DNA of 41,541 bases from Pseudomonadota bacterium (lineage in GTDB: Bacteria > Desulfobacterota > Binatia > Bin18). Location: the NCBI GenBank assembly GCA_005804965.1, contig SYOC01000080.1, positions 1 through 41,541 on the forward strand. The letters are read 5' to 3'. The notes below the pieces were generated by a model. It searched no databases. It saw only the letters and a list, made by a program, of their open reading frames with translations, and was not told the DNA's origin. Position numbers and translations under genes: made by a program. How positions within the stretch are numbered: position 1 is the stretch's first letter; each line of letters begins with the position of its first letter. Shown in pieces: positions 1 to 41,541 of the stretch.

Positions 1-5
1 AACAT

Positions 6-575
6 ATGAAGATCGGACTCATCTCGGATACTCACATTCCCGAAGCTATGCCCGAATTACCGCAGCAAGTGCGCACGGTCTTCGCGGGCATGGATTTGAT
101 CCTCCATGCCGGTGATCTGCACTCACTTGATGTCTTGAATTGGCTCGAAGAAATTGCGCCAGTGTTGGCCTGTCGCGGCAATGGCGACGATGGTTCAGGC
201 GGACGTCCGGTCGTCCCAGAAGATCCACGTTTGCGTGAAGCCGCTGTTACCACAGCAGCGGGGTTTACTCTCGGACTCGTTCATGACGTGCTCGACCCGG
301 AAGAATTTCCCAAGTGGCCGATTGAACGCACTATGGAGTTTTATTTTCAACGAAAGACGGACATGATCGTCTGCGGTCACACCCACGTCGAGAGCATCCA
401 GCGCTACAACGGCGTGCTGGTGATTAACCCCGGCAGCCCGACCTTTCCGCACAATTACGCGGCACAGCCAGGGACAGTAGCAATTCTCACGTTGGAAGAG
501 AACCGAGGCGGGGCAGTAACAGTCTATGACTTGAAAACACTGGAGTCGCTGCCGGGGTTGGCATCGACCTTCTGA
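6..575 (+). CDS. YfcE/MJ0936-type metallophosphoesterase
   Basis: A 189-residue calcineurin-like phosphoesterase of the small YfcE/MJ0936 class, which hydrolyses phosphodiesters with a two-metal centre in the cytoplasm. The family motifs are in order: SDTH near residue 8 (first metal ligands), AGDLH near residue 36, RGNGDD near residue 57 (in place of the usual GNCD), VHD near 93, GHTH near 124 and NPGSP near 141. The length is normal for the family. The start at ATG 6 fits the family N-terminus (MKIGLISDTH), but only five bases precede it, so no ribosome site can be judged. It converges with the next gene across a short hairpin. The true substrate cannot be read from the sequence. Confidence 0.9.
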   Translation: MKIGLISDTHIPEAMPELPQQVRTVFAGMDLILHAGDLHSLDVLNWLEEIAPVLACRGNGDDGSGGRPVVPEDPRLREAAVTTAAGFTLGLVHDVLDPEEFPKWPIERTMEFYFQRKTDMIVCGHTHVESIQRYNGVLVINPGSPTFPHNYAAQPGTVAILTLEENRGGAVTVYDLKTLESLPGLASTF

Positions 576-578
576 ACG

Positions 579-600
579 TCCGAGGACAGGCACCCTCGGA
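579..600. terminator. Hairpin between convergent genes, weak terminator
   Basis: A perfect 7-bp stem (TCCGAGG at 579-585 with CCTCGGA at 594-600) closes an 8-base loop immediately after the plus-strand phosphoesterase stop and before the end of the minus-strand gene. There is no clear T-tract on either side, so intrinsic termination is only a possibility. Confidence 0.35.
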
Positions 601-614
601 TCTCGCCGCGCTGA

Positions 615-1046
615 TTAGTTAGTACAATACGACACGCAATTGGGGACGCTGTTTTCGCAGTTCGTCTTCGCTGTATTCGAATCGACGATCAAATTGTCCA
701 GATACGTTTCGAGATCGGAGCCCACGCCCTGTTTGCAAAGGGTGGGGTTCGCCGCGAGGACACATGCACTTTTCTCTAGCGAGGCAGTTTTGCTCGCCTC
801 GCTCTTGAGACACGTGCCAGCGGCTTTCGCCCATCCTTTACAGACCGACTCCCATTTATCGCAGAGATCTTCGCATATAGTCAGGCCAGAAAAGCCAGGG
901 AAGTGCGTCGTTGCCGCCGCCGCCGCTTGTACTGGGCCTTGAAAACACGCCACATCCTTGTCGTGAAAACCGTAGCCGCCCGCCCACACCGACGCGGCCA
1001 TCAGTCCCGCCCCGACGAGCACAGCAAGGGTAAAAAGTTTCTTCAT
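615..1046 (-). CDS. Secreted cysteine-rich hypothetical protein
   Basis: I do not recognise this 143-residue protein. It opens with a signal peptide (MKK, a hydrophobic stretch of about 17 residues, then a likely signal peptidase I site after SVWA), so it should be exported. The mature part holds ten cysteines in spaced groups (VAC, TIC-DLC-SVC, GTC, SAC-TLC, TNC-PNC-SYC) and ends at CTN; the even number and export suggest five disulfides in a small helical periplasmic or extracellular domain. The start is firm: ATG 1046 follows a GGAGGAGG-type ribosome site. It is a single gene, followed at 33 bp on the same strand side by the 3' end of the next phosphoesterase gene. Function is unknown. Confidence 0.75.
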   Translation of the reverse strand: MKKLFTLAVLVGAGLMAASVWAGGYGFHDKDVACFQGPVQAAAAATTHFPGFSGLTICEDLCDKWESVCKGWAKAAGTCLKSEASKTASLEKSACVLAANPTLCKQGVGSDLETYLDNLIVDSNTAKTNCENSVPNCVSYCTN

Positions 1047-1079
1047 ACATCCTCCTCCTTACGGAACATAAAAGTCTGG

Positions 1080-1832
1080 CTAATCGAGAAAAAACTTCCG
1101 TTGGCTGAAGCTTACACCCTGGTCTGGATCGAGCACGGCCAGCACATAGCTGCCAGTCTCATGCGCACCGAAATGCAGCGGAGCTGGGGTACCAGGGTAA
1201 CAGGCTTTCGTCGTGCCTTGGCTCAAGTCCGTGTAGACATGCACGTGCCCCAGCGCGAGATAATCGAGACCAGACTGTTCAACCTCGTGCGGCAAAATCA
1301 GTGACGAGCGTTGGAGACCGTCGTCTTCGACGAAGTAGCCATGCGCGATACCGATGTGCCAGTCATCGCGATGACGAGGAGCGACACCGGCAATCGGGCG
1401 ATACTTGTAGTCATGCTCGACCATGCCTTTGCCCCACACGGTAGCATCGATGTGCGGCAGCTCGACGACCTCGCCCTCTTCCGCAGTCACGGTGTAAACA
1501 TGCTTGCCAGCCACGGAGAAGTCGAATTTTTTATAGATGGAACGCGCATCGAAACAGTCGTGGTTGCCGGGAATCAGTACCACGGGACACCGTACCCGCG
1601 CCAGCTCTTTGTGTACGAACTCGATCCCTGACTCGTGGACCCGGTTCGAGTCAAACAGATCGCCAGCAATCAAGAAGAGATCGGCATCCTCTTCGATGAC
1701 CTGATCGACCACCTTCTGGAAGGCTCCCTGAATGCGGCGGCGGTACTTCTGGCCTTCTTCGTTCTTCCCGAAGGTGTCGCTTTCGAGGTGAACGTCAGAG
1801 GTGTGGATCACTTTAATACGGCGTCGAGGCAT
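1080..1832 (-). CDS. SbcD/Mre11-like metallophosphoesterase
   Basis: A 250-residue metallophosphoesterase of the DNA-repair-exonuclease branch (SbcD/Mre11/YhaO-like). Visible motifs are HTSDVHLES near residue 9, AGDLFDSNRV near 57, PGNHD near 88, AHGYF near 165 and GHVHV near 196, the usual two-metal set. It is much shorter than full SbcD (about 400 aa) and lacks the C-terminal capping and partner-binding parts; no SbcC-type ATPase is nearby. It could therefore be a stand-alone phosphodiesterase and not a nuclease subunit. ATG 1832 has an AAGGAA ribosome site. It is unlike the small YfcE-type enzyme at the window start and is not a recent duplicate. Confidence 0.85.
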   Translation of the reverse strand: MPRRRIKVIHTSDVHLESDTFGKNEEGQKYRRRIQGAFQKVVDQVIEEDADLFLIAGDLFDSNRVHESGIEFVHKELARVRCPVVLIPGNHDCFDARSIYKKFDFSVAGKHVYTVTAEEGEVVELPHIDATVWGKGMVEHDYKYRPIAGVAPRHRDDWHIGIAHGYFVEDDGLQRSSLILPHEVEQSGLDYLALGHVHVYTDLSQGTTKACYPGTPAPLHFGAHETGSYVLAVLDPDQGVSFSQRKFFLD

Positions 1833-1903
1833 GTCATTTTCCTTAGGATAGCTATCTGCTCTGAGCGATTAGCTTTCAGTCAAGTAGAGTCGTTGTTCAG
1901 TCT

Positions 1904-2341
1904 TTACACTTCTTTGCGCGGCAATATCACAGTCGCACTCCCAAGCGTGAGTTTGTCACCCTGGGCATTTTCCGCCCAGATGTCACACTCCACCCAGCCT
2001 TTGTCGTCGGCAATCCAGGTGCGCGTGACGGTGCCCTTACAGGCCAGCAGTTCGTTCACATAGGCAATGTCGCGGTTGGCATACGAGAGCTTTTTTAGTA
2101 CGCCAGCGTCGCCGATCCAGCGCGTCAGCAGTTGCGACAGGAACGCGCCACGTAGTGGCCCATGCACGACGATCTCTTTGTAGCCTTCGCTCAGGGTGAA
2201 GTCCTTATCGAAGTGAATACGCTGGGGATTCCAAGTGATGGCACTATAGAGAAACAACAGCGTGTTGGACGGCGTCTTCTGCAACGTCGGTAGCGACGCG
2301 CCCACTGCGACTTCTTCAAAATAGAGTTGCCCATCCGCCAT
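1904..2341 (-). CDS. MaoC-like hotdog dehydratase, second subunit
   Basis: A 145-residue hotdog-fold protein of the MaoC/enoyl-CoA hydratase 2 group. The segment around residues 34-60 (AITWNPQRIHFDKDF followed by VVHGPL) is the hydratase-2 motif, in which an Asp or Asn and a His act on the 3-hydroxyacyl thioester; here Asn and His are present but the usual Asp of the D-x-x-x-x-H motif is not obvious. It lies 9 bp downstream of the FAS1-like dehydratase gene, and such adjacent pairs usually encode the two halves of one heteromeric (R)-hydroxyacyl-CoA or acyl-thioester dehydratase. ATG 2341 has an AGAGGC ribosome site. The role is likely in degradation or modification of an unusual acyl-CoA; substrate unknown. 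Confidence 0.82.
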   Translation of the reverse strand: MADGQLYFEEVAVGASLPTLQKTPSNTLLFLYSAITWNPQRIHFDKDFTLSEGYKEIVVHGPLRGAFLSQLLTRWIGDAGVLKKLSYANRDIAYVNELLACKGTVTRTWIADDKGWVECDIWAENAQGDKLTLGSATVILPRKEV

Positions 2342-2350
2342 AGCGTGCCT

Positions 2351-2848
2351 CTAGCGGAGAATCGACGCGCCTTTTTCGACCAGCACGAGTTCGCCATGCT
2401 GATTAGTGAACCGCGTCTCACGCACGACAAAGATCAACGGCCCGGTGCGTCCGTCTTTTTGATAGATGTCGGTAATCTTGCAACGTCCAATCAGTGTGTC
2501 ACCAACGCGGATCGGCACGAAGAATTCGATCTCGGTACCGCCATCCATCAAGCGCGGCAGCGGCGTGGGTGGAATAGGAAACTTGCCTTCGTAGGGCAGA
2601 CCGTCGGGCCGAAGTTCGGTCTCGGGCACCGGGTCGGTGAGCGGAGCCATGTAGAAAAGCGGTGGGGCAATGAGGCTGCCATGCACGCTGTGCTGCGCAT
2701 AAGTCTCGTCAAGATAGAGCGGATTGAGATCGTCGGTCGCTACCGCGAAGCGCCGGATATCCAAGCGCGTAGCTTCAATCGTCCACGGCGGAGTTTCATG
2801 CCCAATCCATGAGCGGATTTCATCGGTAATCAGAGATGCGTGCGCCAC
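2351..2848 (-). CDS. FAS1-like (MaoC N-terminal) dehydratase subunit
   Basis: A 165-residue protein of the MaoC N-terminal/FAS1-like dehydratase family. It shows the typical opening (an amphipathic helix, then WTIEATRLDIRRFAVATDDLNPLYLDE), the SLIAPPLFYM segment, and the VGDTLIGRCKITDIYQKDGRTGPLIFVVRETRF strand pair seen in these hotdog proteins. These subunits are generally non-catalytic or complementary partners of the MaoC subunit encoded next. The start is GTG at 2848 without a strong ribosome site; MAHASLITDEIR is a plausible N-terminus. The pair is transcribed away from the terminator at 2921-2959, so it is an independent unit from ilvB. Confidence 0.82.
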   Translation of the reverse strand: MAHASLITDEIRSWIGHETPPWTIEATRLDIRRFAVATDDLNPLYLDETYAQHSVHGSLIAPPLFYMAPLTDPVPETELRPDGLPYEGKFPIPPTPLPRLMDGGTEIEFFVPIRVGDTLIGRCKITDIYQKDGRTGPLIFVVRETRFTNQHGELVLVEKGASILR

Positions 2849-2920
2849 AATACGAGCTTTCTACGGTGATAGAGACCTTGAAGGTCAACGATCCATAGCA
2901 GGTTGTCGGAGACGCAGCAA

Positions 2921-2959
2921 GTAAAAATACCCAGGGGCAGATTGGAGATCTGCCCCTGG
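2921..2959 (-). terminator. Rho-independent terminator of the ilvB unit
   Basis: A perfect 12-bp stem (2931-2942 with 2948-2959) with a 5-base loop, followed on the minus strand by GTATTTTTAC. It sits four bases after the stop of the cold-shock-like gene, so it closes the ilvB transcription unit. Confidence 0.85.
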
Positions 2960-2962
2960 CGA

Positions 2963-3250
2963 CTACGAATAGAGATCGTAGACTTTAATGACCGACACCC
3001 GCAGGCCTTTCGGGGCGTGGCCGATGTCAAACCCGACTCGCATCCCTTCGCGCAGAAAGCGAATGTCCTGATGCGAGACGCCAATGAGTTTCACGAAGGG
3101 AAAGACAAACGAGAAGTCTTTCCCCGAGTCACTGCGGATCACTCCGCTTTCGCTACTCCAAAAGATCTTGCTGACGACGCCGTGGTAGAACAGGTCCCCC
3201 TTCCGCTCTCCTCCTTCGTTGGTCAGCTCCTTTTCTTGTTCCACGCTCAA
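2963..3250 (-). CDS. Divergent cold-shock-domain-like small protein
   Basis: A 95-residue protein whose residues about 20-92 follow the cold-shock/OB-fold pattern: GVVSKIFWSSESGVIRSDSGKD in the RNP-1 region, FSFVFPFVKL in the RNP-2 region, then LREGMRVGFDI and a closing KGLRVSVIKVYDL strand. RNP-1 and RNP-2 are divergent (GVI for GFI, FSFVFP for VFVH), so nucleic-acid binding is inferred. The N-terminal 19 residues are charged and probably flexible. The predicted start is TTG at 3250, overlapping the ilvB stop by four bases; a GTG at 3244 is an alternative. The overlap points to translational coupling with ilvB and both end at the same terminator. Confidence 0.6.
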   Translation of the reverse strand: MSVEQEKELTNEGGERKGDLFYHGVVSKIFWSSESGVIRSDSGKDFSFVFPFVKLIGVSHQDIRFLREGMRVGFDIGHAPKGLRVSVIKVYDLYS

Positions 3251-4953
3251 GCGAACAACATTTCGTGCATGGCGCTCCCGGCCGGCACCATGGGGAAGAC
3301 GCCTTCGCTCTGGGGGATCACGACATCAACCAACACAGGACCGGGAGTGGCAAGTGCAGCTTGCAGGGTTGGGGCGAGGTCTTTGCCTTTCTCGACACGG
3401 AAGCCAGCAGCGCCGTAGGCTTCTGCTAACTTCACGAAATTAGGCATAGCGTCCATGTACGAATGCGAGTAGCGTCCGTCGTAGAACTTTTCCTGCCACT
3501 GCCGCACCATGCCGAGGTAGTAGTTATTCATGATGATGACTTTAACAGGAACCTTATACTGCACGGCAGTCGCGAGTTCCTGAATGTTCATTTGGATGCC
3601 GCCATCGCCGTTAATCACTACGATGGGACGGTTTGGAGCAGCGAAATAGGCACCGATGCCAGCAGGCAAACCATAGCCCATCGTGCCCAAGCCACCGGAA
3701 GTTAGCCAGGAACGGTGATGATGAAACGGCATCATCTGCGCAGTCCACATCTGATGTTGCCCCACGTCGGTGACGACGACCGCCTCACCCTTCGTCAGGT
3801 TGTAGAGTTCTTCGATAATAGCCCGAGGTTTGGACGGCCCTTCCGGGTCGCCAATCTCGTAGGGCAAAGGCTTCTCGGCTTTCCACTGCATAATGTCTCG
3901 ATGCCACTCCGTCCACAGCTTCTGACGCGGAGCCAAGCCTTCTTGGCTTTTCACCCGTTGCAACATTTCGAGGACGACTTCTCGAATATCGCCGACGATG
4001 GGAATGTGCACCTTAATGTTCTTGCTGATGGATGACGGGTCGATATCAATATGAATGATGGTCTTCGCCTTTGGAGCAAAATCACTCACCCGCCCAGTCA
4101 CACGGTCATCGAAACGCGCACCAACCGCGATCAATGTGTCGCAGTTCTGCACGGCCATGTTGGTCCAATAGCCGCCATGCATGCCGAGCATGCCCAGGCA
4201 CAACGGATCGTTGCTCGGAAACACCCCGAGGGCCATCAACGTAGTAGTAATGGGAATCTTCAAGCCACGGACAAGTTCGGTCAGCGGCGCGGAAGCGTCC
4301 GACCATTGCACCCCACCGCCGACATAAAACAGCGGTCGCTCCGAGGCCTCAATCGCCTCAATCGCCTTCTCGATCTGCCGGTCATTCCCTTTTATCGTCG
4401 GTTTATATCCGCGCAGCTCGACAGCGCCGGGATATTTGAACGTACCCATGGCGTTCTGGACATCCTTTGGTAGATCGACCAGCACCGGCCCTGGGCGCCC
4501 GCTGCCCGCGATATAGAAGGCTTCTTTGATCGTACGCGCGAGATCGTTGACATCGCGGACCAGATAATTGTGTTTCGTACACGGGCGGGTAATACCAGTC
4601 AGGTCAGCCTCCTGAAAAGCATCGTTGCCGATCATGCTGGTAGGTACCTGTCCGGCCAACACGACCAGAGGGGTAGAATCCATATAGGCATCGGCAATAC
4701 CAGTGACAGTATTCGTGGCACCAGGACCAGAGGTCACAATCACGACTCCAGGCTTGCCCGAGACCCGGGCATAGCCCTCGGCCATATGGGCCGCGCCTTG
4801 TTCATGACGCACCAGAATATGGCGCAGGGCCGGGTTTTGAATCAACGCATCGTAGGTGGGCAAAATAGCGCCGCCTGGATAGCCAAAGACGGTGTCAACA
4901 CCTTCGGCTAACAGACTTTCGACGACAATCTGCGCACCAGTCATTTTTTTCAT
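3247..4953 (-). CDS. ilvB: Acetolactate synthase, large catalytic subunit
   Basis: A 568-residue thiamine-diphosphate enzyme that condenses two pyruvates to 2-acetolactate, or pyruvate with 2-oxobutyrate, in valine/leucine/isoleucine synthesis. Visible are the N-terminal pyrimidine-binding domain with the catalytic Glu in RHEQGAAHMAEGYAR (near residue 50), the central FAD-binding region, and the C-terminal ThDP/Mg motif GDGGIQMNIQELATA ending in NN. The length and the AHS-type C-terminus (MVRQWQEKFYDGRYSHSY) fit ALS and not pyruvate oxidase. I start it at ATG 4953 (GGAG six bases upstream) and not at TTG 4959. No regulatory subunit gene ilvN or ilvC is present; the only co-transcribed gene is the cold-shock-like one, which is unusual. 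Confidence 0.95.
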   Translation of the reverse strand: MKKMTGAQIVVESLLAEGVDTVFGYPGGAILPTYDALIQNPALRHILVRHEQGAAHMAEGYARVSGKPGVVIVTSGPGATNTVTGIADAYMDSTPLVVLAGQVPTSMIGNDAFQEADLTGITRPCTKHNYLVRDVNDLARTIKEAFYIAGSGRPGPVLVDLPKDVQNAMGTFKYPGAVELRGYKPTIKGNDRQIEKAIEAIEASERPLFYVGGGVQWSDASAPLTELVRGLKIPITTTLMALGVFPSNDPLCLGMLGMHGGYWTNMAVQNCDTLIAVGARFDDRVTGRVSDFAPKAKTIIHIDIDPSSISKNIKVHIPIVGDIREVVLEMLQRVKSQEGLAPRQKLWTEWHRDIMQWKAEKPLPYEIGDPEGPSKPRAIIEELYNLTKGEAVVVTDVGQHQMWTAQMMPFHHHRSWLTSGGLGTMGYGLPAGIGAYFAAPNRPIVVINGDGGIQMNIQELATAVQYKVPVKVIIMNNYYLGMVRQWQEKFYDGRYSHSYMDAMPNFVKLAEAYGAAGFRVEKGKDLAPTLQAALATPGPVLVDVVIPQSEGVFPMVPAGSAMHEMLFA

Positions 4954-5350
4954 AGACAACTCCAGCTTATAAGTAGAAAGGGGTCGATCTTATAGGCCCA
5001 CTCCCTACGGCGCAAGCAAGGAAGACGCGCACAGAGAGTCGAGCTAGTCAGGTTCGCCAGTGCCTTCAACTTCGGAAGGCTCGCAACAACACGCTCCCCT
5101 GAGTTTGCAGACATGCTTGAAGCGTAGACATAGACCGTTCTGGAGACAGAGCACGTTGCCAACTTTATCGCGGCGTTTTGCTTGTTGACTTCTTGTTATG
5201 TCAGGCGTACTCCCTCTGAAATCGTGATGAGAATAGAGAAAGTTGGCTGTGCCGAGCTGCCCTAGAACCCAGCCAATATCAACTTATCAAGGCGAAAAGG
5301 CATGATAATCAATGGTTGGGCAGTGACAAAACAACAAGAGGAGAAAACAA
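4954..5350. other. 397-bp divergent intergenic region
   Basis: This non-coding stretch separates divergent ilvB and the GNAT gene and must hold both promoters. A TTGACT at about 5185 is the best -35-like hexamer for the plus strand but has no convincing -10 at the right spacing. I see no leader peptide rich in branched-chain codons, no attenuator and no T-box. A minus-strand open frame in it looks like noise. Confidence 0.5.
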
Positions 5351-5797
5351 GTGACCTCCCCAGATGATCTGCTGCATCTTGAGCGGTTCTCCATCTGCGA
5401 GACGCCAGACCATCAGGACATCCAGTTTCTCGATGACCGTCTCTATGAATACAATGTGTCGCGGACGGGCATTGCCGATGGCCGCCTGCTCGCGATCATC
5501 CTGCGGGACTGTGCCAACACCATTGTGGCGGGCCTTTATGGCTGGACCTGGGGGGCCTGTTGTGAAGTGAAGACCCTCTGGGTGCATAACCAGTGGCGGG
5601 GACAGGGCCTGGGCACACGCCTTATGGCCGCCGCCGAAGAGGAAGCCCGCACGCGTGGGGCAGCCCAAATGGTGCTGTCGACGCATAGCTTTCAGGTGCC
5701 GGACTTCTATCGCGGTCTCGGCTTCGAGCCCGTTGGGCAGATCGAGGACTATCCAGTCGGGTACCAGCAGATCTTTTTCCGGAAACGGCTAAAGTGA
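5351..5797 (+). CDS. GNAT-family N-acetyltransferase
   Basis: A 148-residue acetyltransferase of the GNAT superfamily, transferring acetyl from acetyl-CoA to an unknown amine. The acetyl-CoA pyrophosphate-binding motif A is clear near residues 82-100 (VHNQWRGQGLGTRLMAAAEEEA, with the R/Q-x-x-G-x-G signature), and motif B follows as FYRGLGFEPVGQIEDYP. The start is GTG 5351, supported by an AGAGGAG ribosome site a few bases upstream and by the fit of the N-terminus. It is a lone plus-strand gene between ilvB and proB. Several GNATs of this layout modify antibiotics or protein N-termini, but the substrate cannot be told here. Confidence 0.88.
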   Translation: MTSPDDLLHLERFSICETPDHQDIQFLDDRLYEYNVSRTGIADGRLLAIILRDCANTIVAGLYGWTWGACCEVKTLWVHNQWRGQGLGTRLMAAAEEEARTRGAAQMVLSTHSFQVPDFYRGLGFEPVGQIEDYPVGYQQIFFRKRLK

Positions 5798-6117
5798 CAG
5801 GCAGGCGTAGTCACTGGGCCATCAGCGCCTCAGGCGGTGGTCCGTAGCAGCAAGTGTAGGCGCTGGAGTGTCAGACTTCTGAGCCCTTGCAAGGGCAGGT
5901 GCCCAGGCGTCACCCAGTGCCCGACCCTGCCCAACCAACCGCGCCACCGCATCGCGGCCACGTTGGGGTTCTGATAAAGCTGAAAAGCTGGGGATGAGTC
6001 CTAAGAGTCATCACGCTTGAAGACCAAGAAACGATTCACAATGCCTTTCCCGACCGGAGGTTCAAACTATCGTGGCCTGACAACCCGCAGCAGGCGAGTG
6101 CCGCCCGCTTGCGGATG
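5798..6117. other. 320-bp intergenic region, no gene recognised
   Basis: This region lies between the convergent GNAT gene and the 3' end of proB. It holds a perfect 14-base palindrome (5883-5896, GCCCTTGCAAGGGC), which may act as a weak terminator, but there is no T-tract. A plus-strand frame is open from about 6005 into the antisense of proB; it has no start, no ribosome site and no family resemblance I can name. Confidence 0.4.
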
Positions 6118-7251
6118 CTAGAGCAACGCGAGATCATCGCGATGAATCGCCTCGTCGCCGACTTTATACCCGAGAATCTGTTCGATGTGACTGGTGCGTG
6201 CGCCTTTAATCTGCTGGAGCGCATCGGCGCTGTAATTCACCAGCCCTTTGGCGAAGGCTTTCCCGGTGTCGTCGAGACACATCACGCATGCGCCCTCGTC
6301 GAACGTTCCCTGCACTTCACGAATCCCAGGCGGAAGCAGACTACGCCCGTGCTCGCGAATGGCCAGACTCGCGCCAGCATCCACTACTAGCGTTCCTTCT
6401 GGCTTCAAGGTGTACGCAATCCAATGCTTGCGGCTGGCCAGCCGATCAGCCACTGGCAGAAACAGGGTGCCGGTTTCACGGTCAACTTGAAAGACCTGCG
6501 TGAGCGCATCGTCTGCACGTCCATCGACAATCAGCGTCGGAATGCCCGACACTGCCGCTTTGCGGGCAGCTTCGAGTTTCGAGGCCATACCGCCACGACC
6601 GAGGGGTCCGGCTTCTCCTCCGCTCGCCAGCAGCGCAGCATCGACTTGTTCCACCAGCGGCACCAAGGCCGCATCCGCATGCAAACGCGGATCTTTGCTG
6701 TAGAGGCCGGCAACATCGCTCAAAATGACCAAAAGGTCTGCCTCGATCAGCACCGCAACTTGGGCAGAGAGGTTGTCGTTATCGCCGAGCTGGATTTCTT
6801 CTACCGCAACAGTGTCGTTTTCGTTGACGATGGGCAGGACATGGGCTTCCAGCAGCGTCCGCATGGTGTGCTTGGCGTTCAGGTAGCGTTTGCGGTGGCC
6901 GAGATCGTCATGCGTCAGTAAGATCTGCGCGACGTTGACGTTGTAAGCGGCAAAATGCTCTTTGTAGAGCGCCATGAGTTCGATCTGCCCCACAGCAGCG
7001 GCAGCTTGTTTTGCGGGAATGGTTTTGTATTTCCCGCTCAGCCCTAAGCGACTCCTCCCAGCGGCGACCGCGCCGGAGGTGACGAGCACGAGTTCTTTGC
7101 CAGCAGCATGCAAGGCGGCAAGCTGCTGCGCGAGCGTGGCGATACTTTCGCGACGAATCCCGGTGGGACTGGACAGCGTACTGCTGCCAACTTTGACAAC
7201 CACTCGACGCGTACGGGGGAGAATCTGCGCCTTATGAGACCGCTGCTCCAC
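6118..7251 (-). CDS. proB: Glutamate 5-kinase
   Basis: A 377-residue cytoplasmic kinase that phosphorylates L-glutamate to glutamyl 5-phosphate, the first and feedback-controlled step of proline synthesis. The amino-acid-kinase domain is complete: VVVKVGSSTL near residue 18, VTSGAVAAGR near 57, NENDTVAVEEIQLGDNDNLSA near 139, the aspartate-binding ILSDVAGLYSKDPR near 182, and GRGGMASKLEAA near 218. A C-terminal PUA domain occupies about residues 280-370. The predicted start is GTG 7251, with no strong ribosome site, 11 bp after obgE, suggesting coupling to upstream translation. It is the last gene of the rplU-rpmA-obgE-proB cluster; proA is not next to it. Confidence 0.95.
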   Translation of the reverse strand: MEQRSHKAQILPRTRRVVVKVGSSTLSSPTGIRRESIATLAQQLAALHAAGKELVLVTSGAVAAGRSRLGLSGKYKTIPAKQAAAAVGQIELMALYKEHFAAYNVNVAQILLTHDDLGHRKRYLNAKHTMRTLLEAHVLPIVNENDTVAVEEIQLGDNDNLSAQVAVLIEADLLVILSDVAGLYSKDPRLHADAALVPLVEQVDAALLASGGEAGPLGRGGMASKLEAARKAAVSGIPTLIVDGRADDALTQVFQVDRETGTLFLPVADRLASRKHWIAYTLKPEGTLVVDAGASLAIREHGRSLLPPGIREVQGTFDEGACVMCLDDTGKAFAKGLVNYSADALQQIKGARTSHIEQILGYKVGDEAIHRDDLALL

Positions 7252-7262
7252 GGTGCTGCTGC

Positions 7263-8327
7263 CTATGCTGGTGAGGAGAATGTAAACGTTTCGCTCAGCC
7301 GTGTTTCTTCAAGCAGCGACATTTCCGCTTTGTACCGTTCGAGCGTCCGTACGATCTGAACGACTAAGGCGTTCACGCCTTCTCGGGTGACTGCCGAGAT
7401 GGCCAGCACGTCTTTGCCCTGCTGGGAGAAAAAAGACTGTACTTCCGGCAAGCGCTCGCGCGTGTCGGGTAAATCGAGCTTCGTCACAACGATGAGCTGA
7501 GGGCGGGCCAAGAACGCCGGATCGAAGAGGCGGAGTTCATTGTTGATGATCTGATAGTCGTGCCACGGGTCGCGATTGCCATCAGAAATATCGAGCAGGT
7601 GAATCAGCACGGAAGTCCGTGACAGGTGGCGCAGGAAGCGGTCGCCCAGCCCGTGTCCTTCGTGGGCACCTTCGATGAGGCCGGGCACATCTGCCATCAC
7701 GAACGATTTCTCTTCCGTGTAGCGAACAACGCCGAGATGCGGAGTCAGGGTGGTAAAGGGAAAATCAGCGACTCGTGGGCGTGCGGCGGAAACAGCGGAA
7801 ATCAATGTCGATTTGCCAGCGTTAGGAAACCCGACGAGGCCCACATCAGCAAGCAGTCGCAGTTCCAGACGTACCGAGCGTTCTTCTCCAGGGGTACCGG
7901 GTTGGGCAAAGCGCGGGGCGCGGTTGGTCGATGAAGCGAAATGCGCGTTGCCTTTTCCGCCTCGTCCGCCTTTGGCCACAGGAAATTCTTCGTGCGGTCC
8001 GCGCAGGTCGGCTAAGAGGCTGTTGGTCTCCTCGTCGAATACCAGAGTGCCGGGGGGAACGGGCACGATGAGGTCCTGCCCATTTTTGCCGTGCTGCTCT
8101 TTGCCGCGCCCGTGTTCACCGCGCTCGGCACGCAAGTGCTTTTGGTGCGCGAGGTCGATCAATGTATTGAGCTGCCGATCAACCCGAAAGATCACACTCC
8201 CGCCTTCGCCACCGTCGCCGCCGGCTGGACCACCACGCGGGCGGTATTTCTCTCGCAGAAAAGCCACACAGCCACGGCCACCGTCGCCGGCTTTGGCAGA
8301 TAAGCGGATTTCATCGATGAAGTGCAT
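7263..8327 (-). CDS. obgE: GTPase Obg/CgtA
   Basis: A 354-residue essential GTPase that binds the 50S ribosomal subunit late in assembly. The glycine-rich Obg fold fills residues 1-158 (MHFIDEIRLSAKAGDGGRGC at the start). The G domain follows: G1 GFPNAGKST near 166, switch I FPFTTLTP near 190, G3 DVPGLIEGAHEG near 213, G4 TKLD near 282 and G5 SAVT near 312. The variable C-terminal OCT domain is absent; the tail after the G domain is about 35 residues. ATG 8327 lies directly after the T-tract of a terminator and has no Shine-Dalgarno sequence, which is odd for such a gene. It is followed by proB. Confidence 0.96.
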   Translation of the reverse strand: MHFIDEIRLSAKAGDGGRGCVAFLREKYRPRGGPAGGDGGEGGSVIFRVDRQLNTLIDLAHQKHLRAERGEHGRGKEQHGKNGQDLIVPVPPGTLVFDEETNSLLADLRGPHEEFPVAKGGRGGKGNAHFASSTNRAPRFAQPGTPGEERSVRLELRLLADVGLVGFPNAGKSTLISAVSAARPRVADFPFTTLTPHLGVVRYTEEKSFVMADVPGLIEGAHEGHGLGDRFLRHLSRTSVLIHLLDISDGNRDPWHDYQIINNELRLFDPAFLARPQLIVVTKLDLPDTRERLPEVQSFFSQQGKDVLAISAVTREGVNALVVQIVRTLERYKAEMSLLEETRLSETFTFSSPA

Positions 8328-8332
8328 AGAGG

Positions 8333-8355
8333 AAAAAAAAGCCCCTTGCGGGGCT
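8333..8355 (-). terminator. Intrinsic terminator between rpmA and obgE
   Basis: A 6-bp GC-rich stem (AGCCCC at 8355-8350 with GGGGCT at 8345-8340), a GCAA tetraloop and eight T residues on the minus strand. It is a textbook rho-independent terminator, placed 57 bp after the rpmA stop and ending six bases before the obgE ATG. Confidence 0.9.
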
Positions 8356-8411
8356 GAGAAGACGCGTCGTTCCTCGCTCGCAGTGGAGCGAGGGCTAGAG
8401 AAGGGCGTTGT

Positions 8412-8696
8412 TTACGCGGTTGCTGGCTGTGCTTGCGGAACGGCATCCAGGTACACACTCACGCGTTTGCGGTCTTTGCCAACGCGCTCGTAGCGAACAG
8501 TACCGTTAATCTTGGAAAAGAGGGTGTAATCTCTTCCCATGCCGACATTGAGTCCAGGATGGATACGGGTGCCAAGTTGGCGAACCAGAATGTTGCCAGC
8601 CTTGACCGTTTCTCCGGCATAGATCTTCACACCACGCCGCTGGCCCGGACTATCGCGACCGTTGCGACTTGATCCTTGTCCTTTTTTATGGGCCAT
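8412..8696 (-). CDS. rpmA: 50S ribosomal protein bL27
   Basis: A 94-residue L27, whose N-terminal tail reaches into the peptidyl-transferase centre. The start [16 protein letters not shown] and the motifs [26 protein letters not shown] and [17 protein letters not shown] are diagnostic. There is no cleavable N-terminal extension of the kind found in Firmicutes and relatives. ATG 8696 has a strong GGAGGA ribosome site and lies three bases after rplU. The C-terminal 12 residues ([10 protein letters not shown]) are a non-conserved tail. The gene is separated from obgE by an intrinsic terminator. Confidence 0.98.
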
Positions 8697-8699
8697 GGT

Positions 8700-9020
8700 T
8701 TATCCTCCTACGTTGATGTTCTTGATTTGCACGGCGGTGAAGTGCTGCCGGTGTCCACGACGACGGCGGTAGTTTTTCCGTCGCTTCTTTTTGAAGACCA
8801 AGATCTTCTTTTCTTTGCCATGCTGGATGATCTTGGCCACCACCGAAACGCCCGTGACTAACGGGGTGCCGACCTGCACCGCCCCGTCAATAGACGTGAG
8901 CAGGACTTCAGAGAAGGCAATTTCACCACCAACTTCTCCCGGCAGCGACTCGACTCGGAGTAGCTCGCCTGGAGAGACGCGATATTGTTTTCCACCTGTG
9001 CGAATAACTGCGTACGACAT
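8700..9020 (-). CDS. rplU: 50S ribosomal protein bL21
   Basis: A 106-residue L21 of the large ribosomal subunit. It shows the typical MSYAVIRTGGKQYRVSPGELLRVESLPGEVG start, the VVAKIIQHGKEKKILVFKKKRRKNYRRRRGHRQ basic loop that contacts 23S rRNA, and ends FTAVQIKNINVGG. I use ATG 9020, which has AGGAACAGGAAG just upstream and fits the family; a longer frame from TTG 9056 would add twelve unsupported residues. It opens the rplU-rpmA unit and begins about 40 bp after the terminator of the upstream peptidase gene. Confidence 0.97.
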   Translation of the reverse strand: MSYAVIRTGGKQYRVSPGELLRVESLPGEVGGEIAFSEVLLTSIDGAVQVGTPLVTGVSVVAKIIQHGKEKKILVFKKKRRKNYRRRRGHRQHFTAVQIKNINVGG

Positions 9021-9061
9021 CTTCCTGTTCCTACGTGAGCCTTTTAGCTCTGTCAACTCCT

Positions 9062-9097
9062 AAAAAAACGGTAGGGGCAAGGTCATCTCGCCCCTAC
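9062..9097 (-). terminator. Intrinsic terminator after the M23 peptidase gene
   Basis: A perfect 8-bp stem (GTAGGGGC at 9071-9078 with GCCCCTAC at 9090-9097), an 11-base loop, and on the minus strand CG followed by seven T residues. It ends transcription of the M23 gene before rplU. The arm GTAGGGGC recurs at 27851, beside the truncated doc gene. Confidence 0.85.
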
Positions 9098-9158
9098 AAA
9101 AAGCCAAACTGCGCTGCTGCCAAAAACGAGCCACCGGCTCGCGGCACTGCTACAAGGA

Positions 9159-10970
9159 TTACCGCCCTGCGAGACGCGCGTTGCGCGTTTTCTCGGAGCG
9201 CTTCGAGCTTTGCTGCCGCTTACCTTCGGTCTTCATCACTTTTCCGGAAGGCTTTTTTTCCGAAGCCTTGGCGACAGACCCGTTGTTGCGGTTTGCACGG
9301 CGCTCCCGAGATGAGATCTTTGAGGCCGCAGATTTCTTCCGTAGCGAAGGAGCCGGGGTCGTGTTCAGCCCTGGAATGAGCGAAAGTCCACCAGAAGGGG
9401 TCGCCTTCGCAACACGGCTCTCATCACCCGTCGACTTTTGCGTCACTGGCTTGCCATCACGAGAGAACACTCTAGAGAGGACCAGCGGCTGATCGCCAGC
9501 CTGCATTGCGCTCAGTTGCTCCAAGGCTCGGTTCTTCTTCGCGACAAACGCCGGATTTGCTTTCTTCTGCAAGTCGTCTTTGATATCGAGCTTCGCTGTG
9601 AGCGGATCAACGAACTCGCCGTTTCTGAAAATCTCGAAATGGAGATGCGGCCCGGTGGCCAAGCCCGTCGAGCCTACGAATCCGATCACCTGACCTTTAT
9701 CAACCGACTCACCTTCAAGGACATTTTCTGCAATACGATCCAAGTGCGCGTAGGCCGAGTCGTACGGGCCGGGATGATCGACGCGAACCATCAGCCCATA
9801 CCCGGACTGTCTCCCGGCAAATATGACTTCTCCGCTGGAGATAGAGCGTACTGGAGTGCCTCGTGGTGCAGAGAAATCGACACCAGTGTGTGGCCGTACA
9901 CGATCCAAGATGGGATGCATGCGTGCGTCGGTAAATACCGACGTAATATTGGTAAATTGCAACGGATAGCGCAGGAACGTTCCGTTGGATTTTCCTTTGC
10001 CAGATGAGACCATGATGTTACGCGGCTCAGGAAAAGAGAAGGCAGAATACGTACGCCCTTTATTGACGATCTCTGCCGCCAGCAAGCGCCCGGTTTTGAT
10101 TGGCTTCTCGCCAACTTGGAACTCTTCGAAAATAACCTTGAACGTCGCGCCACGCTGCAGGCCCGAGGCAATGTTGATATCCCAATCGAGATCGGCCAAA
10201 TCGTCGGTGAGTCCCTTTGGCAGTCCAGCTTTCTGCGCTGACTTCGCAAGCGACCCGGCAACCTGTCCGCCAATTCCCTTCCACACCAGCACCAAGGGGA
10301 GGGTCTCTTTTCTAACCGCAATTTTTCCGTCGCTCTTCTTTTCAAGAAAGATGGAGGATCGTTCGTCCAGGCGATACACAAGCGAGCGCAATTCTCGGTC
10401 TTCCTCGTTCTTGGTGCGCACGAAGGAAAGTTCAACCGACCGGCCAGAGGTCAGCTTCTGTAAGACTTTCTGTTTTTTTGCAGCGGTAAGCCATACTCTG
10501 CTGTCATCCTTGTCGAGCCCTTGATTGTTGAGCAGGGTAGCGAGCGTGGCTTTCTTCCCCACCTTCACCGTCGCAGTCAGCGGCAGCAATTGTTTGCGAG
10601 CCAGTGGAACTGGCGTCAGCAAAGGGACTGGCTGAGGAGCAGCGAGTTGGAATTTAGCGATGTTCTGAGTCGGTGGAGTCGGGGCTTTTTGAGCGGCAAT
10701 CGACGCCGGAATGACGACGGTGGTTTGCGGTCGCGCTACAATTTTGGCGTTTTCTCCTTGCCCTGGCTTTTCATTCTGCACTTCGTGCAGGCGACGTTTC
10801 AGTTGCTCAGTGACTTTTCGTTTTTCTACAGACGAGTCAACTGCGGAACTCGCGGTACGAACCACAAGGCTCAAGAACGATAGTGTCAGGATAGGCGCGA
10901 CAATAAGTAGATTGATCTGACCAGACTGCTGGGCGAGAAGGGTCAGTAGAGTCCCTCGTATATTCCGCAT
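9159..10970 (-). CDS. Membrane-anchored M23 (LytM) murein endopeptidase, MepM-like
   Basis: A 603-residue periplasmic zinc endopeptidase that probably cleaves peptidoglycan cross-links. A membrane anchor lies near residues 15-45. A Pro-rich linker leads to a MepM/OapA-like middle region (about 110-330), then the LytM domain with HTGVDFSAPRGTPV near 358 (His and Asp zinc ligands), YAHL, GFVGSTGLATGP and the catalytic HLHFE near 441. A lysine/serine/arginine-rich tail of about 150 residues follows and is unusual; it may bind the wall or nucleic acid. I use ATG 10970, preceded by GGGAGGGAAG, and not GTG 11009. It diverges from mltG, so two wall-lytic enzymes share a 185-bp promoter region. Confidence 0.9.
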   Translation of the reverse strand: MRNIRGTLLTLLAQQSGQINLLIVAPILTLSFLSLVVRTASSAVDSSVEKRKVTEQLKRRLHEVQNEKPGQGENAKIVARPQTTVVIPASIAAQKAPTPPTQNIAKFQLAAPQPVPLLTPVPLARKQLLPLTATVKVGKKATLATLLNNQGLDKDDSRVWLTAAKKQKVLQKLTSGRSVELSFVRTKNEEDRELRSLVYRLDERSSIFLEKKSDGKIAVRKETLPLVLVWKGIGGQVAGSLAKSAQKAGLPKGLTDDLADLDWDINIASGLQRGATFKVIFEEFQVGEKPIKTGRLLAAEIVNKGRTYSAFSFPEPRNIMVSSGKGKSNGTFLRYPLQFTNITSVFTDARMHPILDRVRPHTGVDFSAPRGTPVRSISSGEVIFAGRQSGYGLMVRVDHPGPYDSAYAHLDRIAENVLEGESVDKGQVIGFVGSTGLATGPHLHFEIFRNGEFVDPLTAKLDIKDDLQKKANPAFVAKKNRALEQLSAMQAGDQPLVLSRVFSRDGKPVTQKSTGDESRVAKATPSGGLSLIPGLNTTPAPSLRKKSAASKISSRERRANRNNGSVAKASEKKPSGKVMKTEGKRQQSSKRSEKTRNARLAGR

Positions 10971-11155
10971 TCTTCTTCCCTCCCGTACCTTCCTACGCGC
11001 GGCAGCCACACACCCTGCCAGCTAGGGAAAAGAATGTCAAGGGTGAGATCGGTTCTGCCTGCACGACAATTCTTATAGGCTTTCCTTTGCAGAACGGGGC
11101 AAGGTCTTGGCCCTAAAGTTGTCTTGCCTTTGGGACGATGGTAGGCTCAGCGCCC

Positions 11156-12154
11156 ATGATGAAGAGGCTAGTCGTTGGGTTGCTGCTCGGCGTCGGCGTT
11201 GCAAGCCTCGGTGGCTGGCTTTTGCATCGTCTTTTGCACACCCCTGGGCCTCCGCTTTCCCAGCCCGTGCGCATCTACATTCCCGAACGGTCAACTCTGC
11301 GAACTACTGCCGAGATATTGGTCTCGGCGCATCTACTGACCAACCCGCGCCTGTTCCTCGTCTGGGCACGGCTGACGAAGCAGGACCGCAAGATTCAGGA
11401 AGGCGAGTATCTCTTCACTGCCGCGCTTTCTCCCGTGGACATTCTCCGCCTTCTGAGCAAAGGGGCGACGCTCCGCTATGCCGTCACAGTGGTCGAAGGC
11501 ATGACGTTTCAGCAGATCGTCCATGTCTTAGTCGAAAAAGGGCTTGGCGCTGCCGACCAATTCTGGTGTCTCAGCCGCGACCCGCAGTTTCTCGCCGCGT
11601 GGGGGCTGCCGCCACTGGGTCTTGAAGGCTACCTCTATCCAGCGACGTATCAGTTTTCTCGGCGGGCCACACCAGAAGTCATTCTTGGGCAGATGATCGC
11701 ACGGTTTTATGCTGCGCTCAGCCCAGCGTTGTATCGCCAGATGGCAGCTTCCGGGTTTTCTGTCCACCAGATCATCACCCTCGCTTCACTCATTGAGAAA
11801 GAGACTGCCGTCGCAGCCGAGCGGACGTTGGTCTCAGCAGTGTTCCATAATCGACTTCGCCAGCAGATGCCTTTACAGTGTGACTCGACTGTCATTTATG
11901 GAGTTCCCGAGTTTGATGGCAACCTGACGAGGCAGCATTTGACCACTCCTTCTCCCTACAACACGTATCTCTTACGCGGACTTCCCCCGGGACCAATCGC
12001 CAGCCCCAGCCGGGAATCCATCGTCGCCGCGCTCAACCCTGCCTCCAGTGCGTACCTCTATTTCGTTGCCAAGGGCGACGGTACCCACGAATTCTCGGTC
12101 GATTTAGCGGCGCACAATCGTGCCGTGCGTCGGTTTCAGAAGAGGCAGTCGTAG
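11156..12154 (+). CDS. mltG: Endolytic murein transglycosylase MltG (YceG-like)
   Basis: A 332-residue inner-membrane lytic transglycosylase that cuts nascent glycan strands and limits their length. It has one N-terminal membrane helix (LVVGLLLGVGVASLGGWLL), a LysM-like region, and the catalytic domain with SLIEKETAVAAER (the Glu corresponds to the catalytic residue of the family), VFHNRL, LQCDSTVIYG, and the strongly conserved PSPYNTYLLRGLPPGPIASPS stretch. The start is uncertain: adjacent ATGs at 11156 and 11159, or a further in-frame start at 11138, and no good ribosome site. The next gene begins two bases after its stop. In many bacteria mltG is next to ruvX or tmk, but not here. Confidence 0.93.
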   Translation: MMKRLVVGLLLGVGVASLGGWLLHRLLHTPGPPLSQPVRIYIPERSTLRTTAEILVSAHLLTNPRLFLVWARLTKQDRKIQEGEYLFTAALSPVDILRLLSKGATLRYAVTVVEGMTFQQIVHVLVEKGLGAADQFWCLSRDPQFLAAWGLPPLGLEGYLYPATYQFSRRATPEVILGQMIARFYAALSPALYRQMAASGFSVHQIITLASLIEKETAVAAERTLVSAVFHNRLRQQMPLQCDSTVIYGVPEFDGNLTRQHLTTPSPYNTYLLRGLPPGPIASPSRESIVAALNPASSAYLYFVAKGDGTHEFSVDLAAHNRAVRRFQKRQS

Positions 12155-12156
12155 GC

Positions 12157-13641
12157 ATGACTGCTCCCTTCACTCTGCTGCAACACACACAGCAGCGTTT
12201 GCAGCTGGTCAAACAGCTCAATGCTACCGCGTTATTTTTGGCGCTCGCCGTCCTCGGTTGGGTCCTCAGTTGGCTGATCTTGCACGCCTGCGCCTTGCCG
12301 TTGTGGTGGTCGCTCTTTCCGCTTGTCGTGTCAGTCGGCTTCTGGAGTCTCACCATCTGGCGCATCGGCCAAGAAGTGGATGTCACCAGTGCCGCACATG
12401 TAGTAGATAGTGCCAGTCAAGGGAAAGCGCGGTTTCTGACCTTGGCGACTGCGCCGTCCACCTTAGCCGCCGATTCTTTGCAAAGCGTCGTACTGCACCA
12501 AGCCGAGCAATTGACCGCCTCTTTTCAGCTTGAGCGCGAGGTACCATTGGCACTTGAGCGGCGCACGTGTTGGCTCGTCGGAGCAGCCGCAGTTAGTCTC
12601 TTGCTTCTCTTCCTTGTGCAGTCTCCTCACTCCCCTGTCATCGCGCCTTCCTTTTTCCAGCCCGAATCGGCAACTCTCAGCGAAGAGCAGCAACGCGACG
12701 CGGCCCTCAACAGGCTCGAAGCAACAGCTCGCCAGCTCATGACCCCGACGGCAACAGCGCAAGAACAGATCGCTGGTACACAGTTGCAAACCCTGGCCCA
12801 ACAGTTGCGCGGCCCGTCGCTCTCCTCGCAAGAGCAGCAGCAGCAGATTGCAGAGTTGCAAAAACGCTGGAATTTGGATATCCCGCTGCCACAATTGCTG
12901 CCGTTCGATTTGCAACTCCTGGCCAGCAACAGCAAGGATGACAAAGGTCAGGACAACGAGGACAAGGACGCGCAAGGCCAACAATCATCCTCTGCAGCTG
13001 GCATGCAGCAGAATCCAGAACAATCGCAGCCTTCCTCATCTCCGTCCGAAGGCACCAACCAGCAGCAAGAGCCGCAAAAAAACGGCGAGAAGAACAACCA
13101 ACCCAAGCCACAACAGAACGGCGGTAACCTCGCCTTGAAGTTTCCGCAGCCGCAAGCCAAGGGTCAGGAGCAGTCGCCACAAGAAACGTCAGGCTCGGAG
13201 CAAACTTCTGCCCAGGGGCAAAAGCCAGATGAAAATCTGCCTGGAGTAGACCCGAACCGCCCGGGCGACAACCAACAAGCGCAAAACCAGCCCGGCAACG
13301 ATCCGAACCAGCCCAATCAGCAAAATCAGTCTGGGCAGCGCGACGACGGTCAGAAGACGCAAGAGCAAGAAGGCGGCGTAGGAGTCGGAAAAGGCGAAAG
13401 TACACGCAAACTTGGAGAACAACCTGGAAGCGGGTTTCTGACCGAAGATGCCCGTTTCGTGAAAGTGCGTGTGCCGTTTGGCCAAGCGGCATCCGACGGA
13501 GAAGACGGACGCACCGAGCATACTGGGCGTGCCACGCCAAAGACGCCGTACAGTAATGCCCCGTTGAAGGAGAGTGCTCCTGAGCAGGCCCAGACGAAGC
13601 AACCGATTCCCCTAGAATACCGCTCGATCCTTGTGGAATGA
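12157..13641 (+). CDS. Membrane protein with long Gln/Asn-rich region
   Basis: I do not recognise a family for this 494-residue protein. Two membrane segments lie near residues 26-45 and 46-68 and a third near 144-164; between them is a soluble stretch of about 75 residues. After a coiled-coil-like part with repeated Q-rich helices (about 180-250), residues 265-420 are almost pure low complexity (Q, N, P, G, K, S, E). The C-terminus returns to order and ends PIPLEYRSILVE, a type of ending seen in membrane proteins encoded beside MoxR ATPases. It starts two bases after mltG and overlaps a possible early moxR start, so it is probably co-transcribed with both and may be a MoxR client or scaffold. 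Confidence 0.75.
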   Translation: MTAPFTLLQHTQQRLQLVKQLNATALFLALAVLGWVLSWLILHACALPLWWSLFPLVVSVGFWSLTIWRIGQEVDVTSAAHVVDSASQGKARFLTLATAPSTLAADSLQSVVLHQAEQLTASFQLEREVPLALERRTCWLVGAAAVSLLLLFLVQSPHSPVIAPSFFQPESATLSEEQQRDAALNRLEATARQLMTPTATAQEQIAGTQLQTLAQQLRGPSLSSQEQQQQIAELQKRWNLDIPLPQLLPFDLQLLASNSKDDKGQDNEDKDAQGQQSSSAAGMQQNPEQSQPSSSPSEGTNQQQEPQKNGEKNNQPKPQQNGGNLALKFPQPQAKGQEQSPQETSGSEQTSAQGQKPDENLPGVDPNRPGDNQQAQNQPGNDPNQPNQQNQSGQRDDGQKTQEQEGGVGVGKGESTRKLGEQPGSGFLTEDARFVKVRVPFGQAASDGEDGRTEHTGRATPKTPYSNAPLKESAPEQAQTKQPIPLEYRSILVE

Positions 13642-13672
13642 GCGAGCCACGCAGCCAGTCGAAAGTGAGATT

Positions 13673-14668
13673 ATGGCGTTAGTAGAAGAACGTATCCAAG
13701 GCTTCAATCACGTCTTTCATTCTATTGAGGACGAAGTTGCCCAGGTCATCGTTGGGCAGCGCGATATCGTCCGCAAAGTGCTCTCCAGTTTTTTTGCTGG
13801 TGGGCATGTCCTCCTCGAAGGTGCCCCAGGCTTAGGGAAGACGTTGCTGGTGAAGACCTTTAGTGGCGCACTAGGATTGAACTTCAAGCGTATCCAATTC
13901 ACGCCAGACCTGATGCCCTCGGACATTGTTGGCACGCAAATCCTCTCCGAAGGTGTTGGCGAGCGCCATTTTGCCTTCAAGCCGGGGCCGGTGTTCGCCA
14001 ATATCGTGCTGGCGGACGAGATCAACCGTGCGACTCCGAAGACGCAATCCGCCCTCCTCGAAGCAATGGAAGAACAGCAAGTGTCCGTGTTTGGCGAAAC
14101 CCATCTGCTGGAATCGCCTTTCTTCGTGCTTGCCACGCAAAACCCGATTGAGATTGAGGGCACCTACCCATTGCCTGAAGCCCAATTGGACCGCTTTCTC
14201 TTCAAGCTCCTGGTGCGTCCGCCCACGGCGCTTGAACTGATGCAAATTCTCGCCCGCACGACGACCGAGTCGCGCTACGAGGTCAAACCTATCCTGCCGC
14301 CAGAACGCGCCCGTGCAACGGTCGAAGAAATGAAAGCCCTGGTCCGCCAAGTCGTGCTCGCGCCGCCGCTTGCTAGCTACATTGCCCAGATCATTGCCGC
14401 AGCCACCCCTGGCGACGAACACGCGAAAGCAGAAGTGACGCAATATCTCCGCTATGGTCCTGGTCCACGCGGCGCACAAGCCCTGACCCTCGGCGCAAAA
14501 GTGAATGCCCTGTTAGACAAGCGCGGCAATGTCAGCTTTGAGGACGTGACTGATGTGGTGCTCCCAGCGCTGCGTCACCGCTGTCTCTTGAATTTTCAAG
14601 CAGAGGCTGAAAATGTCAGCGCAGATCATATTTTGCAGAACGTGCTCAAGACCGTGCCGCAGCGATAG
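13673..14668 (+). CDS. MoxR-family AAA+ ATPase
   Basis: A 331-residue AAA+ ATPase of the MoxR group, chaperone-like proteins that mature metal- or VWA-containing complexes. Walker A GAPGLGKT lies near residue 50 and Walker B VLADEINRA near 112; sensor 1 is ATQNPIEIEGTYPLPEAQLDRF, and the C-terminal lid has the GPGPRGAQAL motif. I start it at ATG 13673; an in-frame TTG at 13631 would overlap the previous gene and adds 14 unconvincing residues. The usual partners, a DUF58 protein, transglutaminase or VWA (Bat) proteins, are missing; its neighbours are the Gln-rich membrane protein before and an NtrC-type regulator after. Confidence 0.93.
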   Translation: MALVEERIQGFNHVFHSIEDEVAQVIVGQRDIVRKVLSSFFAGGHVLLEGAPGLGKTLLVKTFSGALGLNFKRIQFTPDLMPSDIVGTQILSEGVGERHFAFKPGPVFANIVLADEINRATPKTQSALLEAMEEQQVSVFGETHLLESPFFVLATQNPIEIEGTYPLPEAQLDRFLFKLLVRPPTALELMQILARTTTESRYEVKPILPPERARATVEEMKALVRQVVLAPPLASYIAQIIAAATPGDEHAKAEVTQYLRYGPGPRGAQALTLGAKVNALLDKRGNVSFEDVTDVVLPALRHRCLLNFQAEAENVSADHILQNVLKTVPQR

Positions 14669-14722
14669 TGCAGAAACAAATGGACGAAAGAATCTCAGAC
14701 AGGAGTGTGACGAGGGAGGGCT

Positions 14723-16282
14723 ATGGTCGAGTGGGATGACGAACGTGCGGAACCGCTTGAGGGAACAACCCGTTCCTTGACGGCTCGGGTGCGTGCGCGT
14801 ACGGCGAAGGAGGAGGAGGCGACCAGGGAACCCCCGACTCCATGTATTTTGGTGGTCGATGACGACCCATTGATTTGCCAGCAGCTCGAACGCCTCTATG
14901 CGCTGAGCGGCTACAGTGTCGAGATCGCCTCCTCGGGCGAACACGCCGTCAAGCGGCTGGAAGCTGGTGACATTGATCTCGTCGTGTCGGACATTCGTTT
15001 GCCGGGCATGAGTGGTATCGAGCTGACTGGGTGGATTCAGAGCGAATGTCCGGATGTCCCAGTGATCGTCATCACTGGCCATGCCGACATCAGCAATGCC
15101 GTCGAAGTGCTGAAGCTTGGCGCGAGCGACTATATCGTCAAACCGTTCGCCGCTGCCGCTATTCAGGAATCCACCCACGCCGTGCTGGAAAAAGCCTGGG
15201 TCTTTACCGAGATTCGCCATCTGCGTCGCATGTTGAAGGACCGCTACGAATTCGGCGGCATGCTCAGTAAGACACCGGAAATGCATAAAGTGTTTGAGAC
15301 CATTCGCATGGTGTCGGCCACCGATGTTACCGTGTTGATCGAAGGAGAGACCGGCACCGGGAAAGAACTGGTGGCCAGCGCTATTCACTTGCAAAGCGGG
15401 CGGCGCAAAGGACCCATCGTCACCATCAACTGCGCCGGGGCGCCAGAAACGCTGCTGGAAAGCGAGCTGTTCGGTTACGAACGCGGGGCGTTCACCGGTG
15501 CAGAGCAAGCTCGTCCTGGTAAAATTGAAATGGCCCACGGCGGCACGCTTTTCCTCGACGAAATCGAAAGCATGTCGCTGGCGATGCAAGCCAAACTCTT
15601 GCTCGTCTTGCAGGACCAGAAAGTCCAACGCCTGGGGAGCAACCGCCGGGTACGCATCGACATGCGCGTGATTGCCGCCAGCAACGTACCACTCGAAGAA
15701 TTAGTGGCGCGTGGCAACATGCGCAGCGATTTTTACTACCGGATCAACGTCATTCCCATTCGTCTGATTCCCCTCTTCCATCGCCGGCAGGACATCCCTC
15801 TCTTGGTGCAAGACTTCCTACGTCATCATCCGCTGACACAAAAGAAGCGCATCTCAGGGCTATCGCCGCAGGCCATGGGGCAACTGACGCAGTACAACTG
15901 GCCGGGGAATGTCCGCGAACTACAGAACGTGTTGGAGCGAGCCTTGGTCCTCACCAGTGGACGCATCATTGAGCGTGTTGACTTACCGGCGGTCAGTCCC
16001 ATCGCGCGACCGGAAGAGAAACCAGCGGATGCGACTCGTTCGCTGAAAGACTGGCTCAACGAGCAAGAGAAGCAGTATTTGATTCAGCAGTTGGAGCGCT
16101 GCGAGGGCAAGATCAACCTTGTCGCCCGCAGCTCTGGTGTCGATGTGAAGACCCTGTACCGCAAAATGCGCCAGCATGGCTTAGACAAGCGTTCGTTCAA
16201 ACGCCAAGAGGGAATTGAAGGAACCTCAGCCGAGAAGGCGGCGGCGGGTGCCAATGGTCAGGTGTGGACAGATGGCCGTTGA
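14723..16282 (+). CDS. Sigma-54-dependent response regulator, NtrC family
   Basis: A 519-residue cytoplasmic transcription activator. After about 40 charged, disordered residues comes a receiver domain (VVDDD acid pocket; phospho-acceptor Asp near 90 in VSDIRLPG; Lys in IVKPF). The AAA+ domain has Walker A GETGTGKE near 208, the sigma-54 contact loop GAFTGA near 255, and FLDEIES Walker B. A Fis-type helix-turn-helix (INLVARSSGVDVKTLYRKMRQHG) lies near 455-480, with a basic and then low-complexity tail. ATG 14723 follows GAGGGAGGG. No sensor kinase lies in the window, so it is an orphan here. It follows moxR at 54 bp and may be co-transcribed; its target promoters are not evident. Confidence 0.94.
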   Translation: MVEWDDERAEPLEGTTRSLTARVRARTAKEEEATREPPTPCILVVDDDPLICQQLERLYALSGYSVEIASSGEHAVKRLEAGDIDLVVSDIRLPGMSGIELTGWIQSECPDVPVIVITGHADISNAVEVLKLGASDYIVKPFAAAAIQESTHAVLEKAWVFTEIRHLRRMLKDRYEFGGMLSKTPEMHKVFETIRMVSATDVTVLIEGETGTGKELVASAIHLQSGRRKGPIVTINCAGAPETLLESELFGYERGAFTGAEQARPGKIEMAHGGTLFLDEIESMSLAMQAKLLLVLQDQKVQRLGSNRRVRIDMRVIAASNVPLEELVARGNMRSDFYYRINVIPIRLIPLFHRRQDIPLLVQDFLRHHPLTQKKRISGLSPQAMGQLTQYNWPGNVRELQNVLERALVLTSGRIIERVDLPAVSPIARPEEKPADATRSLKDWLNEQEKQYLIQQLERCEGKINLVARSSGVDVKTLYRKMRQHGLDKRSFKRQEGIEGTSAEKAAAGANGQVWTDGR

Positions 16283-16327
16283 GGGTGACACGATGAGAGG
16301 TTCGCTCCGAACTTTCAGGAGCCGGTA

Positions 16328-17632
16328 TCATTTTCCGCGTTTTGTCAGCCCTTGTGGTGTGAATGCCGTCTCCGCCAAACCGACACCAAATGAGGGCGGT
16401 TTGTCACGTTGCAGCGGCACTTCGACGGTCGCATGTCCCTGGAGTTCGTCGACCGAGAGCATGAAATCTGGTTGGGCGAGGGAAAAGTCGCCTTCCTCCG
16501 TACGTGCGATTGAGACGGAGTTCAACAACATACGCCATAATTGCCCGGCACGATTGTACGCTTCCTTGTAGTAGGCCACGTACAGTTCGCGGTCGATCCA
16601 TAGCACCTGACGGCGATAGGTATACTCTGGATCTTTCGCCGTGGCCTCGATCACCCAGACCGGCCGCTTGACCAAATTATAGTTAGCCGGCCACCATGCG
16701 TGTCCTTTCCACCCTTCTTTTTCCCAGCCAGGGATGAGTGAGTCTTGATGAGTGTCCAGCGTAAAACCTTTGTCAGCACGATGCAGTGGCTTGGGATTGG
16801 CGCTGGCGTAGGGGACCAAGGCATCTTGGACGCCGATCAGTTTCCAAGTGAAATACTGCACTTTGCCGGAGAATAGATACGGATCGTCATGCACCAAATC
16901 GGAGCCGAACAAGTCTTCCGAGCCGCCAAACGCCGGGAGCGTGCGCACGCGGCGGAGTTCCGGCACATACGCCCAGAGCGAGTTCCATTTCTTCGGGTCG
17001 AGATACACCCATTCCAGCGTTACGACGCCAAAAATTTCGACCGGAGAGAAACCAGCGATGAGATTTTTACGCAAGGCGGCATCAGGATTGGCAAGCGGAC
17101 CAGAGAAACGCGAGCCGTAAAAGAGCAGTTGCCCAACAAATTCTGCCCGACGCTCGAAGGCTGTGGGCTTGACCCAATTGAGGGTGCTGCGGCGCTCAGT
17201 ATCGTCTGCCTGCATCAGCGTGTAGGAAAAATTATAGATGGCCTTGGCAGCGGCTTGCGGATCTTTAGGGTCGATCTGCGGAAACGGATAGCCATAGAGA
17301 AAGTCGGGATAGGCTTTCGTCGCGTTGGCGATCAACGAATCCTCTGCGTCAATGGAAAACTTGCCAGCGTTGGCTTCTGAAGCCGCCTTAAATTTGCTGC
17401 CCCACGTCGCAGAGGCCGGGAGCGTGGCGATAGTTGCCTGATAGCCACCGTTCTGAAAGCGAGTAAGGACTGCATCCGGAATCAAGCCTTTGGCCTCTTG
17501 CCAGTTCTCTTGACTCAGCAACACTCCCACCTTCGGCTCGGCCCAACTTGGACTGCCGAGAACAAGCGGCCACAACAGCCCGACGAGAATAACCATAACG
17601 TGCCAACCACGAGGACGACATCTCTGCATCAT
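16328..17632 (-). CDS. DUF1329-family exported lipid-related protein
   Basis: A 434-residue exported protein of the DUF1329 family, which resembles outer-membrane lipoprotein-sorting (LolA/LolB-like) beta folds. A signal peptide covers residues 1-31 (MMQRCRPRGWHVM then a hydrophobic run ending at SWAEPK). Family features include the AYPDFLYGYPFPQIDPKDPQAA segment, the paired FKV-type strands, and the PVWVIEATAKDPEYTYRRQVLWIDRELY strands. ATG 17632 has a GAGGTG ribosome site. It starts nine bases after the RND exporter locus and DUF1329 proteins are often encoded next to MMPL-type RND proteins, so a joint role in moving a lipid or hydrophobic substrate is inferred. This gene is intact although its partner is broken. 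Confidence 0.85.
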   Translation of the reverse strand: MMQRCRPRGWHVMVILVGLLWPLVLGSPSWAEPKVGVLLSQENWQEAKGLIPDAVLTRFQNGGYQATIATLPASATWGSKFKAASEANAGKFSIDAEDSLIANATKAYPDFLYGYPFPQIDPKDPQAAAKAIYNFSYTLMQADDTERRSTLNWVKPTAFERRAEFVGQLLFYGSRFSGPLANPDAALRKNLIAGFSPVEIFGVVTLEWVYLDPKKWNSLWAYVPELRRVRTLPAFGGSEDLFGSDLVHDDPYLFSGKVQYFTWKLIGVQDALVPYASANPKPLHRADKGFTLDTHQDSLIPGWEKEGWKGHAWWPANYNLVKRPVWVIEATAKDPEYTYRRQVLWIDRELYVAYYKEAYNRAGQLWRMLLNSVSIARTEEGDFSLAQPDFMLSVDELQGHATVEVPLQRDKPPSFGVGLAETAFTPQGLTKRGK

Positions 17633-17641
17633 GCATACACC

Positions 17642-19201
17642 TCAGACAGACGAGGACGGGCGCTCCGGTCGCTCCTTCGGCACTCGTTGAATCGAGTCTT
17701 GAAGCAAGCCCAAGAGCGTTGTCGATAAGTTGAAAAAAATGCGAGCGGCAGTGCGAGGATAGCGCCACACTCGGATGCGGAAGCGCTCGTCCATCGCCAG
17801 AACTTCCACGTCTTCCAGCGCCACGACTTCGGAGAGACGTTCTTCACTGCCGATGATCCCGGTCAAGCCGAAGACATCGCCGCGCTGCATCATCCACAAG
17901 ATTCGCGGTTGTCCGTCCGTGACAACCCGCACCTCGGCACGACCACTAATCATGACGAACATGGCGCTGCTCACTTCACCAGAGCGGATGAGAGCCTGTC
18001 CGCGCGGGAAGGTCTTGAGCTCTCCCATCAGGGCCACGATCTTCGCCTGCGAAGGCCGCAGGTTGGCGAAGAGACTGATAGTTTTGTGCGGATCTTTTCC
18101 GAGTTTTACGTGCAAAAGGTCCCACAAGGTAATGATCGGCGTTGTCGCCAGGAGCGCAGGCAGGAGGGAAATTTCTCCCACCAAGCCAACCAGAATCGTG
18201 ATAGCGGATAAGAACCCGAACTCGCGAATCGGCACGAAGGTGGAAAAACACAAGCCAAAAAACCCGAGACACAGGACGAGCGAAGCATACAATGCCGGTT
18301 TGCCGACCGTGGACAGCGTCTCCAAGAGCGCCTGCTCTTGGTCAGCAGTGCTGCGAATCGCTTTGCTCAAGCGCATCATAATATGGATGGTGTCATCGAC
18401 AGCCACACCTAAAGCGATCGCGGCAATAATGTTGGTGCCGAAGTTCAGTTCAGCTCCCGTTGCCCCCATTAAGCCAAAGAAGACGAACAACGGGAACACA
18501 TTCGGCACCATAGCGATCAACCCCACACGGGTGGACAAGAACATCGCCGACATCAGCACGAAGATGATGCTGGCGGTCAGCGCCAAACTCCAAATTTGTC
18601 CACTCACGATGCTGCCCGTCGTGCGGGTCAGGAGGATCAAGTTCCCCGTCGGATGGGCGCGCAGCTCGGGCGGCAAATGGCCAGCCGCAAACGTCTCGAT
18701 CTTTTCGACGAGGGTGGCAATATCGCTGGAACGCGACAGCGAGGTACGGACGAGAATCGTCGTGCGCGTGTAGTTCGGATGATTGATGACACTGGTCACA
18801 CTCGCAGCATTCAAGAACACGATACGCATGACTCCCGCTAGTTGCGCGGGGTTGGACCAAAAGTTTGTCTTTACTTCTGGAGGTGGAGCCTCGATGACTT
18901 CTCCTTCCGCCGGCTCCAATGGAATTTCTTGGATGCCACGATCAATCAGTTCGCAGTAATCGACGAAAGATACGGTTTTTTCTACACCGGGAAGAGTATC
19001 TATATAGAGCTGAAGATTTTTGACGCGCCACAGACTATCCCACTTTTTGACGATATCTTTCTCGTCGCCTTCGATCACTACATAGAACGTCATGCTGCCA
19101 ACCAAGGCACGGTTGATCGCATCGGTCGCCTGCCGAATCGGGTCAGTTTCGCGAAAAAAGACTGAAAATCGGAGCCGACTTGAATCGTCGCAGCTTGCCA
19201 A
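17642..19201 (-). pseudogene. C-terminal half of the RND exporter plus cNMP domain
   Basis: This open frame of 519 codons carries the second RND repeat. True homology begins at codon 17 (RETDPIRQATDAINRAL), exactly where the frameshift falls; the first 16 codons are out-of-frame noise and the nominal start has no ribosome site. It holds a periplasmic loop, six membrane helices near residues 205-350, and from about residue 385 a cyclic-nucleotide-binding beta-roll (FPRGQALIRSGEVSSAMFVMISGRAEV, then MMQRGDVFGLTGIIGSEERLSEVVALEDVEVLAMDERF). The motif KDPHKT-LFA-LRPSQAKIV just before the roll is shared with the paralogue. Alone it would lack half of the transporter. Confidence 0.6.
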
Positions 19202-20361
19202 GTGGAAAGCACCACAAGGAGAAGGCTACTGGCAATTACGAGTCGCCGCTGTCGGCTCGACAGCGCTGCCAAAGTGCGCAACACCGCACTGACTCTGGGG
19301 GAAAACGCCTCAGTCCGCTTGGTCGGAAGTGGCAAGAGCATGAGCAAGGCAGGCACCAAGACGATGGACAACAGAAAAGCAATCGTAATCCCCACTGCCG
19401 CATAGATGCCCAGCTCACGAATACTCACGATACTATTCGCGGCCAAGGAGATGAACCCGATCACCGTCGTCAGGGCCGCAATAAACAGCGGCGTCGTGGT
19501 CGCACGCAAGGTCTCGGTAATCACTTCAGCCACACTGCAACCGGGGCGTGTCAGTTCGTAGTATTCGGCCACTACGTGCAATGAGTACGCCGTACCTAAG
19601 ACGAGCACTAACGGCGGGAGCGCCATGTTGCCCAAACTCAAACTACTGCCCGCGAGCGTCATCAGCCCTAACGTCCAAATGAGACTCACGATGACCGTCA
19701 GGGTGGGCAGCAACACCCCGCGCACCGAGCGAAAACTGAAGAACAGCACGATGACGAGCAGCACAAGCGTGAGCGGAATAAATAGTGTGAGATCCGCCCA
19801 CATGGCACGGGTGGAATGGACTTTGAAGTGCGGGAGCCCGGTGTAGTAGAGCTTTTCTGGACCTTTCTCCTTTTCCACCAAGGCTTGAATGCGATCATCA
19901 ATCCCGCGCCGGAAGAACTCATCATCACCGAGGTTCTCGAAGAAGATGTTGATCGCCGCTGCCCGACCGTCGGCGGAAACGAGATTTTTGAGGTAGACCG
20001 GCTGTTCAGTGAGCCGCCGTTTGAGGTCGGCCATCGCAGCGTGAGGCGCATTCACATCCGGCACCAAACGTGCCGACTCACGCGCCACACTGGTAATAAT
20101 ATCCGGCGCGTTGGTGAGGCTGATGACGTTCTTGACCTCAGGGATCTGGCGGATGGCTTCGGTGAGGCGCTGCATTTTCTGCAGCACCGGCGGCGTGTAC
20201 ACGTCGTCGGCGAGTACACCAATCACCCCGATCTCGTCACTGCCGAACTGTTGACGGACTTCGCTATAGTAGGCTTTTTCTGGATCGTTGGCCGGGAGGA
20301 GGCTTTCCACCGAGCTATCCAGGCGCATGTGGCGCGCATGGTCGGCAAAAAAGCCGGTCAA
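19090..20361 (-). pseudogene. N-terminal half of the RND exporter
   Basis: This open frame of 423 codons carries the first periplasmic loop and the first membrane bundle of an MMPL-type RND protein. The family block NDPEKAYYSEVRQQFGSDEIGVIGVLADDVYTP matches the paralogue closely. The nominal start is TTG 20361, inside the first membrane helix, because the real start at 20424 is cut off by TAG. Homology stops at codon 403 (SDFQSFF); the last 20 codons are out-of-frame. Five helices of the sterol-sensing-like bundle are visible near residues 180-340. Confidence 0.6.
19153..19159 (-). other. Slippery heptamer T-TTT-TTC at the frameshift point
   Basis: In the zero frame of the upstream half, the codons are TCT-TTT-TTC, giving the X-XXY-YYZ heptamer used for -1 ribosomal slippage. 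A -1 slip here gives SFF followed by RETD and joins the two halves exactly as in the paralogue. The same place is a six-base homopolymer, which is also where indel mutations or sequencing errors are most likely. Confidence 0.6.
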
Positions 20362-20513
20362 CAGCAGAATGAGGAGGAGAATACTCTTGGGTCTATGAAT
20401 GATGAGAGCGTAGACCCACTACATGCGGCTTCAATCCTCTTCCCTTCCGTATCGTAAGCACGAACAAACTTTTCACTCTCTGCCGCAGCAGGGACGGCTT
20501 GGCCACTGCCGGT

Positions 20514-21053
20514 TTACAGCAACCCGAGTTTCCGCAGAACATCTGCCAATTCCGGCACGTTACGCGCGTATTCGCGAAGCGCGGCTTCAAGACGATCCTC
20601 GCGTTCTTTGACGCCCTCGATTTGCCGCACGGCCGGGGCCAGGGCGCTACGACGGTCCCATAATACGAACCCCACCAAAGCGAACATACCGCTGAACATA
20701 ATGCCGAAGCCCCAGAGCATCGTTTCCCGCAGCTCGTCGATGCGCTGCCCTAACGAGCGTTCAATGCTATCGATACGCTGGCCCAACGAGCGTTCGACGT
20801 TATCAATGCGTTGCCCTAACGAGCGTTCGACGTTATCAATGCGTTGCCCTAACGAGCGTTCGACATCATCGATGCGTTGCGCGAGGGCCTTTTGTCCTTC
20901 TTCCAGACGGGTCAATCGTTCGACGATTTCTCTATCGGAAATACGTGGTGCGGTTTCAATCGCCCACCCCAGCGCCGGAGCGAAAGTGCAAAACAGCATC
21001 GAGAAAACGAGAACGAAAGCATTCATAACGCGAAACGACTGACTGGACAGCAT
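20514..21053 (-). CDS. Coiled-coil membrane protein with 11-residue tandem repeats
   Basis: I do not recognise a named family. This 179-residue protein has a signal or anchor segment near residues 10-32, a heptad/hendecad coiled coil made of near-identical 11-residue repeats (consensus RIDNVERSLGQ, about five copies, residues 61-110), a second membrane helix (FGIMFSGMFALVGFVLWDRR) near 115-135, and a cytoplasmic charged tail. The layout suggests a periplasmic coiled-coil stalk held by two membrane helices. The start may be ATG 21053 or ATG 21026; neither has a strong ribosome site. It lies upstream of the broken RND locus on the same strand, with about 90 bp between. Confidence 0.75.
   Translation of the reverse strand: MLSSQSFRVMNAFVLVFSMLFCTFAPALGWAIETAPRISDREIVERLTRLEEGQKALAQRIDDVERSLGQRIDNVERSLGQRIDNVERSLGQRIDSIERSLGQRIDELRETMLWGFGIMFSGMFALVGFVLWDRRSALAPAVRQIEGVKEREDRLEAALREYARNVPELADVLRKLGLL
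20735..20882. repeat. 33-bp tandem repeat inside the coiled-coil gene
   Basis: About four and a half copies of a 33-bp unit, each with a TAACGAGCGTTCGA-like core, encode the 11-residue RIDNVERSLGQ repeats in frame. Two copies near 20790-20855 are almost identical, pointing to recent slippage or unequal crossing-over. Confidence 0.85.
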
Positions 21054-21158
21054 TACTGTCCAGCAGCGTAGGTGGGAAGCAAGAGAGCGTCAAGAAGCGC
21101 AGCAAAGATGGCGACGAAAGGGAGGGCTGTTATGCCGGTGGGAAACCTCGCCTGATGT

Positions 21159-23222
21159 CTACGCCTTCGTCAGCACTAAACTGCCATAATCATCGCGGCT
21201 CACGCTCCAGCCGGGTGGCACAACGACGGTCGTGTCCGGCTCCTCGACAATCAGCGGCCCACGTTGTCCGCTGGTGATATCGCTGCGCCGACAAACGGTC
21301 GTCGGCAAGAGTCCGTGCTGCGGACCAAAGTAGGCTTCTCTTGGTTCACTTGGAGCCATCGCCGCAGACGCAGGTGCCATCTTCGTCGCAAGGCCAGCAA
21401 ACTTGAGGTCGCCAACAGTGGCCAAGGCTCGCAAGCGCAGGCTCACGAGTTCGATGGCATCGTCGGTGTTGTAGCCAAAGGCTTGTTCGTGGGCTGCGCG
21501 GAAATCTGCCGCGAGTTGCACTAACAACGCGCCGGACGCGGCCCGGGAAGGAAAAGGAATAGTGAGTTCCTGAAGTTGGTAACCGTATTTGAGATCGACG
21601 TAATGCTCGAATCGTACCTGTTCGCTCGGCACCCCTTCTTTAGCCATAGTCGTGCGGGCGACGTCTTCCATCTCATGATACTGGCTGAAGATGGCCGCCG
21701 GATTGATCGCGTCTAACAAGGTGACGACGCTACGGATGTAGTCGTGCCGGTAGTCCGCCAAGAGCAAGCCTAACGCACTGAACAAACCAGGAAACAATGG
21801 GACGAGAACTCGGGCAATTTCCATGTCATCAGCTAAGGCTGCGGCATGGACTGGCCCTGACCCGCCAAAGGAAACCAAGGTAAAATCGCGTGGGTCGCGT
21901 CCCCGCTCGGTGGAGACGGCACGTAGAGCACGCATCATCGCCGAATTGGCGATCTGCACGATACCGTAGGCAGCCTGATACGTATCCAGTCCCAACGGGT
22001 CGGCAACCTGACTTTTAATCGCATCCCACGCCGCTGCCCGGTCGATGCGCATGGTCGCACCGGCGATGGCTTTGGGGTTCATGTAACCATTCACGACGTT
22101 AGCGTCAGTCACCGTTGGCCTCGTGCCACCGCGTGCGTAACAGACTGGCCCAGGTTCAGCCCCAGCGCTGAGCGGGCCAACACGCAGCGCACCACCATCA
22201 TCAATCCAAGCAATACTGCCGCCACCAGCACCGACTTCCACAATGTCGAGCGAAGGGACCCGCAGTGCATGCCCACCTTTGTAGAATTGATGCGTAGTGG
22301 TATTGGCACCACCGCCGATTTCCCCCGCCGCCTTTTCCGAGGGAAGTCCGTTTTCGATGAGACAAGCTTTCGCCGTGGTACCACCCATGTCGAACGACAG
22401 CACTTTGTCTAAGCCTGTCTCTTTTGCCAGCCGCGCAGCAGCAAGGACACCAGCAGCAGGGCCGGATTCGATCATGTAGGCGGGCCGTTGTCGCGCGACT
22501 TCCGACGACATGATGCCACCGTTCGATTGCATCACCAGTAGCCGGTCGCTGTAGGCCGACAGGTGGGTCTCCAAGCGGTTCAGGTAATGATCCACCACCG
22601 GAATCAACGAGGCATTGATGACAGCAGTGCTAGCGCGTTCGTATTCGCGAATCTGCGGGTAAATATCCGAGGACAAGCAAACGACGACCCTGTTCCCCAC
22701 TTCCTCCTGAATCAGCTTGGCCACTGCACGTTCATGTGCCGGATTGAGGTAGGAGTTGATCAGGCAGACGGCAATCGCCTCAATATTCTGTTCTCCTAAC
22801 GTGCGGATAACCTGACGTGCCTCCTCGATATTCAGGGGCCGCTCGACGCTGCCATCACCAAGCACGCGCTCGCTCAGTTCCAAGCGCAGGCGACGTGGCA
22901 CCAGCGGGCGACTCCGCGTCCAGTTAGGATCTTGGAGATTGGGCCGGCGTTCGCCGCGCATCTCCAAATCATCGCGAAAACCGCGCGTCGTAATGTAGCC
23001 GGTGGGCGCAGTCGTGCCTTCGATGACGGCGTTCGAGGCGATGGTCGTACCGTGCACGAAGTGTTCGATACGATCTACCGCCCCGGACTGGCGCATGCGT
23101 GTGACAATGTCTTCACCAACTCGGTCGAGTAGCGACAGCACCTTGGCTGTGTCCAGTTGTCCATCGTTTCTCAGCACGATCACATCGGTAAACGTCCCAC
23201 CGATATCGAACCCAACGCGCAT
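21159..23222 (-). CDS. hyuA: Hydantoinase/oxoprolinase family protein, subunit A
   Basis: A 687-residue protein of the HyuA/5-oxoprolinase/acetophenone-carboxylase family, which couples ATP hydrolysis to opening or carboxylation of an imide, lactam or ketone. The N-terminal ATPase-like site RVGFDIGGTFTDVIVL is at residue 2, with HGTTIASNAVIEG near 65, ESGPAAGVLAAARLA near 240, and DMGGTTAKACLIENG near 265; the GAGGGSIAWID motif follows near 320. ATG 23222 has GGGGGT eight bases upstream and suits the family better than ATG 23237. Its partner subunit is encoded at 24006, separated by a toxin-antitoxin pair. Hydantoin, oxoproline or a related ring is the likely substrate class; the exact one is not readable. 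Confidence 0.92.
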   Translation of the reverse strand: MRVGFDIGGTFTDVIVLRNDGQLDTAKVLSLLDRVGEDIVTRMRQSGAVDRIEHFVHGTTIASNAVIEGTTAPTGYITTRGFRDDLEMRGERRPNLQDPNWTRSRPLVPRRLRLELSERVLGDGSVERPLNIEEARQVIRTLGEQNIEAIAVCLINSYLNPAHERAVAKLIQEEVGNRVVVCLSSDIYPQIREYERASTAVINASLIPVVDHYLNRLETHLSAYSDRLLVMQSNGGIMSSEVARQRPAYMIESGPAAGVLAAARLAKETGLDKVLSFDMGGTTAKACLIENGLPSEKAAGEIGGGANTTTHQFYKGGHALRVPSLDIVEVGAGGGSIAWIDDGGALRVGPLSAGAEPGPVCYARGGTRPTVTDANVVNGYMNPKAIAGATMRIDRAAAWDAIKSQVADPLGLDTYQAAYGIVQIANSAMMRALRAVSTERGRDPRDFTLVSFGGSGPVHAAALADDMEIARVLVPLFPGLFSALGLLLADYRHDYIRSVVTLLDAINPAAIFSQYHEMEDVARTTMAKEGVPSEQVRFEHYVDLKYGYQLQELTIPFPSRAASGALLVQLAADFRAAHEQAFGYNTDDAIELVSLRLRALATVGDLKFAGLATKMAPASAAMAPSEPREAYFGPQHGLLPTTVCRRSDITSGQRGPLIVEEPDTTVVVPPGWSVSRDDYGSLVLTKA

Positions 23223-23270
23223 AAGTTTTACCCCCATTTACGCGGCATTTTCCTATTTACACTGTCCCCA

Positions 23271-23630
23271 CTAGCGAAGCGGTAAGAAGCGGATTTGCCC
23301 TTCCCATTCGTCCTCAAAGCTGCACTCGGCTATTAAGAGGATCTCCTCAATTGCTAGGCCAATTGGCAAATATTGGGCGATCTCGAAGACTCCAGGCATC
23401 GGTTTCCCGTCAGCAACCCGAGTCTCAGCATAAGGACGCATTGTCGTGACATCGTGGGTAAGCAGGACACGTCGCTCAATCGCCAACCACTCTAAGATTG
23501 CTCTATCATCGTCGCGCTGCTCTCGGGTCAGAACATCCTGGGCTCGGACAATGTCGATTCTTGGTTGACGCCGCACTACCCCACGTAAGATGCGGTTATT
23601 GAAGTCTTCATCTGCGAGAAATTTGATCAC
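23271..23630 (-). CDS. DUF5615 PIN-like toxin
   Basis: A 119-residue protein of the DUF5615 PIN-like family, putative ribonuclease toxins. The start KFLADEDFNNRILRGVVRR carries the N-terminal acidic residues, and LLTHDVTTMRPYAETRV carries a second conserved Asp; the closing segment PMPGVFEIAQYLPIGLAIEEILLI is typical. The start is GTG 23630, sharing four bases (GTGA) with the stop of the DUF433 gene, so the two are translationally coupled as antitoxin-toxin. It lies 48 bp before hyuA on the same strand. RNase activity is inferred from the fold, not shown. Confidence 0.85.
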   Translation of the reverse strand: MIKFLADEDFNNRILRGVVRRQPRIDIVRAQDVLTREQRDDDRAILEWLAIERRVLLTHDVTTMRPYAETRVADGKPMPGVFEIAQYLPIGLAIEEILLIAECSFEDEWEGQIRFLPLR

Positions 23631-23956
23631 GCCGATTGACGCCGGGCGAGCAAGCGCTGTCGAATGCCATGAGGAGAATGCTGCGCTTCGATTTCCTGGC
23701 GAAGCTCTTCGCGCTGGCTACGCCGCGCAGCGAGGTAGGCATCTATCCCAAGTTGGTTTTCAAGGTAGTAGCCAATCACAGCATAGACATCAGCCAGCGA
23801 GAGGACATCATACTGATGAACGATCTCTTCAGGAGTAGCGCCATCGTGAAAAGCGGCAAGCACTGAGTCGAGCGATACCCGTGTCCCCCCAACTCGAAGA
23901 ACTCTCGCCTCGTCAAAGCGTAAGGGCACAGGCTTCGTCAGAATCTCTATGTTCAT
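23627..23956 (-). CDS. DUF433 antitoxin
   Basis: A 109-residue DUF433 protein, the usual partner of DUF5615 toxins. The domain shows RVGGTRVSLDSVLAAFHDGATPEEIVHQYDVLSLADVYAVIGYYLEN, a winged-helix-like DNA-binding fold that likely neutralises the toxin and represses the pair. The C-terminal 40 residues are basic and Gln/Arg-rich and probably wrap the toxin. ATG 23956 has an AGGTG ribosome site. It begins 49 bp after hyuB, inside what would otherwise be a simple hyuB-hyuA operon. Confidence 0.85.
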   Translation of the reverse strand: MNIEILTKPVPLRFDEARVLRVGGTRVSLDSVLAAFHDGATPEEIVHQYDVLSLADVYAVIGYYLENQLGIDAYLAARRSQREELRQEIEAQHSPHGIRQRLLARRQSA

Positions 23957-24005
23957 GCGGGCACCTGAGTCTTTCCTCGCACGAGAAAAGGAAGCAAATT
24001 GCTCT

Positions 24006-25751
24006 TCAATCCGCTGCCGCGACCAGCATCTCTTTCATGCGTGTGCGCAGCGCAAGCGTGGCGGCGTGATTGACTGCCTGTTCCTCTGGCTCAAGCACCA
24101 CACCGTAGATATCACGTGCGCGGGTCGAGGAGATTTTTCCTTCCATGACATCGAATAGCACAGCTTCCGGGTCCCGCTCATAAGGCTCTCCGTAGCCACC
24201 AGAGCCGTGGACTTTGTGATAGACGCGATCACCCGGCTGGACATGGAGATGCACATGCGCTTGTGGAGTCAGCACTTTGTCCTGCGTGCCACCAGCGCGA
24301 TAAATGTTCACCGCATCGCCGCCGCGTCCACCGCCAGCCAAACCTTCGGAGCCGCGCAAGCCCACTGTGCGCAGTAACACTTCTGCTGGTGCGCGGAACC
24401 GCCACTCGCGATACACCGACACCGAGCCGCGATGTCGCCCAGCGCCTTCAGTATCAGGCACGAAGCCGAAGCCTTCGATAATGACTGGATATTCGCGCTC
24501 CAATAGTTCTGCCGGCATCGAACCGTAGCCACCACCCATGACCAACGGCGAGGCACCATCCACACCATCTACGTGCGGACGCCCGCCCCAGCCACCAAAG
24601 AACACATCCATGAACGAGCGATATTTGCCACCGCTGTGACTGTTGAAGTGCAGCATGTCGGCACCTTCGCCTACGCCGCCGAGTCGTCCAGGCAAAGCCT
24701 TGGCAATGACGCGATACACCATGTTGCTCAGCGTCATCATCAGCGATGCCCGCCCTCCCACCGCCGCCGGATAGCGAGGATTCAACAGGGTGCCGGGTGG
24801 CACGATCACGTTGATGGCGCGTGCGAAACCGATGTTGGTCAGCGCATCACCGGGCAGCAGGGCTTTGAACGGCGCGCGCGTCACCGATTTGGTGGACACC
24901 AACGGCGCATTGATGGAAGCGTTCACTTGCGGTGGAGCAGCGGATAAGTCCACCGTGGCTTGATCGCCGTCAATGCGCACGACGACATTCAAGGGTACTG
25001 GGCCGCCGGTCACTTCATTTTCGTCCTCGAAGAGGGCTTCTTCGCGATACTCGCCCGAAGGAATCTGGCGAATCGCCGCTCGGGTCACGCGCTCTGAGTA
25101 GTCCACCAGATAGTCGCAGGTGGCGTCAAATTGCTCGACCCCAAACTTATCGAGCAGCTTGGCAAGCTGCTCCTGGCCTTTCCAGCAACTGGCGACTTTG
25201 GCATCGACGTCACCCACCCACTCTTCCGGGGTGCGCACGTTCGCCACGATCTGCTCCAGCAGCACGTCGTTACGCTTACCGGCGTCGTAGAGCTTGAGCA
25301 TGGGAATGCGGACGCCCTCTTCGAAGCTGGATTCACAGCGGCTGGAGATGCCGCCAGCGAAGCGCCCGCCGATGTCGGTGTGATGCGAATAGGAAATGAG
25401 AAACCCGACGAGCTGCTCTTTCCAGAAGGCTGGGGCAATGAGGGTAATGTCCGGCATGTGCGAGATGCCGCAGTACGGGTCGTTGGCGATAATCATGTCG
25501 CCAGGCCGCAACGTGGCTCCGTGCTTGGCCAGTACGTTCTCCATCGTGTCGATGAACACACACATCTGATAAGGCGAACCGCCCTCACCGATCAAACGGC
25601 CTTGGCGGTCGCACACGGCAGTAGCAAAATCACCAACCTTGCACATGCCCGAGCGCCCGGTCCGATAGACGGTGAGCGTCATCTCTTCGGTGATTGCGGC
25701 AATCTGGTTTCTGATAACTTCAACGAGGATCGGATCGAAGGGGCGCTTCAT
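24006..25751 (-). CDS. hyuB: Hydantoinase/oxoprolinase family protein, subunit B
   Basis: A 581-residue HyuB-type subunit. It shows the family N-terminus (DPILVEVIRNQIAAITEEMTLTVYRTGRSG), GDFATAVCDRQGRLIGEG near residue 41, GDMIIANDPYCGISHMPDITLIAP near 83, SYSHHTDIGG with the metal-binding His pair near 120, and the C-terminal GGGRGGDAVNIYRAGG and GSGGYG turns. With HyuA it forms the ATP-dependent amidohydrolase or carboxylase complex. ATG 25751 has a GAGGTG ribosome site. The upstream 200 bp contain a palindromic repeat, so its promoter must lie there or it depends on transcription from further upstream. Confidence 0.93.
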   Translation of the reverse strand: MKRPFDPILVEVIRNQIAAITEEMTLTVYRTGRSGMCKVGDFATAVCDRQGRLIGEGGSPYQMCVFIDTMENVLAKHGATLRPGDMIIANDPYCGISHMPDITLIAPAFWKEQLVGFLISYSHHTDIGGRFAGGISSRCESSFEEGVRIPMLKLYDAGKRNDVLLEQIVANVRTPEEWVGDVDAKVASCWKGQEQLAKLLDKFGVEQFDATCDYLVDYSERVTRAAIRQIPSGEYREEALFEDENEVTGGPVPLNVVVRIDGDQATVDLSAAPPQVNASINAPLVSTKSVTRAPFKALLPGDALTNIGFARAINVIVPPGTLLNPRYPAAVGGRASLMMTLSNMVYRVIAKALPGRLGGVGEGADMLHFNSHSGGKYRSFMDVFFGGWGGRPHVDGVDGASPLVMGGGYGSMPAELLEREYPVIIEGFGFVPDTEGAGRHRGSVSVYREWRFRAPAEVLLRTVGLRGSEGLAGGGRGGDAVNIYRAGGTQDKVLTPQAHVHLHVQPGDRVYHKVHGSGGYGEPYERDPEAVLFDVMEGKISSTRARDIYGVVLEPEEQAVNHAATLALRTRMKEMLVAAAD

Positions 25752-25810
25752 GATTCACCTCTCATATCGTAGGTGGGCGTGGCAAAGATGCGGAAAAACG
25801 ACGAGGTCGT

Positions 25811-25905
25811 CATTCCGGGCGAGCGGCGCGAGACCCGGAATCCAGAAGGCAAAACTGGAGGCCAGTGCGGAATCTCCCTGGATGCCCGCCTTCGCGGGCA
25901 TGACG
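25811..25905. repeat. Palindromic intergenic repeat, copy 1
   Basis: Two dyads are joined here: an ATTCCGGG...CCCGGAAT arm pair (25812-25841) and ATGCCCGC-CTTC-GCGGGCAT (25882-25901), flanked by GTC and GAC. This REP-like element recurs in opposite order near 29417-29492. It is intergenic, upstream of hyuB. Confidence 0.7.
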
Positions 25906-25960
25906 GATTTCAATCCCTCAACGTCAGTATGACAAACCACAATTCGTGCCGAACGCGCCA

Positions 25961-26401
25961 CTACGCTGCCTTCACCGGCGCGAAAGAATCGACAGTAATC
26001 TGACGCGATTTGAACTTCCACTCGCCACCGACTTTAGCATATTGATCGTGGTAGTAGCCGGACATCAGCCACGGGGCACCATCGCGCTGGAGGCGCACTT
26101 CGACATAACATGTGCCTTTCGCGGTGTCCGGTCCGGTCAGCTCGACAACATGGTTGTGAATAAACGGACGTGGCTTCGAGGTGGCCATCTGGCCGCCAAT
26201 CATCGTACGCAAGGCGTCGCGCCCCTGCGCTTTCGGCAGGCTCGGGTCGTCAGTGCCAAACGAACCATCTTCAGTAAAAAGGTTCGCATACGCCACCGTG
26301 TCCTGCTGCCACACACAGTGGCAATACTGGAGCGGTAAGTTGCGAATCGCTTCCCGGTCGATCACGCCTTGCAGCGCGGCCTCGGTCGTTTGTGTTGCCA
26401 T
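25961..26401 (-). CDS. SnoaL-like (NTF2-fold) protein, copy 1
   Basis: A 146-residue protein of the SnoaL/NTF2-like cone fold, a cytoplasmic family of small isomerases, hydratases and dehydratase-like enzymes. It shows a long first helix with DREAIRNLPLQYCHCVWQQD, the LFTEDGSFG turn, FIHNHVVELTGPDTAKGTCYVEVRLQ and SGYYHDQYAKVGGEWKFKSRQI. I start at ATG 26401, which has a strong AAAGGAGGA ribosome site, and drop a 16-residue extension. It is a paralogue of the protein at 29517-29978, with the same helix and C-terminal pattern. The substrate is unknown; catabolic neighbours suggest a small organic compound. Confidence 0.85.
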   Translation of the reverse strand: MATQTTEAALQGVIDREAIRNLPLQYCHCVWQQDTVAYANLFTEDGSFGTDDPSLPKAQGRDALRTMIGGQMATSKPRPFIHNHVVELTGPDTAKGTCYVEVRLQRDGAPWLMSGYYHDQYAKVGGEWKFKSRQITVDSFAPVKAA

Positions 26402-26474
26402 AGCATCCTCCTTTATGAAAAACGTCCCTGCGAGTGAATCACGTTTCATGCTCGCGGTCTATCCTGAGTTTGCG

Positions 26475-26840
26475 TCAGCCAATCGCTGCCTCTTCCGCCT
26501 TTTCCAAAGCGCGTGCCTTGGCTTTCTCTTCGCGGTAAAATTGTGTCAGCGCTTCTATCGCCACTGAGCGATACGGACACATGAAACATTGCATCGTGCC
26601 CTTAGCAAACGTCTGACAGCACACGCCAGTAGCGCGGCTCATCGCGCCTTCGACGTAGCCTTCTCCGTTGGTTTTCATGAGCGCGAAAAGGCAGAGGTCC
26701 AAGAAGCGCCAGACCGAAGCCCCAGGTTTGACGACAAGCGGGCTTGGCGGTTGGAGCCCGAGTTCGTGGGCACGTTGGTCCACAAAGGTTTGCGGCGACA
26801 GTCCGCCCTCGGCTTCCAAGAATCTCTCCCACGTCACCAT
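26475..26840 (-). CDS. Small cysteine-containing hypothetical protein
   Basis: I do not recognise this 121-residue protein. Five cysteines cluster in the second half, in the pattern LC, then VCC, then QCFMC followed by PYRS, which could bind a metal or an Fe-S cluster but is equally compatible with a structural role. The rest is amphipathic helix, ending in a Lys/Ala/Glu-rich helix. It has no signal peptide. ATG 26840 has only a distant GGGGAG. It lies downstream of the peroxiredoxin terminator, so it needs its own promoter or read-through. Confidence 0.6.
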   Translation of the reverse strand: MVTWERFLEAEGGLSPQTFVDQRAHELGLQPPSPLVVKPGASVWRFLDLCLFALMKTNGEGYVEGAMSRATGVCCQTFAKGTMQCFMCPYRSVAIEALTQFYREEKAKARALEKAEEAAIG

Positions 26841-26878
26841 GAGCTATGTCTTTCTCCCCTCGCTTCTCCCCAGAAACG

Positions 26879-26906
26879 AAAAAGGGCGGGCGTTGCACCC
26901 GCCCTT
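26879..26906 (-). terminator. Intrinsic terminator of the peroxiredoxin gene
   Basis: A perfect 9-bp GC-rich stem (AAGGGCGGG at 26882-26890 with CCCGCCCTT at 26898-26906), a 7-base loop, and TTTTT on the minus strand. It starts about 20 bases after the peroxiredoxin stop. Confidence 0.88.
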
Positions 26907-26924
26907 GTCAATCGTCAACTCTTA

Positions 26925-27395
26925 TCAGCCGCACTTGGCTAAGCAGTCGCGAATAGGATCGAGTTCCGGCAATTTTCCGGCATCCTCGCTCACCCAGGCA
27001 TACTGCACGGTGCCGCTCTTATCGACAACGAACGCCGAGCGCTTGGAGACGCCACGGAAAACCAGCAGACTCTCGTACAACGAACCGTAGGCAGCCGAGA
27101 CTTCTTTGTTGAAGTCGCTCAGCAGCGGGAAGTTGTAGCCTTCCTTCTCCGCCCAGGCATTGAGTGAAAACGGGCTATCGACACTGATACCGACGACCTG
27201 AGTGTTATCGTTTTGCAGGGTATTGATGTTGTCTCGCACGGAGCAAAATTCCTTCGTTCACCCACCGGTAAAGGCCAGGGGTACGAAGAGCAAGACGACA
27301 TTTTTCTTCCCTTCCTGCTCGCTCAGTTTGAAGTCCTGCATCTTATTAGTCTTGAGACTAAAATCCGGGGCCTTTTGTCCTACTTGGATACTCAT
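26925..27395 (-). CDS. Selenocysteine-containing peroxiredoxin (TGA at codon 46)
   Basis: With one TGA read as selenocysteine this is a complete 156-residue AhpE/1-Cys-type peroxiredoxin that reduces peroxides. The upstream part reads MSIQVGQKAPDFSL, then LLFVPLAFTGG, then TGA (27260-27258), then TKEFCSVRDNINTL. TGA stands exactly at the peroxidatic position, giving the T-x-x-U motif of known Prx selenoproteins. A Cys follows at 51 and a C-x-x-x-C pair closes the protein. ATG 27395 has GGAGGAAAG upstream. A small hairpin (27246-27229, CGUGC loop) lies 12 bases after the UGA as a candidate SECIS, and a longer UUUUGC/GCAAAA pairing is possible. A gene finder would see only codons from GTG 27239. 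A Cys-to-stop mutation is the alternative. It ends at a strong terminator. Confidence 0.85.
27229..27246 (-). promoter_or_regulatory. Candidate bacterial SECIS hairpin
   Basis: Read on the minus strand, UUG-CUC pairs with GAG-(A)-CAA around a CGUGC loop, beginning 12 bases after the UGA. Bacterial SECIS elements sit at this place and carry a G/U-containing apical loop for SelB. The stem is short with one bulge, so this is only a candidate. Confidence 0.4.
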
Positions 27396-27448
27396 GCTCT
27401 TTCCTCCATCGTTCAAGTATCGTTAGAGATCAGTCCACTGATTGATCG

Positions 27449-27742
27449 TTAGGCATCGACGTGATCAAAGTAGCGGATATTGGGTGGACCAGAGAGCTTT
27501 GCCACCAACTGGCTGAGTACGCCGGTTTCCGTGCGCCAGTTCAGATATTTCTGATAATGGTCGCGCGAATCCCAGCGTTCGTAGAACACGAGATTGCCGC
27601 CGTTATCGAGATTGCTGTAGATGTCGATGCCTTGGCACCCAGCATACGAACGGGTGTCAGGGAGGATCGTTTTCAAGGATGCTTTCACCTCCTCGACAGC
27701 TTCGGGCTTCACCTGCATTTCCAACAACACCATTACACTCAT
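27449..27742 (-). CDS. Antibiotic biosynthesis monooxygenase (ABM) domain protein
   Basis: A 97-residue dimeric alpha-beta-barrel protein of the ABM family (YgiN/EmoA-like small quinol or heme monooxygenases). The family pattern is clear: MVLLEMQVKPEAVEEVKASLKTILPDTRSYAGCQGIDIYSNLDNGGNLVFYERWDSRDHYQKYLNW. ATG 27742 follows AAGGAGG. The function may be oxidation of a quinol or aromatic, but many members only bind ligands. It is a single gene between doc and the peroxiredoxin, with 53 bp before the latter's start. Confidence 0.88.
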   Translation of the reverse strand: MSVMVLLEMQVKPEAVEEVKASLKTILPDTRSYAGCQGIDIYSNLDNGGNLVFYERWDSRDHYQKYLNWRTETGVLSQLVAKLSGPPNIRYFDHVDA

Positions 27743-27838
27743 GGCTTTCGCCTCCTTTCGGGAAATTCACTACGCGCGATCTAACCAACTCGCGGTCGCT
27801 CTGTCAAATGGTAGCCACGCACGTGGTACGCCTGGGAA

Positions 27839-28111
27839 CTAAGGATTTGGGTAGGGGCGACTCGCCGAGCCGCCCGCAACTCGCTTGTTACCATCCACGA
27901 ACGCACGAGCCTGCGTGAGATGATAGCCATAGGTTACGGCACAGGTGCTCAGCGTCGCCTGCTCGTAGTAGATTCGGTTTTCTGCCAACGTCAGTGCCGC
28001 TTCCAATGCTCCGGCATCACGCACCCCATGTAGCCCCCCAAACCCCTCAAGACCGCGCGCATGGATGGCGAACACTTCGGGCAGGCGGAGAAACAGCAGA
28101 GTTCCCTCCAC
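27839..28111 (-). pseudogene. doc: Truncated and mutated Doc/Fic toxin gene
   Basis: A 90-residue fragment of a Doc (death-on-curing) toxin, which normally phosphorylates EF-Tu. The N-terminal part is well conserved (LLFLRLPEVFAIHARGLEGFGG, GVRDAGALEAALTLAENRIYY). In the Fic motif the first residue, normally the catalytic His of HxFxDGNKR, is Arg (RAFVDGNKR; codon CGT, one change from CAT). Right after DGNKRVA the frame loses similarity and stops within 10 codons, in a stretch with GTAGGGGC like the arms of other intergenic dyads here, so about 35-40 C-terminal residues are gone. It starts at GTG 28111, overlapping the antitoxin stop by one base. It should be inactive. Confidence 0.8.
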
Positions 28112-28350
28112 TATTCTGGCCCCTGGGCCAAGCGGGCGTAGGCGTCCTGCCGCCGTGCAAACACACTTTTAATTAATACTGCAAGCTGTTGGGAGCGGTC
28201 GGCCTCGTCAAGGGGTTGGAGAAGCAAGGTACGGTCGAGAAGAGAGACTTCCACTTCATCTCCGCTGGCTATCCCCAGCCTCTCCAAAGCTTCGTTAGGA
28301 AGGATTAGCGCTACAGATTCACCGACTGCGGTAAGTCGTTCGCGTGACAT
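28111..28350 (-). CDS. AbrB/MazE-like antitoxin
   Basis: A 79-residue SpoVT-AbrB swapped-hairpin protein: GESVALILPNEALERLGIASGDEVEVSLLDRTLLLQPL is the typical DNA-binding fold, followed by a helical tail (about residues 48-79) that would neutralise the toxin. ATG 28350 has AAAGGGGA nearby. It is directly coupled to doc, so the pair is a Phd/Doc-like system with an AbrB-type antitoxin. With the toxin damaged, this antitoxin may remain as a free regulator. Confidence 0.85.
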   Translation of the reverse strand: MSRERLTAVGESVALILPNEALERLGIASGDEVEVSLLDRTLLLQPLDEADRSQQLAVLIKSVFARRQDAYARLAQGPE

Positions 28351-28446
28351 GGTAAATCCCCTTTCGGGTTTGATTGTATGTATACGAGGCCAGTAATCGA
28401 CGTACGGCTTGAAACCAAGCCTAATGAGTGCCGAACAGTATTGAGC

Positions 28447-29352
28447 CTACCTTTGGTGATAGAGCGGATGGCCACGGAAGGTCGTGCGCACGCGGTTGAA
28501 ATGGTTGCCTTCGAGATTAGCGATGAAAAGATCTTGCATCCCCGGCCCGCCAAACGCGCAATTAGTAGGAAAGGCGAGCTTGGTCCCATCGGGGTCGTGA
28601 ATCAGCGTCTCCCACTTGCCGTTGGTGTCCACGCGAATGATGCGATTGACCGGCGAGAGTTTGCCGTCTTTGGGGATGCCGGGCAGGGTGATGTAGAGGT
28701 TACGCTCGACATCGAAGGCCATGCCGTCCGGCAACGCGGGAAACCCGGAGGCGTAGACTTCCGGCTTACCGAAGGTGCCGTCCTTGTTGATCTGGATGCG
28801 CAGGCAGTCGTTGCGGGTGCTTTCGAGTACGTAGACGGCGTCTTCGTTGGGATCAACCGCCGTGCCATTGGCGAAATAAATGCCGGTGGCGGCAATTTCT
28901 CCACGCCCGTCGGGTCGGATGCGCACCAACGTCCCGTTGGGAGCCGGGTTGTCGAACTCCTCGAATACTTTGCTGCCGCGTTGGGAACTTGAATTCGACA
29001 CGTAGAGATTGCCCTCGGCGTCATAGCTGCAAAAATTGGGCATGTTGAGCAGCATATCGCCGGCGCGGTCCCCGACCATCGACACCGTTCCATCGCGTGT
29101 CATGCGCATGACGGCTTTGTTACGCAGGTCGCAATACACAAAGTTCCCGGCGCGATCCATAGTCACGCCATTGGGAACGGCCTTCTCGGGCAACTGCCCT
29201 ACTTGGCGAGTCGTGCCATCAGGCTCGACCATGTACACCGCGCCGCTGCGGCAGCCACCCCAGGCGTTGCCGTCGCGGTCGATTACCACACCCTCGGCAT
29301 GGACGAGGCCGGAGCCGAAGGTCTCAACGTTTTCCAGTGCGATTTGGGTCAT
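28447..29352 (-). CDS. SMP-30/gluconolactonase-family beta-propeller protein
   Basis: A 301-residue six-bladed beta-propeller of the SMP-30/gluconolaconase/LRE family, Ca2+- or Zn2+-dependent lactone or ester hydrolases. It shows repeated propeller strands: GLVHAEGVVIDRDGNAWGG, GTTRQVGQLPEKAVPNGVTMDRAGNFVYCD, GNLYVSNSS, FANGTAVDPNEDAVYVLES (Asn metal ligand region) and ALPDGMAFDVERNLYITLPG with the conserved Asp. ATG 29352 has AGGAGAG. No signal peptide is present, so it is cytoplasmic. The substrate is not readable; its place among SnoaL-like and hydantoinase genes suggests a catabolic lactonase. Confidence 0.88.
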   Translation of the reverse strand: MTQIALENVETFGSGLVHAEGVVIDRDGNAWGGCRSGAVYMVEPDGTTRQVGQLPEKAVPNGVTMDRAGNFVYCDLRNKAVMRMTRDGTVSMVGDRAGDMLLNMPNFCSYDAEGNLYVSNSSSQRGSKVFEEFDNPAPNGTLVRIRPDGRGEIAATGIYFANGTAVDPNEDAVYVLESTRNDCLRIQINKDGTFGKPEVYASGFPALPDGMAFDVERNLYITLPGIPKDGKLSPVNRIIRVDTNGKWETLIHDPDGTKLAFPTNCAFGGPGMQDLFIANLEGNHFNRVRTTFRGHPLYHQR

Positions 29353-29416
29353 AATGTGCTCTCCTTATAGATCATGCTCAGTTATGGACATTCTCTTCCC
29401 TCCCGCAGCCTAAAAT

Positions 29417-29492
29417 TCTGGATGCCGGCCTGCGCGGGCATGACGCAGTTGAGCCGGAGTTGCCGTCATTCCCGCGAAAGCGGTAATCCAGG
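29417..29492. repeat. Palindromic intergenic repeat, copy 2
   Basis: This copy has the order CTGGATGCCGGCCTGCGCGG then GCATGAC, then GTCATTCCCGCGAAAGCGG followed by TAATCCAG. It shares both halves with the element at 25811-25905 but in the reverse arrangement. It lies between the SMP-30 and SnoaL-like genes. Confidence 0.7.
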
Positions 29493-29516
29493 GTGGGGTT
29501 CGGGGCTCAAACATTC

Positions 29517-29978
29517 TCAGCTCTTGGCGGCAGCGGCATTTGCCCAGCCCTGTTGAATCGGCACGAAGTGGAAGAAGGTGCAGTCGCGCTCGACAAACTT
29601 CCACTGACCATTTTCTCGCCGGAAGCGGTCTTCGTAGTAGCCAGAGCCGATCATGCTTTTCTCGCCACGGGTAATGCGCACTTCGATAGAACAGGTGCCG
29701 GTGGCTTCGTCGCCAGCCAGCGCAATGAGATGGTTATGGATACAGGGGAGCGCGAAGTTGCGCTTGATCGCCCCGTAAAATGTGTCGAGATCGGCACGCC
29801 CGTGTACAGTCATCACTGGCACATCCGGCATGCGGTTAATGAAGGTGCCGTCGTCGGTGAACAAGGCGGCAACCTTCGCACCTTCACCACGGGCAACACC
29901 ATGCGCGTAGCGAGCCGTCAGTTCTTTGATTTCTTCGCGATCCGCAAGTTCCTGCACTTGCTGCTCTAGGGTTTTCAT
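29517..29978 (-). CDS. SnoaL-like (NTF2-fold) protein, copy 2
   Basis: A 153-residue SnoaL-4 type NTF2-like protein. The long first helix (LADREEIKELTARYAHGVARGEG), ALFTDDGTFINRMPD, CIHNHLIALAGDEATGTCSIEVRIT and GSGYYEDRFRRENGQWKFVERDCTFFHF repeat the pattern of the copy at 25961-26401. ATG 29978 has AAAGGAGGG just upstream; a 26-residue extension is dropped. It diverges from the TIGR03032 gene across about 190 bp. The enzymatic role is unknown. Confidence 0.86.
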   Translation of the reverse strand: MKTLEQQVQELADREEIKELTARYAHGVARGEGAKVAALFTDDGTFINRMPDVPVMTVHGRADLDTFYGAIKRNFALPCIHNHLIALAGDEATGTCSIEVRITRGEKSMIGSGYYEDRFRRENGQWKFVERDCTFFHFVPIQQGWANAAAAKS

Positions 29979-30077
29979 TGCTTGCCCTCCTTTGTGTGGC
30001 TTGCTCTGTGGTGTGTTCCCATAGTCGCTCATGCTTTGCAAGGGGCAGTCAAACAATTGCGCATGTTCCCCTTCCTA

Positions 30078-30105
30078 TTGACAGAGTTTTCTTCCTCAGT
30101 GTAAG
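30078..30105 (+). promoter_or_regulatory. Candidate sigma-70 promoter of the TIGR03032 gene
   Basis: A perfect TTGACA (30078-30083) is followed after 16 bases by TGTAAG (30100-30105, four of six consensus). It stands 65 bases before the ATG at 30170, in a divergent intergenic region. It is not tested against alternatives. Confidence 0.35.
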
Positions 30106-30169
30106 ACCGGACGCGACAGGCTCCTCAGCGAACTCTCGTGAAAATTTCTGCGCAAAAAGAGGCGTTTCC

Positions 30170-32578
30170 ATGGCTCAATCTGCTCAACCTGCTCAACCCG
30201 CCCAATCTGCTCGCCCAGCTCAAGCTCCGGTCCCCCCAGAACTCGCACCTTTGCGTAGCGTCCACACCTCGAATTTGCCAGCATTATTCACCCAGCTCGG
30301 CATTAGCCTCGTGGTGTCCACCTATCAAGCCGGAAAGGTCATCCTCGTACGTGCCGACAACGGGACTCTGAATACTCATTTCCGTACCTTCGCCAAACCC
30401 ATGGGTATCGCGGCGGACGCCTCGCGGTTGACCATCGGCGGCAACAATATGGTGTGGGACTACCGCAATATGCCGGCGGTGGCACAGAAGATGGACCCGC
30501 CCGGCAAATACGACGCCTGTTTTTTGCCACGCCGCGCCCACGTCACTGGCGATATCGACATTCACGAGCTTGGCTACGACCAGAACAATGAGTTGTGGAT
30601 CATCAACACTCGCTTCTGTTGCCTCTGTACGTTGGACGCCACACACAGTTTTGTGCCACGCTGGCGTCCGCCGTTTGTCAGTGCTCTTGCTCCCGAGGAC
30701 CGATGTCATCTGAACGGGCTGTGCATCGTGAACGGTAAGCCCAAGTATGTCACCGCGCTCGCCGAGACTGACACCGCCGGTGGATGGCGTGCCCACAAAG
30801 CACGTGGTGGTTTACTCATGGATATCGACACCAACGAGATTTTGCTGCGTGGTCTCTCCATGCCGCACTCGCCGCGCTGGTATCAGAATAAACTCTGGGT
30901 CTTGGAGTCGAGCGAGGGCAGCCTCGCGCAGGTGGATCTCAAAACCCGCACCTGGAAAACCGTTGCTCAAGTACCAGGGTTTACGCGCGGTGTCGACTTC
31001 GTCGGCCCGCTCGCGTTTATCGGTCTCTCGCAAGTGCGTGAAAGCGCGACCTTTAGCGGCATCCCGCTGGTCGAACGCCTCACCGAACGCACCTGCGGAG
31101 TGTGGATCGTGCATATCGAGACTGGGCAAACGGTTGGCTTTTTGCGCTTCGAGGCCGGCGTGCAAGAAATCTTCGCCGTGAAAGCGCTGACCAACGCGCG
31201 GTTCCCCGACATCCTGGAGTGGAACGACGACCGGCTCGCTCATTCGTATGTGTTACCGGACGCAGCTTTAGCTGAGGTCAAACTCCCCACTGCCGAAGAT
31301 CTCGCACGTTTCCCAGGGCATCACTTCCAACAAGGCATGGATTTGTACCGCAAAGGGAAAATCGACGAATCCATTGTCGCGTTTCGCCAGTGCGTAGTGT
31401 TGCAACCCGAGTTTCCCAATGCCCGCTACAATCTCGGCATCGCCTTGGGTGACGCTGAACAGTACGTCGAGGCCGTCGACCACTTACAGCACGTCATTGC
31501 CACCGAGCCGCAACGCGCTGAGGCCTATAACAGCCTCGGATATCTCTTCAGCCGTCAGCGCCGAACACAACACGCTATTGCCCAATACGAACGCGCTATC
31601 CAGCTGCAAGCCGACTACGCCCAGGCGCATTTCAATTTGGGGATGACGCTGCTGCAGCTCGGCGATTATCAGCGCGGGTGGACGGAATACGACTGGCGCT
31701 GGAAGACTGGGCAGTTCACGCCCTTTCGCTGTCCGCAGCCGCAGTGGGATGGAACTCCGAGTCCGGACAAGACCTTGCTCATCCATACCGAACAAGGCGC
31801 TGGCGACGCCGTGCAGTTTGCCCGCTATCTACCGTGGGCGGCAGAACGCTGCAAAAAAATCATTCTCGTGTGTCTGCCGACCCTCATGCCGCTGTTCGCC
31901 ACGATTCCCGGCATTGGGCAAATTCGCGAAGCTGGGCAGATTGCGGTCTCCGAGTTCGACACCTTTTTACCTTTGCTCAGCCTGCCACGCGTACACAACA
32001 CCACGCTCGATACCATTCCTACGGCAACTGCGTATCTCGACGTGGATGCGATCCGCCGACGAAAGACGAACGGAACAGAGGCGCTTACGTTACCGGCTCC
32101 ATCCTCGGCCAGTCACTTGAAAGTTGGCATCGTGTGGGCAGGCAGCCCAACGCACAAGAACGACAGCCATCGTTCCATTGCCTTGCCAGAATGGCTGCCG
32201 ATACTACGTACCCCTGGGGTAGAATTTTATAGTTTGCAGAAAGATGCACGCAGCCACGACATCAGCGAACTACCAGCCGAGGTCAAGGTACACAACCTCG
32301 ACCCGCTGCTAGGCGATTATGGCGATCTTGCCTTGCTGCTCGACCAACTCGATGTAGTGGTGAGCGTCGATACCTCGGTGGCACACGTGGCCGCAGCTTT
32401 GGGCAAGCCGGTGTGGACGTTGATTAGCTACGTCCCCGATTGGCGCTGGGGATTAGAAGGCGAGACTACGCCCTGGTACCCGACGATGCGGCTCTTCCGG
32501 CAGCGTCAGCCCCGCGACTGGGCCAGTGTCATGGCGCAGGTCGCAGCAGAGCTGCACGAGCGGCGGGTGGCGAATTAG
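30170..32578 (+). CDS. TIGR03032 domain-TPR-glycosyltransferase-like fusion protein
   Basis: An 802-residue cytoplasmic protein with three parts. Residues about 30-365 are the TIGR03032/DUF4915 domain (LFTQLGISLVVSTYQAGKVILVRAD, the GIAAD and HLNGLCIVNGKPKYVTALAETDT blocks), a propeller-like fold of unknown function. Residues about 385-520 are TPR repeats (AFRQCVVLQPEFPNARYNLGIALGDAEQY and two more). The rest is a GT-B-like domain related to glycosyltransferase family 9 (HTEQGAGDAVQFARYLPWAAERC, VGIVWAGSPTHKNDSHRSI, VVVSVDTSVAHVAAALGKPVWTL). Its start has Ala/Gln/Pro repeats. ATG 30170 has AAGAGGCG; the open frame extends upstream, but without support. It may modify a protein or surface glycan; inferred only. 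Confidence 0.85.
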   Translation: MAQSAQPAQPAQSARPAQAPVPPELAPLRSVHTSNLPALFTQLGISLVVSTYQAGKVILVRADNGTLNTHFRTFAKPMGIAADASRLTIGGNNMVWDYRNMPAVAQKMDPPGKYDACFLPRRAHVTGDIDIHELGYDQNNELWIINTRFCCLCTLDATHSFVPRWRPPFVSALAPEDRCHLNGLCIVNGKPKYVTALAETDTAGGWRAHKARGGLLMDIDTNEILLRGLSMPHSPRWYQNKLWVLESSEGSLAQVDLKTRTWKTVAQVPGFTRGVDFVGPLAFIGLSQVRESATFSGIPLVERLTERTCGVWIVHIETGQTVGFLRFEAGVQEIFAVKALTNARFPDILEWNDDRLAHSYVLPDAALAEVKLPTAEDLARFPGHHFQQGMDLYRKGKIDESIVAFRQCVVLQPEFPNARYNLGIALGDAEQYVEAVDHLQHVIATEPQRAEAYNSLGYLFSRQRRTQHAIAQYERAIQLQADYAQAHFNLGMTLLQLGDYQRGWTEYDWRWKTGQFTPFRCPQPQWDGTPSPDKTLLIHTEQGAGDAVQFARYLPWAAERCKKIILVCLPTLMPLFATIPGIGQIREAGQIAVSEFDTFLPLLSLPRVHNTTLDTIPTATAYLDVDAIRRRKTNGTEALTLPAPSSASHLKVGIVWAGSPTHKNDSHRSIALPEWLPILRTPGVEFYSLQKDARSHDISELPAEVKVHNLDPLLGDYGDLALLLDQLDVVVSVDTSVAHVAAALGKPVWTLISYVPDWRWGLEGETTPWYPTMRLFRQRQPRDWASVMAQVAAELHERRVAN

Positions 32579-32605
32579 CGGGTGTTCACAAAGTAGGTCG
32601 GCGTT

Positions 32606-32680
32606 GTCATTGCGAGGAGCCGCAGGTGACGAAGCAATCTCTTTTTCAGGCAAAGATTGCTTCGCTCCGCTCGCAATGAC
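32606..32680. repeat. Long palindromic intergenic repeat (75 bp)
   Basis: Outer arms GTCATTGCGAG (32606-32616) and CTCGCAATGAC (32670-32680) and inner arms GAAGCAATCT and AGATTGCTTC are perfect inverted repeats. The element can fold into one long hairpin and resembles the small non-autonomous repeats common in environmental bacterial genomes. It lies between the TIGR03032 gene and the RND exporter. Confidence 0.8.
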
Positions 32681-32794
32681 ACCGTCGCTTAACTTCACAG
32701 CATTGCTTTACAAATCGAGCGCCCTTGCTCTTTCTCCACCCGCTAGATACCTCTCATCAGTCATCACTACGTAAACGGGTTCGCGGGGGGGAGC

Positions 32795-35566
32795 ATGGAA
32801 CGCATCTACCACTTCATCGTCCACTGGCCGAAAACTGTGTTGCTTGCGCTCGTCCTGCTGACTGGCTTTCTCGGCATGCAAGCGCTGCAAATTCGTATCG
32901 ATAGCTCGGCCGAGCATCTCTTAGCCACGGACGATCCCAAGAAGCAGTATTACGATGAAATCCGTGCGATCTTCGGTGGCGATGACATCGGTGTCATCGG
33001 CCTTATCACTGAGAATGTCTATACCCCCGAGACCATCGAAAAAATTCGCCGGATCACGGCACAGTTGGAGAAAGTCGATGGAGTGCAGAGCGTCCGCAGC
33101 CTGACGAATCTGCCCGACGTGATTGCCGATCTTTCCTACCCTCCGCCTCTCGTTGCCAAAACTCCGCTGGACCTCGCCGCGCTCGCCGCGCTCAGGAAGC
33201 GTATCGAAGAAGAGTATCCCATTTACCTCAACTTCGTGGCCAAGGACGCCGGCGGGACGGCTATCGTTGTCTATTTCAAGACCCTCACCGAAGACGAGTT
33301 TATCGAAAAAGGTGTGGATGAGCGGATCGAAGAGATCATGCAGCAAGAGCAGGGACCAGAAACCCTGTACTACACAGGCATGCAGCACATCAAAATCAGC
33401 TCGCTCAAGCTCATGCGCCAAGACCTGCGCACGTTCACGCCGCTGAGCTTGCTCGTCATTATGGGCGTCTTAGGTGTGTGTTTCCGCAACGTGCGTGGCG
33501 TGGTGCTGCCGCTGCTGTCCGTGCTGTGCGGAGTGGTCTGGACCCTGGGAATCATGGTGCTGACGAACGCGGCGATTACCATCGGGACGCTGGTGCTCCC
33601 CTCACTCTTGATCGTCATCGGCAGCACCTATTCCATCTATGTCATCGCCCAATATGAAGAAGAATCTGGCAAAGGTAGCTTGGCCAGAGAAGTCGTCCTG
33701 CGCTCGCTCAAGCGTGTGAGCCTGCCGGTCACGGTGGCTGCCCTTACCACAGTCGTGGGGTTCATCGCGCTCTTAGTTAATCGGATCGGCACCATTCGCG
33801 AGCTTGGGTTATATGCCGCAGTCGGGTTCGCCAGTGTCACGATTATCGTGCTGACTCTCATCCCCGCAGCTTTGGTGCTGCTTCCTTTGCCACGGGTGCA
33901 AAGCACAGCGAACAAAGGCCGGCTTCTGGCAGCTTTCCTCACGCGGATGGGACACTTCAACCGTCGCTATCAAAAGCCCATCATCATTGCTGCCGCCGTA
34001 TCCATTCTCCCGTGTCTTTGGGGGATGAGCCTGATCAAAGCCGACTCCAATTTTTTGCAGTTCTTTGAGCCGAACTCGCCAGTACGCCGCGCCAACGAAA
34101 TCATCAGCGACAAAATCGGCGGAGCGCAGGTCTTCTCTGTCATTGTCAGCAGTAAAGAGAACGGAGGCATTGCCACGTGGGATATCGTGAAACGCATGCG
34201 CGACTTGCAACTGTATCTCGCTACCCAGTCGGGCATCGACCAGACCACCTCGCTTGCGGATATTTGCGAACTGATGGACCGTGCCATTCGCAAGGGTGGC
34301 TCCTCGGATGACATCATCGTGCCAGAGGAGGGCGAGGCAGCGGCAGCTCCTGTGGAGACGGCAGCGGATACGCCTTTTTGGGAAAGCGAAGAACGGTTCG
34401 ACGCCACCATGCGTTTGATCAAAAACGCCAATCCCAAAACCTTCTCCTCGTTCGCCAACTCGACGTTCTCTATGGCAAGCCTCACCGTGCGCACGCGCCT
34501 GACCAGTTCGAGCGACATTGTCCGCGTCGCCGAAAACATCCGCACCTATGCCGCCGAGCGGTTCCCACCAGAGATCGAAGTCCACCCTACTGGCAGCCTC
34601 ATCCTGCTCAACGAAGCCACGGAAGACATCGTCTGGGGGCAAATCACCAGCCTGGGGTTTGCTTTGCTGGTGATTTTCGTGGTGCTTTCGCTCATGTTCC
34701 TGTCGGCAAAAGTTGGGTTCCTGTCGTTGCTGCCGAACCTCCTGGCGATCTTGATCTTTTTTGGCGCGATGGGTTGGACCGGGGTCACGCTCAACTTAGG
34801 CACGAGCATTATCGCCTCAATCGCTATCGGCATCGCCGTTGAAGACGCGATTCGCTATCTCGCGCGCTTGAGTGCCGAGATCCAAGCCACGCACGATCAA
34901 GAACAGGCCATTTTCCAAACCATAGCAACCGTCGGCAAACCCATCATTTATGCCTCGGCAGCATTGGGTCTCGGCTTTTTAACCTTGCTCTTTTCCAACT
35001 TTGTGCCCATCCAAAAGTTCGGCATCCTGACCGCGATCACTATCGCGGCAGCGTTCGTCAACGATTTGGTGTTGTTGCCGGCGCTGCTGGCGACGACTCG
35101 TATCATCACTTTGTGGGATGTCGCAGCTCTACGGCTGGGTAAGGACCCACACAAAACGATTCCGTTGTTCGCCGGGTTGCGCCCCTCGCAAGCGAAGATC
35201 GTGACACTGATGGGCAAATTGAAGACCTACGCGCCTGGCCAGCCCATCATTCAACAGGGCGAAATCGGCGATGAAATGTACATCCTGATTACCGGCACGG
35301 CGGACGTCTTCATCAACCCCGATGTGCAACGCAAGCTCGTGCGCACTCTCACCCGTGGCGATGTCTTCGGGGAGATGGGCTTGATCCGTCATCACCAGCG
35401 TGCAGCCGACGTGATTGCCAAAGAAGCCGTAGAAGTGATTGCCGTAGATGAGCGGTTCTTGGACCAAATGCAGCGCCGCTATCCGCGTGTCGGTGCCAAA
35501 ATCTTCCTCAATATCGCCAAGATGTTGAGTGACCGCTTGCAGGAGTCGCAACGCCCGACGAAATAG
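32795..35566 (+). CDS. MMPL-type RND exporter with C-terminal cNMP-binding domain
   Basis: A 923-residue inner-membrane transporter of the RND superfamily, MMPL/hopanoid-exporter-like type. Each half has one helix, a periplasmic loop and five or six helices: helix 1 at residues 14-32, bundle 1 near 220-370, helix 7 near 395-410 and bundle 2 near 615-770. From about 800 a cyclic-nucleotide-binding beta-roll follows (YAPGQPIIQQGEIGDEMYILITGTADVF, then LTRGDVFGEMGLIRHHQRAADVIAKEAVEVIAVDERF), containing the FGEMGL and RAADV phosphate-cassette-like segment. So a cAMP-like ligand may gate transport. ATG 32795 has GGGGGGGAG upstream. It is the intact paralogue of the broken locus at 17642-20424 but has no DUF1329 neighbour. 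Confidence 0.9.
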   Translation: MERIYHFIVHWPKTVLLALVLLTGFLGMQALQIRIDSSAEHLLATDDPKKQYYDEIRAIFGGDDIGVIGLITENVYTPETIEKIRRITAQLEKVDGVQSVRSLTNLPDVIADLSYPPPLVAKTPLDLAALAALRKRIEEEYPIYLNFVAKDAGGTAIVVYFKTLTEDEFIEKGVDERIEEIMQQEQGPETLYYTGMQHIKISSLKLMRQDLRTFTPLSLLVIMGVLGVCFRNVRGVVLPLLSVLCGVVWTLGIMVLTNAAITIGTLVLPSLLIVIGSTYSIYVIAQYEEESGKGSLAREVVLRSLKRVSLPVTVAALTTVVGFIALLVNRIGTIRELGLYAAVGFASVTIIVLTLIPAALVLLPLPRVQSTANKGRLLAAFLTRMGHFNRRYQKPIIIAAAVSILPCLWGMSLIKADSNFLQFFEPNSPVRRANEIISDKIGGAQVFSVIVSSKENGGIATWDIVKRMRDLQLYLATQSGIDQTTSLADICELMDRAIRKGGSSDDIIVPEEGEAAAAPVETAADTPFWESEERFDATMRLIKNANPKTFSSFANSTFSMASLTVRTRLTSSSDIVRVAENIRTYAAERFPPEIEVHPTGSLILLNEATEDIVWGQITSLGFALLVIFVVLSLMFLSAKVGFLSLLPNLLAILIFFGAMGWTGVTLNLGTSIIASIAIGIAVEDAIRYLARLSAEIQATHDQEQAIFQTIATVGKPIIYASAALGLGFLTLLFSNFVPIQKFGILTAITIAAAFVNDLVLLPALLATTRIITLWDVAALRLGKDPHKTIPLFAGLRPSQAKIVTLMGKLKTYAPGQPIIQQGEIGDEMYILITGTADVFINPDVQRKLVRTLTRGDVFGEMGLIRHHQRAADVIAKEAVEVIAVDERFLDQMQRRYPRVGAKIFLNIAKMLSDRLQESQRPTK

Positions 35567-35612
35567 CACCGGGCAAGGGAACAAGAGCAAGATGTCGTTC
35601 TCGGAAGAAAAC

Positions 35613-35741
35613 GCTTACGGCGGTGTTGTCCCATAACAGCTTCCGCTTAGATTCTAGGGAGAGGGGTTGCTTGAGCATAGCATCCACACCCGACGGATAA
35701 GTGCCGTCAGGGTGCGGATGCTGCCAAACCTGAAAGGACAT
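35613..35741 (-). pseudogene. 3' remnant of an amidohydrolase gene
   Basis: A stretch of about 42 codons keeps the C-terminal signature of amidohydrolase-2/ACMSD-like enzymes: HPHPDGTYPSG, a helix, then KQPLSLESKRKLLWDNTA, matching the usual D-x-PHPDG...L-x-DNAARLY ending. Nothing upstream matches the metal-binding body, and the end is lost after DNTA. It lies about 55 bp downstream of the dimethylformamidase-like gene. Within it sits a long imperfect hairpin (35679-35722, about 18 pairs), which may also act as a terminator although no T-tract follows. Confidence 0.6.
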
Positions 35742-35795
35742 GGGGGTGGCGGCTCCTGAATGCCTCGCCCGACTCCTGGCCAGGATAGGTTCTTT

Positions 35796-38021
35796 CTACG
35801 GCAGCGGCGTGTCTTCCAAGAATCGACGTAACACATTCCCAGTAACGCGCGAAACGGTGTTGTCATAGTCATTGAACGAAAGCGATCCGCACCACGCAAT
35901 CGACCCGGTCGAGAACACGGCCCCGCCGTTGGCACACGGGAAATACACCATGTCGGCACGAACTAGCGGGTTCACCGAACCGCCTTGGCGCGAGTTGCTC
36001 ACCAACACCTCCTCAACAACGTGTTGATACGCATCAGTGTGACCAAAGGACGACGCCAACACCAGCGCGTGCGGTGGCGTGCCGAGAGCGAAGTCAGCAC
36101 GATCAAGCTCAAACCCTGCCGCACCATGATTTAGTACCAGTGACGGAAAATCTCCGATCAACTCTTCCCGTCCAATGCCCGCGAAGATAAATGCGGCGCG
36201 TGGATCGAAGCTGCCCGGCTGGCGACGATACGGACGACTGTGGTCAAACCCCTGTGCGGTAAACCCGATACCGACAAGCTGCTGCGGGGACTTGCCGCGA
36301 AACCGCCAAATCCCACCTAACTCGCCAGTCGTGCTGAGATGATATTCACCGGGACCGGCCTCCCACGCACGAATCCCGCCCCAACGACGTACCTCGACTA
36401 CATGCGAACGCGCTGGGTCAAGCGCTGTCACCCAATAGAAACCGTTGCCGCCGAGATACATCAGCCGTCCGCCGCGTTGCAGGTAGGTCTTCGCCGAGGT
36501 CAACATCGCTGCCGTCCAGTATTCCGGATGACTGCCAGTCAGCACAACTTTGTAAGGAGCCAGCAGCTCAAGCCCTTCAAGTTGCAGGTCTTCATCGGTG
36601 ATGACGTCGTAGTCGTGACCTTGCGCCTCCAGCCAGTCGATGAGGTGGAGATCCGCAGGAAGCTGATGCGGACAGCCGAGGATACGGGTGTAATACTTGG
36701 GTCGCAGCGTCATGATTGGACGCAAACGCGACGAATAACACACCCCGCTGCCGTCGGTATGGCAGTCGTACAAGCTCACCAGACCGTTCTCCGCCGTGTA
36801 CTGATCTTCCGGCGTCTCGGCACCACGCGTGGTTTGATTGGGAGCTAGCCGGTACGAAAGCTTGAGCTGTTCGTTCGCATACGCCAAGTAGCTGTTCGTA
36901 GGCAGCAGAACCAGCGCACGTGCCGTGGGCGCGCCTTTCTTGGGGCGCACAAAAAACGGGACGTGATCCTCCCCGCCATCAGTGCGCAACCGCGCTGCGT
37001 ACACACCACTCTTCAGCCCTTGTGGCAGTGTCCAGGCAAAGTCGGTCTCCCAGCTGGCGTCCTCAAGATCGTCATCATGAAAATGGATCGCGCCATACTC
37101 CTGTGGCGCGTTGCGATAATCGGTTTCTTGTCCCGTCCAATTATGACCAGTCATGCCGCGCGTGGGCATCTGCACGGTCTCGCCATGCAGCCGATGTGGT
37201 GAGGCGTCCGTAATCTGAGTCGAAGCGATATCTGCGGCAAAATCCCAAGCTGCAATCAGTGCCGACCCAAACGCCAGCGGTGACGCACCACGCTGAATCG
37301 ACACCACTTCTTCTTGAGCCAATGCTCGTCCGAACAGACAAGGCTGGTCAAGTTTGCCATTGAAATGACAGCCAACGGTCGGCACTGCATTGCCAGCATC
37401 AGTCCAGCTCGCGGCCATGAGAAGGTCCGCCGAATGAGGGACGAGGAGCGCTCTCGGCACGGTGTGTTGCACCCGCACCTCCGACTCATCTTGTGGCCAT
37501 GCACGTTGCGGCATTTGATAGAGCGACACACTCCCATGCTGAGCATCATAGGAGGCGCACACGAAATACCATTCTCTGGCGCGGAGGGGTTTGCCGCTGC
37601 GGATGCGCACAACTTGGCCAGTTTGGTCGCCAAGCCAAAACGCCAACTCGCCATTCTCGTCGATGAACACACCGTAGCCTTGCTCGTGAGACCACTTCGT
37701 CACAATCCCTTGCACACCCTTTTGTGGGGTAGTCGGCCAAATCCATGCGCAGAGGGTGATCCCAGCCGATGGCGTCAGGCGCGGGCTGTCAGGCACCAAC
37801 ACGTACGAACCAGTATGGAGCTTCTGCACGCGGCCTGGATATTCGCGGCTCACAGGAGTGTCGACGAGTTCCTCCTTGAACCCAGGTCCGCGCGGATTGG
37901 GGTCACCATGAATCAGCCGGACAATATCCGCGCGATACACAGGCAACTCGCAACTCACCTTGAACTGAATGGTCTCCCCTGCCGCCACGCTGAAACGGTC
38001 TGCATACCCGACAACCTTCAT
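35796..38021 (-). CDS. N,N-dimethylformamidase large-subunit-like protein
   Basis: A 741-residue protein similar in size and layout to the large subunit of N,N-dimethylformamidase, which hydrolyses dimethylformamide to formate and dimethylamine. After an N-terminal beta domain (YADRFSVAAGETIQFKVSC), residues about 70-215 are a concanavalin/LamG-like domain (GSYVLVPDSPRLTPSAGITLCAWIWP, YGVFIDENGELAFWLGD). From about 290 comes the DMFase C-terminal region with an amidotransferase-like fold (VLTGSHPEYWTAAMLTSAKTYLQRGGRLMYLGGNGFYW). I use ATG 38021; a longer frame to 38129 exists, and neither has a strong ribosome site. The small subunit is not seen, and the metal ligands cannot be assigned. It diverges from the RidA gene. 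Confidence 0.82.
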   Translation of the reverse strand: MKVVGYADRFSVAAGETIQFKVSCELPVYRADIVRLIHGDPNPRGPGFKEELVDTPVSREYPGRVQKLHTGSYVLVPDSPRLTPSAGITLCAWIWPTTPQKGVQGIVTKWSHEQGYGVFIDENGELAFWLGDQTGQVVRIRSGKPLRAREWYFVCASYDAQHGSVSLYQMPQRAWPQDESEVRVQHTVPRALLVPHSADLLMAASWTDAGNAVPTVGCHFNGKLDQPCLFGRALAQEEVVSIQRGASPLAFGSALIAAWDFAADIASTQITDASPHRLHGETVQMPTRGMTGHNWTGQETDYRNAPQEYGAIHFHDDDLEDASWETDFAWTLPQGLKSGVYAARLRTDGGEDHVPFFVRPKKGAPTARALVLLPTNSYLAYANEQLKLSYRLAPNQTTRGAETPEDQYTAENGLVSLYDCHTDGSGVCYSSRLRPIMTLRPKYYTRILGCPHQLPADLHLIDWLEAQGHDYDVITDEDLQLEGLELLAPYKVVLTGSHPEYWTAAMLTSAKTYLQRGGRLMYLGGNGFYWVTALDPARSHVVEVRRWGGIRAWEAGPGEYHLSTTGELGGIWRFRGKSPQQLVGIGFTAQGFDHSRPYRRQPGSFDPRAAFIFAGIGREELIGDFPSLVLNHGAAGFELDRADFALGTPPHALVLASSFGHTDAYQHVVEEVLVSNSRQGGSVNPLVRADMVYFPCANGGAVFSTGSIAWCGSLSFNDYDNTVSRVTGNVLRRFLEDTPLP

Positions 38022-38170
38022 GCGCACCCCAATCTTCCTTTTCGTAGTGCTGGCGATGATAGCAACTTCACGGACTTCCGCCACAACGCCGTGGCCAGAG
38101 CCAATGATTTGCCGTATGTTGCGAACCATCTCGCCCGACGAGAAAAATTCATCATGAGGAGGAAACGATC

Positions 38171-38566
38171 ATGGACAAAAGCGCCGTGGTTATCCCAGCA
38201 GGCATGGAGCACTATTACGAGCAGTTTCATTTCGCGCCGGCGGTCAAAGATGGGGATCGCTTGTACTGCTCCGGTGTCATCGGCATCGGCCCAGACGGCA
38301 AGCCAGCCGCCGATCCAGAAACGCAATTCTCCCACGCCTTCGAGCAAGTGCAATCGGTGCTCACAACCGCCGGAGCCTCCTTTGCCGACATCGTCGAAAT
38401 GACCACATTCCATGTCGGCCTGCAAAAGAACCTCACCGCCTTCATGAAAGTCAAAGACCGCTACATGCAGGCCCCCTACCCGTCTTGGACGGCCATCGGC
38501 ATTACCGAACTCGCATTTCCTGGCGGCTTGGTCGAGATCAAAGTCATCGCGCGACTCAAGGTGTAA
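38171..38566 (+). CDS. RidA/YER057c/UK114-family protein
   Basis: A 131-residue trimeric Rid-family protein. The archetype deaminates reactive 2-aminoacrylate-type enamines. The pattern is clear (FAPAVKDGDRLYCSGVIGIGPDGKPAADPETQFSHAFEQVQSVLTTAGASFADIVEMTTF, and GGLVEIKVIARLKV). The conserved Arg that binds the carboxylate in RidA itself is replaced: YPSWTAIGIT has Trp where the archetype has Arg, so this is one of the non-RidA subfamilies, many of which belong to catabolic operons. ATG 38171 has a strong GGAGGAAA ribosome site. Confidence 0.88.
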   Translation: MDKSAVVIPAGMEHYYEQFHFAPAVKDGDRLYCSGVIGIGPDGKPAADPETQFSHAFEQVQSVLTTAGASFADIVEMTTFHVGLQKNLTAFMKVKDRYMQAPYPSWTAIGITELAFPGGLVEIKVIARLKV

Positions 38567-38606
38567 CCCGCGTCACCTCAGGGGCGGCGACGACGTGGAG
38601 CGCGGT

Positions 38607-39470
38607 CTATGCGCTCCGATACTTTCCCTCCTGCTCCAACCACCAATCAATACCCACCCGCTGGAAAATATCCATTGGACTCAGCACCGGACCTTCGTGC
38701 CAATCCGTGCCAGTTGCTTGCAGATCTTTCAGTGCTTGCTCAATCGCTAGCGTCGCCGCCATCAAGCTGACCACCGGAAAAATGACCATTTTATAGCCAA
38801 GATTTTCCAGCTCAGTCACCGTCAGCCCAGGCGTTTTTCCACCTGGGACTTGGTTGCTCAGGAGCGGAGCTTTGATCTCCCGCGCCACGCGCTCAATCTC
38901 TTCGCGGCTGGTGGGAGCCTCGACAAAAATTACGTCGGCCCCGGCTTCGCGATACAACAATCCACGCTCGATAGCGTCGTCGATGCCGTTGACAGCACGG
39001 GCGTCGGTGCGGGCAATAATGACGAAGTCCGGGTCAGAACGGTGCTCCGAAGCCGCACGGATTTTCTCCGCGAACTCTTTGGCAGGAATCACGGCTTTCC
39101 CGGCAATATGGCCGCATTTTTTAGGAAAGACTTGGTCTTCCAGGTGCAGAGCCGCCACACCAGCGCGTTCGTACTCGCGCACGGTGCGGATGACATTCAA
39201 AGGATTGCCATACCCAGTGTCAGCGTCAGCAATTAGCGGGACAGTAATACAGCTTGCGATATGTCCGGCATGCGTTGCCATTTCGGTTAAAGTGGTCAGC
39301 CCGACATCTGGTTGACCGAGCGCCGACGCCGCCGTCCCAGCACCCGTCATGTAGACGGCCTTGAATCCATGACGCTCAATCAAACGTGCCGAGATCCCGT
39401 CATACGCGCCAGGAGCGACGATGATGCCAGGTCCATTCAACATTTGCCGGAGTTGAGTTGTTACACGCAT
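38607..39470 (-). CDS. Isocitrate lyase/PEP mutase family protein
   Basis: A 287-residue alpha/beta-barrel enzyme of the isocitrate lyase/PEP mutase superfamily, acting on a C-C or P-C bond next to a carboxylate with Mg2+. It shows APGAYDGISARLIERHGFKAVYMTGAG, the metal loop LIADADTGYGN near residue 82, the catalytic LEDQVFPKKCGH near 114 with the Cys of methylisocitrate-lyase-type enzymes, and VIIARTDAR near 155. It is most like 2-methylisocitrate lyase or oxaloacetate decarboxylase; substrate unknown. ATG 39470 has GGGAGGAAA, so a 29-residue extension is dropped. No prpC or prpD is near. It follows the MFS gene with 83 bp between. Confidence 0.9.
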   Translation of the reverse strand: MRVTTQLRQMLNGPGIIVAPGAYDGISARLIERHGFKAVYMTGAGTAASALGQPDVGLTTLTEMATHAGHIASCITVPLIADADTGYGNPLNVIRTVREYERAGVAALHLEDQVFPKKCGHIAGKAVIPAKEFAEKIRAASEHRSDPDFVIIARTDARAVNGIDDAIERGLLYREAGADVIFVEAPTSREEIERVAREIKAPLLSNQVPGGKTPGLTVTELENLGYKMVIFPVVSLMAATLAIEQALKDLQATGTDWHEGPVLSPMDIFQRVGIDWWLEQEGKYRSA

Positions 39471-39553
39471 GGGAATTTCCTCCCTCCCCAGTTTTCTCGT
39501 CTTTGAGTAGTTCTTGTTTTCTCTCAGCACTGCGTACTCGTCACTCAGCACTG

Positions 39554-40804
39554 TCATAGCGCATTAACACGTCGCAAGTGCGGGAAAAGCCACGACCACA
39601 CGCCAACAATCATCAGCGTGCCGATGCCACCGATGAGCGCTGCTGGCACGACACCAAACCAAGCAGCAGTCACACCAGATTCAAATTCTCCTAGTTCATT
39701 AGAGGCCCCGATGAAAACCGACTCCACCGCGCTGACACGCCCGCGCATCTCGTCCGGCGTAGACACCTGGACCACCACCCGGCGAATCACCACGCTCACC
39801 ATGTCTGAAGCGCCCAGGACGACAAGCATCCCCATCGACAACCACAAATGCTCAGACAGGGCAAATCCAATAGTAGCTAAGCCAAACACAGCGACAGTAA
39901 GAAACAAGGTCGTGCCCATATTCGAACGAATCGGACGATACGCGAGAAAAGCCGCCATCCCCAGAGCACCAACGGCGGGCGCACTACGTAAAAGCCCGAG
40001 TCCCCAAGGGCCGACATGCAAAATGTCCCGCGCAAAGATCGGCAGCAACGCGGTCGTACCGCCTAAAAGTACGGCAAATAAATCCAGCGAGATGGCACCT
40101 AGCACAACCGGGTGGCCGCGAATAAAGGCGACCCCAGCTACGACCGATTCCCAGGTCACGGCTTTGCGGTCTCCGCCAACAACCCGCAAGCGAATCACAG
40201 CGATTTGCAACGCCGCTACTAACAACAAGGCCACACAGGAGCCGTACACGATTCCCGGGGAAACGGCATACAGCAAACCGCCGAGCGCCGGCCCGATGAT
40301 CGACGCCGACTGGCGTGCAGAAGAGGTGAGCGCCGCTGCTCGCACGAATTGTTCGGCGGGGACGAGATTCGGTAATAAAGACGCGGAGGCCGGGAACTCG
40401 AAGGCACGTGCCGCACCGGTAAGTCCCAAGACGCCGAAGATCAAAGCCACCTGGGTGTTACCCACAAGCGTCAAAGACAGCAACGCTACAGCACAGAGCA
40501 TTTGCAGCGCGAGGCAACCGAGCAACACCCGGCTGCGGTCGTAACGATCGGCCACCTGCCCAGCCACCAACGCCAACACACACACCGGAAGAAACTGCGC
40601 CAAGCCCACAAAACCAAGGTCCAGCGGGCGCTGGGTCATCTCATACACTTGCCAGCCAATGGCCACACTTTGCATCTGCGCAGCAAAAATCGCACAGAGT
40701 TGAGAGAGCCAGTATTGGCGAAAACCGCGTTGTTGAAAGATCGCTGTTGCAGCACCACTGCCCGGCTCCTCAGAGGCCGCGCCACGATCAGCGCTATGCG
40801 TCAT
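39554..40804 (-). CDS. MFS transporter, EntS-like
   Basis: A 416-residue major facilitator with about 12 membrane helices, of the EntS/DHA3 exporter group. The N-terminal cytoplasmic tail is 25-30 residues, then FRQYWLSQLCAIFAAQMQSVAIGWQVYEMTQRPLDLGFVGLAQFLPV, and the conserved loop-2 motif GQVADRYDRSRVLLG (residues near 80). Its second half repeats the fold with a similar loop GRVSAVESVFIGASNELGEFESG. ATG 40804 has AGGAA. It likely exports a small amphipathic metabolite or siderophore, but no biosynthesis genes are adjacent. Confidence 0.88.
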   Translation of the reverse strand: MTHSADRGAASEEPGSGAATAIFQQRGFRQYWLSQLCAIFAAQMQSVAIGWQVYEMTQRPLDLGFVGLAQFLPVCVLALVAGQVADRYDRSRVLLGCLALQMLCAVALLSLTLVGNTQVALIFGVLGLTGAARAFEFPASASLLPNLVPAEQFVRAAALTSSARQSASIIGPALGGLLYAVSPGIVYGSCVALLLVAALQIAVIRLRVVGGDRKAVTWESVVAGVAFIRGHPVVLGAISLDLFAVLLGGTTALLPIFARDILHVGPWGLGLLRSAPAVGALGMAAFLAYRPIRSNMGTTLFLTVAVFGLATIGFALSEHLWLSMGMLVVLGASDMVSVVIRRVVVQVSTPDEMRGRVSAVESVFIGASNELGEFESGVTAAWFGVVPAALIGGIGTLMIVGVWSWLFPHLRRVNAL

Positions 40805-40973
40805 GCACCGTTCCTGTCACAGTCCAACTCTCCTCCACACAGGCAACACAGAACTGTTGGCGTTTTCATCCGAAGCCTCGACCATACCCAGGGAAACCGC
40901 CGCGATCAAGCTTGCGCTTTGCTTGTACTACAGGAGCAGACGCACGACGCATTCGGTGCTAACAGAAGAAACC

Positions 40974-41225
40974 ATGACTGCTAAAGAATGGTTCACTGGA
41001 TTTGCTGCTGCATTAGGCATTGCTCCCCCGACCGGCGATGAGGTACGGGACTTGTTACAACTCGCTGGCGAAGCCGCCCATGCTTCGGAACGCATAGCTG
41101 CACCCGTCACTTGCTGGCTGATTGCCCGTGCCGGCCTCACACCAACGGAAGCGTTGCAGAGACTGACCCATTGGCAGGAACGCGGGTTCCCCTTGCCACA
41201 AGAGCTGCCCACCAACAAAGAATAA
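40974..41225 (+). CDS. DUF6457 domain protein
   Basis: A small protein of 83 residues of the DUF6457 type: MTAKEWFTGFAAALGIAPPTGDEVRDLLQLAGEAAHASERIAAPVTCWLIARAGLTPTEALQRL. Such helical domains also form the tail of MobA-like molybdopterin enzymes, and some stand alone near molybdenum-cofactor genes. ATG 40974 has only AGAAGAAA as a weak ribosome site, but the domain starts at this Met. A longer frame from 40803 has no support. Function unknown. Confidence 0.7.
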   Translation: MTAKEWFTGFAAALGIAPPTGDEVRDLLQLAGEAAHASERIAAPVTCWLIARAGLTPTEALQRLTHWQERGFPLPQELPTNKE

Positions 41226-41275
41226 ATTTGTTATTTTCAGCAAAAATAGCGAGTCGCCAACCGAGCACGATACCC

Positions 41276-41443
41276 ATGGCCCAACCGCATACATCTTACA
41301 CACGCCTCGCCGCCCGTATGAACGACATCACTGCATTCGAGGCGGTTGATCTCTTCACCAAAGCCCGTCGCCTCGAAGCCGAAGGTCGGTCGATTATTCA
41401 TAGAACTGGTTGCAAGTTGTACGAACCGGACAAAGTGCTGTAA
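41276..41443 (+). pseudogene. 5' fragment of a PLP-dependent aminotransferase gene
   Basis: A 55-residue frame whose first part follows the N-terminus of class I/II aminotransferases (LAARMNDITAFEAVDLFTKARRLEAEGRSIIH, normally continued as a GEPDFPTP motif). After IIH the sequence loses that motif, gives a weak EPDK echo and ends with TAA. So only the extreme start of the enzyme is left. The start ATG 41276 has no clear ribosome site. Alternatively it is an unrelated small protein. Confidence 0.5.
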
Positions 41444-41493
41444 AGAGAAGAGGTTGAGTGATTATTCTCAGAAGCATCCTCGGAGACAATGCC

Positions 41494-41541
41494 ATGCCAC
41501 GTTCGCCATTTGCTACGGCAGCCCAGCCCGCTTCCACCGCC
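41494..41541 (+). CDS. Possible start of a CDS running off the window
   Basis: ATG 41494 is preceded by CGGAG and opens a frame of 16 codons that is free of stops to the window edge (MPRSPFATAAQPASTA). It is too short to identify. Partial at the 3' end. Confidence 0.3.
   Translation, partial: MPRSPFATAAQPASTA

Follow-up and report, generated by a model that had tools for sequence, protein, structure and literature searches.

Exporters of the MMPL/RND family that carry a C-terminal cyclic-nucleotide-binding domain, and whose genes lie beside a DUF1329 gene, are the closest relatives of the gene described here, which has both the domains and the DUF1329 neighbour in common with them; orthologs within the bacterial family are 77-93% identical to it. 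Unlike these relatives, the present exporter has a frame that is broken twice, an arrangement seen in this genome only.

A frame change inside a bacterial transporter gene has been described before. In Escherichia coli, copA undergoes programmed -1 frameshifting; the complete pump is encoded in the zero frame, and a shift to the -1 frame yields a short product (PMC5009743). The present exporter resembles copA in having a -1 slippery site within the gene for a transporter, but copA works the other way round: the exporter would require the -1 frame for its full-length protein. The exporter's site lacks conservation and comes after a stop at codon 2. It was also proposed that certain interrupted pili genes of bifidobacteria are possible "pseudo-pseudogenes" (PMC5009743). 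As in the exporter, a single frameshift would yield a long product from these genes; however, the exporter has a second, nonsense lesion, and its relatives are unbroken.

Organization of the locus

The window, that is, the whole stretch of DNA that was analysed, comprises 41,541 nucleotides (contig SYOC01000080.1), and the features relevant here are collected in Table 1.

Table 1. Coordinates of the broken exporter gene, its two lesions and the related genes in the window.
Feature	Position	Strand	Remarks
Broken MMPL/RND-family exporter gene with C-terminal cyclic-nucleotide-binding domain	17642..20424	-	Pfam MMPL in both halves, cNMP_binding in second half
TAG stop as codon 2 of the broken exporter	20419..20421	-	Glutamine codon there in two orthologs
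T TTT TTC, where the exporter's open frame shifts -1	19153..19159	-	One frame here in 24/24 other homologous sequences
Exporter first half, zero frame, premature TGA at its end	19090..20418	-	
Exporter second half with cyclic-nucleotide-binding domain, -1 frame	17642..19153	-	
Intact DUF1329 gene just downstream of the exporter, same strand	16328..17632	-	Homologues in the stretches around the G001 and G011 orthologs
Intact exporter paralogue, MMPL and cyclic-nucleotide-binding domain	32795..35566	+	About 47% identical in second half; 923 aa

Briefly, the start ATG (20424-20422) is followed at once by TAG (20421-20419), after which the zero frame stays open as far as the TGA that ends at 19090. 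A heptamer in the phase X XXY YYZ (TC|T TTT TTC) is made up of six T (19159-19154) and a C (19153), and homology is carried on with zero residue loss in the -1 frame, which reads RETDPIRQ... from 19153 to a TGA at 17642; the exporter does possess an in-phase X XXY YYZ heptamer that joins two frames. Its two MMPL repeats exceed the Pfam cut-off. Additional lesions along the gene were found neither in the alignment with the ortholog of the same-genus genome G001 nor in the gene comparison of the two genomes. Relative to the intact orthologs, the assembled exporter gene carries disabling lesions. These observations bear out a preliminary description of this DNA, which had reported the TAG as codon 2, the frame break at T-TTT-TTC (19159-19153), the -1 slip that joins the halves without residue loss, and the undamaged state of the rest of the gene. 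The same description had called the downstream DUF1329 gene and the paralogue at 32795 intact, and they are: the DUF1329 protein is 88% identical over 434 residues to that of the same-genus relative, and the paralogue is a single frame of 923 aa.

A total of 28 MMPL-domain matches were detected in the genome. One paralogue, on another contig (C149), has a single open frame, with about 60% identity in the second half. In the exporters at 17642-19153 and 32795-35566, an MMPL/RND protein is fused to a C-terminal cyclic-nucleotide-binding domain, an architecture that occurs in several paralogues across the bacterial family, one of them adjoining DUF1329, and that possibly represents a nucleotide-regulated exporter. 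Elsewhere in the window, positions 29978-32578 encode a protein of 866 aa in which TPR repeats and a weak match to glycosyltransferase 9 come after a DUF4915 domain. No tRNA genes were found in the window.

Homologous sequences at the two lesions

In G001, the sole other genome compared from the same genus, the ortholog lies in the syntenic place and forms one open frame (93% protein and about 82% DNA identity). The G011 ortholog (78%) and the G013 ortholog (77%) likewise each consist of a single open frame. A contig scan gave one distant partial match and two full-length relatives (JABFSC010000036.1 and JACQEL010000911.1), the latter two seemingly identical with the G011 and G013 loci; a plasmid search gave distant homologues only. 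The nearest named relatives found were "Deltaproteobacteria" MAG contigs.

All 24 homologues and paralogues inspected (three orthologs and 21 more distant sequences) encode the Phe-Phe stretch and the downstream codons in one frame. The heptamer is missing from the nearest ortholog, that of G001, and some homologues have a run of seven T at the break position that is translated straight through. A slippery site combined with a two-frame arrangement was thus not conserved in the relatives, every one of those examined using one frame. At codon 2, glutamine is encoded in G001 and G013, while the N-terminus of the third ortholog differs; codon 3 also differs, being Arg in the orthologs of G001 and G013 and Trp in the broken exporter. 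According to the preliminary description, relatives in which the frame is unbroken and codon 2 is a sense codon would speak for a plain intact gene and remove both recoding and decay. Such relatives exist, but in other species, so that recoding as a conserved feature is removed and decay in this lineage is not. In another genome of the family, a homologue (L064, G014 C103:1739-3208) has one in-frame TGA inside the matched stretch and is possibly a second broken exporter.

Decay of the gene or error in the assembly

The exporter is probably a recently inactivated gene, a young pseudogene, which is the most likely of the readings considered. The nonsense change at codon 2 would end translation immediately, and the separate loss of one base at the mid-gene T run would put the halves out of frame. 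With both lesions real in the cells, the broken gene would give no full-length protein, and paralogous exporters would cover the lost function.

In pairwise comparison with G001, the exporter has an omega of about 0.05 for its first half and 0.045 for its second, compared with 0.058-0.062 in intact paralogues and 0.065 in DUF1329. Both halves were under strong purifying selection until very recently. Since these values resemble those of the intact neighbours, the lesions are either young or artefacts. The latter is the claim of the second-ranked reading, which we regard as unlikely: the cells would have an undamaged gene, and consensus mistakes would account for one lesion or both, with the indel at a homopolymer. 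In its favour are the position of the indel at a T run, the fragmentation of the assembly (440 contigs, 84.7% complete) and the strong purifying selection on both halves with no clear relaxation. Lineage-specific amino acid changes in the exporter number 16 versus 6 with two outgroups and 21 versus 19 with G011 alone (15 versus 7 in the intact DUF1329); the excess depends on the outgroup, and these relative-rate counts therefore do not decide between decay and error.

The background rate of frame breaks, estimated from a sample of about 0.71 Mb of this genome and about 1.2 Mb of G001, argues against an error. Among the 156 genes aligned (59,137 aa), the broken exporter is the only internal frameshift of this genome, even though homopolymers of at least six are frequent (30 in the window), and two unrelated kinds of error would be needed in one gene. 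The chance that a second independent error falls in the same gene is about 927/59,137, or roughly 2%. At such a low break rate, a single 2.8-kb gene is unlikely to collect two independent errors, and real decay is favoured, although the weighting of decay against error is a judgement rather than a computed value. The remaining stop differences, sorted by start-codon position rather than case by case, are found ahead of possible starts or close to the C-terminal end. A further frameshift that seemed to be present in this genome (L067, about 3834) was discarded, being upstream of the gene's ATG. Of 160 genes in the reverse comparison, one has its frame broken in G001. In the converse of the exporter's case, a gene that is open in this genome (L184, 1006-aa frame) has a frame break in G001 (L118 at about 17463, from contig C34).

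Of the three readings that the preliminary description had left open (decay, sequencing error and recoding), it had favoured a pseudogene on the strength of two lesions. The lesions are as described and the lean towards a pseudogene is reinforced by the gene comparison, while recoding has lost ground to the unbroken relatives.

Recoding and a split gene

A programmed -1 ribosomal frameshift, or transcriptional slippage, at T TTT TTC would make the full exporter, and the heptamer is indeed in phase, with a -1 slip joining the halves without residue loss. This explanation is nevertheless very improbable. Conservation of the site is lacking: the nearest ortholog is single-frame and does not have the heptamer. 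Downstream RNA folding, which the preliminary description had suggested searching for a conserved pseudoknot or stem, was no better than in shuffled sequences (z = +0.31 for 90 nt and -0.17 for 60 nt, for pseudoknot-free folds), and upstream of the heptamer, RNA structure likewise did not go beyond shuffles. In-frame words of the form XXXYYYZ are common in the window (24 in 9,518 codons of 21 other reading frames, 9 of the 24 consisting of A/T only), which makes the heptamer weak evidence. Because homologues with a seven-T run are read straight through, loss of one base is enough to make the heptamer, and selection for it is not needed; such a loss, beside or within a T run that encodes Phe-Phe, can create the heptamer by itself.

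In addition, the TAG at codon 2 would stop translation anyway, and a slip further on would be no help to such a message. TAG terminates 11 of the 21 window reading frames counted, and a PylS gene was not found in the genome (84.7% complete), so the codon-2 TAG should act as a stop; reassignment of TAG, or pyrrolysine, was rejected on the same grounds. A lineage-specific rescue, in which slippage at T TTT TTC plus reinitiation or readthrough past the TAG would give a low level of full-length exporter, with the relatives unbroken, is less probable still.

A split gene, with the two halves produced as separate proteins and then assembled, is just as improbable as such a rescue. A TTG at 19201 could start the second half, and purifying selection is seen on either half, but the period preceding the break accounts for the low omega. 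By inspection of the hydrophobic stretches, the break does not fall between the repeats but interrupts the second one behind its first helix, so that the second half would be without that helix. In the first half, the ATG is followed by TAG, and the next listed start, TTG at 20361, cuts into the first helix.

Biological meaning

Taken as a young pseudogene, the locus is very probably an ordinary exporter gene, broken recently in one uncultured bacterium. Nothing points to a new decoding trick, and the slippery sequence is not a frame-change site in any relative examined. The case illustrates how weakly a slippery heptamer speaks for recoding when the frame break sits in a T run coding for Phe-Phe, and that one genome from the same genus settles most of the question. 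The intact paralogues, one of them about 60% identical, could cover the loss. For the organism, the likely meaning is the loss of one among several paralogous exporters.
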